Shown here: positions 1-45,210 of the stretch, piece by piece
How the letters are laid out: every line of letters begins with the position of its first letter
Position numbering within the stretch: the stretch's first letter is position 1
Assembly (NCBI GenBank): GCA_017563185.1
Contig: JAFXIL010000110.1
Span: 1-45,210 of the forward strand
Reading direction: 5' to 3'
Length of the DNA stretch: 45,210 nt
DNA from: Kiritimatiellia bacterium
Lineage (GTDB): Bacteria > Verrucomicrobiota > Kiritimatiellia > RFP12 > UBA1067
Made by a program: the position numbers and the translations under genes
Notes under the pieces: model-generated
Seen by the model: only the letters and a program-made list of their open reading frames with translations
The model's database searches: none
Told to the model about the DNA's origin: nothing

Positions 1-143
1 CCAATTTCTGCGCCTCGACACGGAACGCCTCTGTGCTCCTATCGTCGGATTTTCACTTAACGCAAAATGGAAATCGCCACTTCACCCTTTGTTTACAGGG
101 GTGTGCCCGTTTTCATGCTAGAAAAACTGGGGAACCTCCAATA

Positions 144-590
144 TCACAATGTTGTCCTCCAGACCTTGTCGGCAAGTACCTTGTAACCATGGTCTACGAC
201 ATTCATCTTGAGCGGGTGGTGGCGGTATTTGATTCTGTCGCAGGCTATGAAGCGGCGCGCGGCGCCCATGTCCACATGGGAGATTCCCAGAGACGGTTCG
301 ACACGGCACATCGCCTCAAGCATAGCGATTCGCGCCCCCGCGCGGATGACAATGCTCTCGTTCGCCATCTTCCGCCGGACATATGCGTCGTTCGCGGGGA
401 GGAAGAGCCCCCGCTCGGCGCCGACCGCCGCCATGGCCTTCTTCAGAAGGTCGAGATGCGCCAGCGTTGGCGGATTGAACGAGCCGGTGAGGACCACCAG
501 CCTGGGTCTGTCAGTTGTTTCGGCAATGTAGTTACCTTTCCGCCATACCTTCCGTCGCCCCCATGCGAGGGCTTCCCGTGATGACAACAA
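144..590 (-). pseudogene. NadD-like nucleotidylyltransferase remnant
   Basis: The reading frame carries the nucleotidylyltransferase signature GSFNPPTLAHL, with the T/HxxH-type motif that binds the adenylate or cytidylate phosphate. It continues into a stretch (LFLPANDAYVRRKM) typical of nicotinate-nucleotide adenylyltransferase-like proteins. Family members are usually about 190 residues or more; here the frame stops after about 110 residues past the motif. The second half has no recognisable Rossmann-fold continuation such as the usual GADK-type motif, and no other frame picks it up. The first residues overlap another gene stub (532-597), so the annotated start is not trustworthy. I read it as a degraded or deleted gene. 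A short novel protein cannot be excluded. Confidence 0.6.
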
Positions 591-597
591 TCTTCAT
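532..597 (-). pseudogene. 5' stub of a flavodoxin/FMN-reductase-like gene
   Basis: A 21-codon frame starts at 597 with MKIVVITGSPR followed by MGATEG. This is the typical beginning of NAD(P)H-dependent FMN reductases and flavodoxin-like oxidoreductases (ITGSPR..G.T phosphate-binding loop). The frame closes at 532 and the DNA runs on, in another frame, into the adenylyltransferase-like remnant. An extended -10 box lies about 75 nt upstream. The simplest reading is that promoter and start survive while the body was deleted. The match rests on a short motif only. Confidence 0.45.
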
Positions 598-672
598 TTC
601 TTGTTTCTCATTTTCATCTGCCAATGCAATCAACGAGCCCGCCCCGCTCGGCAACTACTACGACGTGGTGAC

Positions 673-682
673 AGTATAGCAC
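673..682 (-). promoter_or_regulatory. Extended -10 promoter box
   Basis: Read on the minus strand this is GTGC followed by TATACT. It matches the extended -10 form (TG-N-TATAAT-like) seen before several other minus-strand genes here. No good -35 box is visible. It lies upstream of the stub starting at 597. Confidence 0.4.
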
Positions 683-819
683 AAAGCCGGAGACGGACGG
701 GGAAAATTGTTTCTGCTCTTTCCGGTAGAACTAAAAAAATTTCTCAAACACCCCCGGACGTAGCCAATAACCGTGGGCCCACAATTGTGCGATCTGTTCA
801 CGGCAGAGGTGGCAGTCGA

Positions 820-1278
820 TTATTGCCGTTCCGGCGGTAGAAGATACCTGCGCAACTTCTCCGGGGGATCCGCCACCATCTGATGCGCTTCCAATAACCC
901 CAACCACTGGGCGTACACCACCCACTTCGCACACGAACCCGTCGCATGATCGTAGCAGAAATCAATCAATACCCAGATCAAGGCTGCAGAACACTTTCTT
1001 CCCATGATGGAATCGTCACTGCGACTTGCCGCATACAATTCCTGAATCGGCTCGTAGGCTTTTGCGAAGTATTCGGCAGACTTCGCCTCGTCCTCTGTCG
1101 CCTCTGCTTTCTTGATCCATTCGACCGCATCCCTGACAGCGTTCTTGTCGCTTTCCAGAAGACACGCATTCGCCTCCTCCAGCGAAAAGACTCCCTCTTG
1201 CGTTTCTACTTCCACTTGCTTTTCTTCTGTACAAGCCAGAACAAGGGCAGAGAGAAACAAAACTATTGCCATTTTCAT
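820..1278 (-). CDS. Hypothetical lipoprotein
   Basis: A protein of about 152 residues starting MKMAIVLFLSALVLAC, a short hydrophobic signal peptide ending in a lipobox (LVLAC), so it is probably attached to a membrane by lipid at Cys16. The mature part is acidic and helical, with a repeat-like A/E-rich stretch (residues about 45-80) that could be TPR- or Sel1-like, and four further cysteines in the C-terminal half. I do not recognise a family. The start at 1278 was chosen over an upstream ATG at 1335 because it gives a clean signal peptide and has a GGAG ribosome site 8 nt before it. It begins 14 nt after the metallophosphoesterase gene ends, so the two are probably co-transcribed. Confidence 0.7.
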   Translation of the reverse strand: MKMAIVLFLSALVLACTEEKQVEVETQEGVFSLEEANACLLESDKNAVRDAVEWIKKAEATEDEAKSAEYFAKAYEPIQELYAASRSDDSIMGRKCSAALIWVLIDFCYDHATGSCAKWVVYAQWLGLLEAHQMVADPPEKLRRYLLPPERQ

Positions 1279-1292
1279 CGTTATTCTCCAGT

Positions 1293-2060
1293 TCACGACT
1301 GCATGTCCATGTTCTTCCCCGTTCCAGCCTGCCAACGCTCTATCCAGGGGGATATCGGCATGGACTTCGCCCGAAGTGCGGCCTTGTAGCCTGCGAAGTC
1401 GAATTCCACCCTGCGGAATTGGACCTCGCCCGTCGCCGAGTCGTAAATCACGTAGCTTGAGTACGGCTTGACACGGGGATAGCCCACTGAGCCAACGTTA
1501 ACCAGGTACATCCACTTGTCGTCCATCGTAAAGTCGTGCGGTTCGAGCTGCTCGCTGATGGGATAAGGGGTGTCCGGCCCATACTCCACCCTGAACAGCG
1601 CCTCGAGGTGCGTATGGCCGATGAACTGCCTCCGCTTACGTCCGTTGAAAAGCGAGTCGCGCGCGTCCAGTTTGTCGCGAACATACCGCATACTCATCGG
1701 CTCGTAGAAGCTCGCGTGCGCCACCTCGAAGCCATCGCCCAGGTACACGTAGGGCAGCGACCGGAGCCAGTCTTTGTCATCGTCGTCAAGCTCGGCGCGA
1801 TGCTGAGCCACGCCGGCCTGGGCCCACTTGTTCATCGTGCCGCCGCCGAAATAGTCCGCCACGGCCACGTCATGGTTGCCCATCACGGTGGGAATCTCAC
1901 GTTCCCGCAAGATTCTGATCGTGCCCGCCGGATCGGGGCCGTATCCCACCACGTCGCCCGCGCAGACGACCCGCTCCACGCCGCACTGCTCCGCATCCTC
2001 CAGTACTCGCTCGAGCGCTGCGGAATTTGCATGGATATCTGATATAATCGCGTAATTCAT
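1293..2060 (-). CDS. Metallophosphoesterase (calcineurin-like)
   Basis: A 255-residue protein with the complete two-metal calcineurin-like phosphoesterase signature: SDIHAN (Asp8, His10), AGDVVGYGP (Asp36), GNHD (Asn62, His63), His115 in AHASF, and GHTH (His149, His151). The GDVVGYGP-GNHD spacing is that of the YfcE/MJ0936-like and DUF2461-neighbour group of small cytoplasmic phosphodiesterases. The physiological substrate cannot be told from sequence. No signal peptide. A GGGA-type ribosome site precedes ATG 2060, and an extended -10 box (2109-2114) lies about 50 nt upstream. The lipoprotein gene follows closely. Confidence 0.88.
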   Translation of the reverse strand: MNYAIISDIHANSAALERVLEDAEQCGVERVVCAGDVVGYGPDPAGTIRILREREIPTVMGNHDVAVADYFGGGTMNKWAQAGVAQHRAELDDDDKDWLRSLPYVYLGDGFEVAHASFYEPMSMRYVRDKLDARDSLFNGRKRRQFIGHTHLEALFRVEYGPDTPYPISEQLEPHDFTMDDKWMYLVNVGSVGYPRVKPYSSYVIYDSATGEVQFRRVEFDFAGYKAALRAKSMPISPWIERWQAGTGKNMDMQS

Positions 2061-2108
2061 TGCATTTCCCTTTCTTTAAATCACTTTGCTTCGCTGGGAC
2101 GTGCAGAT

Positions 2109-2118
2109 AGTATAGCAC
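2109..2118 (-). promoter_or_regulatory. Extended -10 promoter of the metallophosphoesterase gene
   Basis: The minus strand reads GAATGTGCTATACT, an extended -10 box. The same GAATGTG lead-in occurs before the box at 36069-36074 and, with a weaker box, near 16961. A -35 box is not evident. Confidence 0.5.
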
Positions 2119-2168
2119 ATTCCCGGGTTCACGCCAGCACCTCGTGGCACTTGCCTGAGTATCGGTCA

Positions 2169-2276
2169 ACTCAACTGCACCCCTCCAAAAACTGATACCG
2201 AAAGGCTCACCATCGGGGAAGCGGCAAGAGTGTCGCTTCCCCGAAAAGAGCTGATTTTGGATGGATGCAGTTGAGT
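2169..2276. repeat. Nested inverted repeat with central palindrome
   Basis: Perfect 11-bp arms ACTCAACTGCA (2169-2179) and its complement (2266-2276) enclose weaker inner pairing and a strong central hairpin (2215-2242: GGGGAAGCG, 10-nt loop, CGCTTCCCC). It lies between the peptidase gene and the metallophosphoesterase promoter. The central hairpin belongs to the same repeat family as 28183-28250. It could act as a terminator-like or processing structure, or be a small non-autonomous insertion. Confidence 0.6.
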
Positions 2277-2305
2277 GATCGATTGCAGAATTGCCATTTT
2301 CTGCT

Positions 2306-3073
2306 TCAGAACCAGTACTGGCTGGTTCCGATGTTCTCCAGCAACTCCTTGCCAAGTGCGAAAGCGCTTTGCGCGTCCTCAGCAACGAGGTATTCGGAAG
2401 CGCTGTGGGCAAGTTGCCCTCCGTTACCGACGTTGAAGCACATGACACGCGTCTTGTCACGGATCTGCGTAACGTCCGTGAACGGCTCGGCGTTGAAACG
2501 AGTGACGCCGTGCCGGGCGCAGATTGGTTGCAGTATCTCCCCGAAGAAGCTTTCGGAATAGAGCAGGCGCCCCGAGCATGTGCGGCTCGCGCGGTTGCGC
2601 TCCGGCGAGTCTAACGACAGGCAGAAGCCCACGTCGCCGAACCAGCCCACATCGAGCTCGCGCGATCCAAGCATGCCCAGTTCCTCTTCCACGAAGAAGA
2701 CGGCCTTCGCCACGGGCAGGACATCCACCAGCCCCAGCGCGATGGCGCAGCCGAGCTTGTCATCCGCACCGATTCCGCCGTCTGCGGTGTACAGTTCCGT
2801 GTGGCCGCCGCGGACACGCTCTCGCACATCAAGCAGTTCGTGGCGGTCGACGAAAGCTCCTTGCCAGGTCTGAACCGTGTCCATGTGGTTGACTAGGCAT
2901 GGATAGCATCCGCCACCCGAATTACCCTTTACGAGGTAGAGGTTCCCCTTGCCGTCGCGGTGATGGGCGATTCCGCGTTCGTCCGCGAACCGTTCGATGT
3001 ATTCGCGGAGCATCGTCTCCTTGCCGTAGCACGAAGGCACCGACAACACTTCTTTGATGAATTCTTTCGTCAT
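2306..3073 (-). CDS. M20/M42-like metallopeptidase
   Basis: A cytoplasmic protein of about 255 residues with the metal-binding pattern of di-zinc M20/M42 aminopeptidases and PepT-like tripeptidases: NHMDTV (His and Asp), GIGADDKLG (bridging Asp), EEELG (general-base Glu plus ligand Glu), SLDSPERN (Asp), and a C-terminal HSASEY carrying the last His. It is shorter than typical PepT (about 400 residues), and the lid or dimerisation domain appears very reduced. I chose the ATG at 3073 rather than 3160 because it has a strong AGGAG site and removes a non-conserved leader. The small gene at 3124-3375 ends 50 nt upstream. Substrates are probably short peptides, which is inference. Confidence 0.8.
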   Translation of the reverse strand: MTKEFIKEVLSVPSCYGKETMLREYIERFADERGIAHHRDGKGNLYLVKGNSGGGCYPCLVNHMDTVQTWQGAFVDRHELLDVRERVRGGHTELYTADGGIGADDKLGCAIALGLVDVLPVAKAVFFVEEELGMLGSRELDVGWFGDVGFCLSLDSPERNRASRTCSGRLLYSESFFGEILQPICARHGVTRFNAEPFTDVTQIRDKTRVMCFNVGNGGQLAHSASEYLVAEDAQSAFALGKELLENIGTSQYWF

Positions 3074-3123
3074 TTCTCCTTTTCCTCTCTTGAAATCTGC
3101 TTTGGTGGTCGTCGGCTCCAGGT

Positions 3124-3375
3124 CTACGCCTTTATCCAGGACCAATCGAAGAAGTCGCACTGAACGATTTCGTACTCGTTCAGAAGCACCTCGACCAAGG
3201 CCTCAGGGACATCATCGCACCATTTCAGTGGTGTCTTCACCCAGTCACCAGGAACTGCGTAAATGACCTGAAACACGCGATGCAGGTTCCCGCAGGCATA
3301 GACCGACGAGATGCCGACCTTCGTGCCACGGTTCATGTTCTTTTTTACGATTGGATAATTTTTTTCCATAGTCAT
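3124..3375 (-). CDS. Hypothetical protein, 83 residues
   Basis: A short frame starting MTMEKNYP with a GGAG site about 10 nt upstream; a longer start at 3516 lacks support. The protein has an N-terminal basic stretch, a central hydrophobic segment (VFQVIYAVPGDWV) and a Trp/Phe-rich acidic C-terminus. No family recognised. It is preceded by a perfect 10-bp inverted repeat (3389-3418) and a -10-like box, and is followed by the peptidase gene, probably in the same transcript. An alternative ATG two codons in is possible. Confidence 0.55.
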   Translation of the reverse strand: MTMEKNYPIVKKNMNRGTKVGISSVYACGNLHRVFQVIYAVPGDWVKTPLKWCDDVPEALVEVLLNEYEIVQCDFFDWSWIKA

Positions 3376-3388
3376 TTTTGGCTTCTCC

Positions 3389-3418
3389 GTTAGGGCACCG
3401 CCATTCAAGTGCCCTAAC
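3389..3418. promoter_or_regulatory. Perfect inverted repeat, candidate operator
   Basis: GTTAGGGCAC, a 10-nt spacer, GTGCCCTAAC. It lies immediately after a putative -10 box (TATACT on the minus strand, 3421-3426) and just before the ribosome site of the gene starting at 3375. It is therefore placed like an operator or a 5'-leader hairpin. No U-tract follows, so a terminator is unlikely. Confidence 0.5.
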
Positions 3419-3420
3419 AG

Positions 3421-3446
3421 AGTATAACTTGCCCGATACTCCTTTC
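3421..3446 (-). promoter_or_regulatory. Putative promoter with shared GGGCAAG motif
   Basis: The minus strand reads AAGGAGT, a short spacer, TCGGGCAAGT and then TATACT. Nearly the same block (AAGGAGT...TCGGGCAAGT then TTAATG) occurs upstream of the unrelated small gene at 6522-6827. The repeated order suggests a shared promoter or activator site. No standard -35 box is present. Confidence 0.4.
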
Positions 3447-3543
3447 TTAGTCTCGCGGGCACATTTCCCGCAGAGTTTTTCGTTGTCGTTTCTACCGCAG
3501 GCCAGGGCTCAAGCAATTCGCCCGCAACCTGTGGGCAAGAAGG

Positions 3544-4128
3544 TCACAGGACCTTGTCCACGATGCCCCACGCCTTGGCCTCCTCGGCGGACATGAAGTG
3601 GTCGCGGTCGGTGTCGTTGGCGACGGCCTCGAGCGTCTTGCCGGCCGCCTCGGCGAGGATGCCGTTGAGCATGTCTTTGAGGCGCAGGATCTCGCGCGCC
3701 GTAATCTCGATGTCGCTCGCCTTGCCCTGGGCGCCGCCCCACGGCTGATGCACCATGATGCGCGCGTGGGGGAGGGCGAAGCGCCGCCCCTTCTCGCCGG
3801 CGGCGAGCAGGATGGCGCCCATCGACGCCGCCTGCCCCACGCAGTATGTAGCCACAGGGCACTTCACCATCTTCATCGTGTCGAGGATGGCGAAGCCGGC
3901 GGTGACGCTGCCGCCGGGCGAGTTGATGTACATCGACACCTCCTTCTTCGGATCCTGCGCCTGGAGGAAGAGGAGCTGCGCGACGATGGCGTTGGCCATG
4001 CCGTCGTCAATCTCCCCGCCCACAAACACGATGCGGTCCTTGAGGAGGCGCGAGTAGATGTCGTACGCGCGCTCGCCATGGCCGGTCTTCTCAACAACCA
4101 TCGGGATCAGTCTTGCATTTGCCGTCAT
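3544..4128 (-). CDS. clpP: ATP-dependent Clp protease proteolytic subunit
   Basis: A 194-residue ClpP, full family length. The catalytic triad is visible: Ser102 in GQAASMGA, His127 in [11 protein letters not shown], and Asp176 in TDRDHFMSA. The NSPGGSV glycine-rich oxyanion strand and the N-terminal processing region ([20 protein letters not shown]) are also intact. ClpP forms a tetradecameric chamber in the cytoplasm that degrades proteins fed by ClpX or ClpA. The usual partners tig and clpX are not adjacent; upstream is a repeat-filled gap and then an unusual double-AAA+ ATPase gene. That ATPase lacks recognisable ClpX features, so a functional link is unproven. AAGGA ribosome site before the ATG. 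Confidence 0.97.
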
Positions 4129-4181
4129 TTTGTCTTGTCCTTTCTTGAGTGTGATTTTTCTTGAATGTGTTTTTCTGGCAT

Positions 4182-4270
4182 GGTAGGGACGGCACCCCGT
4201 GCCGTCCGCGGCGGTCGCGGGGCGACCGCCCTACCAAGTCAGGCCGTCGCGGGGCGACCGCCCTGCCGGC
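4182..4270. repeat. Composite palindromic repeat, family 1 copy A
   Basis: Two kinds of palindrome sit side by side: GGACGGCAC-CCC-GTGCCGTCC (4187-4207) and GCGGTCGC-GGGG-CGACCGC (4211-4229), then a second copy of the latter (4243-4262). Framing GGTAGGG and CCCTACC ends match the copy at 19023-19103 and the shorter one at 20549-20577. It fills the gap between the AAA+ ATPase gene and clpP. Confidence 0.8.
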
Positions 4271-4275
4271 CCGGT

Positions 4276-6459
4276 TCAGCACGCGAATCCGATGGGCAGG
4301 CTCTGGCGCTTGTCCTTCTTGACGCGGCACTCATCCTTCAGCGCCTCGATGCGCTCGAGGTTCGTGACCTCGTCCGCGAGGTAGAACTGTTCCTGGCGCA
4401 CGGTGCGAAAGTCGCCGGGGGCGAGGTTGCGGAGGGTCTTCAACTCGGCGGCCTCTTCGTCCGTGAGCGTGGTCTTGAACATGCGCTCGAAGAAGGACTT
4501 CTTCCCAGCGTCGTCAAGGTAGCCGAACTCGAGCTTGAACGTGAAGCGGCGCATGGTGGCCGGGTCGAGGTTCTTCGAGAAGTTGGTGGCGGCCACCATG
4601 ATGCCGTCGAAGTTCTCCATCTGCTGGAGAAGCTCATTCACCTGGGTGACCTCCCAGTTGTGGGAGGCGTTGGAGCGGTCCTGCAGAAGGCCGTCCACCT
4701 CGTCGAAGAAGAGAATGGCGTGCTCCGCCTCGGCGCGGCGGAACGCGTCGGCGATGTTCTGCTCACTCTGACCCACGTACATCCCGAGGATGTCTGAGCC
4801 CTTCATCACCACGACCCTGCGGTCGAGCGCCCGGCCGAGGTACTTCACGAACTCGGTCTTGCCCGTGCCGGGAGGCCCGTAGAGAAGCACGTTCATGCGC
4901 GGCCTATCCTCGGCTGCGGCGGCGAAGTCGGCGTTCAGGTAGTTCCGCGCGGCCTTCACGACGCGTTCGAGGGAGACCTTGCCCTTGATGTTGAGCCCGT
5001 CGAGGGAGTAGTCCTTAGCGGGGAGGAAGTTGTTCGAGTCCTTCACGCCCATGAGCCTGCAGTGCGGCTTCATGAGCGTCGCCACGAGTTCGTCCACCTC
5101 CTCCGGCGCGGGCGCCATGCGCTTGACGTTCGCGAGCACGGTGGAGATGCCGCCCGCGCTCGTCTCGTACTTTGCAGCGAACTTCTCGATCTTCTCCTCG
5201 CCAACGAGCGCCTCCAGGCTGTGCTTCGCCACCTGGTTGCGCCATATCGCGACGCGCTGGGCGTTGTTGAGGCGCTCGAAGCAGATGGAGTAGTCGAAGC
5301 GGCGGCGCACGCTTTCGTCCATCATCTTCGCAGACGTGTTGGATATCCACACGGCGGGCATGTTCATCTCGTCGAGAATGGAGTTCATCACGCCCTTCTC
5401 GGTGGACTTGCCGCCGGTGTCAAATCCGAAGAGGCCGAAGAGGCCGAAGCCGCCGGAGGTTCCGCGCAGCAGCTCGTCCGCCTCATCGACTATCATCAGG
5501 CTGGTCGCGGGGTCCTCCTGCCAGTTGCACACCTGGATGCCCATCATGCGCGCCTCGGACTTCATGTTCCGGCCGTCGTCGTCGCCCTGGCGCACCTCGA
5601 ATGCGGCGCGGCCGAGCACCTTCGCGAGCGAGCGGGCGAACGAGGTCTTGCCCGTGCCAGGCGCACCGTAGAGGAGGATGTTGCACTTTCCGCTGCTTGC
5701 GGCAATCATGCGCTTGAGGACTTCGCCGTCCTTCGCCGAAAGCTCGCCGTAGTACTCCCAGGGGAGAACGTCCTTCTCGTCGCACTTCGCGTAGAAGCGG
5801 CGCTCGATGGTTTCGTCGGACGTGCCGTCGATGAACCTGCCGAGCGTGCGGCGGTTGAAGTCGTAGTCGCAGTCCAGAAGGCCCAGCCTGAGAAGCTTGC
5901 CGTTGGGGGCGAGCGCCTTCATCACCTCGTCGTACGAACGGTCAAGCGCCATCGCGTAATAGAGGGGCTTGTCGCGGTCTTCCAAGCGCACGGGCCAGCA
6001 GAAACACGTCTGGTCACACACGTATGAGAGGACCAGCATTTCAGCCTCGAGGGCGTCAAGCTTGAGGACGCGGGAGAGCTCGGCGAAGCGGCGTGCCATC
6101 ACGTCCTCCCCCTTGTCGTCGCAGTCGGCCTCCATGTACGCGCGCGCAGCGTCAAGGACGGCGCGGCACTTGTCACGGCTACCTTCGTTGTTCCAGAGCG
6201 CGCAGAACACGTCGTCCAACGGGTCCGAAAGGTCCAGGCGGCAGACCCGGGAACGCGCCTTCGCCATCTCGTCCAGCTCGGCTGGCGAGTAGGCCGCCTC
6301 GACCAGCTCCACGCCCTTGTTGTGGTCGAAGCAGTTGCGCACGACGGCGAAGAAGTCGTCGTCGCGGCAGTCGTCGTTGTAGTTCTTGACCATGTTGCCG
6401 AAGTGCTTAAGAAGCCTGCGGTACAGAAAGTTCTGGGGAACCTGCTTGAATCTCGCCAT
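4276..6459 (-). CDS. Tandem AAA+ ATPase
   Basis: A 727-residue cytoplasmic protein with two AAA+ modules. Module 1 has Walker A GAPGTGKT (265-272) and Walker B IVDEAD (about 323-328). Module 2 has Walker A GPPGTGKT (528-535), Walker B LFFDEVD (583-589), a sensor-1 ATN, and an arginine-finger-like MRRF. Module 2 resembles the FtsH/Cdc48/spastin class, including the pore-loop-like GMYVGQSE. Module 1 contains a Gly/Phe-rich insertion (336-346). The first 240 residues are a helical, unrecognised domain. Such proteins remodel or unfold partners; the client is unknown. The small gene 62 nt upstream (6522-6827) is probably in the same operon. The N-terminal ribosome site is weak. Confidence 0.85.
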   Translation of the reverse strand: MARFKQVPQNFLYRRLLKHFGNMVKNYNDDCRDDDFFAVVRNCFDHNKGVELVEAAYSPAELDEMAKARSRVCRLDLSDPLDDVFCALWNNEGSRDKCRAVLDAARAYMEADCDDKGEDVMARRFAELSRVLKLDALEAEMLVLSYVCDQTCFCWPVRLEDRDKPLYYAMALDRSYDEVMKALAPNGKLLRLGLLDCDYDFNRRTLGRFIDGTSDETIERRFYAKCDEKDVLPWEYYGELSAKDGEVLKRMIAASSGKCNILLYGAPGTGKTSFARSLAKVLGRAAFEVRQGDDDGRNMKSEARMMGIQVCNWQEDPATSLMIVDEADELLRGTSGGFGLFGLFGFDTGGKSTEKGVMNSILDEMNMPAVWISNTSAKMMDESVRRRFDYSICFERLNNAQRVAIWRNQVAKHSLEALVGEEKIEKFAAKYETSAGGISTVLANVKRMAPAPEEVDELVATLMKPHCRLMGVKDSNNFLPAKDYSLDGLNIKGKVSLERVVKAARNYLNADFAAAAEDRPRMNVLLYGPPGTGKTEFVKYLGRALDRRVVVMKGSDILGMYVGQSEQNIADAFRRAEAEHAILFFDEVDGLLQDRSNASHNWEVTQVNELLQQMENFDGIMVAATNFSKNLDPATMRRFTFKLEFGYLDDAGKKSFFERMFKTTLTDEEAAELKTLRNLAPGDFRTVRQEQFYLADEVTNLERIEALKDECRVKKDKRQSLPIGFAC

Positions 6460-6521
6460 TGTGGTTTCTTTCTGTTTGTTTTGTTGTTGGTTGGTTGCTG
6501 GTTAGTTGTTCGCCGGGCGGA

Positions 6522-6827
6522 TCATGCGCCGAAGAATTCCTCGATCGCCATGGACTCATCCCCGCGGAAACGATGGGGGCGCTTTGCGGCCCTCGCCTCC
6601 TCCTGCGCATGCTCGAGCGCCTGCCTCTCGCCAGCCCTGCCGGCGATGATCTCCATCGCCCGGGCGCGCGAGGCGCCGTAGATGCGCATGACCATCTTGA
6701 CCTTCAGTTCGGCGAGGAGGTCGGCGCCGACCTTCCTGCCGCGAGCCTTGCCCTTGCGGGCAGGCGTATTCTTCGTCTTCAGTTCGCCGAAGATATCTTC
6801 GGCGTCTATCATTGTATTGCTGCTCAT
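6522..6827 (-). CDS. Small charged hypothetical protein
   Basis: A 101-residue protein with a strong AAGGAG ribosome site 6 nt before its ATG. It is rich in Lys, Arg, Glu and Ala, with a basic segment (KGKARGRKVG, about residues 24-33) followed by long predicted helices and the acidic end ESMAIEEFFGA. No family recognised. It lies directly upstream of the tandem AAA+ ATPase on the same strand, which suggests an adaptor, substrate or regulator of that ATPase. This is inference from position only. Confidence 0.7.
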   Translation of the reverse strand: MSSNTMIDAEDIFGELKTKNTPARKGKARGRKVGADLLAELKVKMVMRIYGASRARAMEIIAGRAGERQALEHAQEEARAAKRPHRFRGDESMAIEEFFGA

Positions 6828-6862
6828 TTTTTCTCCTTTCGAAATTTGGGTTCGCCACTGAC

Positions 6863-6890
6863 ATTAAACTTGCCCGAGATCGACTCCTTA
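6863..6890 (-). promoter_or_regulatory. Putative promoter, second copy of GGGCAAG motif
   Basis: The minus strand reads AAGGAGT, a spacer, TCGGGCAAGTTTAATG, parallel to 3421-3446. It lies about 35 nt before the ribosome site of the gene starting at 6827. Confidence 0.4.
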
Positions 6891-6939
6891 CCGAGCGCGG
6901 CATTTTTTCAGGAAAGATTTGTCAGCAGTCGGATACTCG

Positions 6940-7080
6940 ATAACCATTGCAGACGCAAAAACGTACCGTCTGCGTCAGAATGTTGACAAAAGGCAACACT
7001 CCTACAGCCACGCTTGAAGAATGGAAAACTTCTGCGGGCATGCACCCGCAGCCATTGCAGACTGACGAGAGGTCTGCGAT
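6940..7080. other. Structured intergenic region with three hairpins
   Basis: Three inverted repeats follow each other: GCAGACG...CGTCTGC (6950-6973), CTGCGGG-CATGCA-CCCGCAG (7032-7051), and GCAGAC...GTCTGC (7057-7077). The block CCATTGCAGAC occurs twice (6944-6954 and 7052-7062), so alternative pairings between arms are possible. It sits between the AAA+ partner gene and the remnant next to rtcR. It could encode a small structured RNA or hold tandem protein-binding sites. No known RNA family recognised. Confidence 0.4.
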
Positions 7081-7094
7081 TTGACGCCCTGGCG

Positions 7095-7349
7095 CTACTT
7101 CAGCTTGATCGTCAACGGCCCGCTGCCGCCTTCCGCCACCGTCTCGTGCGCCTGCATGTAGCCGTAGTCGACTGGCCATTTCCAGGGAACGCCCTTTTCA
7201 TAGGGGGGGGATCCAGCCGTATGTGTTCCGGTTGATGTGCACTTTGAAGCGTTCGTAGTAGCCATAGTTAGCGCGTTCATTACATCCTTTTGAAGAATAA
7301 TTGTCGGATCGAGTCTCATGCCGTTGACTTTTGGAAAAGAATCTGCCAT
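7095..7349 (-). pseudogene. Gene remnant with frameshift at a run of eight G
   Basis: The open frame from ATG 7349 is 84 codons but changes character at 7203-7210, a run of eight G on the plus strand. Upstream of the run, a different frame gives a plausible protein stretch (ERANYGYYERFKVHINRNTY then GWIPP). With one base fewer in the run it joins directly to the downstream frame (YEKGVPWKWPVDYGYM ... GPLTIKLK). The restored piece looks like the C-terminal end of a larger protein; the family is not recognised. It is divergent from rtcR with 37 nt between starts, where a target operon would normally lie. Confidence 0.5.
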
Positions 7350-7386
7350 AATGATGACCTCATAACAACAAGGAAAGGGTTCTGCA

Positions 7387-9228
7387 ATGGGAAAAAACAT
7401 TCTCATATCCTACTTCGGCTACGAACATGACCAGCTCAAGCACAAGATTCAAGACAAGGAGTTCCTAAGGCGATTCGGCAAGAACTCTAAGACACAAGGA
7501 TATCTTCTCGAAATGGATCCAGCCGACATCAAAAGGACTGACATCTGGCGCCCATCCGTCGCGCTCGCCTCATATCCCAATCTGCAGTTTGACGAATACT
7601 ACCTCCTGTTCAGCGGGCTCAAAGGCGACATGCGCAAGACTTTTAACGAAGTCGTCGAGGACATCCGGGCGCTACGGCCGAACATGGCGCTGCACACGGA
7701 AGAGATGCCGTTCAAGTCTCCTTGGGACATGGTGAGCGTGTTCAAGACCCTGTACAAGTTTGCAGAAGACCACGCCTCCGAGTTCGGTGCGCCAGACACA
7801 ACCTGCTACGTGAACTGCAACCACGGCACAATGCAGATCAGGGAGTCGCTGTTCATGCTCAGCCAGGAAGGCAAGTTCCCCGGCAAGCGCATACTGCCAT
7901 CCCCGTGGAACGACAATACAAGGCGCGACTACCACACCCCAATAGGCTCATTCACGGAAGACGACCCATCGGAATTCAATGAAGCATATCGACAACTTTC
8001 AAGCGCCACAAAAAGACGCGCGAAGAACAATGGCCTGCACGAGGGAATATTCATAGACCAAAGCAACAAGGAATTCCAGAAGCTGCTCGACCGCATCCTT
8101 TTTGTGGCACAGAGGACAAAGGAGCCAATTCTCTTCACAGGCCCCACCGGCAGCGGCAAGTCGCATCTCGCCAGAAACATCGCACGGATCAAGAAGCTGG
8201 ATAAGAATTTCGTGCACGTCAACTGCGCGACATTGGGCGGAGACCCCGGCCTCATAAAGAGCGAGCTGTTCGGCCACGACGAGGGCGACTTCACAGGCGC
8301 CACGAGAACATGCAACGGACGGCTTCAGCAGGCCAACGGCGGAATTCTCTTCCTCGACGAGGTCGCAGATCTTCCAAAAGACGTGCAGGCGATGCTGCTG
8401 ACGGCCATAGAGACAAAGAAGTTTAGGCGTCCGCATTCGACGGAGGACATCCAGTGCGACTTTATGCTCATCTGCGGCACAAACAAAGACCTGTGGGCGG
8501 AAGTGGAGGCCGGACGTTTCCGCCTGGATCTGCTGGAGCGCATCAACACCTGGCATTTTCACCTTCCCGGACTCGCGGAGAAAGAACGCCCCGGCTATGC
8601 CGCAAGGCGAAAGGACATCGCCCTCAACTGCCGGCAGGTGCTGAGTGAATACAACAAGAAGTATTCAGAACATCGTGAATTCGCCAACGACGCATTGCAA
8701 CGCTTTGTCGAATATGCAGAGGCCGACTCCACCGAGTGGAAGGGCAACTTCCGCGAATTCAATGCCATGATCTTCAGAATGGCGACGCTTGCGGACGGCC
8801 TTCATATCACGCTGCACGACGTCGAACGGGAAATCAAGTATGCCGAGGCAGAGCATAAAACCGGCAATCCAGTGAACAATGCGGCCGCGGAGACCGCGCA
8901 AAAGGATAGCCAAGCTATTCAGGAATCCGGTGTGGCTACAGTCCAATCGCCTGTCCATGCATCGTCGCTCCCCGACGCTTTCTGCAAATTCGAGTTTCTG
9001 CGCGAACTATTGGGCGAAGAAAAGTTCAACAAGAAACGCCTGGACGAGCTTGCCCAGCTAGCGTTCGTCGTCTCGATTTGCAAGGAGTCGAAGGATCAGG
9101 CGGCGGCCAGCCGGAGCCTTCGCCCCGGCGGGGGGGCTGTAGGCTCCAGCCAGCTCTCCAGATATTTCAAAGGGCTTGGCCTAAAATTCAGCGCCGTCAA
9201 GAGGTTTGCGGAGGAACTTGACCCGTAG
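7387..9228 (+). CDS. rtcR: RtcR-type sigma-54-dependent transcriptional activator
   Basis: A 613-residue protein in the order expected for RtcR: an N-terminal CARF-like sensor domain (about 1-185), a sigma-54 AAA+ domain (about 225-455) and a C-terminal region with a helix-turn-helix-like segment (about 545-610). Walker A is GPTGSGKS (252-259) and Walker B LFLDEV (321-326). The sigma-54 contact loop reads GDFTGA (300-305) instead of the usual GAFTGA. RtcR normally senses RNA damage and switches on rtcBA RNA-repair genes. Neither rtcA nor rtcB is visible here. A low-complexity linker (about 465-515) separates the AAA+ domain from the C-terminus. AAGGAAAGG ribosome site. Its 3' end overlaps the convergent helicase gene by 32 bp. 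Confidence 0.9.
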   Translation: MGKNILISYFGYEHDQLKHKIQDKEFLRRFGKNSKTQGYLLEMDPADIKRTDIWRPSVALASYPNLQFDEYYLLFSGLKGDMRKTFNEVVEDIRALRPNMALHTEEMPFKSPWDMVSVFKTLYKFAEDHASEFGAPDTTCYVNCNHGTMQIRESLFMLSQEGKFPGKRILPSPWNDNTRRDYHTPIGSFTEDDPSEFNEAYRQLSSATKRRAKNNGLHEGIFIDQSNKEFQKLLDRILFVAQRTKEPILFTGPTGSGKSHLARNIARIKKLDKNFVHVNCATLGGDPGLIKSELFGHDEGDFTGATRTCNGRLQQANGGILFLDEVADLPKDVQAMLLTAIETKKFRRPHSTEDIQCDFMLICGTNKDLWAEVEAGRFRLDLLERINTWHFHLPGLAEKERPGYAARRKDIALNCRQVLSEYNKKYSEHREFANDALQRFVEYAEADSTEWKGNFREFNAMIFRMATLADGLHITLHDVEREIKYAEAEHKTGNPVNNAAAETAQKDSQAIQESGVATVQSPVHASSLPDAFCKFEFLRELLGEEKFNKKRLDELAQLAFVVSICKESKDQAAASRSLRPGGGAVGSSQLSRYFKGLGLKFSAVKRFAEELDP

Positions 9229-10894
9229 CATGGCCGTCCGCCCCGGCAGGCGCGGCCATGCCAGCCAGATAGCGCCGCGCATCGCCCTTCTTCGTGGCGG
9301 CGAACGGGTGCATGAACGCGCCGCGCAGACGGGGCATGGCCTCCGCCAGACACCTGTCTGCCGCGGCCAGCACCTTTTCCACAGGCGTGCCGCGCCTGTA
9401 CTTGTTTGTTGCCATGTCGTAGCCTAGATCGTTCATCTGCCTTGAGAGCAGACTTCCGTCGGGGTCCTTCTCAGCAGGAATGCGCAGGCGCGCCATCTCC
9501 TCCAGCACGTCAATGGCGAGCCTGCGGTGCGAAAGCAGCTCCCGCCACATCTGGGAAACGCAGAGGCGAAGATGCACCGAAAGAGCCGGCACGGAATCGC
9601 CTTCGCCATCATGCAGGAAGTCCGGAACCGCCTTCACCCTCTTCGCGGCGAAGTCGCTCTTGTCAAGATGGATCGCACATGGGCCGGGCGCGCCGCCCCA
9701 GCATGCTTCGTGCGCCGCCTTGCGGAAACTCTCGAATGCATCATAAACGCTGCCATAGTCCGCATAGTACGACTTCTCCTCTTTCTCCGCGCGCGTAAGG
9801 CGCTCGATTCTGCTCCTAAACCGCCGGGGGACGACACGCGCCGCATTGCTGAAGTCGTCTTTGCGGGACTGGCGGTCCTCCTTCTCGCGCAGACGAATCC
9901 GGCGCAGCGTCTCCTTCAGCGTCTGCTCGATCGCCTCTGTGCCGTCGGTGAGCGCGAGCCAGCGTCCCTGCTGCCACCTGAATGCGTTGCGGGGATGCGC
10001 CACACGCTCGAAGAGATAGTTCGTGTTGGCGCTCTGCACGATGTTGCAGGCCACCTTGCCTGGTGCGCGACGCAGGCCGCGTCCGCACATCTGAATCGTC
10101 GGCAGGCGAGAGGCGTCGCGCGCGAAAATGCTCGCCACGTCGGGCTGGTCGAAACCCTCAGTGAGCATCGCCACGTTCGCCACCACCTGCACACGGCCAC
10201 TCGCGAAGGCCTCGATCTGGCTCTCCTTGTCGCTATCGCTCGTCACCACCTCGCAGCCGATGCCCACGGCGGCAAGGCGCTCGCGGAACGCCACGCATTC
10301 GGCGATCGTGGAGAAGAAGACGAGGCTCTTGCCCCAGCGGAAAGGATCGGCGAGATAGAAGTCCGCCACAGTGTCCACGCCGTAGTTCGGTATAACGTAC
10401 GTGTTGAACTGGCTTAGATGCCCTTCGCGAACGAGACGACCGATGGAGCATGTGCGCACCGTCTCCTGAAAGGAGAGCTTCATGCGGTCCGTGCGCATTG
10501 GCGTGGCCGAGAGGCCGATCGCCCACTTTGCGCGCATCTTCTCGTAGAGCAGCACGCAGCTCTGCGTAGCCTCGTGGTGCGCCTCGTCGAGAACGACCAG
10601 GTCCACCTCGGGCGGCGCCTTTTCGAAGAGCGACACTGGCCGAATGCGGTCGCCGTAGAGGTCGCGGTTAGCCTCCATCATCTGCTGAAGCAGATGGCGA
10701 CGCGGCGCCACCCAGCCCACCTTGAGCGTAGGGCCTAGATGCTGCTGAAGGCGATGAATCATCTCAAGGGCCATGTACGTCTTGCCGGAGCCCACAGGCG
10801 ATTCAAGCAGCACGGAATTGTGGCCGCGTTCGGCGAACGCGGCCACACCCTCCCTTATCGCCTCCTGCTGATAGGGTCTATCTTCGTACTGCAT
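9197..10894 (-). CDS. DEAD/DEAH-box (SF2) helicase
   Basis: A 565-residue superfamily 2 helicase. The motifs are PYQQEAI (Q-like region), SPVGSGKT (motif I), VLDEAHHE (motif II, DEAH), SATPMRTD (motif III), a motif V region near MLTEGFDQPDV, and QMCGRGLRRAPG (motif VI with the arginine finger). The layout resembles the RecQ/UvrB/type I restriction-like group. The C-terminal 230 residues are helical and basic and not recognised. The start at 10894 (MQYEDRPYQQ) was preferred to 10978 because the longer version runs back into the DUF932 gene and is not conserved-looking. It begins 4 nt after the DUF932 stop, so the two are translationally linked. It may act on damaged nucleic acid, given RtcR nearby (inference). 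Confidence 0.85.
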   Translation of the reverse strand: MQYEDRPYQQEAIREGVAAFAERGHNSVLLESPVGSGKTYMALEMIHRLQQHLGPTLKVGWVAPRRHLLQQMMEANRDLYGDRIRPVSLFEKAPPEVDLVVLDEAHHEATQSCVLLYEKMRAKWAIGLSATPMRTDRMKLSFQETVRTCSIGRLVREGHLSQFNTYVIPNYGVDTVADFYLADPFRWGKSLVFFSTIAECVAFRERLAAVGIGCEVVTSDSDKESQIEAFASGRVQVVANVAMLTEGFDQPDVASIFARDASRLPTIQMCGRGLRRAPGKVACNIVQSANTNYLFERVAHPRNAFRWQQGRWLALTDGTEAIEQTLKETLRRIRLREKEDRQSRKDDFSNAARVVPRRFRSRIERLTRAEKEEKSYYADYGSVYDAFESFRKAAHEACWGGAPGPCAIHLDKSDFAAKRVKAVPDFLHDGEGDSVPALSVHLRLCVSQMWRELLSHRRLAIDVLEEMARLRIPAEKDPDGSLLSRQMNDLGYDMATNKYRRGTPVEKVLAAADRCLAEAMPRLRGAFMHPFAATKKGDARRYLAGMAAPAGADGHATGQVPPQTS

Positions 10895-10898
10895 ATCC

Positions 10899-11984
10899 CT
10901 ACGCAGCCCCCTTTGAGAAGTTGATGCCGTTGAGATAGAAGCTGCTCGTGCGCGCCGTGTGCGGGTAGAGTCCCTCAAGGTCGAACCCCTTCGAGAGCAG
11001 CGTCCCGGAGAACGACTGCAGCGTGGAATCGGACTTGAGCAGATCCGAATGGTGCGTGCCCAGTTCGGATGCGAAGTTCAGAAGGTCGGCCACGCTGCAC
11101 CCCACGGGCAGGAGCGGACGCTTCTTCTGGCCGATGTTCGCAAGGTCAGTCACGCCGTAGCGCACGCAAGGATTGTCGGCTACGTCGTTCAGGCGCTCGC
11201 GCAGCAGCATCTGGTTGCGGGCGTTCGCCACGGAACGGCGGATCAGCCCCTCCAACAGCACCACCTCGCCAACGGACGCCTTCGTCTCTGCCGCGTTGCA
11301 CATGCGCTCCTGCAGCATCTCCACGCCGGACGGATTGCTGAACGATGCCAGCAGACGGCGGAAATGCTCGCCGCTGTTGTCCTTGATCTCCATCTTCGTG
11401 CGGAAGAGCGACGTCTCGGCCACCGCCCCGTTGGAACAGACCTGCCGCCATGTGGCAAGGCTCATGTCTGGCATGCCAACGCCGTCCACCGGCACGCGAC
11501 AGCGCACGCGCATTCCGTATGTGCTGTCGTTAGGCACGTCCCACGGGTCGTCAAGGTCGAGCATCGCGCTCAGCACGCCGTCGCTGTATTCTACGCCGGT
11601 GAGGCGCTTGTCGTTGTGCAGAACGTTCTCGATGTAGTTGATGGGCATCGGCAGACCCTTGTTCTGGGTGAGGCCGAGAGCCTGCCGGCCTTCGGTGTCC
11701 ACCGTCACGCGCAGCTGAAGGTCCGGAACCTTCGCGGCCGCGCGCTCCATCACCTCGAGCGGCGTGAAGAAGCCAAACACGCCGTATGGTATGCCAAGTT
11801 CGCCGGCCAGCGTCTTGTAGAAGCGGTCGCTCAGCTTGTAGGCGGAGTTGTCGATGACGAGACTCTTGATCTTGGTCTCGTCGCAGTCGAGCGCCTCCAC
11901 CATCTGGCGGGGCGTAATCGGAACGGGCTCGAAGCGATTGCAGATTCGCTCGCCCGGCTTGAGTTTGGTTTTTGTGTTTTTCAT
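10899..11984 (-). CDS. DUF932 (phage/plasmid-like) protein
   Basis: A protein of about 361 residues matching the DUF932 family (phage/plasmid-like TIGR03299 group) in its middle: ALGLTQNKG, NVLHNDKRLTGVEYSDG, the conserved MRVRCRVPVDG, and WRQVCSNGAV. Members occur on plasmids, phages and mobile regions; their biochemical role is unknown. I placed the start at ATG 11984 (GGTGAG upstream). Alternatives are an ATG at 11996 and one at 12062, the latter only 8 nt after the sigma-factor stop. Either way the gene sits between the sigma factor and the helicase on one strand. Confidence 0.75.
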   Translation of the reverse strand: MKNTKTKLKPGERICNRFEPVPITPRQMVEALDCDETKIKSLVIDNSAYKLSDRFYKTLAGELGIPYGVFGFFTPLEVMERAAAKVPDLQLRVTVDTEGRQALGLTQNKGLPMPINYIENVLHNDKRLTGVEYSDGVLSAMLDLDDPWDVPNDSTYGMRVRCRVPVDGVGMPDMSLATWRQVCSNGAVAETSLFRTKMEIKDNSGEHFRRLLASFSNPSGVEMLQERMCNAAETKASVGEVVLLEGLIRRSVANARNQMLLRERLNDVADNPCVRYGVTDLANIGQKKRPLLPVGCSVADLLNFASELGTHHSDLLKSDSTLQSFSGTLLSKGFDLEGLYPHTARTSSFYLNGINFSKGAA

Positions 11985-12070
11985 AGTGCTCACCATGATT
12001 TTAAATTGTTCTGGTAGGGTTTTTCTTACACCTGGAGTTGATTTTTCTAGGATAAATTTCATCCCATGTC

Positions 12071-13522
12071 TTAGGCGCTCTTCGCAATGAATCCGCGCAG
12101 ACGGAGCGACCGTGTGGGATGGCGCAGCTGGCGGAGAGCCTTCGTCTCGAGCTGACGCACACGCTCGCGCGTGACGTTCAGCATCCGCCCCACCTCCTCG
12201 AGCGTGCGGCAATTGCCGTCAACAAGCCCGTAGCGGTATTCGAGCAACTCGCATTCGCGGGCGTTCAGAGTGCCCAATGCGGATATCAGCTGCTCGCGCA
12301 TGAGGCTCTTGTCGGTTTCCTTGCCAGGATCGACGGCGGTCGTATCCTCCACGAAGTCGCCCATGCAGGCATCTTCGTCGTCCCCAACCTTCGCCTGAAG
12401 AGAGACAGGCGTCCACGCCATTTTTCTGAGCGAGCGCACCTTCCACTCGGGCACCCCCATTTCCCAGGCTAGTTCCTTGGCGGAGGGATCTCTTCCCAGC
12501 CGCTGCACAAGTTGCGCGCATACGCGGTTCATGTTGTGGATCTGCTCAATGAGATGCACCGGCAGGCGGATCGTGCGGGCCTGATCGGCTATCGCTCGCG
12601 TCGCGGCCTGGCGGATCCACCATGTGGCGTAGGTCGAGAACCTGTAGCCTCGCCGGTAGTCGAAAAGCTCAACCGCTCGCACAAGGCCGGTGTTGCCCTC
12701 CTGGACCAGGTCAAGGAACTCCAGACCAAGATGCAGAAGGTGTTTGATGGTGGAGACCACTAGCCTGAGGTTTGCCTCGACCACGCGAGTGCGCTTTGAC
12801 TGAAGAATCTCCAACTGCCTGCGCAGTTCGCCGAAACGCTCCACGAATTCTCCCGCAGCCATTCCGGACTCCTTCTCCAAAGACGCCAATCTCGTTCGAA
12901 TTGCTGCAAGTTCGACGTCACGTTTCTTCGAAGGCCGTTTCGCGAGCAGGCGGACCTTTTCGGCGATCAAAGCCCTGCAAGGCCGATAGAGTCGCTCTTC
13001 CACTTCTGCGCATAGCGACTCAAAACATTTCTGCTCTATGCAAAGTTTCTCTGCGAACCTCTCCATATCCGCACTGCTGCGAACACACTTCAGCTTTCGC
13101 CTCAGTTCTGGTATCATCGCCACATATTCCGCCCGGCCGCCCGAGAAATCTACAGAGACGATTCCGTCAAACCGTCCGTCCTGCCCCTCGATTCTGTCCA
13201 GCAGCCGCATATACATCGCCGGCGCGAACCTGAACCAGTTGAAGAGCTTTCTGCTGCTCTTCTTCGCCGCTTCCATGGCCTTGAATGCCGCCAGCTCCTC
13301 GCCTTCAGTCATAAGTGGCACCCGCGCCATCTCACGCATGTAAAGCTGGACGGTCTCATTGGACATCGCCTCCTTCTCCTTCGCGAGCTTGACCTCCTTC
13401 TCAGTCAGTTCCTCTGAATCCGTCAGTTCCTCTCCCTTCGTCATTTCCTCTCCATCCACGATCTCCTCGGTATTGATCACATCCTCGGTAAACAATTCAT
13501 CTGTCTGCTCAATGTAGCTCAT
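12071..13522 (-). CDS. Sigma-70 family RNA polymerase sigma factor (RpoD/SigA-like)
   Basis: A 483-residue sigma factor. Region 1.2 lies at about 53-85 ([17 protein letters not shown]). Region 2 is at about 246-322 with the strongly conserved core [12 protein letters not shown] and [11 protein letters not shown]. Region 3 is about 330-395 and region 4.2 about 438-470 ([20 protein letters not shown]). Between 1.2 and 2.1 is a charged non-conserved region of about 150 residues, as in primary sigma factors. The N-terminus (1-50) is very acidic with repeated EELT-type units and may play the self-inhibitory role of region 1.1. It could be the primary sigma factor or a group 2 paralogue; the association with DUF932 and a helicase favours a paralogue (inference). 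AAAGGAGT ribosome site. Confidence 0.93.
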
Positions 13523-13899
13523 TCTAAGTACTCCTTTGGGGTTGGGGTTAGGTTTAATGCTTGATATTTATATATGCAGACGCAACAACTTCCATCTGCC
13601 GTACGATTTTATTGAAAATCGGAAACATCTGTTTCCATAATTCAGTCTAGCGGTCAATGATCTGAACATTGCCGTTTCGTCATGTTCACATTGTGCTATC
13701 TCCTTTCACATAAGGGAGAACTATGTCATAGGCAGAATCTTACATTGTTTTTAGGACAAAAGAAAAACGACAAAGGATCGGGTTGCATGTCGCCTCGCGT
13801 TCTTCAACCACCATCCATTGTCAAACTTCGAAACTCCGAAACCTCGAAACTTCGAAACTAGACTTGCCGCAGCGCTAAGGAAATGCTACTCTTATAAAC
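13523..13899. other. Intergenic region between divergent genes
   Basis: No gene seen. It holds a 16-bp near-perfect palindrome, GGAAACA-TC-TGTTTCC (13621-13636), a smaller inverted repeat GATTTT/AAAATC around 13603-13618, and an octameric tandem repeat (13821-13860). The palindrome lies about 100 nt upstream of the sigma-factor start and is a candidate operator. Confidence 0.5.
13821..13860. repeat. Degenerate 8-nt tandem repeat
   Basis: Successive units CGAAACTC, CGAAACCT, CGAAACTT and CGAAACTA follow a first partial unit. The same type of repeat, on the other strand, forms the start of the MFS transporter gene (29988-30044). Confidence 0.75.
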
Positions 13900-16173
13900 A
13901 TGAAAGCACAGCATCTTCTTATACGGGCGGCGGCAATCGCCACCACTTTCATGATTGCAGGCCTGGCGTTCGCGGCAACTCCGTACGAAGTGGCGGGGCC
14001 TAGCGCGCCGAAGCCACACGAGCAGACCGCCATGAACGAACTTTCCGCATATCTAAAAAGGCGCGTGGCGGACAAGTTGCGCGTGGGCGGCAAGGAGGGT
14101 GTTGTCTTCCGCGTGGGCGACACGGATCTTGCGCGGCGGGAGGGATTGCTCTCCTCGCAGCTTCCCTCCGAAAAGTGGATCGTGCGCTCGTTCGGCAACG
14201 AAGTGCTGCTGAACGGCGGCGGCGCTCGTGGTGCACTCTTCGCCGTGTACCATTTTCTGGAGGACTGCTGCGGCGTGCGATGGTGGAGCGAGTTTGAGGA
14301 AGACGTGCCGCCGGCGGGTCCGCTCGACCTCCCGGCGCTCGACATGCATGGCCAGCCCGCCTTCGCCTTCCGCGACATCTATCGCTCGGAAAGCGGCTCC
14401 AACCACGCTCGCTTCGAGCGGCGCGTGCGCATGAACGCCCACGGCGACGCGGCTCTCGGCGGCGCGTTCGCCTTCGGTCCGCCGAACTTCTGCCATACGT
14501 TCGACTACTACCTCAACGCCGATAAGCACATGAAGGACCATCCCGAGTGGTTCTCCCTACGCGGCGGGAAACGCGTGGGCGGGCAGCGCGACGGACAGCT
14601 CTGCCTCACGAACCCCGAAGTGCGCGACGAGATGCTCAAGCGCCTTCTCGCCAACATCGAGAAGGGAAACGCAAAGGCCCTTAAGAGCGGCGTGGAGCCT
14701 CCTCGCATCTACGACATCTCGCACAACGACAACCGCGGCTACTGCCAGTGCGACCGCTGCAACGCCGCAGCCGAGAAGTACGGCCTCTCGGGCGTCAACC
14801 TGAACTTCGTGAACTCGCTCGCCGCCGAAGTGGCAAAGAAATATCCCAACGTTCTGCTCTGCACATGGGCATACCAGTACACGCAGGACGTGCCCACGGG
14901 AGGCGTGCGCGCGGCGGACAACGTGATCGTGCGACTCTGCGACACCGACTCCAACCAGGCTTCGTCCATCGCCGAACCCGACAACCGCGCATACTACGAC
15001 CGCGTGATCGCCTGGAGCAAAGTCACGAAGCACCTCTTCGTATGGGACTACGCGATCACGTTCTCGAAGGGGCTTACGGACCTGCCCTTTGCAAGCGAGT
15101 TCCACTATGGCGACCTCTTCCGCCACTACCGCGCGTACAACGTCTCGGGCATCTTCTGGGAACACGAGCATCCCTACAAGGCCGACATGTGGGAGCTTAA
15201 GTTCTTCCTCGAGACGAAGCTGATGGAGAACCCGGACCTTGACTGCAACGCGCTTATCGAACGCTTCATGCGCGAATACTACGGCCCCGCGGGCAAGCAC
15301 ATCCTCGCCTACCGGCGCCACCTCGACAAGATCCGCCGCGAGAAGAACGCGTTCGTGAGCTGGTTCCCGCAGCTCTCCACATTCAAGCACATCACGACGG
15401 AAGACGTCGCAACATGCAACCAGATGCTTGACGCGGCCGAGACGGCAGTTGCCGGGAATGCAAAGCTGCTGGCGCGCGTGCGGCATGCACGGCTCGGACT
15501 CGACCGCCTGATCTGCCTGCGGTCGCGTCCCATCCTCTTTCACGCTCCTGGACGCGATGGCGCAGAGGAAACGAAGATCTCAGGGTTCGACGCCGCGAAG
15601 GCGCGCCTGCGGGACGACTGGCCAAAGTGGATCGCGCCCTATCCAAAGGCAAAGGATCTCGTCAAAAAGGAACATGACTTTCTGGCCGGCATCCTCACCC
15701 CGCCAAAGTCCCTCCCCGTGCCAGATCAGTTCCGCGACAGAAGCTTCTACGATTTTCCCGCGCAGTTCCTCACGAGCCATGGGAAGAACGAGACTCTCGT
15801 GGACGACCCTGAGAGCCCAGTGGGGCGGGCGATGCGCACGGCGGCGGACAAGAGCCATTACTTCCAGCTGCCGTTCGGCGGCGGGGTCTACGACGAACAT
15901 GCGAAGAAGTCGCTCGGCAACGGATCTTTCAAGACGGTGAAAGGTGATGGCTACCAATGGTACCGCCTGTGCAGAGCGAAGTTCAACGACCGCTGCTACC
16001 TGTGGCTCACGCGCGCGTGGACCACGCAGTTGAAGACGGGCAACTTTCCGAACCTCTTCGGAAAGGAGCTGGAGCTGTGGGTATCAGTGAAGTTCACCGG
16101 CCCCATGTTCCGCCCCGGCACAGATGGCGAGAGCTACATCTGGATCGACCGCGTGATCCTCGCCGTTCCTTAA
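13900..16173 (+). CDS. Secreted DUF4838 protein (putative glycoside hydrolase)
   Basis: A 757-residue exported protein: signal peptide 1-25 ending AGLAFA, an N-terminal alpha/beta domain (about 27-140) like the lead domain of alpha-glucuronidases and GH20-type enzymes, then the DUF4838 core. Its hallmark is ISHNDNRGYCQCDRC (about residues 270-285), with Asn, Asp and paired cysteines. A C-terminal beta-rich region (about 620-757) may bind carbohydrate. DUF4838 proteins are found in polysaccharide-use loci; the catalytic mechanism is not established. No ribosome site precedes the ATG, but TGCTACTCT lies 7 nt upstream and could be an extended -10 box giving a leaderless mRNA. Alone on the plus strand. 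Confidence 0.85.
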   Translation: MKAQHLLIRAAAIATTFMIAGLAFAATPYEVAGPSAPKPHEQTAMNELSAYLKRRVADKLRVGGKEGVVFRVGDTDLARREGLLSSQLPSEKWIVRSFGNEVLLNGGGARGALFAVYHFLEDCCGVRWWSEFEEDVPPAGPLDLPALDMHGQPAFAFRDIYRSESGSNHARFERRVRMNAHGDAALGGAFAFGPPNFCHTFDYYLNADKHMKDHPEWFSLRGGKRVGGQRDGQLCLTNPEVRDEMLKRLLANIEKGNAKALKSGVEPPRIYDISHNDNRGYCQCDRCNAAAEKYGLSGVNLNFVNSLAAEVAKKYPNVLLCTWAYQYTQDVPTGGVRAADNVIVRLCDTDSNQASSIAEPDNRAYYDRVIAWSKVTKHLFVWDYAITFSKGLTDLPFASEFHYGDLFRHYRAYNVSGIFWEHEHPYKADMWELKFFLETKLMENPDLDCNALIERFMREYYGPAGKHILAYRRHLDKIRREKNAFVSWFPQLSTFKHITTEDVATCNQMLDAAETAVAGNAKLLARVRHARLGLDRLICLRSRPILFHAPGRDGAEETKISGFDAAKARLRDDWPKWIAPYPKAKDLVKKEHDFLAGILTPPKSLPVPDQFRDRSFYDFPAQFLTSHGKNETLVDDPESPVGRAMRTAADKSHYFQLPFGGGVYDEHAKKSLGNGSFKTVKGDGYQWYRLCRAKFNDRCYLWLTRAWTTQLKTGNFPNLFGKELELWVSVKFTGPMFRPGTDGESYIWIDRVILAVP

Positions 16174-16296
16174 TTGTGAACTGAATTTAATTGCCGCCGC
16201 CAAAGAGAACCGCATGAGACATCGTTATTGTGGGATTGTGGAAATGAGCCATTATGAGATTGAAGCGGTTTTGCGGAAAGACGATTTCGGACAAAA

Positions 16297-16592
16297 CTAC
16301 CAAATCGTCGGTACAGGATATTGAGGTATCATCCTATCCCGCGTGATAATTGTCATCTTGCCGATTTGCGCCTGAGCTGGATGTCTCGGTCAAGGCACAA
16401 AGATTCCAGTTCTGGAATTGTCATGCAAAACTGCATCTTGCCGATGCTCTGCTTGATTGCAATTTCCCAGAAGGAGGCAATACTGACCGCAACATATTCT
16501 GCCTTATCTATTAGGGAATGTGCCGACATGGATAGTTCGGGCGAATCGCGCAGATACCAAAGCATTGCATGTGTGTCGAGCAAGTACATCAC
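16297..16592 (-). pseudogene. vapC: VapC-like PIN toxin with internal deletion
   Basis: The frame begins with a good PIN-domain start (MMYLLDTHAMLWYL, first acidic residue Asp) and the WEIAIKQSIGK motif typical of VapC, then stops at 16353 after 79 codons. Immediately downstream in another frame is the typical VapC C-terminus, KMTIITRDRMIPQYPVPTIW, ending at 16297. The central 35 or so residues, carrying the HRDPFDR-type acidic site, are missing, so the nuclease should be dead. The 12-bp word ATCGGCAAGATG occurs both at the joint and 80 bp upstream. The start overlaps the antitoxin stop by 4 bp (ATGA). Confidence 0.8.
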
Positions 16593-16828
16593 ATGTACTC
16601 CTTAAAACATTCCAGCGGTTCATCGAAATCTGGTGCCATGTAGAACTCGCCTGTAATTCCCCCGGCATGGCGTCGTGGAGCATCTGTAGTAACATGAGAT
16701 GGTACTGTGTCTCCCGAAACCGTTGCCTGTTTTTGCCTAAAGATCAGAAAATCCAAAAAAGCCAGCAACTCCTCGCGATACTGCGGGGATATTTCGTCCA
16801 CTTTGTCTTTTATTGCTGCATAAGGCAT
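16589..16828 (-). CDS. DUF2281-like antitoxin of a VapBC-type pair
   Basis: A 79-residue protein starting MPYAAIKDKVDEIS and continuing with the EELLAFLDFL core common to DUF2281-type antitoxins, small partners of PIN toxins. The C-terminal part (from about residue 50) is the likely toxin-binding tail. It has a strong AGGAG site and overlaps the toxin start by 4 bp, the usual arrangement. Since the toxin is deleted, this is an orphan antitoxin that may still autoregulate. A -10-like box with the GAATGTG lead-in lies near 16961. Confidence 0.75.
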   Translation of the reverse strand: MPYAAIKDKVDEISPQYREELLAFLDFLIFRQKQATVSGDTVPSHVTTDAPRRHAGGITGEFYMAPDFDEPLECFKEYM

Positions 16829-16990
16829 GGCAAGTCTCCTAAAATTTTCATTTGCTACAACCCGCACGCTGTAGCGGTGCGCTCGAAAAGCACGCGACAA
16901 ACGCAGCCACCCGGCGCGGGAAATCTGTCACCTCACCATTGTACGGGCAAGACGGAAATAGTATGCCACATTCCCCCACCCAACGCAAGC

Positions 16991-17015
16991 GGGAATTTGG
17001 AAATTTGAAATTTGA
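16991..17015. repeat. Short 8-nt tandem repeat (AATTTG type)
   Basis: Three or so degenerate units of the form GAAATTTG. It is of the same general design as 13821-13860. It lies between the antitoxin promoter and the exporter gene end; the surrounding 240 bp hold no gene. Confidence 0.5.
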
Positions 17016-17051
17016 GTACAACACGCTGCCAGCGCGTTGAAGGGACACTAT

Positions 17052-17064
17052 GGGGACTGTCCCC
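17052..17064. repeat. 13-bp palindrome GGGGACNGTCCCC
   Basis: One of three identical-arm copies in the window (also 25933-25945 and 43643-43655), each in non-coding DNA near a gene end or start. Confidence 0.7.
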
Positions 17065-17070
17065 GCGGCT

Positions 17071-20000
17071 TCACGATGCGAAGAAGTCGTGGAAGTGGTG
17101 CCATTCGCTTGGATGCGTGCGGGTTTCCTCTTCAAGGAACGCCGCGTACTGGCGCAGAATCTCGTCCGCCTTCGCGCCACTGCCGCCTTCGAACCGCCTG
17201 AAATGCGCCTCGTAGGCGTTCCAGCCAGTGCGTACGCAAGTGACGAAGAATATGGGCGCCTCCATGATACGCGCGAACGCGAACACCCCCTTCGGCCAGC
17301 GGCACGGCCGCCCGAGGAAGTCGCATTCGAGCGTCTTGGCGGATCCAGCCGAGACCCTGTCACCGGCCATGAGCACGAGCTCTCCGCGCCCTATCGCCGC
17401 CTGCATCTCCACCGCCGTCTCCACGCCGATATCTTCCACCGCGTGAAGGCATATCTCCGAATCGTCGAAATGGCGCATGAACATGCGCATGAAGACGGCG
17501 TCATGGCCCATCTGCTGGAAGGCGTGAACGAAGGGGACACGTCCGCCAGCCGCCTGCTCATGATTTCCAAGCGCGTTCAACACCTCTATCGTGCCAAGAT
17601 GAGACGATATCACGAATATCCCCTTACCGGACTCAACAAGCGCCTTGAACGCGCGATGTCCATCGTCATCTCGCGCGGAAACGACAGGAAGATTCTTCTT
17701 GAGGGTGCAGGCGTCCGTCTTGTCCGCAAGCGCCCACGCAAATCCCAGTAGATGACGGAAGACGCGCCATGCCCCTGCCTTAATTCCCAGCACTTCGTAG
17801 AATTCACGTACCGCGCGCCGCGCGCCGCCGGCGAACGGATAGATGAACGCCATCACAGGCACGCACATCATTTTTAGCGCGCCCTTTCCAAGCCATCTGT
17901 ACACAAACCACATGAACCGCATACGCCATTCGCCGGCGCTCTGCTCCTCCTGTTCATGCCATTCGGCATCTTGCCGCCGTGCATGCGTTTTGTCTTTTAA
18001 CGCAGAGTCGCAAAGTCGCAGAGTCGCAGAGTTTTTAGAGGGCGTTGGGTTATATGCTGCAATCTTCTGCCTTCGCCTCTTCTCCCCTCGCCACTCGATC
18101 TTAGAAAGGATGTACGCGAAGAAGAGACCTAGCGCGAGCGTTGCGCCCATCGAGCGCGTGACGGGAAACTCCGTGAACGCGAGCAGGCCAAATCCCGCGA
18201 GCGACGAGAGGAATGAATAAAGGACCGTGCGCCGCGTCTCCTGCACGGGATTGGAATGATTGAATATCACGTAGTCGAGTCCAAGCCCCGCCATCACGAA
18301 GAAGCAGAGAAGCGTGAAGCATGTAATCGGGATGCCCAACCAGCCCTGCATTCCCGCAGTGCAGGCAATGGCCATGCCGACAGGCCACGCATAGTGCAGG
18401 AATCTTCCGCGGAAGAGCAGAAGCAGGAGAAGCGCAAGCGCCACGAAGGAAACGGCGAACAGCCTCGATGCGGAATGGAACATCCTGTCGAAAATGCGTT
18501 TCACCACCTTGCGCGGCTCAAACACCACGATGCGCGGATCGTCGCTTCTGAATTCCTCTGGGCACGGCATCATTATCCTGCCGCCGCTCACGGCGAACGA
18601 GCGGACGATCCTGTGCAGCGTCTCGTCTTCCACGTGTTCCGCATCGAGGAAGCCCCTTTTGTCCTCATTCGGCATCTTCAGCCCGGTGAGCGCCGTGTAC
18701 GCCTTGCCCTCGCTTTCCCTGAGCTTCTCGACGAGCGCCGCATTCTCGCGCTGGCGCTTGAGCGACGGAATCACGGCCGAGAGGCCTTTCAACCCCGCAG
18801 TCTCCTCGATCTCAAGTGACTCCTGCAGCGTCTTTCCGTGTATGAACGCTATCTTGCCGCCGCCCATCCGGCTCACCTCAAGTAGGCGCTTTTCCCCTTC
18901 CGCAAGAAACGTGCCTGGACGGTAGAACGCCGACGGGTCAAATGAGATCTCCACACGGCATATGCCGCACATCGCCACAAGCACCAAGAGAGACGATCCG
19001 ATTGCCAAGATGTTTCCAAATCCGGCAGGGCGGTCACCCCGCGACCGCCTCAGACGGCATGGGGTGCCGTCCCCACCGGTAGGGCGGTCGCCCCGCGACC
19101 GCCGCCACGCGAGCGCGCACAGATACGCCGCGACAAGCCCCGCCATCGTGAAGAGCGCCATCTGGCGCAAGGCTGCAATGTCCGCGAAAAGGAGCGGCGC
19201 GAAGCAGACGAGCGACGTCGCGAGCGACTGCGCGAGCGGCCTTGCGACCCTTCCGGCCCCACCTGCCGCGCGCGCATGGTACACGTAATCGACGGCAAGC
19301 CCGATCAGCGTGGTGCCGAAAACGAAGGCGAGCACATGCGGGCGCGGAAAGAACGCGAAGAGCGCGCCGGCCGCCACGAAGAACGCCGCGCCCACCGAGA
19401 CGAGCAGCTGCGGCGCAAAGCGCCACGACCGGAATAGCAGCCATCCGAGAAGCGCTACCATGGCGACGGACGCCGCCGAGAGCAGGTTGATCTCGCGCTT
19501 TGCGCGCGAAGCCGCGCGCGCCATGTGGAACACGGGCCCGCAGCACCACACCTTCAAGCCGTCTTCCTGGGCGGAGTCGTTGGCGCGTTCGGCGAACGCG
19601 CGCAGCCGTTCGGCCGCGTCACACGAAAGGTCGCCGCAGTCGAGCAGCAGAAAGTGGCGCCCGTCGCGCTCGCACGAGGGGTAGCCGCCGTTCATGGACC
19701 AGCCGGGGGCGAGGTTCGACTGAAGAGACATCGCGTAGCCGGTGGCAAGGAGAAAAGGATCGTCCTTGACGGAGAATAGCGGCGGCGCGGGACCGAAGAG
19801 CCGCGCCGCCGAGGCGTTGGCGACCTCCTTGAACCTGCCCTCGAGGAGAAGCGCGCGCGTTTCGTCCGATACAAGCCCCCGCGAGAGCGGAGCAATGCGG
19901 CGGAGGGTGCGCCGGAAGTCGGCGGCGGCGCGCAGGGAAAAGTTCGTGCATATCGCATCGGCCTTCTCGACGAGCGCGTCTGCGTTGCCGCCTTCGAGAA

Positions 20001-20175
20001 GCATCCGCCCCTGGAAACGGCGCCCGGCCGTCATCTCGCAGAGGAGTTTTGCGTGTTCGGCGGAGACAAGCGAGAGAATGGCGGGGTCCACGAAGAGGCC
20101 GGTGCGCGCGCGCCACGCGAGAGCGCAGGCCGCAAACGCAATCAGGACCGCAAGGACTATCCGCGCCGCCTTCAC
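17071..20175 (-). CDS. MMPL/RND-type exporter fused to a lysophospholipid acyltransferase-like domain
   Basis: About 1034 residues. Residues 1-690 form an MMPL-type lipid exporter: one N-terminal membrane helix, a periplasmic domain, and two blocks of helices (about 225-355 and 545-690). Residues from 752 form an acyltransferase of the LPLAT/HtrB family with HLGTIE (HX4E) at about 859-864. The start is GTG 20175, overlapping the LolA-like stop (GTGA). Two unusual insertions are coding: a palindromic repeat between the helix blocks (about 357-385, RRSRGDRP twice), and an 8-nt tandem repeat in the linker (about 712-725). The acyltransferase could also start by itself at ATG 17922, in frame. The exporter-plus-acyltransferase set is typical of aryl polyene clusters. 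Confidence 0.82.
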   Translation of the reverse strand: MKAARIVLAVLIAFAACALAWRARTGLFVDPAILSLVSAEHAKLLCEMTAGRRFQGRMLLEGGNADALVEKADAICTNFSLRAAADFRRTLRRIAPLSRGLVSDETRALLLEGRFKEVANASAARLFGPAPPLFSVKDDPFLLATGYAMSLQSNLAPGWSMNGGYPSCERDGRHFLLLDCGDLSCDAAERLRAFAERANDSAQEDGLKVWCCGPVFHMARAASRAKREINLLSAASVAMVALLGWLLFRSWRFAPQLLVSVGAAFFVAAGALFAFFPRPHVLAFVFGTTLIGLAVDYVYHARAAGGAGRVARPLAQSLATSLVCFAPLLFADIAALRQMALFTMAGLVAAYLCALAWRRSRGDRPTGGDGTPCRLRRSRGDRPAGFGNILAIGSSLLVLVAMCGICRVEISFDPSAFYRPGTFLAEGEKRLLEVSRMGGGKIAFIHGKTLQESLEIEETAGLKGLSAVIPSLKRQRENAALVEKLRESEGKAYTALTGLKMPNEDKRGFLDAEHVEDETLHRIVRSFAVSGGRIMMPCPEEFRSDDPRIVVFEPRKVVKRIFDRMFHSASRLFAVSFVALALLLLLLFRGRFLHYAWPVGMAIACTAGMQGWLGIPITCFTLLCFFVMAGLGLDYVIFNHSNPVQETRRTVLYSFLSSLAGFGLLAFTEFPVTRSMGATLALGLFFAYILSKIEWRGEKRRRQKIAAYNPTPSKNSATLRLCDSALKDKTHARRQDAEWHEQEEQSAGEWRMRFMWFVYRWLGKGALKMMCVPVMAFIYPFAGGARRAVREFYEVLGIKAGAWRVFRHLLGFAWALADKTDACTLKKNLPVVSARDDDGHRAFKALVESGKGIFVISSHLGTIEVLNALGNHEQAAGGRVPFVHAFQQMGHDAVFMRMFMRHFDDSEICLHAVEDIGVETAVEMQAAIGRGELVLMAGDRVSAGSAKTLECDFLGRPCRWPKGVFAFARIMEAPIFFVTCVRTGWNAYEAHFRRFEGGSGAKADEILRQYAAFLEEETRTHPSEWHHFHDFFAS
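18001..18032. repeat. 8-nt tandem repeat inside a gene
   Basis: Four consecutive units of CGCAGAGT with one variant (CGCAAAGT). It is translated in the linker between the exporter and acyltransferase halves of the minus-strand fusion gene. Confidence 0.8.
19023..19103. repeat. Composite palindromic repeat, family 1 copy B (inside a gene)
   Basis: The same three-part order as 4182-4270: GGCAGGGCGGTC...GACCGCC, then GGCATGGGGTGCC, then GGTAGGGCGGTC...GACCGCC. It is inserted in frame in the MMPL exporter, in the loop between the two helix blocks, adding about 28 residues without stops. Confidence 0.85.
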
Positions 20176-20645
20176 CGCTTCATCTCGATGTCGAGGCGGT
20201 CGCCGTTCTTGAACTCCACCGTCAACTTGTCTGGAAAGCCCTTCTCCGGCACGCTCTTCACGCTCTTCACGAAGTCCTTCACCTCCTTGATCTCGAATAT
20301 CTTCGCGATCTTGTCCACGTTGCTCTTGAGGCTGCGCGTGGTCGTTTTCCCGTTCACGATGAAGGAGTAGTTCGTGGGGGTGGCGATGAAGGTGGACGGC
20401 ATAGGCGAGACGGTGCGCCATTCGAAGGAGCGTCCCTTCTCGAACTTGAACGTGCCCTTCGAGGTGATGGTGACTTCGACGTCGGCGAGCGTCTTGCGCT
20501 GCACGAACGTCCCTTCTGCGCGTTCTGGCATCTCGGCGTCGTCCTGCCCGGCAGGGCGCGTCGCCCCGCGACCGCCTGAATTGGACGCACAGCACACCGC
20601 GACTGCGAGCGCTGCCGCTAGAAGCACATTACTCCGCTTGAACAT
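20172..20645 (-). CDS. LolA-like outer-membrane lipoprotein carrier/lipoprotein
   Basis: A 157-residue exported protein. The signal region ends in VAVCC, so it may be lipidated. After a low-complexity segment it shows a LolA/LolB-like fold pattern: alternating beta-strands with GTFKFEKGRSFEW, PTNYSFIVNGK and a C-terminal LTVEFKNGDRLDIEM. In aryl-polyene-type clusters such proteins carry the lipid across the periplasm beside an MMPL exporter. It overlaps the ligase gene end by 28 bp and the exporter start by 4 bp, so it is in the same operon. A short family 1 palindrome (20549-20577) is translated right after the signal peptide. GGGAG ribosome site. Confidence 0.8.
   Translation of the reverse strand: MFKRSNVLLAAALAVAVCCASNSGGRGATRPAGQDDAEMPERAEGTFVQRKTLADVEVTITSKGTFKFEKGRSFEWRTVSPMPSTFIATPTNYSFIVNGKTTTRSLKSNVDKIAKIFEIKEVKDFVKSVKSVPEKGFPDKLTVEFKNGDRLDIEMKR
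20549..20577. repeat. Palindromic repeat, family 1 copy C (inside a gene)
   Basis: A single unit, CGGCAGGGCGCGTCGCCCCG and onward, ending in GACCGCC. It is in frame in the LolA-like gene just after the signal peptide and contributes about ten residues (GGRGATRPAG). Confidence 0.75.
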
Positions 20646-22384
20646 ACATGCTCTCCCTTCGTGTACTTGTAGGCAAGTTCGTTCTCCCCCACCTTCTCAA
20701 GCGTGAGGCGCACCTGCGCGCCAGGCGTAATGACGTGCGTGAACTTTATCTTCTTCACAGTGCGCAGGACGACAGACCGGCGCAGAAAGAGCTCCGCGAA
20801 ATGGCGGGCCATGCCAAGCTGAACGACGCCGGGCAGAACAGGGATGCCGGGGAAGTGCCCCTCGAAGTAGCGGGCGTCGCGGTCGAAGAACATCTTGGCC
20901 GTCCACTGCGCGTCGCTCGTGCTCGTCTCGAGCACGAACGGTTCTATGAAGTCGCCTTCGAGTATCTCCTTCACGCGCGAGGCAAGCACCTTCCCCTGGG
21001 CGTTTCGCGGCAGCTCCATCACGAAGCGGTAACGCTTCGGCGCGGCGCCCTTCGGAAAGATCGGCAGCAGCTGGCGGCGCATGTCAAGAGCGAGGGCGCG
21101 CTTGCCGCACGTAACGTCCACCGCCTTCGTGTCAAGCGCAACAACCGCGCCAAGGCAGGGTCCGTGTGCTCCGTCCTGCACCGCGAGCGCCACTTCCTTC
21201 ACGCCGGGGAGCGCTGCGATCTTCGCCTCCATTTCAGGAAGCGAAACGCGCTGCTCGGCAATCTTCACCATCCGGTCCATGCGTCCCTTCAGGCGGAAGC
21301 GCCGTCCGTCGGGAGAGATATCCGCGCCGTCGCCCATTTCGAACCAACGACGGCACGAGAACGGCGAGGCGACGGAGAGCCTGCCATCGGCGCACGCCTT
21401 GACCTTCACGGGACGAAACACCTGCCAGTCGAAGTCGTCCGCGCCCTCCGCGCCGCCCTGCCGCCGCCATGCGACGCCGCCCGTCTCCGTGCTGCCGAAT
21501 ATTTCAAGCGGCGCCACGCCGAACACCTTCTTCGCCGCCGCGCTCGTCTTTTCCGCGAGAAGCGCGCCCGAGGTCACCACCTCCACGCAGTTCTGCGGCA
21601 CCTCGTACTGCCCGGCGTACGCGCAGAACCTCGCGAGAAAGCTCGGCGTCGTCACGAGGAACACCTTCTCCGCGGCGCGCATCTTCGCGAGCAGCGTCTC
21701 GGGCGCGAGGATCACCTCGGGGTCCACCCGGCACCCGGCGGCCTCAGGCAGCAGCACGCGCCACAGCATTCCGTACATGTGCCCGGGCTCGATCGTGCAA
21801 AGGAAAACCGGCCCGCCTTCCTCGCCGGAGCGCGGCAGCACTCCGCGCGCGCGGAACGAGGCGAGGTGCATTGCCACCTCCCTCGCGAGGGAACGGAAGG
21901 TCTTCACGATGCGTTTCGGCTCGGCGGTGGAGCCAGACGTGTGGAACACTGCGGAGAAGCGAATGCGGCGCACCAGCATCTCGACCAGTATTATGAGCCC
22001 CGTCGCGCAGTACGAGAGGCAGCAGTTCCACGCCGCCCATGCCAGCGGCACGTCGAAGCCCGCCTTCTCAAGGTGCCATTTCGGACCAGGCGCGTAGATC
22101 GTGGCAATGGCGATGAGCCCGTTCACGAAAAGCCATGCCGCCCACACCTGCGTGTAGCGCCTGCAGTATTCCTTCGCGCCCGGCGGAAGAATGTGCGGCG
22201 GAATCCGCTTCGCGAGCGTGTAGCAGAGAGATTCCTCTCCGAAGAGCGACAGCGCAAAGCCAGCCGAAGTGGCGGCGCTCATGACGACGGGGTACCACGC
22301 AAGGAACACGAACCGCCTCATCACGAGCGCGGCAGCCACGCACGCGGCCAGGAGAAGAATCGAACCGTACCTGCGCAGCCTCAT
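20618..22384 (-). CDS. Membrane/AMP-ligase/dehydratase triple fusion
   Basis: A 588-residue protein. Residues 1-140 have several hydrophobic segments and resemble the COG4648 membrane protein of aryl polyene clusters. From about 145 comes an acyl-adenylate-forming ligase: HTSGSTAEPKRIVKT (A3 loop), STETGGVAWR (A5), and GDGADISPDGRRFRLKGR (A7/A8). From about 490 a hot-dog dehydratase-like domain carries GHFPGIPVLPG with its catalytic-type His. Together these would activate an acid, load it on an acyl carrier protein and dehydrate the chain. The start overlaps the upstream carrier gene by 4 bp (ATGA). These three functions are usually separate genes. Confidence 0.82.
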   Translation of the reverse strand: MRLRRYGSILLLAACVAAALVMRRFVFLAWYPVVMSAATSAGFALSLFGEESLCYTLAKRIPPHILPPGAKEYCRRYTQVWAAWLFVNGLIAIATIYAPGPKWHLEKAGFDVPLAWAAWNCCLSYCATGLIILVEMLVRRIRFSAVFHTSGSTAEPKRIVKTFRSLAREVAMHLASFRARGVLPRSGEEGGPVFLCTIEPGHMYGMLWRVLLPEAAGCRVDPEVILAPETLLAKMRAAEKVFLVTTPSFLARFCAYAGQYEVPQNCVEVVTSGALLAEKTSAAAKKVFGVAPLEIFGSTETGGVAWRRQGGAEGADDFDWQVFRPVKVKACADGRLSVASPFSCRRWFEMGDGADISPDGRRFRLKGRMDRMVKIAEQRVSLPEMEAKIAALPGVKEVALAVQDGAHGPCLGAVVALDTKAVDVTCGKRALALDMRRQLLPIFPKGAAPKRYRFVMELPRNAQGKVLASRVKEILEGDFIEPFVLETSTSDAQWTAKMFFDRDARYFEGHFPGIPVLPGVVQLGMARHFAELFLRRSVVLRTVKKIKFTHVITPGAQVRLTLEKVGENELAYKYTKGEHVCSSGVMCF

Positions 22385-22626
22385 TCGTTCACGAGCTTGG
22401 ACACTGCCTTCGTCACGTCCGCAAGCGTGCGGATCTGGCGGAAGTCTTCGGGGTTCACCTTCTTCTTCGTCTCCTGCTGGAGGCGCACAACGAGATCCAC
22501 CGCGTCGATGGAGTCAAGGTCCAGCTCGGTGAAAAGATTCGTCTCGGGCTTGAGCTTCTCGGGGTCGCATTCGAACTCCGCCACGAGGATGTCCTTGATC
22601 TTCTGCTCTATCTCTGCATCGGTCAT
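22381..22626 (-). CDS. Acyl carrier protein 1
   Basis: An 81-residue acyl carrier protein with the phosphopantetheine attachment motif LDLDSIDAVDL (the Ser after LD) at about residues 35-45, full family length, acidic. It has the DSI variant of the usual DSL, typical of carriers in aryl-polyene and flexirubin-type clusters. GGGA ribosome site. It follows carrier 2 by 16 nt and overlaps the ligase start by 4 bp. Confidence 0.93.
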   Translation of the reverse strand: MTDAEIEQKIKDILVAEFECDPEKLKPETNLFTELDLDSIDAVDLVVRLQQETKKKVNPEDFRQIRTLADVTKAVSKLVNE

Positions 22627-22642
22627 TGTCTTGTTCCCGAAC

Positions 22643-22915
22643 TCAGTTTGCTGATTGCTGGCTTTTCTCCACGAAGTCGGCGAGCGTGCTCACCGAGCGG
22701 AAGATGCGCCTGTTCTCGGCGGCGTCGGACGAAAACGTGACGCCGAACGCCTTCTTCACGGCCATGCCGAGCTCGAGGGCGTCTATGGAGTCTAATCCCA
22801 GCCCCTCACCGAAGAGCGGCATGTCGCTTTCAATGCCTTCGGGCGCCAGATCTTCGAGATCGAGGGACGAGACTATGGTCTCTTTGAGTTTTCTTTCGAT
22901 TTCTTCGCGTGTCAT
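22643..22915 (-). CDS. Acyl carrier protein 2
   Basis: A 90-residue acyl carrier protein with LGLDSIDALEL as the phosphopantetheine site (Ser about residue 43) and the expected flanking helices. Two different carriers in tandem are characteristic of aryl polyene loci, where one loads the starter. The ATG is 7 nt after the rdgB stop; no ribosome site is visible, so translation may be coupled to rdgB. Confidence 0.92.
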   Translation of the reverse strand: MTREEIERKLKETIVSSLDLEDLAPEGIESDMPLFGEGLGLDSIDALELGMAVKKAFGVTFSSDAAENRRIFRSVSTLADFVEKSQQSAN

Positions 22916-22922
22916 TAACTAT

Positions 22923-23483
22923 TTATTTTACCATAATAGATCGCACTGCGGCAAGTGCGCGCGCGCGATGAGATATGCGATTCTTCTCGTTCTCTCCAAG
23001 TTCTGCGAACGACTTGTCGAAGCCGTCTGGCACAAAAAGCGGGTCGTACCCGAAGCCGCCCGCGCCGCTGGGCGCCTCGGAGATGCGGCCAAGGCATTCG
23101 CCGCGCACCACGTGCTCGCGGCCCTCGGGGTCCACAAGCGCAACGGCGCACACAAAACGCGCGGCGCGGTTGGCGACGCCTTGCAGGTTCTTGAGCAGAA
23201 GCGCGTTGTTCGCGGGCGTGTTGGAAGGTTCGCCCGCATAGCGCGCCGAACGCACGCCGGGCGCGCCGCCAAGCGCATCCACTTCAAGGCCCGAATCGTC
23301 TGCCATCGACCAGTCGCCCTCATGGCGGGCGGCGATCGCACGCACCTTCTCAAGCGCATTGCCTTCGAAGGTGTCTGCCGTCTCCTCGACGTCGGGATTG
23401 TCCGCCAAGATCTCGAACCCCGGCAGTATCTCGCCTATCTCGCGCAGCTTGTGCGCGTTGTGCGTTGCCACGAATATTTTCAT
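22923..23483 (-). CDS. rdgB: dITP/XTP pyrophosphatase
   Basis: A 186-residue HAM1/RdgB protein that hydrolyses non-canonical purine nucleoside triphosphates. The diagnostic features are all present: THNAHKLREI at the start, ADDSGLEVDALGGAPGVRSARYAG (with the catalytic Asp, shown here in parts), GFGYDPLF, and the C-terminal SHRARAL. Length and motif order are normal. GGAG ribosome site; extended -10 box at 23532-23537. It heads the run of genes leading into the acyl carrier proteins, a housekeeping gene that may lend its promoter to the cluster. Confidence 0.96.
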   Translation of the reverse strand: MKIFVATHNAHKLREIGEILPGFEILADNPDVEETADTFEGNALEKVRAIAARHEGDWSMADDSGLEVDALGGAPGVRSARYAGEPSNTPANNALLLKNLQGVANRAARFVCAVALVDPEGREHVVRGECLGRISEAPSGAGGFGYDPLFVPDGFDKSFAELGENEKNRISHRARALAAVRSIMVK

Positions 23484-23531
23484 CTTTCATCTCCTCGCTT
23501 CGTGTTGAAATAACTTCAGGGGACAGGTTCC

Positions 23532-23540
23532 ATTATACCA
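23532..23540 (-). promoter_or_regulatory. Extended -10 promoter of rdgB operon
   Basis: The minus strand reads ATGG then TATAAT, about 50 nt before the rdgB start. No clear -35 box. Confidence 0.5.
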
Positions 23541-23583
23541 TAATCAGCATCGTTTGCGTTCAGCGTGTGGTCTGCACTTATCA

Positions 23584-25911
23584 TCAGAAGAAGTCGCCGG
23601 GGGGAATGGCGACAGGCTCGAAGAGCGTCTTGCCGTCCATCTTCACGCCCACCGTGTCACCCCGGCATGCGATTTCAACGTCGTACCAGCGTCCGGTCTC
23701 GAGGCTGCCCCTGCACGTCACGACCTCCTTTTTGAAAGCGGTGTAGCCGCGCACCTCAAGCGCATGCTGCTTGTTGAGCCACCCGCCGATGTTCACCATG
23801 ACGGTGCGTCCCGGGTTCTCATGCCTCACATGGAAGATGAAGCCGTGCCGCCCGCCCAACCGGCGCGCCTTGAAGCGTACGGTGCAGTCGCGCCATTCAT
23901 CCTTCCCGAACGGAAGTTCGGTCTCAATCGGATTGGGATCGGTCTGCCGTATCACGTTGCCATCCGCGACCCAGCATCCCTTGCGCGAACAACACTTCTT
24001 GAGATCGGGCAGCCCCTTCCAGATCACCTTGCCATCGGCGTCAACGATTTCGATGTCCTTGTACTCGGCAACTGATTCCCACGCGTGGAGCGCGAAACCG
24101 CCCGCGAGCTTCTCTTCGCCCTTCCACACGGCCGAGAAGCCGCCGTTCTCGAGACGGTCGCGGAAGGGAATGCAGATGTCGCCGAAAGGACCCTCCCACG
24201 AATAGACCGTGGGGCCACGCTGATACGCCTTGCGGCCACGGCAGGCTTCCACGCGCTCGTCTGCCGTGACCTCCTGATACGGCATCGGCAATGTCCATGA
24301 ATATCTCGCTGTTGTGCGCTTGCCGTCTCCTCCACCCTTTGGCGTCACCTTCCGATACCCGTGCTCGACCTCCGGCACAGCCTTGTACAGAGGCGACTCC
24401 GCGCGGTCCGGGTAGCGCACCACCACCTTGAAGTCCGGCGCTGGCGAGATGTCGAAGCGCACGTGCCCGCCATCGGGATAGCGTGTGGACATCTTCACGT
24501 GGTACGTGCGGCCTTTCAGGACGACGTCGCTTTCGCAGTCCATGAAGTGATCGACGTATAGCGTTCCGCCGTCGCGCGAGAAGGAGTACATCGTGTCCTT
24601 GAGCGCGTAGAGGGCGCGCGGGATGTTGCCGATGCAGCATGGGCAAGCGTGCCAGGGGTAGTGGCGCTCGCGCCCGTTCGGCGGATTGCGGTAGAGGAAG
24701 TTGCGTCCGTCGTTGGATATAGACCCGAGAAGGAGGTTGTAGATGAGCCTTTCGCGCACGTCCTCGGTGCGGACGCCGCGTCCGCTCGCGTGGAGCTCGA
24801 CGCACCAGAAACTCATGGCGCACGAGGCGCACGCCTCGCAGTAGCCGTCGAGCGGCAGACGCCAGTCGGGCTCGAACGCCTCGTCTCGCGCCCGCGAGCC
24901 CACGCCGCCCGTGATGTACCACTTGCGGTCGATGACGTTCTCGAAGAGACGATCGGACGCCGCGGCAAGCGGTTTGTCGTCGAAGCGATTTGCGATTGCC
25001 GTCATCCCCGTGTAGAAGTAGCAGGCGCGCACGGCGTGGCCGGTCGCCTCCTTCATCTCCTCGGCGGGACGCTCCGCCTGGTGGTACGAGGCCTCCCATC
25101 TGTCGTTCGTGCCGGGCGCCCTGTGCTGGTTGCAGATGAAGTGGCGAGCGAGGCGCACGTACTTGTCGCCCCTGCCGGGACCATCCGACGCGTTCACGGC
25201 GTCCGCGAGGCGGCAGAACGCATACTCTATTCCAGGGCATCCGTTCAGCCACATCCGCTTCGGTACAGGACCGAACACGGAGTCGATGTGGTCCGCGCAC
25301 CTGATCGCCGCGTCGTAGAGACGGCGATCCTTCCCCTTCGTCATGCGGAAGTGCGCGATGCCCATCTCGATGAAGTAGCCCATCGTGTAGAACTCGTGCT
25401 TGGCTGCGTTGGAAAAGTGCTGCAGCCCGTTGACCGCGTGAAACGAATGGATGTAGCCCGAAGGCTCCTGCGCCGCAAGAACTATCGGAATCCACTCCTC
25501 TAGCTTTGCACGGAGATAGTTGTTGGCCTTGCGCCATTCGGCGTCGGCGCCGGGATCGATCTCGAGCGCGAGGCAGATGGACTCTACTGTGTTGAAGGGA
25601 TAGGCGTCGCTCCACGGGCAGCCCTTGAACTTCACGCTCGGCTTCTTTCCCGCGTTGATCTCCGCCGTCGCCACGAGGTTCAGCATCTCCTCGCCGCGTC
25701 CGCCCTTCTCCATCTGACGGATGCAGTGCGGAAGCCACTGTACGGAAAGCTTGCGGAACTCGGATCGCCAGAACCCGCCCACCTTCACGTCGAGCTGCGG
25801 TACACCGTCAAGCGTCCGCACATCCTTCTCCGCCATCGCCGCGAACGCAAGGCATCCCGCCGCCGCGATTGCCATCGCAAATGTGCTTGCCGTCTTTGTT
25901 GTGTTTTTCAT
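23584..25911 (-). CDS. Secreted GH127/DUF1680-type glycoside hydrolase with C-terminal LamG/DUF1080-like domain
   Basis: A protein of about 775 residues with a signal peptide (AIAAAGCLAFAAMA). The core is a GH127-like (alpha/alpha)6 barrel. The zinc/thiol site of GH127 beta-L-arabinofuranosidases appears conserved: Glu359 and Cys361 in YCEACAS and Cys425-Cys426 in CPCCIGN. The barrel is followed by a beta-domain and then by a concanavalin-like domain from about 640 (resembling DUF1080), a less usual addition that may bind glycans. The exact sugar cannot be assigned. The start at 25911 has AGGAG; a longer frame to 25977 would run before the signal peptide. A GGGGACCGTCCCC palindrome lies just upstream. 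Confidence 0.88.
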   Translation of the reverse strand: MKNTTKTASTFAMAIAAAGCLAFAAMAEKDVRTLDGVPQLDVKVGGFWRSEFRKLSVQWLPHCIRQMEKGGRGEEMLNLVATAEINAGKKPSVKFKGCPWSDAYPFNTVESICLALEIDPGADAEWRKANNYLRAKLEEWIPIVLAAQEPSGYIHSFHAVNGLQHFSNAAKHEFYTMGYFIEMGIAHFRMTKGKDRRLYDAAIRCADHIDSVFGPVPKRMWLNGCPGIEYAFCRLADAVNASDGPGRGDKYVRLARHFICNQHRAPGTNDRWEASYHQAERPAEEMKEATGHAVRACYFYTGMTAIANRFDDKPLAAASDRLFENVIDRKWYITGGVGSRARDEAFEPDWRLPLDGYCEACASCAMSFWCVELHASGRGVRTEDVRERLIYNLLLGSISNDGRNFLYRNPPNGRERHYPWHACPCCIGNIPRALYALKDTMYSFSRDGGTLYVDHFMDCESDVVLKGRTYHVKMSTRYPDGGHVRFDISPAPDFKVVVRYPDRAESPLYKAVPEVEHGYRKVTPKGGGDGKRTTARYSWTLPMPYQEVTADERVEACRGRKAYQRGPTVYSWEGPFGDICIPFRDRLENGGFSAVWKGEEKLAGGFALHAWESVAEYKDIEIVDADGKVIWKGLPDLKKCCSRKGCWVADGNVIRQTDPNPIETELPFGKDEWRDCTVRFKARRLGGRHGFIFHVRHENPGRTVMVNIGGWLNKQHALEVRGYTAFKKEVVTCRGSLETGRWYDVEIACRGDTVGVKMDGKTLFEPVAIPPGDFF

Positions 25912-25932
25912 TGTAGCTCCTGATTTCTCCAC

Positions 25933-25945
25933 GGGGACCGTCCCC
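25933..25945. repeat. 13-bp palindrome GGGGACNGTCCCC
   Basis: Second copy of the motif at 17052-17064, about 22 nt upstream of the GH127-type gene start. Confidence 0.7.
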
Positions 25946-25986
25946 TCTCTCACACTATAATCTGCATTTAATGTCAATACGTCTCG

Positions 25987-26018
25987 GGCGGCAATGTCAG
26001 GTTTCCAACATTACCGCC
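25987..26018. promoter_or_regulatory. Inverted repeat, candidate operator
   Basis: Arms GGCGGCAATGT and ACATTACCGCC (one mismatch) with a 10-nt spacer, 60 nt downstream of the esterase stop and about 75 nt upstream of the GH127-type start. No U-tract follows on the minus strand, so an operator is more likely than a terminator. Confidence 0.4.
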
Positions 26019-26077
26019 GGCCTGCGCTACCACGCAACGAATCGCTTAATCCTTAGTGACTGGCACGGACACATTCT

Positions 26078-26887
26078 TCACTGCCGCCCATTCTCTTTCT
26101 GGGGCGGATCCAGACGCTTGTTTCGCTGCGAGAAGAACCACTTCAGCACTTCGTCGTCGCGGTACGTCCTGGTCCAGACGTTGTGCCCCGCATCGGGGTA
26201 TTCGCGATAGTGCGCGTTGGAGCCAGCTGCCCAGAGCGCCGAGACCATGCTACGCGAACGGAATACCGGCACGGCCCCGTCGGCCGAACCGTGGAACACC
26301 CAGATCGGCACCTTGGCGATCTTCGCCGCCTGGGCCGTGTCGCCTCCGCCGCAGATCGGCATGGCCGCCGCAAACATCTGCGGACGACGGCAGATTATGT
26401 CCCACGTGCCATAGCCGCCCATCGATATCCCCGTCACGTACAAGCGCCGCGCATCGGTCCTCTGATCCGACAGGAGCTTATCGATGAGTGCCAGCTCAAG
26501 CGCCATCGTCTCGCTCGGCTCCGGCAGCATCGTATGGCCCATCGCGCTCCAGTCAACCTCCGCCCAGCGCTTGCCGTTGGGAACCTGTCCCGCGACGAGG
26601 CGATATCCCTTCTCATTTCTGTCTAGCCAATTGAGAAGCTCCCCCACGCCGTGCCTTAGCTGCGCGACGTTGTTCGTGCCGCGCTCGCCTGCCCCGTGCA
26701 GGAAAATCACGAGCGGCACCTTCGAACCGTCATCCGGAAGTTTCTCCGCCCAGCGGTAGCGGAACACCGTGCCGTCTGCACCGGCGAACGTCTTGGCCTC
26801 AGTTCTCTCGGCAATATCGCGTGGCGCGGCGAAAGCCGCTAGAGCCATTGTGGCGATTGCCACCGCCATCAGATGTGTTTTATTCAT
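26078..26887 (-). CDS. Secreted alpha/beta-hydrolase (CE1/PHB-depolymerase-like esterase)
   Basis: A 269-residue exported serine hydrolase: signal peptide 1-21 (ALAAFAA), the oxyanion-loop region LVIFLHGAGERG, nucleophile Ser155 in GISMGGYG, Asp203 in HGSADGAVP, and His235 in DAGHNVW. This is the arrangement of feruloyl- or acetyl-xylan-esterase-like (CE1) and prolyl-oligopeptidase-type esterases; the substrate is probably an ester on plant or host glycans (inference). The start at 26887 begins the signal peptide and lies 6 nt after a TATAAT box with TGG before it, with no ribosome site. The mRNA is therefore probably leaderless. Confidence 0.85.
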   Translation of the reverse strand: MNKTHLMAVAIATMALAAFAAPRDIAERTEAKTFAGADGTVFRYRWAEKLPDDGSKVPLVIFLHGAGERGTNNVAQLRHGVGELLNWLDRNEKGYRLVAGQVPNGKRWAEVDWSAMGHTMLPEPSETMALELALIDKLLSDQRTDARRLYVTGISMGGYGTWDIICRRPQMFAAAMPICGGGDTAQAAKIAKVPIWVFHGSADGAVPVFRSRSMVSALWAAGSNAHYREYPDAGHNVWTRTYRDDEVLKWFFSQRNKRLDPPQKENGRQ

Positions 26888-26893
26888 GACGCT

Positions 26894-26902
26894 ATTATAC
26901 CA
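26894..26902 (-). promoter_or_regulatory. Extended -10 promoter with leaderless start
   Basis: The minus strand reads TGG-TATAAT-AGCGTC-ATG. Initiation about 7 nt after the -10 box would fall on the start codon. The same geometry occurs at 42439-42444 and 43499-43504. Confidence 0.55.
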
Positions 26903-27034
26903 TACCGCGGGCGTGTCTTTCACCCGCAAAATCCAGAAAGTTCCCGGGCGCGGGGTTTCAAGATGTCGCGGCAGAGGAGACTGAGCGGAGCATTGGAATT
27001 CCCATTGGCTTTCTGCTTCAGATGCCTTGTAAGA

Positions 27035-27330
27035 CTACTTTGAAAACCTTATGACGAACCCGCCGCCGGGAGCCATGTGGAACGGCAGATGCTCGCCGGC
27101 CTTGACCTTGCGCGTCTCGTGGACGTACTTCTGCGCGTCCTCCTTCGCGTCTCCCGCGTCGCGGAAGATCTCCGCCTTCCATTCGCCGCCGCCAAGGAAC
27201 GACGTGTCGAGCTCGCAGTCGCGCGCCTCGATCGTCGTGATGCCGCCTGCGTACCATGCACCGTCGCGCGTCTCGCGGGCTGCAACGAACCTGTGCCATC
27301 GCGCCATGTACCCCAGTGACCTTTGCCGGA
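27035..27330 (-). pseudogene. GH97-like C-terminal fragment
   Basis: A frame of about 95 residues shows the C-terminal beta-domain seen in GH97 alpha-glucosidases: ARETRDGAWYAGGIT, ELDTSFLGGGEWKAEIFRD, and an ending with LPFHMAPGGGFVIRF. It has no start or catalytic part of its own and lies one frame off the GH2-like fragment upstream, to which it is directly joined near 27310. Read as the leftover of a deleted GH97 gene. Confidence 0.65.
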
Positions 27331-28104
27331 GATGTCATATCCGCCCTGTTTCATGTCCGCCCAGTCAAGCGACTTCTTCCATCCCACGCTCCTTTCCGTC
27401 TCATTCAACTCCACCGCCGCCGCGATGTACACGGGCGCATCGCGGAACTGCGCCGAACGTAGTTTTGAAGCCATTGCCTGCGGTGCGAACGCCTCCTTGA
27501 ACTTTTCGACTTCAACAGAGACCGCTGGATTGAAGTCCTTTGACTCCATGTACGAGAGAATGCTCTTCCTGATCGTGCAAACTTCTGGCAGCGCATTGTC
27601 GGAAAGGTTGAGTCCGCACACCATGAGGCGTCCTTCGCCGACCTTCAACTCGAAGAGCATCCCCATCGGCGTAGAGTAGTGAAGATCGGGAACAGGCATG
27701 ACGATCGGCTCAATGCCATGCAGCAGGTCGGCGATGCCGTACTTCACGCCTCCTTCCACGAGATTGTACCAATGCCAGTCGGCCCAGTCCTCCGTCGGAA
27801 ATCCGCGCAGCGCAGGATGGTCGGTGCGAACATAGTAGCCCAGCGTAGAGAATTCGGCGTTCGCGCTTCTGAAATGTCCCGTGGACCAATATACGGGCTT
27901 GAAATGCGACTTCGCGCTATGTGCGCCAGGGCCGGTGTAAAGAACCTTCCCGCCCTTCGCTAGCGCCGTGATTGCCGCGTCGAACGAAGAGGTCTCTAGA
28001 ATCTGGTAGGGCGAGGCGTCCTCGCCGAGCCGCTGCGCCCTGCCGAACACCCAGAACGGCCAGTAGTTTTTGCCGAACTTCAGTGTGAACTTCTGCCCGG
28101 CCAT
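27310..28104 (-). pseudogene. GH2-like C-terminal fragment
   Basis: A frame of about 250 residues begins in the middle of a protein and matches the C-terminal part of GH2-family enzymes: KVLYTGPGAHS, HPALRGFPTEDWADWHWYN, and GEGRLMVCGLNLSDN followed by SILSYMES. The N-terminal sugar-binding and catalytic barrel are missing, and no signal peptide is present. After about residue 265 (near 27310) the frame turns into low-quality Arg/Ser-rich sequence, while another frame carries the GH97 fragment. It is a fragment in a multi-gene scar. Confidence 0.65.
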
Positions 28105-28400
28105 GGTTCCGGCTCGCGGTCAAGCTTCAGTTCGACGAGGTTAAAGCCTTTGCGGTGAGGGGATGGTTTGATGGAAGCCACTGAAGCGGCAAGAGTGCCG
28201 CTTCCCCGACAGGAGTCGTAGTTTTGGGGAAGCGGCGCTCCCGCCGCTTCAGCCCGATGAAGTTTCACCCTCCCCTCCTTCGCCTCAAACCCTTCCGGCA
28301 ATTCCACCACCAGCTTCCCGTTCGCGGGCCATGTGGCGAACACGCGTGCCTGGCGCAGCGGACGCGCCATCCGCCGCCTGGTAGACGATCGGCGCGTCTT
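28080..28400 (-). pseudogene. Gene fragment with palindromic insert
   Basis: A frame running from about 28350 to 28080 shows a beta-domain-like stretch (ATWPANGKLVVELPEGFEAK and, after the insert, FNLVELKLDREPEPW). It resembles the C-terminal domain of fucosidase-type glycosidases, but the match is weak. It is interrupted by the tandem family 2 palindromes (28183-28250). It is joined out of frame to a beta-helix fragment upstream and the GH2-like fragment downstream. Confidence 0.45.
28183..28250. repeat. Tandem palindromes, family 2 copy B
   Basis: Two hairpins in a row: GAAGCGGC-AAGAGT-GCCGCTTC (28183-28204) and GAAGCGGCG-CTCC-CGCCGCTTC (28229-28250). The first shares the GAAGCGGCAAGAGTG core with the hairpin at 2215-2242. 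Confidence 0.8.
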
Positions 28401-28623
28401 CGCGTCCGGCATTCCCCGGCTTCACCCACTCGCGGTAGACGCCACCGCGGATCGTCACCACGTCGCCTGGCTGCGCCACATCCGCCGCACGCTGGATCGT
28501 GCGCCATGGCCTCGTGGAGGAACCTTCCGCCGCATCATCGCCGACCGGAGAGACAAAATACTCTCGCGCTGTTGCAGCCGACGGCGCAAGCACATACGCC
28601 GCAACAATGCCAACCAGGACCAT
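28285..28623 (-). pseudogene. Truncated beta-helix (DUF1565-like) secreted protein
   Basis: From ATG 28623 a signal peptide (MVLVGIVAAYVLAPSAATA) is followed by REYFVSPVGDDAAEGSSTRP and DVVTIRGGVYREWV. This is the standard beginning of right-handed parallel beta-helix proteins such as polysaccharide lyases and DUF1565 proteins. Only about 75 residues of the fold are present; then the frame degenerates and ends at 28285, where a full-length protein would need 300 or more residues. No ribosome site. A 5' gene stub. Confidence 0.6.
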
Positions 28624-28714
28624 CTGGACCGGCAACTCGCAAAAAAATTTGCCTCTGCCTTTTTTGCGTTCTGACCTACTGGCATCGCGTCTCCCTCTTT
28701 GTTTTAAGATGTGA

Positions 28715-28831
28715 CTACATAAAAATCGACTGCAGGTCAACATGGATGTCGGCGTTGAGCCGGAACTTCTTCGGGACGAGGTCGATTGCGCCTTCGTACA
28801 TCTGCCCGGGTTTAAGAACAGTTCTATTCAT
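28715..28831 (-). pseudogene. Short ORF coupled to the MFS gene, likely 5' stub
   Basis: A 38-codon frame starting MNRTVLKPGQMYEGAIDL overlaps the MFS stop by 4 bp (ATGA) and has a strong GGAGG site. This is the architecture of a genuine downstream operon gene, but it ends after 38 codons and no other frame continues it. The family is not recognised. Probably the surviving start of a deleted last gene of the mannoside operon; a real small protein is possible. Confidence 0.45.
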
Positions 28832-30045
28832 TTTTCCTCCATCGCATTCTCATACATGGATACTGAAAGCACGGCCTGGTACACAAGGCAGGCGAGCAGC
28901 ACCCACACTAGGCCCGTACTTCCCGCGCACTTCTGGGCGAAGCCGAGGACGGGCGGCACCACCGCCCCGCCCGCAATCGCCATCACCATCAGCGACGTGA
29001 TCTCGTTCGCCTTTTCGGGCAACTTGTCGAGCGCGATCCCCATGCACATCACGAAGGTGTTCGCCGAGGCGACCGACGCCACGAACACACAGCAGAGGAA
29101 GGCGACCGGCCCTGAACAGATGAAAAAGGCCACGACGGCAAGAATGCACAGCCCCATGCTCCAGGGGAAGCACTTCGCGGGAGAAAATCGAGCGAAGAGG
29201 GCCGCTCCGGCGGCCGTCGCGAGCGTCTTGCCCACGAAATAGACCGTCGGCCCTGTCCCGGCCATGTTCACGTCGACTTTGTACACGGTCTTGAGGAACT
29301 CCGGAATCGCCACCGAGAAGCCCACGTCCAGCCCCACCGCGAAGAATATGCCTACGGTCAACGCGAGGATCAGCGGATTGCGCAAGAGCGCAAAGCAGCT
29401 GCCGAACGTTGTCCGCGGGACGGCAAGCCCGTCCGACGTCTCCCACTCGTCTGGAATCCGCGAAAGCATCAGCCACGCGGCGGTTGCAGCCGCCACGACG
29501 CCGTAGATCGGAAACACGAGCCGCCAATTCCCCATCGCGCTCGCCGCAACATAGATGAACACTGGCGTAAGCGCCGCGCAGACTGCCTTGACGAACTGCC
29601 CGAGAGCGATGCGGCTTGCAAGGAGCGCCGGCGGCACGACGTTGCCCATGAGCGCCGGAAGCGCAGCCTGCAGAATGGTGTTGCCGATGCCTATCAGCGC
29701 GAACGCCGCAAAATACGGCCATGGACGCAACGCGCCCCCCGCCAGCGGCAGGAACATCGCGGCCACTGTCACAGCAAGCGACACCAGCACCGTGTTCTTC
29801 CGTCCGATCCTCCCCGAGAGCACCCCAGCCGGCAGCGAAACCAGGAAGAACCACACGAATATCATAGACGGCAGGAAACCAGCAGCCACTTCGTCGAGCG
29901 AACACTCGCTCTTCACCTGGTTCACCACAGTTCCCACAATGTCGGCGAACCCCATCACGAAGAACCCCGCCATGATCGGCAGAAGTAAAAGTTTCGAAGT
30001 TCTGGAGCTTTGACGTTCCAAGGTTTGAGAGTTTGAAGGTTTCAT
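28828..30045 (-). CDS. MFS sugar transporter (FucP-like)
   Basis: A 405-residue inner-membrane protein with about 12 hydrophobic helices. The pattern MAGFFVMGFADIVGTV, with charged residues in helix 1 and SGRIGRKN in the first cytoplasmic loop, fits the FucP/NanT-type sugar:proton symporters. The first 20 residues before helix 1 are Ser/Thr/Arg-rich and are encoded by a degenerate 8-nt tandem repeat (29988-30044), so they are probably not part of the ancestral protein. The start overlaps the isomerase gene stop by 4 bp, and the context suggests mannose or a mannoside as substrate (inference). Confidence 0.87.
   Translation of the reverse strand: MKPSNSQTLERQSSRTSKLLLLPIMAGFFVMGFADIVGTVVNQVKSECSLDEVAAGFLPSMIFVWFFLVSLPAGVLSGRIGRKNTVLVSLAVTVAAMFLPLAGGALRPWPYFAAFALIGIGNTILQAALPALMGNVVPPALLASRIALGQFVKAVCAALTPVFIYVAASAMGNWRLVFPIYGVVAAATAAWLMLSRIPDEWETSDGLAVPRTTFGSCFALLRNPLILALTVGIFFAVGLDVGFSVAIPEFLKTVYKVDVNMAGTGPTVYFVGKTLATAAGAALFARFSPAKCFPWSMGLCILAVVAFFICSGPVAFLCCVFVASVASANTFVMCMGIALDKLPEKANEITSLMVMAIAGGAVVPPVLGFAQKCAGSTGLVWVLLACLVYQAVLSVSMYENAMEEK
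29988..30044 (-). repeat. 8-nt tandem repeat forming a protein N-terminus
   Basis: On the minus strand about seven units of the type GAAACCTT, CAAACTCT, CAAACCTT ... GAAACTTT. This is the same design as 13821-13860, and here it is translated as the MFS N-terminus. Confidence 0.7.
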
Positions 30046-31805
30046 GTGCGAACGTATGCCTTTATTGTTGCGTGTATTTTTTCTGAAGCGGGACCTGATG
30101 GACGGATCGTGTAGCGCCCCACTGACGCAGGCACGATGAACGTCTCGGCGTAGTGAACGATGAACGGTGCAAACGCGCCCGTGGGACTCTCCACGGTCGC
30201 CTCTTCACCTTCCACGAGATTAAGCACGTTCACGCCGCCGCACGTATCGTGCGCAACGGGTTCCGTGAACCAGTGACGGCGCGTCTCGATGAACTCGCGC
30301 TCGTGCAGTCCCGTACGCTCCTCCTTCACGCCCGGACGCTCCGAAATTGTCTCGACGCGTCCGACGAGGTTTTTCCGCACCCACTCTGTGTCGCGGTCGA
30401 ACTGGATGTTGGCGAGCGCATGTTTCACATGGATCGGACGCGGCCGGCCGTCGAGGCCCACCCGTCCCCAGTCCCACATCTTGAACGTGAAGATATAGGG
30501 CGTCGCGGAAATCTCCAGCACCATGCAGTTCGCGCCGGAGCAGTGGATCGTCCCGCCGGGAATGAGGAAATGGTCGTGCTTCTTCGCAGGGAAGGCGTTG
30601 ACGTACCTGAGCGCGTCAAAGGCACCCGTCTTCTCGCTCGCACGGAGCGCGTCGGCGAACTCCTCGCGCGTGACGCCGGTCTTCTTGCCGAGATAGACGA
30701 CTGGCGACGCGGACGCGTCGGCGTCGAGCAGGTAGTAGCTCTCGTCCTGCGTATAGTGCATCCCGAAGGCGTCTTGGATGTACTCGGTGAGCGGATGGCA
30801 CTGGAGCGACAGGTTACCGCCGCGCATCGTGTCGAGCATGTCGAAGCGGATCGGGAACTCCGCGCCGAAGCGGGCGTGGACCTTCTCGCCGAGGAGTTCG
30901 TGCGGATGGCGAAAGACGAGGTTGATCGCCGGCGTCTCGAGAACAATTCCGCCCACGTCCATGAGAAGCGAGTTCTCCTCCGGCACGCAGTCGAAGCTCC
31001 AGGCGTAGTTCTTCTTCGACGGGCCGAGGTCGAACTTCTCCTTCATCCACTGTCCACCCCACACGCCGGGATCGAAGTAGGGCATCACGCGAAACGGACG
31101 CGACGCGGCGATTTCGAGTCCGCGTCGAAACGCCGCCCCCGTCATCATCTTCGGTTCTGCGCCGTTCGTGTCGAGGATGTAGTCCATCCTGTCGTAGCGC
31201 GAGCGCTTGTGTCGGTCAAGCGCGCGCCAATCGGCGAAGAAGCCGCGCTTGTAGAGACGCAGAACATCCTCGCCCGCGTTGTCATCGAGCCAGTTGGCGA
31301 GTCGTCCCGAACGGAAGCGCTGCTGAATCTCCCACCGCGCCATGTCGGCGTACACGTAGATGTCGCATTCGGGACAGCACACCGCCGCCGCCACGCCATA
31401 AACGAGCACGATACCCCGCGCCGCCGCGATCTTCGCCTTGACAGTCTCAACCTTCGCCGGGTCGAAATAGTCTTCCACCCTTTTGTGCGACATCACGGCG
31501 AACACGCGGTCGTCGCCCTGGTCCGCCGCAAGCATCGCACGTACCTCGTCATGCGTCTTGTTCGCCTCGCGCGTCTCGATCACCGCGTCCGGACGAAGCG
31601 CCCACTTCAGTGCATCCAGCACCTCGTCCTCCCACACGCCGTGGTAAAGATCAACGCAAATAACGCAACGCGGTAGGGCGCGATCACCGAGCGCGCCGCA
31701 CCTCGCCTGCAATTCCTTGCCGATTGCCTCCCATCCGGCAACGGCGCGGCATTCGCCATCCGTCGGAACTTTTATCGTGGGAAACTTGTCGTATGACGAT
31801 TCCAT
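30042..31805 (-). CDS. Mannose-6-phosphate isomerase-like (class I, ManA-type) protein with N-terminal extension
   Basis: A 587-residue cytoplasmic protein. The C-terminal 370 residues are a class I phosphomannose isomerase-type cupin: YFDPGVWGGQWM, LQCHPLTEY (Gln and His zinc ligands), DESYYLLD (Glu), and LIPGGTIHCSG (His). Class I enzymes interconvert mannose-6-P and fructose-6-P. The N-terminal 215 residues form an alpha/beta domain (CVICVDLYHGVW) that recalls a nucleoside-kinase fold without a visible P-loop; its role is unknown. Long versions of this kind occur in Bacteroidetes and PVC bacteria. It lies between the ROK kinase (5 nt upstream) and the transporter (4-bp overlap). With the ROK enzyme it would link mannose to glycolysis. 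Confidence 0.82.
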   Translation of the reverse strand: MESSYDKFPTIKVPTDGECRAVAGWEAIGKELQARCGALGDRALPRCVICVDLYHGVWEDEVLDALKWALRPDAVIETREANKTHDEVRAMLAADQGDDRVFAVMSHKRVEDYFDPAKVETVKAKIAAARGIVLVYGVAAAVCCPECDIYVYADMARWEIQQRFRSGRLANWLDDNAGEDVLRLYKRGFFADWRALDRHKRSRYDRMDYILDTNGAEPKMMTGAAFRRGLEIAASRPFRVMPYFDPGVWGGQWMKEKFDLGPSKKNYAWSFDCVPEENSLLMDVGGIVLETPAINLVFRHPHELLGEKVHARFGAEFPIRFDMLDTMRGGNLSLQCHPLTEYIQDAFGMHYTQDESYYLLDADASASPVVYLGKKTGVTREEFADALRASEKTGAFDALRYVNAFPAKKHDHFLIPGGTIHCSGANCMVLEISATPYIFTFKMWDWGRVGLDGRPRPIHVKHALANIQFDRDTEWVRKNLVGRVETISERPGVKEERTGLHEREFIETRRHWFTEPVAHDTCGGVNVLNLVEGEEATVESPTGAFAPFIVHYAETFIVPASVGRYTIRPSGPASEKIHATIKAYVRT

Positions 31806-31810
31806 CTGGC

Positions 31811-32698
31811 CTACATCTCCGTAAACAGCGCGTGAAGGCCGAGTACGACGGATGCTTCAGGATTCTCGGCCACGACGAAACGAACCTTGCCCCACGGCGT
31901 CCAGGAGTGCGCCCACACATACTCCTGAGCCGCATCGAGAAGCGGCGCGAAATGCGAGGCGCCACCGGACCAGATGACCGTCTCGGCATCGTAAAGATGC
32001 ACAAGCGCAAGCGCACCTGCACCAAGCGCGGTGGAAACCATGGCGAAGAGCCGCTTCGCCTTTTCATCGCCTTTCGCATAGTCTTCCGCGAATCGTCGGT
32101 AGTCGTAATCCACGTCTCCGGCCATTTCCTTGAGCGCCCACGTGCCCACATACGCCTCAAGACACCCCTCGCCGCCGCAGTTGCACTTCCGCCCGCCATC
32201 AAACTGGATCGGGAAGTGTCCGCCGAGAAGCCCGGCCGTACCATGCGCACCACGTTCCAAATGCCCCCGGCACACGGCGGACGTTCCCACGCCCGTGCCG
32301 AGAATCATCATGACGGCATTCTGCTCGCCCTTGGCACAGCCAAAGTTGAGTTCGCCGTAAAGCGCCGCGCGCGCATCGTTGATCACGCGGCATGGAAGCG
32401 ACAGCTTTTCCCGCGCCCACGCAAAGATATCGACGTTCTCCACGCCGGCGTGCTTGTCGTTACAGCTCAGAACCCGCCCCCTCTCCTCGTCGATGATGCC
32501 AGGGAGCGCAATGCCGATTCCGTCCCAGCCGCCTGGATGCCGGGCGCGCATAGCCGAGATGCGTCGTTGAAGTTCCGCCAGCGTATCGGTGAAGCCTTCC
32601 GGCGACACCGTGAACATCTCGCTCTCGATCACTGTTCCGTCTTCCACCGTGGCCAGCTTCACCCGGCTGCCACCCATGTCCGCGCTGATGGTTTTCAC
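31811..32698 (-). CDS. ROK-family sugar kinase
   Basis: A 295-residue ROK protein: ATP-binding phosphate loop ADMGGSRVK at the N-terminus, the catalytic-type NDARAALYGE (Asp base), ILGTGVGTS, and the zinc motif CNCGGEGCLE that marks ROK kinases and regulators. No DNA-binding domain, so it is a kinase, probably for mannose or another hexose. I prefer the GTG at 32698, which overlaps the GH92 stop (GTGA) and follows GGGG; an ATG at 32713 is the alternative and adds five residues inside the GH92 gene. Confidence 0.88.
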   Translation of the reverse strand: MKTISADMGGSRVKLATVEDGTVIESEMFTVSPEGFTDTLAELQRRISAMRARHPGGWDGIGIALPGIIDEERGRVLSCNDKHAGVENVDIFAWAREKLSLPCRVINDARAALYGELNFGCAKGEQNAVMMILGTGVGTSAVCRGHLERGAHGTAGLLGGHFPIQFDGGRKCNCGGEGCLEAYVGTWALKEMAGDVDYDYRRFAEDYAKGDEKAKRLFAMVSTALGAGALALVHLYDAETVIWSGGASHFAPLLDAAQEYVWAHSWTPWGKVRFVVAENPEASVVLGLHALFTEM

Positions 32699-35600
32699 TT
32701 CGCAATCCCCCACTGCTTGTTGGGCTCGGACCCCATCCAGAGTTCCAGCGTGCCGCCCTTCAGCACTTCGCGGGCGTCGAGGAGGAAGGAGTTCTGCGGC
32801 TTGCCGTTGAAGAGAGCCCTCTGTATGTACTTGTTGGCGCGGGAGGCATTGTGCGCCTTGATGGTGAATTTGTCGCCGCGACCGAAGCGTCCCCCAAGAT
32901 CGATCGTCGCCTCTTCGAAAAGCGGGCTTGCGATTTCATAGACGGGTTCCGCGCGGCAGCCGCCGTCTGTCTGGAAGAGGCCGAGCGACGCCATCACAAA
33001 CCATGCGCTCATCTGTCCCTGGTCCTCGTCGCCGAGCCACGCCGTTGAATCGCCAAAGCCGTAGAAGCGCTCCATGATCGACCGTGCCCACTTCTGCGTC
33101 TCCCACGGCTCTCCCGCCCAGCTGAAGAGGAACGCGAAGTGCATCGACTGCTGGTTGCCCTGCACCACGGGGAACTTCGCGTAGTGCTCGCCCGGAGCGT
33201 TGTAGCGGAACGGATAGCTCTTCTCAAAGCCCCACTTAAGCCGTTCGAGGAAGCGCTCGCGTCCGACGATCTCCACGAGCGCCGGGACGTCCTGTGGCAC
33301 GAAGAACGTCAGCTGCCAGGCGTTGCCCTCTACATATCCCTTCACCGAGAATCCGTCCGCGATGGAAGTCAGGGTTTTGTCCCATTCGCCCTTCGAGTCC
33401 CTGCGATGGCAGTATCCGCTTTCGGGATTGACGGCGTTCTTCCACCAGGTACCGCGGTCGGAGAAGGTCTTGTACGCAGCCTCGTCGCCAATCGCCTTTG
33501 CGAACTGCCCCACCGTCCAGTCATCGTAGGAATACTCCATCGAGTTCGAGAAGGTGCCCTTGTCGCTTGGCACATAGTGATGCTTCATGTACGCGGCGAG
33601 GTCGCGGTTTCCGGCATAGCCGCGCCCCACCTTCTGTCCTGGTGTGGTCTGCATCTTAACGAACGCGGACAGCAGCTTCTTCGGATCGTACACGCGAATC
33701 CCCATCTGCCAGGCGCTGACCATCTGCGGAATCTCGTGTTCCGCCACCATCACCGGCATGTAGCGCATTCCCGCCGGACCCTTCCCGAGCCATCCGCCGG
33801 CCTCATAGAGCGCCATCTGCGACTTCACCCAGCGCGCGCTCCATTCCGGCCCCACGAGGTTCCACGTCTGGTTCAGATTCCAGAACGTGTTCCAGAACGC
33901 GTCGCACCCCATCGCGCGCGCGTCGGGATCGTTCAGCTTCTGGATTTTGCCGAACGGGTCGCTCCAGCGTCCATCCACATCGTTGAACGTGTTGCGGCAG
34001 AACGAACGGTAGAGGTTCGTGTAGAAGCGCTTCTTCTCAAGACGGTCCACCGTGGCGATCTTCACGCGCCCCAGCAGGTCGTTCCACGTCGCCTCGTTGG
34101 CCGCGCGCACCTTCTCGAAGCTCCAGCCGAAAGGCTCCTCGACCTCGCGCTTCAAGTTGTTCGCCGCGCCCGCGATGTCAACGAAGGAAATGCCCGAGCG
34201 CAGCTGCACGACGGTCGCGCCGTCAGCAGGCTTGAACTCCACGTAGCTTCCGAAGGACTTCGGGTTCTGCGCAGCGTGCGCGCTGCCGGTCCAGAGGGCA
34301 TCGCCCTCCCATCCGCCGAACTTCGCGATGTCGCGGTCGAACTCGATCACGAAGTGGACGGTATAGAACTGGTCGGCGTCGCGGCTCCACACGCGCGGCG
34401 TCTCCTGCTTCGAGAAGCCTTCGATCCGGCGCGGACCCGTCTGGCGCATTTCGCAGTCCAAAATGTTGTATGTATACTCGGTGGGCGTAAACAGATCAAT
34501 CATCACACGCGGCGTCTTGCCAGCCGGATACGTGTAGCGCTGGAATCCGCAGCGGTCGGTGGCGGTGAGTTCGGCGAAGATGTCGTAGTCCGTTAGTTTC
34601 ACTGCGTAGTATCCCGCCTTGCACACTTCGCCCGGCTTGTCGATGTACGAGCGGTAGCCGTCGGAATGGCCTTTGATCTCGGAGCTGTCGCCCATCTTGA
34701 TCTTGAGCGCTCCTGTCGTAGGCATCGTGCCGAGTCCCGCCATGGTCCACTCGTGAATGTGGCTGAAGCAACCGACGCTCTCGATGGTGGGGTCGTACCC
34801 GCCCTGCCATAATCCCCTGCCAGGCGTGCCTTCATTGTCAGGCGCGAGCTTCACCATGCTGAACGGCATCCACGGGCCTGGCACGAGCATCCAGCGCGAG
34901 TGCGCCGTGCCCATGCGGGTATCCACATAGCCCGCCACGCCAGCGTCGCGCTGCGGCGTGCGCACTACAGTTCCTTCCCGCACACACTCCCCATCAACAA
35001 ACACACGGTATTTACCTTGGGCCGCCGCGTCCATCGGCGCCTCGAACGAATACGCCCCTGCCTCAACGCGCTGCTCCAATGCGACCTTGCCGTCAATCTC
35101 CACGCGCACTACGGGCGCGCCATCCAGATGCTCCACGTCTACGAGAAGCGGCAGCTTCCCCGTACCAGGAATCAGATAGTCGCCCGCCTTCACGCTTCGC
35201 ACGTACGCGCCCTTGTGCGCAAGGCGCACCACTGCATCGTTCGGGCCTTCGAGGCGCACGTCGTCGAAGATCGCCCAGCTGCCTTCGATGGACGTGATCT
35301 TGATCTCATTCCCGCCCTCGACGATTTCGCTGTCCGCAAGGTCGAACTTCGCCGTGAACGGTTTTGCCGTAGAGAAGTCGCCCTTCATGATGGAGGCGTC
35401 TCCCCCGCCGGCGGGCAGCACAATCTTCCGCGCATTGCCGTTCACCGACACCTTCAGGAGAGGCCGTTCGTTCGCCTTTTTCTGGACGTCAGCGAAGTCG
35501 ATGTAGAGCGTCCATGCGCCGCCCGTGCCCTTCTTCGTGATGTCGAAGAGGATGTTCGCCTGCTGCGTGCGGCGCCCGGCGATGCGGCTAGACCCCGCCC

Positions 35601-35835
35601 ACTTGTCGTTGATTCCGGGAAGAACATACGGGAAGTCCTTCTTGGCGTTTGATCTTCCTACGAGGAAGTAGTTGTTTTCCCATCCGAAGTCGTGCTGCAG
35701 GAAATCATTGTATCCACTCGGCGCAAGCGCGAACTCGTTGCCTGTGCCGTCCTTCTGGCCGATCTGCCACACGACGTGCGCATTTGCCGCAATGATGGCC
35801 GCCGCCACCGCAACCATCAACAAACTACGTTTCAT
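32695..35835 (-). CDS. Secreted GH92 alpha-mannosidase with N-terminal beta-sandwich domain
   Basis: A 1046-residue exported protein: signal peptide 1-19, a galactose-binding/rhamnogalacturonan-lyase-like beta-sandwich region (about 20-290), then GH92 from about 300 (AGYVDTRMGTA). The key motifs are EGNAWQ (catalytic-acid Glu, about 835) and DEDQGQMSAW (base residues, about 933). GH92 enzymes remove mannose from N-glycans and yeast mannan in a calcium-dependent way. The common VPHD after EGNxWQ reads VPQD here, which may shift specificity. It starts 13 nt after the small secreted ORF. It is the central enzyme of the mannoside operon. Confidence 0.93.
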   Translation of the reverse strand: MKRSLLMVAVAAAIIAANAHVVWQIGQKDGTGNEFALAPSGYNDFLQHDFGWENNYFLVGRSNAKKDFPYVLPGINDKWAGSSRIAGRRTQQANILFDITKKGTGGAWTLYIDFADVQKKANERPLLKVSVNGNARKIVLPAGGGDASIMKGDFSTAKPFTAKFDLADSEIVEGGNEIKITSIEGSWAIFDDVRLEGPNDAVVRLAHKGAYVRSVKAGDYLIPGTGKLPLLVDVEHLDGAPVVRVEIDGKVALEQRVEAGAYSFEAPMDAAAQGKYRVFVDGECVREGTVVRTPQRDAGVAGYVDTRMGTAHSRWMLVPGPWMPFSMVKLAPDNEGTPGRGLWQGGYDPTIESVGCFSHIHEWTMAGLGTMPTTGALKIKMGDSSEIKGHSDGYRSYIDKPGEVCKAGYYAVKLTDYDIFAELTATDRCGFQRYTYPAGKTPRVMIDLFTPTEYTYNILDCEMRQTGPRRIEGFSKQETPRVWSRDADQFYTVHFVIEFDRDIAKFGGWEGDALWTGSAHAAQNPKSFGSYVEFKPADGATVVQLRSGISFVDIAGAANNLKREVEEPFGWSFEKVRAANEATWNDLLGRVKIATVDRLEKKRFYTNLYRSFCRNTFNDVDGRWSDPFGKIQKLNDPDARAMGCDAFWNTFWNLNQTWNLVGPEWSARWVKSQMALYEAGGWLGKGPAGMRYMPVMVAEHEIPQMVSAWQMGIRVYDPKKLLSAFVKMQTTPGQKVGRGYAGNRDLAAYMKHHYVPSDKGTFSNSMEYSYDDWTVGQFAKAIGDEAAYKTFSDRGTWWKNAVNPESGYCHRRDSKGEWDKTLTSIADGFSVKGYVEGNAWQLTFFVPQDVPALVEIVGRERFLERLKWGFEKSYPFRYNAPGEHYAKFPVVQGNQQSMHFAFLFSWAGEPWETQKWARSIMERFYGFGDSTAWLGDEDQGQMSAWFVMASLGLFQTDGGCRAEPVYEIASPLFEEATIDLGGRFGRGDKFTIKAHNASRANKYIQRALFNGKPQNSFLLDAREVLKGGTLELWMGSEPNKQWGIAK

Positions 35836-35848
35836 ATTATTTTTTCTT

Positions 35849-36037
35849 TCAGCTAATAAGTCCTGCCAAGCTTATCTTGGCGTACCACCAATCGTGTCTG
35901 ACTCTCGCGCCCCTCAGCTCGTCGTCGGCCGGCGTCTCGAACACGACGGGCCGCGGCATGTGCGCGGCGGACGCGGCAAGCGCGGTCGTTGCGGCGGCCA
36001 TCGCCGCAATCACCAGTATCTTGTTCATCCGTGCCAT
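35849..36037 (-). CDS. Small secreted ORF, probable truncated gene
   Basis: A 62-residue frame with a good signal peptide (ILVIAAMAAATTALAASA) and an AAAGGAAA ribosome site, followed by only about 37 residues (PRPVVFETPADDELRGARV and RHDWWYAKISL). It stops 13 nt before the GH92 gene. Promoter box 36069-36074 lies directly upstream. It looks like the beginning of a lost secreted protein, though a small exported peptide cannot be ruled out. Confidence 0.5.
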   Translation of the reverse strand: MARMNKILVIAAMAAATTALAASAAHMPRPVVFETPADDELRGARVRHDWWYAKISLAGLIS

Positions 36038-36068
36038 TTCATTTTCCTTTTTTTCTGTTGCGACGCAC

Positions 36069-36077
36069 ATTATACCA
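36069..36077 (-). promoter_or_regulatory. Extended -10 promoter inside the mannoside operon
   Basis: The minus strand reads GAATGTGG then TATAAT, right after the C26/LamG gene stop, so the GH92 part of the operon may have its own start of transcription. Confidence 0.5.
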
Positions 36078-36105
36078 CATTCTGCGGCAAGCCGCCGCGC
36101 ACGCT

Positions 36106-39100
36106 TCAGCGCACGATCATGAGCGTGCCAGGAGTGTAGCCCAGCTGCAAACCAGTCGCATCGGCGCGCAGGCGGTATTGGGAGAGAACTTCGCCATTGA
36201 CGGAAAGACTGAACTTGGTCGTTGCGTCGGGCGGAGTGGCATTCCCCCACTTGACGAGATACGGGTCGTCGGAACCGATAATCGCCCTCGGCGAACGCGC
36301 GCCCAATTCCACGACGATGCGCGCATTTTCCGCGAAGGAAACGTAGTCGGTCCTTGAGGAGAACTTCGACTGCGGCACCCACGCGACGTCAAGTTCCGAA
36401 AGGTCGAGCGTGGCACCGTCGAGGAGGCGTACCGTGTGGATCTTCGACGTTCCGTTCGCGAAGTCGCCGATCCGAAGCCTCTTCGATATCGAAATGACAC
36501 CAGTACCGTCGTCCACCGAGCCGTTCACGTTGCGCGAGATCAGCGTTCCCAGCGAAAGCGGACAATAGACGTACATCGCGTGTTCGAAGTTCTCGAAGGT
36601 CGCCGCCGATGCGTCCACGCTTCCATCCACCCCGCTCTTGCCGATACTGAACACGCCTTCCTTTCCAAGGCGCACCGTCCCCTCTCCAACGGTGGCGTTC
36701 ACCATGAAAAACCTCCCGCCGACGGGCGTGAACACGTCGAGCACATGCCCGCCCAGGTCGAGCGTCGCAGGCGCGTATCCAGAATTGATTATGCCGTACT
36801 TGCCGTGCAAAACAAACATGGAATCCGCGCTCAGGCGCACGTTCGCCATTTGGGCGTATGTGTCTTCCACCGAATATCCGTTCGCGAGGATGCCGCCGGC
36901 GAACTCGAAGGCGTATCCCGTGAGCGGATGCTGCCCGCATACGTCCAGCACGGCGCCGGAGTCGATCTTGACGTTCGCGGAGACGTTCGTCACCCCGAGC
37001 GGCGTGACGCTCTGCTCGATGCGGTACGTGCCGGCGGCGACTTCCGTGCCGCCGGTGTGCGAATGGGCCACGCAGTCGGCCCAGATGCCATCGCCGTCCT
37101 TGACCACCTTCAAGCCGCCAGTGAAACGGATGCCGTGGTTTCGGACCGCGTCTTCCCCGGGCACGTCGATGTGCAACACGCCACCGCCCACCGAATCGGT
37201 GACGGTGGCGTAGCCGGACGTCTCCAGCGCGCTGCCGTGCGAGCTGGACGGGGCGACCTTGTCGGTATCGTAGAGACGCACTTCCAGAATGTCCAGTTCT
37301 CCGTCTTCACCGCTGTTGTCGGCACACAGCAAAACCGCGCCCTGATTGAAGAAGTCGGTCGAATCGACAGTGCCTTCGTGCGCGAGCTCTCCGTTCAGAT
37401 ACACCTTGTTTCCTGAGGCGTTGGCAGTAATCAGAATTTCCTGAAACAAAGTGGTGGCCAGGCATGCGAGGGTTCCGTAAGGCTTAAAATAGCCGCTGGA
37501 GCAGCCTATCGTGCTGTCGCTACTCTTGATGAAGAGCGCGGCATCACCTTGGTTCGTGAGGTCGCGGGAAAGAAAACTTCTGTTTCCAGAGGCGCTACGC
37601 CTGATGAACTGAATAGACATAGCCCACTCGTGGTTCTTCACTGAGTCCGGCACGGGCAGTCGCACATGGTATTTTGCGGGAATACGGAGCATATATTCGC
37701 CCGAGAAGCGCTCTGTCGCGACGACACTCATGCCGCCCAGGTCTGCTATCGCGTCCGAACCCTTGCCGTTGCCGTAGCATGGGATTCCTGCCTCGCCGCC
37801 CGGCAGGGCGGAGGCGAGCACGGCTGCGCTCTTCGGGTTTGCGGGATCGAAGTCGTTGAAATCCCATTTCGCGACAGGCTGCGCCGCACCCGCCTTGATC
37901 CCAGAGACGGCAAGCGAGTGCCCGGCGAGGTCGAGCGTGCCGCCGGCAGGAATTTCAAGCACGCCGTCTGCGCGACGGTCGACGTCCGCAGCGAGCGTTG
38001 TGGAGGCGCCGAGGACGGTCGGCTGGGGACTTGTGAAACCGTCGTAGATGCTCACCTCGGCTATGTAGAGTAGATTATCTTCGTTGTCGTTGTCTGCACT
38101 GAGAAGAATGCCACCATCGTTGAAAAACGTCGATGAATCCTGTATCGAGGAGAGCGCCACGTCGCCGTCGAGATACACGGTGTTGCCGGATGCGTCGGCA
38201 TTGATCACGAGTTCGTGCCAGCGCCAGCCCTTTGCACTGCGTCCACCCTTTGGGTAGAAGATTCCGGTGCTGCAGCCAAGGGCGGGATAGGCGACGCCCT
38301 GAATAAAGAGCGAACCGTCGCCGTTGTTGGCGAGCTTGTTCGAGAAGAAGCAGGCTTTCGCCGACGTGCCGTCTGCTGGACGGTAGTACTTCAAGCGCAT
38401 CGACCAGGCGTGGTTCTTCAGCGAATCGGGCGTCGTCAGCTTCACGTGGTAGTATTGGGGGATGGCGAGCGCGTATTCGCCGGGAGCTAGACCGGGGCAT
38501 TCGGTAGAGTCGGCGCCCACCACGTACATGCCGCCGAGCGTTCCGTCCGCAGTGGGCGCGGTGCCAGCGCCCTTGTAGTAGCACGGAACTCCAGCCGGCC
38601 CGCCCGGCAGGGCGGAGGCGAGCACGGCGGCGTTCTTCGGGTTCGCGGGATCGTAGTTCTGGAAGTTCCACTTTGCCACGAGCGAGCCGGCTCTCGTCGC
38701 AGCCAGCACCGACGGCAGTTCGCCGGTGACGAGCCAGCGGAAGAGCGCGGCGCACTTCGGGTCGCCTGCGGCAAGCGACTCGGGGTGGAACTGGACGGCA
38801 CGGATGTTCAGCGACTTGTTCTCGATCGCCTCGATCACGCCGTCCGGCGCGGTCGCCGCCACGGTGAATCCCGGCGCGAGCTTCTTCACCGCCTGATGGT
38901 GGGTGGAATTGACGAGATGGCACGAACTCTGGAAGATCGGCTTCAGGTAGCCGTCGTTCGAGACCTGCACGAAATGGGTCGAGGCGTGCGCGGCGCCGCG
39001 TTCGCTTGCAAGGTCCTGATAGAGCGTGCCGCCGTGATAGACGTTGATCATCTGCTGCCCCCGGCAGATTCCGAACACGGGCTTCTTCAGAGCCGTCGCC

Positions 39101-39474
39101 ACATCGAGAAGCGCCCATTCAAAGGCGTCGCGCTTCAGGTTGGATGCTTTGCAGTACGACTTCCGCGTCTCTCCGTAGCGAGTGGGGTCGACGTCCTCGC
39201 CACCGCACAGGACGAGCAGATCGACGCCGCTCACCAAGTTCGTGAGCGCGGCGGCATCGTCCGTCCAGCCCAAGATGCGAACGGTCGCCCCCTGGTTGGA
39301 GAAGGCCGTCTGCACGTTCTCGGGTGCGGACGGCGTACTGCCTGAACACACGTCGGCTAGTCCGGCCACGAATTCGGCGGCTTGTGATGGCGAGGGCGCC
39401 GTCACTACGCAGATTGCGATCGCAGCAAGCGCGGCGAGTTTGCTACACGCTGATTTGCTTTTAACTGTTTTCAT
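36106..39474 (-). CDS. Secreted peptidase C26 (glutamine-amidotransferase-like) fused to two LamG-like domains
   Basis: About 1122 residues. A signal peptide (1-33) is followed by a class I glutamine-amidotransferase/C26 domain (about 35-262): the nucleophile Cys137 in FGICRGQQ, with His230 and Glu232 in VQFHPES, matching PuuD-type gamma-glutamyl hydrolases. Two related LamG/concanavalin-like repeats follow (about 270-480 and 520-720). The rest is an extended beta-strand-rich region as in autotransporter-associated-repeat proteins, ending TPGTLMIVR. An exported amidotransferase fold with LamG repeats is unusual; it could cleave gamma-glutamyl or amide bonds on a surface-bound substrate (inference). 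The start at 39474 begins the signal peptide with AGGAA upstream. First gene of the operon. Confidence 0.82.
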   Translation of the reverse strand: MKTVKSKSACSKLAALAAIAICVVTAPSPSQAAEFVAGLADVCSGSTPSAPENVQTAFSNQGATVRILGWTDDAAALTNLVSGVDLLVLCGGEDVDPTRYGETRKSYCKASNLKRDAFEWALLDVATALKKPVFGICRGQQMINVYHGGTLYQDLASERGAAHASTHFVQVSNDGYLKPIFQSSCHLVNSTHHQAVKKLAPGFTVAATAPDGVIEAIENKSLNIRAVQFHPESLAAGDPKCAALFRWLVTGELPSVLAATRAGSLVAKWNFQNYDPANPKNAAVLASALPGGPAGVPCYYKGAGTAPTADGTLGGMYVVGADSTECPGLAPGEYALAIPQYYHVKLTTPDSLKNHAWSMRLKYYRPADGTSAKACFFSNKLANNGDGSLFIQGVAYPALGCSTGIFYPKGGRSAKGWRWHELVINADASGNTVYLDGDVALSSIQDSSTFFNDGGILLSADNDNEDNLLYIAEVSIYDGFTSPQPTVLGASTTLAADVDRRADGVLEIPAGGTLDLAGHSLAVSGIKAGAAQPVAKWDFNDFDPANPKSAAVLASALPGGEAGIPCYGNGKGSDAIADLGGMSVVATERFSGEYMLRIPAKYHVRLPVPDSVKNHEWAMSIQFIRRSASGNRSFLSRDLTNQGDAALFIKSSDSTIGCSSGYFKPYGTLACLATTLFQEILITANASGNKVYLNGELAHEGTVDSTDFFNQGAVLLCADNSGEDGELDILEVRLYDTDKVAPSSSHGSALETSGYATVTDSVGGGVLHIDVPGEDAVRNHGIRFTGGLKVVKDGDGIWADCVAHSHTGGTEVAAGTYRIEQSVTPLGVTNVSANVKIDSGAVLDVCGQHPLTGYAFEFAGGILANGYSVEDTYAQMANVRLSADSMFVLHGKYGIINSGYAPATLDLGGHVLDVFTPVGGRFFMVNATVGEGTVRLGKEGVFSIGKSGVDGSVDASAATFENFEHAMYVYCPLSLGTLISRNVNGSVDDGTGVISISKRLRIGDFANGTSKIHTVRLLDGATLDLSELDVAWVPQSKFSSRTDYVSFAENARIVVELGARSPRAIIGSDDPYLVKWGNATPPDATTKFSLSVNGEVLSQYRLRADATGLQLGYTPGTLMIVR

Positions 39475-39528
39475 GGCTCTTGTTCCTGTTTTCGGTGGCG
39501 CCAACGACAATCCGCGCCTTTGCTGAAT

Positions 39529-39537
39529 AGTTTACCA
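39529..39537 (-). promoter_or_regulatory. Promoter -10 box of the mannoside operon
   Basis: The minus strand reads GTTTGG then TAAACT. It lies exactly 24 nt downstream of the operator at 39559-39587, as at 42439-42444. There is no usual -35 box, fitting activator dependence. Confidence 0.6.
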
Positions 39538-39558
39538 AACCCGCCGTTTGACCTTCAA

Positions 39559-39587
39559 TTGTACAATCCTAAAATCCGATTGCACAA
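39559..39587 (-). promoter_or_regulatory. Operator O1 for the XylR-like regulator
   Basis: Two direct half-sites, TTGTACAA (39559-39566) and TTGCACAA (39580-39587), with a 21-bp repeat distance (two helix turns), typical of AraC-type dimers. The central CCTAAAAT is shared with O2 and O3. Confidence 0.7.
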
Positions 39588-39693
39588 CATCGGCTACAAC
39601 AAGGGTGCCATGTACAGCGGGAGGTGAAGTATCCCGTCATTGAAGTCCGAAATCCACGATTCCGCCGGATATACGGCATTAATAATGGAATAG

Positions 39694-39723
39694 TTGACTT
39701 GCATGACCTATTTATGGTATAAT
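39694..39723 (+). promoter_or_regulatory. Sigma-70 promoter of the DUF234-type ATPase gene
   Basis: TTGACT (39694-39699), an 18-nt spacer and TATAAT (39718-39723). This is the best consensus promoter in the window. It precedes the ATPase start by about 35 nt. Confidence 0.85.
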
Positions 39724-39758
39724 TCCGCCCGTAATAAGCACTCACAAGGAGATTGGCT

Positions 39759-41171
39759 ATGATTGGAAGAGAAAAAGAACAGCGGCGGCTTCGCGAATTA
39801 GCGGATTCGAATGAGGCCGAGTTTGTCGCAGTCTATGGGCGTCGGCGCGTGGGGAAAACCTACCTTGTCCGCGAGACTTTCGACGGGGAATTCACTTTTT
39901 GCCATTCCGGCATGGCTCGCGTCGGCATGGCAAAGCAACTCCAGGCTTTTCGCAGCTCACTCAGGGAATGGGGGGACGAACATTGTCCGAGGCTGACGAA
40001 CTGGATCGATGCGTTTGACCGCCTGAAGCTGCTCGTAAAGGGTTGTGGCCAACGCAGAAAGATCGTGTTCATCGACGAAATGCCGTGGATGGACACGCCG
40101 AAGTCCGGATTCGTCCCTGCGCTAGAACATTTCTGGAACGGATGGGCATCCGCTCGAAAGGACATGATGCTCATCGTCTGCGGCAGTGCGACCTCCTGGA
40201 TAATCGACAAGGTTCTCAAAAACAAAGGCGGCCTGCATGACCGAGTGACCGGACAGATCGCGCTTGAGCCATTCACGCTAAGGGAATGCGAGCTTTATGC
40301 GCAGTCTCGCGGGCTTGACTACACACGGCGCATGGTCACTGAATGTTACATGGCACTTGGCGGGATTCCGTACTACTGGCGGATGCTTCGGCGGGGGATG
40401 AGCCCCGCGCAGAATTTCGACGAGCTGTTCTTCTCGCCCAAGGGGCAGCTTCGTTTCGAGTTCGACGAACTCTATGCGTCACTGTTCAAAAGGAAGGAAC
40501 CGTACGTGAAGATTGTAACAACGCTGGGTACGAGGACCTACGGATTGACAAGGGACGAATTACTGGCGGCGGCGGGCCTCTCCGATGGCGGGCGGATCGG
40601 AAGGTATCTTGAGGAACTGGAAACATGCGGATTCATACGAAGATGCCGGGCCTTGGGCAAGAAGACGAAGAACTCGGTATTTCAGATCATAGACAACTAT
40701 ACTCTCTTCCACCTTCAGTTCATCGCGAACGGGAACGGAAAGAATGCTCGTGGATGGACCGACCGGCTAGAGACCGCTGATTACTATTCATGGGCGGGAT
40801 GCGCTTTCGAGCGCGTGTGCCTCCAGCACGTCCTCTCCATCAAGCATGCACTTGAGATAGGCGGCGTAAAGACAAGCGAACACTCTTGGCGCGGTATTGC
40901 GCCCGACGGGAGTCCCGCGCAAATCGACATGCTGATAGACCGCAACGACGGCATCGTCGATCTGTGCGAGATGAAATACACGAAGGACGCATACGCGCTC
41001 TCGGAGGAAGAATGGAACCGGATATCGAGGCGTCGAACGGCCCTGCGCAGCGTACTCCCTCCCTCAAAAGCCATCCATGTCGTGATGGTCACTGCCCAGC
41101 CGATGGTCAGAAACGCCTGGTCGAAAGAGGTAATGGCGTTCGTCACGGCCGACGACCTCTTCAAGGACTGA
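39759..41171 (+). CDS. ATPase with DUF234-like nuclease-type C-terminus (archaeal-type AAA family)
   Basis: A 470-residue protein. An AAA-type STAND-like ATPase (Walker A GRRRVGKT at 27-34; Walker B IVFIDEMPW) is followed by a winged-helix segment (about 250-300). The C-terminal region (about 345-470) has a PDDEXK-like pattern (IDMLID ... LCEMKYTK) as in DUF234. These ATPases are common in bacterial and archaeal genomes and their function is unknown; some cluster with mobile elements. Start: ATG 39759 with AGGAG 7 nt before it, rather than the TTG six bases earlier. Strong promoter upstream. It lies alone on the plus strand between regulator and operon and is probably unrelated to them. Confidence 0.85.
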   Translation: MIGREKEQRRLRELADSNEAEFVAVYGRRRVGKTYLVRETFDGEFTFCHSGMARVGMAKQLQAFRSSLREWGDEHCPRLTNWIDAFDRLKLLVKGCGQRRKIVFIDEMPWMDTPKSGFVPALEHFWNGWASARKDMMLIVCGSATSWIIDKVLKNKGGLHDRVTGQIALEPFTLRECELYAQSRGLDYTRRMVTECYMALGGIPYYWRMLRRGMSPAQNFDELFFSPKGQLRFEFDELYASLFKRKEPYVKIVTTLGTRTYGLTRDELLAAAGLSDGGRIGRYLEELETCGFIRRCRALGKKTKNSVFQIIDNYTLFHLQFIANGNGKNARGWTDRLETADYYSWAGCAFERVCLQHVLSIKHALEIGGVKTSEHSWRGIAPDGSPAQIDMLIDRNDGIVDLCEMKYTKDAYALSEEEWNRISRRRTALRSVLPPSKAIHVVMVTAQPMVRNAWSKEVMAFVTADDLFKD

Positions 41172-41229
41172 CTTCACGTTTTGCGAGCAAAGGGAATTGC
41201 CCGGTGGCTTGACGCGGACATCTGCGAGG

Positions 41230-42432
41230 CTACCGGCGGGCGTTGTTCTGCCCGCGCCAGCGCTCGGCGGTGAGGCCGGTATCCGCCTTGAACATGCGGC
41301 AGAAATATTGAGCGGATGCGAAGCCGGAGCGGGCGACAATATCGGCTACAGGAAGCTCCGTATTTGCCAGAAGCCGTTTCGCAGCCGACAGCCGGCTTTC
41401 AATCAGCTCCTGCTGAACCGTGCGCCCAAGTGCCTTGCGGAACCCCTCCTCGACCATCGGAAGCGATTTGCCGACGAATGCGGCAACATCTTCCGCTGTA
41501 AGCCGCTTCTCGACATTTCTTGAAATGTACACGAGCGCGTCCGAGATCCACTTCTGCGCGAATGCGTACGTTTCGGTTGACCGGCGCAGTATGACTTCGC
41601 CAGGCTTGACGCGGATGGCCGGGGGATTCTTCCGCGCCGCTTCCGAGCGCATCATCCGCGACAGTACAGCCACGGCCGCCGCGCCCACTCGGTGGCCGGA
41701 GTTGTCGATGGAGGAAATGGAGGGCGCCACGAACGAGCAAACGAGCGGATCGTTGTCCACGCCCAGTACGGCAAGATTGTCCGGCACAGCGATGTTTTCA
41801 CTTCGGCAGACGCACAGCACCTGATAGGCCCGTGTGTCGTGGCAGCAGAACACCGCTGTGCGCGGCGGCAGTCCCTTGAGCCACTGGGCGAGGCTGCGCG
41901 CGTCGACGCCGAGCGTCACGTCCTCCTTGCGCGTCACGCGGGCGTCGTACTCCGCAAGGGCGCGACGCGGGGTCTTGAACACGGAGCATGAAAAATAGTG
42001 GCTCTTCAGCAAGGCCACGAAGGCGTCGCGCCGCTCGTCTGAATAATTGTAGCCCTCGTAACCACAGTAGGCAAATGAAGTGAAGCGCCGCGCAAGAAAG
42101 TGTTCGGCGGCCTTTCGCCCGATTGCCGTCTGGTCGCCATCAACCGAACCAAACAATGGATACCGCTTGTTGCAGAACACGTCCACCACCGGAAGCCCAG
42201 AGGCCACAAGCCTTTGGGCCATCGCATCGTCCGCCACGCGTGCGATCACGCCGTCAAAACCATGAAGCGACTTGGAGCGCTTCAGAGAATCGGCGTCCAG
42301 GAATTCGAGCGTCCAGTTGTCCTCGCGCAACGCCGCATCGGCAATGCCGCAACAGAGCTCGCGCCCATAGGCGCGATCCCTTTCCACGATCACGGCGACA
42401 CGCCGTTCTCTGTCATGGCGCTTGTTTTTCAC
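41230..42432 (-). CDS. XylR-type transcriptional regulator (LacI-like sensor, AraC HTH)
   Basis: About 400 residues. The N-terminal 270 residues resemble a periplasmic-binding-type sugar sensor as in LacI/GalR proteins (RRVAVIVERDRAYGRE; VAVPDNLAVLGVDND-like region), without a LacI HTH. The C-terminal 105 residues are an AraC-family double helix-turn-helix (PVADIVARSGFASAQYFCRMFK). This is the E. coli XylR architecture, which binds direct-repeat sites as an activator. The start is GTG 42432, directly after a -10 box at 42439-42444 (6 nt between), so the mRNA is probably leaderless; the longer frame to 42561 would run through the operator. Likely an activator of the mannoside operon and of itself. 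Confidence 0.87.
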   Translation of the reverse strand: MKNKRHDRERRVAVIVERDRAYGRELCCGIADAALREDNWTLEFLDADSLKRSKSLHGFDGVIARVADDAMAQRLVASGLPVVDVFCNKRYPLFGSVDGDQTAIGRKAAEHFLARRFTSFAYCGYEGYNYSDERRDAFVALLKSHYFSCSVFKTPRRALAEYDARVTRKEDVTLGVDARSLAQWLKGLPPRTAVFCCHDTRAYQVLCVCRSENIAVPDNLAVLGVDNDPLVCSFVAPSISSIDNSGHRVGAAAVAVLSRMMRSEAARKNPPAIRVKPGEVILRRSTETYAFAQKWISDALVYISRNVEKRLTAEDVAAFVGKSLPMVEEGFRKALGRTVQQELIESRLSAAKRLLANTELPVADIVARSGFASAQYFCRMFKADTGLTAERWRGQNNARR

Positions 42433-42438
42433 GTCAAG

Positions 42439-42447
42439 ATTATACCA
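42439..42447 (-). promoter_or_regulatory. Promoter -10 box of the regulator gene
   Basis: The minus strand reads GTTTGG-TATAAT-CTTGAC-GTG. It is 24 nt from the operator at 42469-42497, the same geometry as the mannoside operon promoter. Confidence 0.65.
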
Positions 42448-42468
42448 AACCTGCCGCCGAACCTCCAC

Positions 42469-42497
42469 TTGCACAATCCTAAAATTCAGTTGCACGG
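42469..42497 (-). promoter_or_regulatory. Operator O2 (autoregulation)
   Basis: Half-sites TTGCACAA (42469-42476) and TTGCACGG (42490-42497), distance 21 bp, with the same CCTAAAAT centre as O1. Confidence 0.7.
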
Positions 42498-42581
42498 AAG
42501 CGGAGAGTTGTGGACATAGCGGCCCGCACGCCTGCAGATCATCGTGCGTGCATTTTTCCAAAGCACTCGCCCGCTTCGCAC

Positions 42582-42610
42582 TTGCACAATCCTAAAATCC
42601 GATTGGCTTG
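42582..42610 (-). promoter_or_regulatory. Operator-like site O3, partly degenerate
   Basis: One perfect half-site TTGCACAA (42582-42589) with the CCTAAAATCCGATTG centre; the second half-site (42603-42610) is degraded as it enters the esterase gene. A decayed -10 (AAAAAT, 42552-42557) lies at the same 24-nt spacing. It looks like an old duplicated promoter. Confidence 0.5.
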
Positions 42611-43365
42611 ACGCGGCTCCGGTGCGTGGCCACCTTCTCAATCCAGTAGTCGGCCATGCGGATGTGCGCCGCGTAGGTCGGGTGCGCCGCATCCCAGAAC
42701 CAGTAGCCCGGTCGCGGATTCTCCTTCAGAAGCGTTTCGGCGTAGAGCTTCTGGAAGTCGACGAAACACAGCCCGTGACGTTCGGCCACCTCCCTTGCCG
42801 CCCTGCGCCAGGGGGCGAACGCCTCGACATCCGGCCCGTAGATGGTGAACGGCTCGCAGATCACCATCTCCACGCCGGGCAGCCTTGCCAGCGTATTCGA
42901 CACTAGCGTCTCCAGATTCGCCGCATACTTCTCCAACGTCAGGCCCTTGTTCTTCTTCCCGTGGTGGAAGTCGTTGATCCCCACGAGAAGCGATACGACA
43001 TCCGGCTTCAGGTTCCCCTTGCGATCAGGGAATGGCGAACGCCAACCATTCTCCGAGAACTTCAGGTTGAAGACATCTCTCTCCCACCGGGCGAGAAGCC
43101 GCTCCGTGTCGTCGCCGCTGACGGCGCGGTTCAGGAAGCACAGGCGCTTTTCGGGGCGGTAGCCAAGGTAGCGCGCGGCGATCTCCGCCTGGTAGCCGTG
43201 CCCAAGATAGTGGTTCATGTCCCCTTGGCGTCCGCCGTGGGTGATCGAATCGCCGATGAACAACACGACGCTTCCGTCCTTGAACACACCGTCAGGCGCA
43301 AGCTCGCGCGGCATGCCGGCCGCCGCCGTCATCGCGAAGGCTGCAATCATCAACATCTTCTTCAT
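42592..43365 (-). CDS. Secreted GDSL/SGNH esterase
   Basis: A 257-residue exported SGNH hydrolase. The signal peptide (about 1-17) is followed by block I FIGDSITHG (Ser40), block II Gly84 in RAVSGDD, block III GIND (Asn131), and block V DAAHP (Asp225, His228). This is the layout of rhamnogalacturonan acetylesterase-like and other carbohydrate-deacetylating enzymes; sialate O-acetylesterase-like roles are possible too. Normal length, AAGGAAA site before the ATG. It ends inside the O3 operator-like site, and its own promoter is uncertain. Confidence 0.87.
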   Translation of the reverse strand: MKKMLMIAAFAMTAAAGMPRELAPDGVFKDGSVVLFIGDSITHGGRQGDMNHYLGHGYQAEIAARYLGYRPEKRLCFLNRAVSGDDTERLLARWERDVFNLKFSENGWRSPFPDRKGNLKPDVVSLLVGINDFHHGKKNKGLTLEKYAANLETLVSNTLARLPGVEMVICEPFTIYGPDVEAFAPWRRAAREVAERHGLCFVDFQKLYAETLLKENPRPGYWFWDAAHPTYAAHIRMADYWIEKVATHRSRVKPIGF

Positions 43366-43404
43366 TTCGTTTTCCTTATCTGCATCTCCGCGTCCCCGCG
43401 GAAT

Positions 43405-43491
43405 TCACTTGCACTTTACACCCCGTTGTAGTTCTCCCACCGCGTTCACGTCGATGCCGCCCGCGCCGCTGAAGAGTGATACAATTTCCAT
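43405..43491 (-). pseudogene. 5' stub of a C5 cytosine methyltransferase gene
   Basis: A 28-codon frame beginning MEIVSLFSGAGGID. This matches motif I of C5-cytosine DNA methyltransferases ((I/V)SLFSGAGG(L/I)D, the S-adenosylmethionine-binding loop). After these residues the match is lost and the frame ends. It follows a TATAAT box (43499-43504) by 7 nt, so the original gene would have been leaderless. The rest of the gene is not found nearby. Confidence 0.5.
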
Positions 43492-43498
43492 GAGCGGT

Positions 43499-43507
43499 AT
43501 TATACCA
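43499..43507 (-). promoter_or_regulatory. Extended -10 promoter before the methyltransferase stub
   Basis: The minus strand reads TGG-TATAAT-ACCGCTC-ATG. It may now drive the GDSL esterase gene about 130 nt further on. Confidence 0.5.
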
Positions 43508-43572
43508 AAAATCCCCTCCTACGGCACGAGTTATCGACCCCAATCTCGCCCAGCGGTGGCGCCATTGCTTGA

Positions 43573-43602
43573 CGCGAGACGCGAGACATTAGACGTGAAC
43601 AA
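43573..43602. repeat. Short tandem repeat (GACGCGA type)
   Basis: Degenerate 7-nt units GACGCGA, GACGCGA, GACATTA, GACGTGA in non-coding DNA. Similar in style to the 8-nt repeats elsewhere. Confidence 0.45.
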
Positions 43603-43642
43603 TCAGCCACCAGACAATGACGCTATGCAATGCCAACTCATC

Positions 43643-43655
43643 GGGGACAGTCCCC
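43643..43655. repeat. 13-bp palindrome GGGGACNGTCCCC
   Basis: Third copy, about 30 nt downstream of the LamG gene stop. Confidence 0.7.
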
Positions 43656-43682
43656 GCGTGCTTCCGAATTGTCCAAGGTCTC

Positions 43683-44453
43683 CTACCGCCGCACGCTCTT
43701 CAGTTCGTACGCGCGGCTTGAGTCTTCAAGGACATGCTTCGCGCCGTCGACAATGCGCAGGCTGCGGTCGGCAGGCGTCGCCCGCGCGATCTCCGCCGGG
43801 TCGAGAGGGCGCGCGACCACCAGGACTTCGTCTATCCAGCCTTTGTACGGCACGTCGTTGATGGTGCGGCCGATCAGAAGCGGCCCCGGCTTTATGTCCG
43901 GCGCCTGGCGGTCCTCCCCGGCGAGCTTCCCGTTGAAGTACACCTTGCGCGTTTCACCGTCCCAGGTGCCGACCACCTGATGCCATGCACCATCGCCTAG
44001 GCCAGGCGTCTTGACCGTGAGGTCGCGCCAGTTCCAGTAGTTGTGCACGGCGTCAGGGCCCGCATGGCGGAAGGAGTTGCCGGCACCGTTCGTATTGCGC
44101 TCACCGTAGCCCAGCCAGCCGCCCTGCGGCTTAAGGCCCTTGTCCGCACGGATCCATGCAGACACCGTATAGGGAGCCTTCCCAAGCGGCATCGCGGCAG
44201 GCAGGCTCCGCAGCTCGAGCGTGTCGGATCCGCCGAAGTAGAGGCAGCCGCCCGTGCGGCCCGCGCCCGAGTATGCGACGCCGCCCTCGCCCTGCTCAAG
44301 ACGGGCCTTCGCCGGGCCAAAGCTCTCAAGCGCCGTGGCGGCCGTGTCAAAAGGATAGTATAGCACGGTTCCATTAGGAACCTTGTATCCCGCCGCCGAT
44401 GCAAGCGACTTCAGTACGCACATCAATGCGAAGGCTTTCGTTGCATGTCTCAT
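43683..44453 (-). CDS. Secreted LamG-domain protein
   Basis: A 256-residue exported protein with a signal peptide (about 1-20, SLASAAG) and a single LamG/concanavalin A-like domain: VLYYPFDTAA, a Gly-rich SGAGRTGGCLYFGG, YTVSAWIRADKG, GAWHQVVGTWDG, and KVYFNGKLAGED. Such domains bind glycans or proteins and often stand beside glycosidases. No catalytic module is seen. About 40 C-terminal residues after the domain are charged. The first gene after a partly conserved promoter; an AGGA-type site precedes the ATG. Confidence 0.8.
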   Translation of the reverse strand: MRHATKAFALMCVLKSLASAAGYKVPNGTVLYYPFDTAATALESFGPAKARLEQGEGGVAYSGAGRTGGCLYFGGSDTLELRSLPAAMPLGKAPYTVSAWIRADKGLKPQGGWLGYGERNTNGAGNSFRHAGPDAVHNYWNWRDLTVKTPGLGDGAWHQVVGTWDGETRKVYFNGKLAGEDRQAPDIKPGPLLIGRTINDVPYKGWIDEVLVVARPLDPAEIARATPADRSLRIVDGAKHVLEDSSRAYELKSVRR

Positions 44454-44565
44454 TCCTGATTTCCTTTATTCCGGATCTGCTTTGAATCCATCTGCTTCGC
44501 GTGGAGCGCCGCACCTTATGCGGGGCACCCCTGTATTTGACGCCCATCAGGCTTTCGTCTGTCAT
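44374..44565 (-). CDS. Possible small ORF upstream of and overlapping the LamG gene
   Basis: A 63-codon frame starting MTDESLMGVKYRG with an AAAGG site about 15 nt upstream, running through the ribosome site and first 27 codons of the LamG gene in another frame. It is rich in Arg and Ser without recognisable features. It may be a 5' gene stub or a chance frame. Confidence 0.25.
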   Translation of the reverse strand: MTDESLMGVKYRGAPHKVRRSTRSRWIQSRSGIKEIRNETCNESLRIDVRTEVACIGGGIQGS

Positions 44566-44621
44566 CGATCGTCATCCTTTCCGAAAATGTGAACAGGCAT
44601 AGCACACTTTCCCAACCGATT

Positions 44622-44975
44622 CTATCTGTTGCAATTACGCTCAGAAATCTGTGTCTGGGCTAGGGCAGGGCAGACAGAAGTCGAGTCGGGATTTGTCCAC
44701 TCGAAGGGAAAAGTCCGGCACTTCTCGGGCTTCACGGGATTGATGCGGCAGAGGTTGTCCTCCGTCAGATAGGCGCACGAGCCGTCCGGACGGCTCTTGA
44801 GAATCAGGCTCTTGCGGTCTGGCGCGACTTCGGTCTCGCGTTCGATGAACTCGGCTTCATCCATTCCAAGGAACGCAGCGATGCGCGCGATCTCCGCGTC
44901 AGAGACGCGCACGATCCCGTCCTTGATGCGGCAGCACGCCCCGCACATTCTACACTTGAACTCGTTCAGCTCCAT
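44622..44975 (-). CDS. YkgJ-type cysteine-cluster protein
   Basis: A 117-residue protein with the YkgJ/CxxCxxCC zinc- or iron-chelating motif: CRMCGACCRI near the N-terminus and the later cysteines in GSCAYLTEDNLCRI and PEKCRTFPF, which together complete an eight-Cys-type cluster site. Members of this family are predicted metal or Fe-S proteins; the function is unknown. I chose ATG 44975 because the longer start at 45020 adds a Lys/Arg-rich leader encoded by a tandem repeat; neither has a strong ribosome site. The gene upstream ends about 20-65 nt away, so they may be co-transcribed. Confidence 0.8.
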   Translation of the reverse strand: MELNEFKCRMCGACCRIKDGIVRVSDAEIARIAAFLGMDEAEFIERETEVAPDRKSLILKSRPDGSCAYLTEDNLCRINPVKPEKCRTFPFEWTNPDSTSVCPALAQTQISERNCNR

Positions 44976-44976
44976 C

Positions 44977-45003
44977 TCTTTGCGGCCTTTGCGTTCTTTG
45001 CGG
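44977..45003 (-). repeat. Short tandem repeat (CGCAAAG type) before the YkgJ gene
   Basis: On the minus strand CCGCAAAGA, ACGCAAAGG, CCGCAAAGA: three 9-nt units. It would encode RKERKGRKE if the longer start of the following gene were used. Confidence 0.55.
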
Positions 45004-45041
45004 CAGAAACCATTGTACATTCTTATTGGCCATTGGCAACA

Positions 45042-45210
45042 CTACAACACCACCTTTTTCGCCTTCTCGTAGTCTTCCGGCGCGACGAGCACGCACATGC
45101 GCGTTCCAAGTCCACCGTTTCCGTAGCGGTGATAGGAACGATCTTCGCTGAGGATGTCGAGTCGGCATCTTATGTGAGCATCCTCAAGCGCTTGCGCCGC
45201 CGCCTTTGCC
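45042..45210 (-). CDS. C-terminal end of a small protein (DUF2007-like), runs off the window
   Basis: A frame open from the window edge reads ALEDAHIRCRLDILSEDRSY, then HRYGNGGLGTRMCVLVAPED and EKAKKVVL before a stop at 45042. The pattern (a helix, a variable loop, then a strand VLVxxEDxxKA) resembles the end of DUF2007-type signal-transduction proteins. Only about 55 residues are visible, so the family call is tentative. It lies just upstream of the YkgJ-like gene on the same strand. Confidence 0.5.
   Translation of the reverse strand, partial: AKAAAQALEDAHIRCRLDILSEDRSYHRYGNGGLGTRMCVLVAPEDYEKAKKVVL

Follow-up and report, generated by a model that had tools for sequence, protein, structure and literature searches.

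A conserved block and hairpin beside an rtcR paralogue form a putative shared promoter-leader in a Kiritimatiellia bacterium

Introduction

Strong inverted repeats lie between sm101 and a divergent rtcR paralogue in the 45,210 nt of DNA analysed here (the window), one of the 206 contigs of the 3.2 Mb genome, 97% complete, of a gut Kiritimatiellia bacterium. Their position raises the question of whether the region encodes a small RNA, possibly Y-RNA-like as a sequence-only reading had proposed, or acts in cis on the adjacent genes. Passages in PMC7790460 and PMC9879122 describe rsr-yrlBA-rtcBA operons that contain Ro60 and Y RNAs and in which rtcBA is under RtcR, and the latter describes Salmonella rtcR as divergent from the RtcR/sigma54-controlled operon. 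We have investigated the conservation, folding and genomic distribution of the region in the window and in related genomes, the latter designated by G numbers and their loci by L numbers.

Results

The features considered are collected in Table 1. Left of the folded region is the sm101-AAA+-ClpP operon, whose tandem AAA+ ATPase is matched with E no higher than 1e-100 by 43 of the 114 family genomes. The RtcR paralogue matches Pfam RtcR (5e-17) and Sigma54_activat (4.9e-44) as well as the PADLOC family RtcR CARF_AAA_HTH (7.2e-110), and the six near relatives found for it are all in metagenome-assembled records. Right of rtcR the minus strand encodes a helicase, p437 and a sigma70-family factor. 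Between the repeats and rtcR lies the tail of a surface-protein gene, presumably BspA-like, with a C-terminal match in three relatives plus DNA matches.

The p437 protein is 99% identical to its G011 counterpart while RtcR and the helicase are only 88–89% identical. The sigma factor and the sequence upstream of it are almost identical to a copy in G013, a genome whose own RtcR is ∼47% identical; judged from these sequences, parts of the cluster seem to move or recombine between species. The best NCBIfam and PADLOC matches of the tandem AAA+ protein are partial, to the anti-phage ATPase IteA/IetA, and the sole PADLOC family matched by the sigma factor is MzaA of the MZA anti-phage system, the NCBIfam scores of these defence matches being far below curated cut-offs. 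On these sequence matches the cluster may be a defence system.

Table 1. Coordinates of features in and around the folded region of the window
Feature	Position	Strand	Remark
ClpP-like protein	3544..4128	-	named by reading its sequence; co-linear in relatives
Tandem AAA+ ATPase	4276..6459	-	of sm101-AAA+-ClpP operon
sm101	6522..6827	-	first in divergent operon; lacks a Pfam match
Apparent decayed sigma54 promoter of sm101-AAA+-ClpP operon, TCGGGCAAGTTTAATGTCA	6859..6877	-	predicted
Conserved 61-nt element, hairpin then TTTTTGCGTCTGCAATGG	6944..7004	-	R1 training member, 70.8 bits
Block TTTTTGCGTCTGC, cluster-specific cis-element	6949..6961	-	10/13 rtcR loci; near-unique in own genome
Local hairpin GCAGACG-N11-CGTCTGC, 3' arm = block	6949..6973	-	7 pairs in window
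Covarying hairpin, 11 pairs, 8-nt loop, core TGTTG-N8-CAACA	6975..7004	-	compensatory changes
Hairpin CTGCGGG/CCCGCAG	7032..7051		not conserved; G011 none, G013 ∼4 pairs (by eye)
Hairpin GCAGAC/GTCTGC with second copy of duplicated word	7057..7077		not conserved
ORF with truncated 3' end (about 7095-7280) of surface-protein gene	7095..7406	-	
RtcR paralogue (RtcR/CARF part and sigma54 activator part)	7387..9228	+	Pfam, PADLOC
p437	10899-12212	-	member of sigma-factor/p437/helicase operon
sigma70-family factor	12071..13522	-	first gene of second operon; Pfam regions 2, 3 and 4
Putative second element copy, upstream of sigma-factor operon	13571..13632	-	R1 match outside training set

The structural observations that had drawn attention to the region hold: four hairpins are present within 6949-7077, and the word CCATTGCAGAC occurs both at 6944 and at 7052. 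Folding of 6940-7085 beats 200 of 200 shuffles on each strand, with z values of -3.45 and -3.23 on the plus and minus strands, respectively. Identification as a Y-RNA-like RNA was not borne out. Rfam gave no match at gathering in the window and, in 6830-7400 at E values up to 5, returned only SNORD96 (0.13) and HOXA11-AS1_5 (3.3), both far below gathering. TROVE/Ro60 was found in none of 30 genomes, the window's own included, in a search whose control was positive only in Deinobacterium chartae, of 14. ARAGORN detected no tRNA or tmRNA gene in the window, a search that a divergent tRNA-like module could escape. The reading of the region as adjoining rtcR is correct, but this RtcR is not of the RtcB-linked kind: in G005, G012, G014 and G043, the RtcR within 3 kb of RtcB is another one, sharing 40–42% identity with that of the window, and the single RtcB match in the window genome is on another contig.

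Covariation had been suggested as a check on the pairing, and its outcome differs between the hairpins. Compensatory changes occur in relatives in the hairpin at 6975-7004 but the outer hairpins within 7032-7077 are not kept, visual comparison showing no counterpart in G011 and no more than ∼4 pairs in G013. The 61-nt element that includes the kept hairpin is 80% identical to G011 DNA over 51 nt (E 4e-6 in a three-sequence comparison) and reads, in minus-strand order, as the hairpin followed by TTTTTGCGTCTGCAA. Among the window, G011 and two G013 copies, 41 of 44 cells of the hairpin form standard pairs when ungapped 30-nt stretches with equal loops, hand-picked on the shared TTG/CAA core, are compared, stretches relative to which MAFFT alignments of the whole region displace the window row. 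Seven of the 11 pairs changed on both sides, one on one side and three are invariant. Only 2 of 500 shuffles were as good, slid versions were at most 52% paired, and 2 of 96 other TTG-N8-CAA sites, both strands counted, reach seven of the eight outer pairs. The outer pairs would include six G.U wobbles in a minus-strand RNA and one in a plus-strand RNA, a difference which hints at a leftward transcript, although the number is small.

The local hairpin whose 3' arm is the block retains seven pairs in G011, one a wobble, and, judged by eye, ∼5 in G013; where the block takes other variants (seven sites), no significant partner was detected. Folding upstream of block sites reaches a z of -2.5 or lower at three of 12 sites and is unremarkable at the remaining nine. 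Long-range pairing between the block and an upstream partner was considered and rejected, as it is reached by 8–88 of 300 shuffles at the seven GTCTGCA sites and by 147–298 of 300 at the other seven, and is not significant at most sites. The intergenic regions of L052, L053, L055 and L057 contain hairpin-capable repeats of their own (by eye), for example TTGCTTTCGCTATTGGGAG and CAGGATTACAGG, which could be mistaken for conserved structure.

The block is more widely distributed than the hairpin. Comparison of 13 rtcR loci, the window and 12 others, revealed GACGCAAAA on the plus strand, equivalent to TTTTGCGTC on the minus strand, upstream of minus-strand genes in 10; it was not found in this position in G001, G051 or the second locus of G021, and one extra match, in G016, is elsewhere on its contig. 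The covarying hairpin, represented by four sequences of three genomes, is absent at seven of the 10 block loci, and structure does not accompany the block everywhere. RtcR at E 1e-110 or better is encoded in nine of the 114 family genomes and the block is present in all nine. In the window genome TTGCGTCYGYAWW has four matches, the reversed control having one; two of the four head the two minus-strand operons of the rtcR cluster, and the other two read as coding, one of them kinase-like, the open frame being 893 codons long at one site and 348 or 467 at the other. The longer GCAGACGCAAAA has a single occurrence in the 3.2 Mb genome, which is not that at 13576. The pattern GNRGACGCAAAAA is by itself at chance level, its 95 matches across 97 genomes being outnumbered by those of the reversed control; eight of the 95 are at rtcR loci. 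Twelve of the remaining 87 were inspected: one, from G013, is followed by a second gene X (described below), which is intact, and also falls within a 230-codon frame which is that of gene X extended upstream, and the other 11 are inside stop-to-stop frames of 163–699 codons.

A related word near 13576 had also been pointed out. GCAGACGCAA is indeed present there, in the same orientation, and corresponds to a copy of the block before the sigma-factor gene, with counterparts in G011 and G013; the loose count of this 10-mer, in contrast, is at chance level, six in the window with one mismatch allowed versus a chance mean of 5.36. A model, R1, was trained on the two G013 sequences together with those of the window and G011. 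Outside this training set it matches the sigma-gene copies of the window (17.3 bits, E 0.036; E 5.4e-5 on 601 bases) and of G013 (18.1 bits, E 0.023), mostly through sequence, the stem fitting poorly. Reverse-strand readings of two training hairpins score 19.0 and 17.9 bits. With a poor stem fit and equally high reverse-strand scores, these sequence matches support rather than prove a second copy of the element. R1 detected no well-paired hairpin outside its four training sequences, finding the block alone in G012, G005 and G016, and in G021 the block was not found either.

At seven of the 10 block loci the block is followed by a small sigma-like ORF of 209–259 aa, termed gene X. The start codon is 27–32 nt past the 13-nt block in six of these seven loci, and in G016 the likelier start is ∼96 nt past it. 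In G013 the block on the rtcR contig is followed by a 46-aa ORF in the gene X position, the intact gene being at the further copy of the block. At L058:3181-3257, also in G013, a degenerate block, TTTGCTTCTGC, at the usual hairpin distance is followed by the intact block, ahead of a gene X remnant. No trace of gene X was detected in the window, and the G005 locus likewise lacks it. Pfam region 2 is matched at 0.011–0.015 in two of eight members, below the cut-off, and the structural model (pLDDT 64) gave a fold search topped by sigma factors at E 0.59 or worse, weakly suggesting an ECF-type sigma factor. Gene X protein had no match in phages and the intergenic DNA none in plasmids.

The promoter usual for the AAA+ operon is of another type. 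Scanning upstream of the AAA+ gene at 30 loci for a GG-N10-GC site, with assumed sigma54 consensus weights and a cut-off of 12.5, detected a sigma54 site at 19 loci (scores 12.6–18.9; 1.37 expected from shuffles), a count unchanged for the four loci with short upstream sequence at which the scan ran into the gene. No such site is present upstream of the AAA+ operon in the window, the best score being 5.8, and the window genome encodes a sigma54 gene. The window sequence TCGGGCAAGTTTAATGTCA resembles TTGGCATGTTTAATGCTA of G015, likewise ∼50 nt ahead of sm101, and is apparently a decayed sigma54 promoter. In G004 (L098:1373) a sigma54-type site, TGGCACGTTCTTTGC, directly precedes that genome's own sigma-like gene, of the sigma70 family, upstream of the AAA+ gene, an arrangement whose sequence makes a sigma cascade possible.

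The block itself was compared with known promoter classes. As a sigma54 site it has a constant TTGC, but the distance to the upstream GG varies from 5 to 14, being 10 only in G011, and one site is without any upstream GG (both by eye); this reading was rejected. As a sigma70/ECF promoter it lacks a -35 partner, no column upstream of -3 being constant in an ungapped alignment of 10 sites (best 8/10).

Discussion

The conserved core, 6944-7004, is distinguished by its conservation, placement, near-uniqueness and compensatory changes. We consider it an even chance, on sequence comparison, that the region is a shared, putative cis-acting promoter-leader on the minus strand and not an independent RNA gene. 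The core, hairpin plus TTTTTGCGTCTGCAA, would be the promoter-leader of the sm101-AAA+-ClpP operon, having once belonged to a gene X that was presumably lost. The sigma54 site usual for this operon would have decayed, leaving the core in front, and transcription would run leftwards through the core and drive the operon. As the same block heads the sigma-factor/p437/helicase operon, one factor would probably switch both operons around rtcR, its reader being perhaps a cluster-encoded sigma factor or RtcR. Consistent with the promoter-leader are the occurrence of the block in 10 of 13 rtcR loci, six of them with gene X 27–32 nt beyond, and the fact that R1, although built on gene X sites, also matches the sigma-gene copies of the window and G013. 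Against it, a block lacking a constant -35 partner may be an operator or leader motif instead of a core promoter, and the window block is separated from the next start codon by ∼120 nt instead of 30. The hairpin in only four sequences, the chance-level GNRGACGCAAAAA count and the weak sigma match of gene X also weigh against it.

Rather unlikely, though deserving consideration, is that the block, whose sequence TGC-GTCY-GCA forms a partial palindrome, acts as an operator in DNA, in the simplest case a putative site of the RtcR paralogue or of another regulator, the hairpins being DNA inverted repeats. RtcR is on the contig at all 10 block loci, 12 kb from the block in G013, and inverted copies, GCAGAYG, are present upstream at five of the seven GTCTGCA sites. 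The distance to the best inverted partner, however, ranges from 7 to 82 nt at these seven sites, no sigma54 site lies close to the window's sigma-gene copy, the wobble pairs favour RNA from one of the strands, and G016 carries the block yet its RtcR is only 40% identical.

It is unlikely that the region is a functionless leftover, the decayed tail and repeats of the surface-protein gene together with the dead promoter of a lost gene. The surface-protein 3' end, the missing gene X and the decayed-looking sigma54 site would fit such an origin, but despite the absence of gene X the hairpin continues to pair and the block has stayed intact, as it has ahead of the sigma gene.

Quite unlikely, in our estimation, is an RNA leader in which the hairpin and the GCGUCUGC block pair alternatively and control the sigma genes and the AAA+/ClpP operon on RNA damage, perhaps bound by cluster proteins; this would be a two-operon regulon centred on an RtcR paralogue of the CARF type, in which an RNA switch replaces the sigma54 promoter.

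That the region encodes an independent small RNA, to which RtcR or a further cluster protein might bind, is very unlikely: strong folding and the covarying hairpin speak for it, but a scan of 6800-7420, covering sigma70-type promoters and terminators, gave no terminator and only the promoter of rtcR, Rfam has no match, the outer hairpins are not kept, and the block precedes the gene X start by 27–32 nt in six of the seven loci keeping gene X.

The promoter-leader arrangement can be set against known systems. Like the rsr-yrlBA-rtcBA operon, the cluster places an RtcR that has a CARF-type domain next to the target, and in relatives the divergent AAA+ operon is preceded by a sigma54 site. Unlike that operon, the target here is sm101-AAA+-ClpP, with no RtcB, Ro60 or known Y RNA at the locus, and the window has another element together with a sigma54 site that looks decayed. 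A structured stretch near rtcR is shared with the bacterial Y RNAs YrlA and YrlB, from which the region differs in that Rfam gives no match, no Ro60 was found in 30 genomes and ARAGORN detects no tRNA or tmRNA gene. The element resembles autoregulated promoters of alternative sigma factors, as a general kind, in being a common short motif placed ahead of the sigma-like genes in a single cluster but differs in that no constant -35 can be aligned and in the RNA-like hairpin upstream in some loci. The sections of the literature consulted contain no description of the element, which leaves prior publication possible.

This RtcR paralogue of Kiritimatiellae-type bacteria appears to be tied to an AAA+/ClpP and sigma-factor cluster and not to RNA ligation, and the short, near-unique block is a handle for direct testing of the regulon. 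If the promoter-leader reading is true, the locus would represent a promoter replacement in which a sigma54 site decays while the element of a neighbouring sigma-like gene takes over.

Follow-up and report, generated by a model that had tools for sequence, protein, structure and literature searches.

Two promoters in a 45,210-bp stretch of Kiritimatiellia DNA (the window) have paired half-sites directly upstream of an extended −10. With a probability of roughly 80% we read these sites as AraC-type tandem operators of the adjacent XylR/AraC-type regulator, which would activate both a mannoside operon and its own gene. The self-controlling mannoside circuit of the original prediction appears real; the sequence, position and conservation of its sites are observed directly, and we infer binding, activation, inducer and the assignment of boxes to helices. 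The design is the ordinary, well-known one of AraC/XylR-type regulators, and what is new is its occurrence in an unstudied lineage. The finding is sound and useful: it yields an exact, testable operator prediction for regulators of a type whose numbers are expanded in uncultured gut Kiritimatiellae (as many as 33 matches per genome). A limited literature search returned no described regulon from this lineage. The window is one contig (61) of a 3.2-Mb assembly, genome scans were pattern searches, and feature coordinates are collected in Table 1.

Table 1. Predicted regulatory elements and genes of the mannoside locus
Feature	Position	Strand	Sequence or evidence
GH92 α-mannosidase	32695..35835	-	Pfam 5.4e-123; 6f8z α-1,2-mannosidase, E 4.5e-77
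ROK-family sugar kinase	31811..32713	-
Type I phosphomannose isomerase-like protein, ManA-like core at residues 236-464	30042..31805	-	phmmer to 1qwr, E 7.2e-10
MFS sugar transporter	28828..30045	-	Pfam 2.4e-23
First gene, class-I glutamine amidotransferase-like (Peptidase_C26) with LamG-like domain	36106..39474	-	Pfam 1.5e-46
Possible internal promoter without operator, between C26 and GH92	36069..36077	-	TGGTATAAT
Extended −10, operon promoter	39529..39537	-	TGGTAAACT
Operator 1 (operon promoter)	39559..39587	-	TTGTGCAA-N13-TTGTACAA, centre TCGGATTTTAGGA
AAA ATPase (ATPase_2), between regulator and operator 1	39753..41171	+	Pfam
Regulator, XylR-type, LacI/PBP-like sugar-binding domain and AraC HTH, 400 aa, GTG start	41230..42432	-	Pfam Peripla_BP_3 1.4e-28, HTH_18 1.1e-15
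GTG start codon of regulator	42430..42432	-	exactly 6 nt after −10
Extended −10, regulator promoter	42439..42447	-	TGGTATAAT
Operator 2 (regulator promoter)	42469..42497	-	CCGTGCAA-N13-TTGTGCAA, centre CTGAATTTTAGGA
Site 3, degenerate copy	42552..42610	-	distal half-site degraded, proximal perfect; overlaps stop codon of GDSL gene

Predicted operator copies in the window and in related genomes

The 24-base core TTGNACAATCCTAAAATNNNRTTG, whose copies read TTGYACAATCCTAAAATNNNRTTG, occurs exactly at positions 39559-39582, 42469-42492 and 42582-42605, with no further copy in the 3.2-Mb genome at up to 2 mismatches and none in 100 dinucleotide shuffles. Three two-part sites with half-sites 21 bp apart had been proposed: the spacing holds and the core is exact at all three, and because the second half-site (TTGCACAA in site 1, TTGCACGG with 6/8 matches in site 2) is degenerate in site 3 (TTGGCTTG), the full two-part arrangement is confined to sites 1 and 2. 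On the minus strand, in the direction of the genes, operator 1 is TTGTGCAA-TCGGATTTTAGGA-TTGTACAA-N24-TAAACT, operator 2 is CCGTGCAA-CTGAATTTTAGGA-TTGTGCAA-N24-TATAAT and site 3 is CAAGCCAA-TCGGATTTTAGGA-TTGTGCAA-N24-AAAAAT. The distance to the −10 is exactly 24 nt at sites 1 and 2, as originally stated, the 24 ending in TGG, and it is 23 or 24 nt in relatives. In site 3, too, TTTGG closes a 24-nt stretch before AAAAAT, a feature absent from the original account that marks this site as a degraded third copy of the whole module; its counterpart was not found in relatives.

We reject the hypothesis that the GTTTGG preceding the −10 belongs to the operator: TTTGGTATAAT occurs 55 times in the genome (reversed control, 0) and TGGTATAAT 143 times (reversed control, 3), which identifies the element as the organism's usual extended −10, and relatives carry CTCTGG, CTCTGA or CTTTGA instead. 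The conserved parts of the operator are GTGCAA, ATTTTAGRA and TTGTNCAA. Scanning the genome with the combined operator-promoter pattern at 24-nt spacing retrieves operators 1 and 2 only, and at 23-nt spacing the site of a paralogue on contig C160 and one two-mismatch match on C146. Random occurrence of the motif throughout the genome had been named as the outcome that would speak against a small, searchable regulon; that search found only these sites.

Searched at up to 2 mismatches in 115 family genomes, the motif GTGCAANNNNATTTTAGRATTGTNCAA yields eight sites in four genomes, all of one genus, with none outside it and none in the control. Each site adjoins an orthologue of the regulator (88-96% identical) or precedes its neighbouring operon, in agreement with the regulon originally proposed, and an extended −10 of the form TGnTANANT lies 23 or 24 nt beyond every one of them. 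As can be seen from these eight modules, direct repeats 21 bp apart at a near-constant distance from the −10 stand before the regulator's own gene and its predicted target operon and nowhere else. The downstream genes vary: GH92 follows directly in G013, among the closest relatives, where (as in G011) the C26 gene is missing at the corresponding place, and in G014 the sites precede a beta-helix/CBM6 gene (C215) and an InlB-repeat gene with GH92-ROK-ManA-MFS behind it (C108). Operator columns of the site alignment average 1.6-1.85 bits vs about 0.5 in the flanks, and regulator-locus alignments stop at the operator edge (window 42501; L060, L061). Weighing against the operator reading, orthologues at 65% identity near GH92 in G031 and G032 have no such site in the available sequence, one of the two upstream regions being partly N. 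A scan for the half-site at more distant regulators found it only in the orthologue group and the paralogue group described below. A shorter motif at 2 mismatches in 59 relatives also matched in G002, G005, G016, G029, G032 and G044; we treat these matches as chance since each has two mismatches and the same-family ones (all but G044) are lost with the fuller motif.

The regulator, its predicted action and the mannoside operon

The regulator combines a LacI/PBP-like sensor with a following AraC-type HTH (Peripla_BP_3 at 152-329 and HTH_18 at 360-437 of the 443-aa open frame), and E. coli XylR (4fe7) matches over residues 8-396 of 400 with E 1.1e-33. The PBP1_XylR N-terminal domain scores 20.3 bits, below the curated cut-off of 27, the whole-length match to XylR notwithstanding. 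The regulator's full-length domain order, a PBP1-like sensor and an AraC-type two-HTH domain, is that of E. coli XylR (PDB 4FE7/4FE4), which however serves xylose genes. The neighbours here are C26, GH92, ROK, ManA-like and MFS genes rather than xylose genes, so we call the protein XylR-like and not XylR.

Two regulator monomers would sit in tandem on the 21-bp direct repeat directly upstream of the extended −10, the proximal half-site spanning about −53 to −37, and would activate transcription with class II geometry; AraC-type activators of class II have their operators placed in this way relative to the −10. AraC at araI1-I2 likewise occupies tandem half-sites 21 bp apart, the proximal one beside the −35 region, but its sensor domain is unrelated, an extended −10 replaces the −35 here, and the araI sequence differs. 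XylS at Pm and MtlR at PmtlE, also activators, use a pair of tandem repeats that directly precedes the promoter and adjoins the −35 (PMC5481539; PMC4514859), and differ in sensor domain and effectors, the strongest conserved unit here being ATTTTAGGATTGTGCAA. One operator would control the α-mannoside operon, and the other the regulator's own, probably leaderless gene, a predicted positive autoregulation whose sign we take from position only. The regulator promoter, with TATAAT, has a better −10 than the operon promoter with its TAAACT; this difference would fit basal synthesis of the regulator combined with positive feedback.

The C26-LamG, GH92, ROK kinase, ManA-like isomerase and MFS genes all run in one direction. 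No Pfam family matched the ManA-like protein above cut-off, and its HP, E and GTxH positions align with those of solved phosphomannose isomerases. The gene content fits mannosides, presumably by the route mannoside to mannose to mannose-6-phosphate to fructose-6-phosphate, which we take from family knowledge, and a mannose-type sugar would be the probable inducer. The original prediction placed operator 1 before the C26-GH92-ROK-ManA-MFS genes; it lies directly before C26, and GH92 may be separately driven from the internal TGGTATAAT. The terminator scan listed no terminator on this strand between C26 and GH92. The AAA ATPase is probably outside the circuit; in G014:C108 (L052 570-585) it is reduced to a scar, a few bases from its two ends, that brings window positions 41159 and 39754 to about 5 bp apart.

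Predicted paralogue operators and alternative readings

The same genome encodes a paralogue of the regulator (G000:C160, 45% identical) with counterparts in G004, G005 and G011 (43-45% for the group). Each is followed by ATTGCAWATTRTGCAA-N20-TGnTATNNT, once per genome, and the pattern occurs nowhere else in the 115 genomes (control, 0); it was derived from these very sequences, so that only the absence of other matches counts as independent evidence. Common to both groups are TTGTGCAA (TTATGCAA in G000:C160), how far it lies from the −10, and the TGn extension, and this shared geometry strengthens the proposed link between the sites and the XylR-like regulator. The upstream box differs, being ATTGCAWA in the paralogues (ATTGCAAA in G000:C160) vs ATTTTAGG in the regulator group. 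Likewise, the second HTH is nearly the same (recognition helix 6, SGFASAQYFCRMF vs SGFSSVQYFCRAF) and the first differs (helix 3, KSLPMVEEGF vs LSHTTVGSTF). This parallel between helices and boxes suggests which reads which: HTH1, lying upstream, probably reads ATTTTAGG/ATTGCATA and HTH2 TTGTGCAA. The pair thereby offers two natural proteins and two DNAs for telling the helices apart. More tentatively, and at somewhat less than even odds, operator specificity in XylR-like paralogues may be modular, with TTGTGCAA, spacing and promoter kept and the HTH1 box diverging with helix 3, so that paralogues in one cell would be mutually insulated; if true, many of the uncharacterised regulators in uncultured Kiritimatiellae could be matched to their operons by reading a two-box code. 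In L059:2138-6130 and L064:6046-9976 the paralogue operator precedes a gene for a LamG-domain protein about 1,300 aa long, then one for a protein of about 670 aa that has no Pfam match.

The same activator model also admits another parse of the half-sites, patterned on XylS/Pm, in which TGCA would form an upstream box A and the downstream box B would be TTTTAGG in the distal and GGTC in the proximal repeat. XylS uses TGCA-N6-GGTA (PMC5481539), which the proximal repeat resembles (TGCAATTGAAGG in G013), but in site 3, G004 and G005 the TGCAA of the distal repeat is lost where ATTTTAGG/ATTGCATA and TTGTGCAA stay, and it is HTH1, not HTH2, that differs between the two groups; we regard this parse as possible though doubtful. 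It is improbable that the copies are alike merely by descent, as recent duplications of a promoter segment through recombination or gene conversion rather than sites selected for binding. Over stretches of 53-84 bp the two promoter segments do show about 80-88% similarity between copies, and in G011:C81 (L058 890-1070) the regulator promoter and first four codons are joined to the GH92 leader, the regulator gene being absent there, so such segments do move. Spacer and flanks nevertheless diverge across four genomes while the boxes stay, and the layout recurs in the paralogue operators around a different centre.

That G011 arrangement may be a real deletion or an artefact of the metagenome-assembled genome, whose assembly is 75% complete and elsewhere contains only 43%-identical relatives of the regulator. 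A site with no close regulator in its assembly could point to a different protein as its ligand, as could the near-palindromic half-site TTGNNCAA, given that TTGTGCAA itself is near-palindromic and another protein could bind it; the sites are confined to the neighbourhood of this regulator family, where two separate groups have them, and we consider a different binder very improbable. Nor do we think it likely that the regulator acts mainly as a repressor or looping factor with site 3 as an araO-like remote operator: site 3 lies 113 bp upstream of operator 2 and its proximal half-site is perfect, but it is degenerate and absent from relatives, and operators 1 and 2 occupy the activator position upstream of the −10, neither overlapping a start. 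Activation from tandem operators by the adjacent regulator is the reading that we retain.

Probable leaderless start of the regulator gene and a small reading frame

The GTG of the regulator gene coincides with the expected +1, so that its mRNA is predicted, from the −10 only, to be probably leaderless. The 6-nt distance is common to the window, G013 and G014, although the six bases themselves differ. In G013 and G014 most longer starts are ruled out by an in-frame TAG just upstream of the GTG; the ATG left in both, two codons upstream, would precede the expected transcription start. Start codons 5-7 nt after a −10-like hexamer are found in 11 of 41 regulators of the family vs 0.4 expected from shuffles. 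Genome-wide, TGGTATAAT-N6-RTG occurs 14 times (control, 0) vs 8 times at N12, with about 4.5 expected from the TGGTATAAT count. Other genes show such starts, and we reject the notion that they are special to regulators; the 14 places, probable leaderless genes, include the regulator (window 42430-42449) and a hydrolase gene starting at 26887 (window 26885-26902). A small open reading frame on the minus strand between C26 and GH92 (window 35845-36045) has a signal-peptide-like start (MARMNKILVIAAMAAATTALAASA...) and is perhaps the remnant of a gene for a secreted protein.
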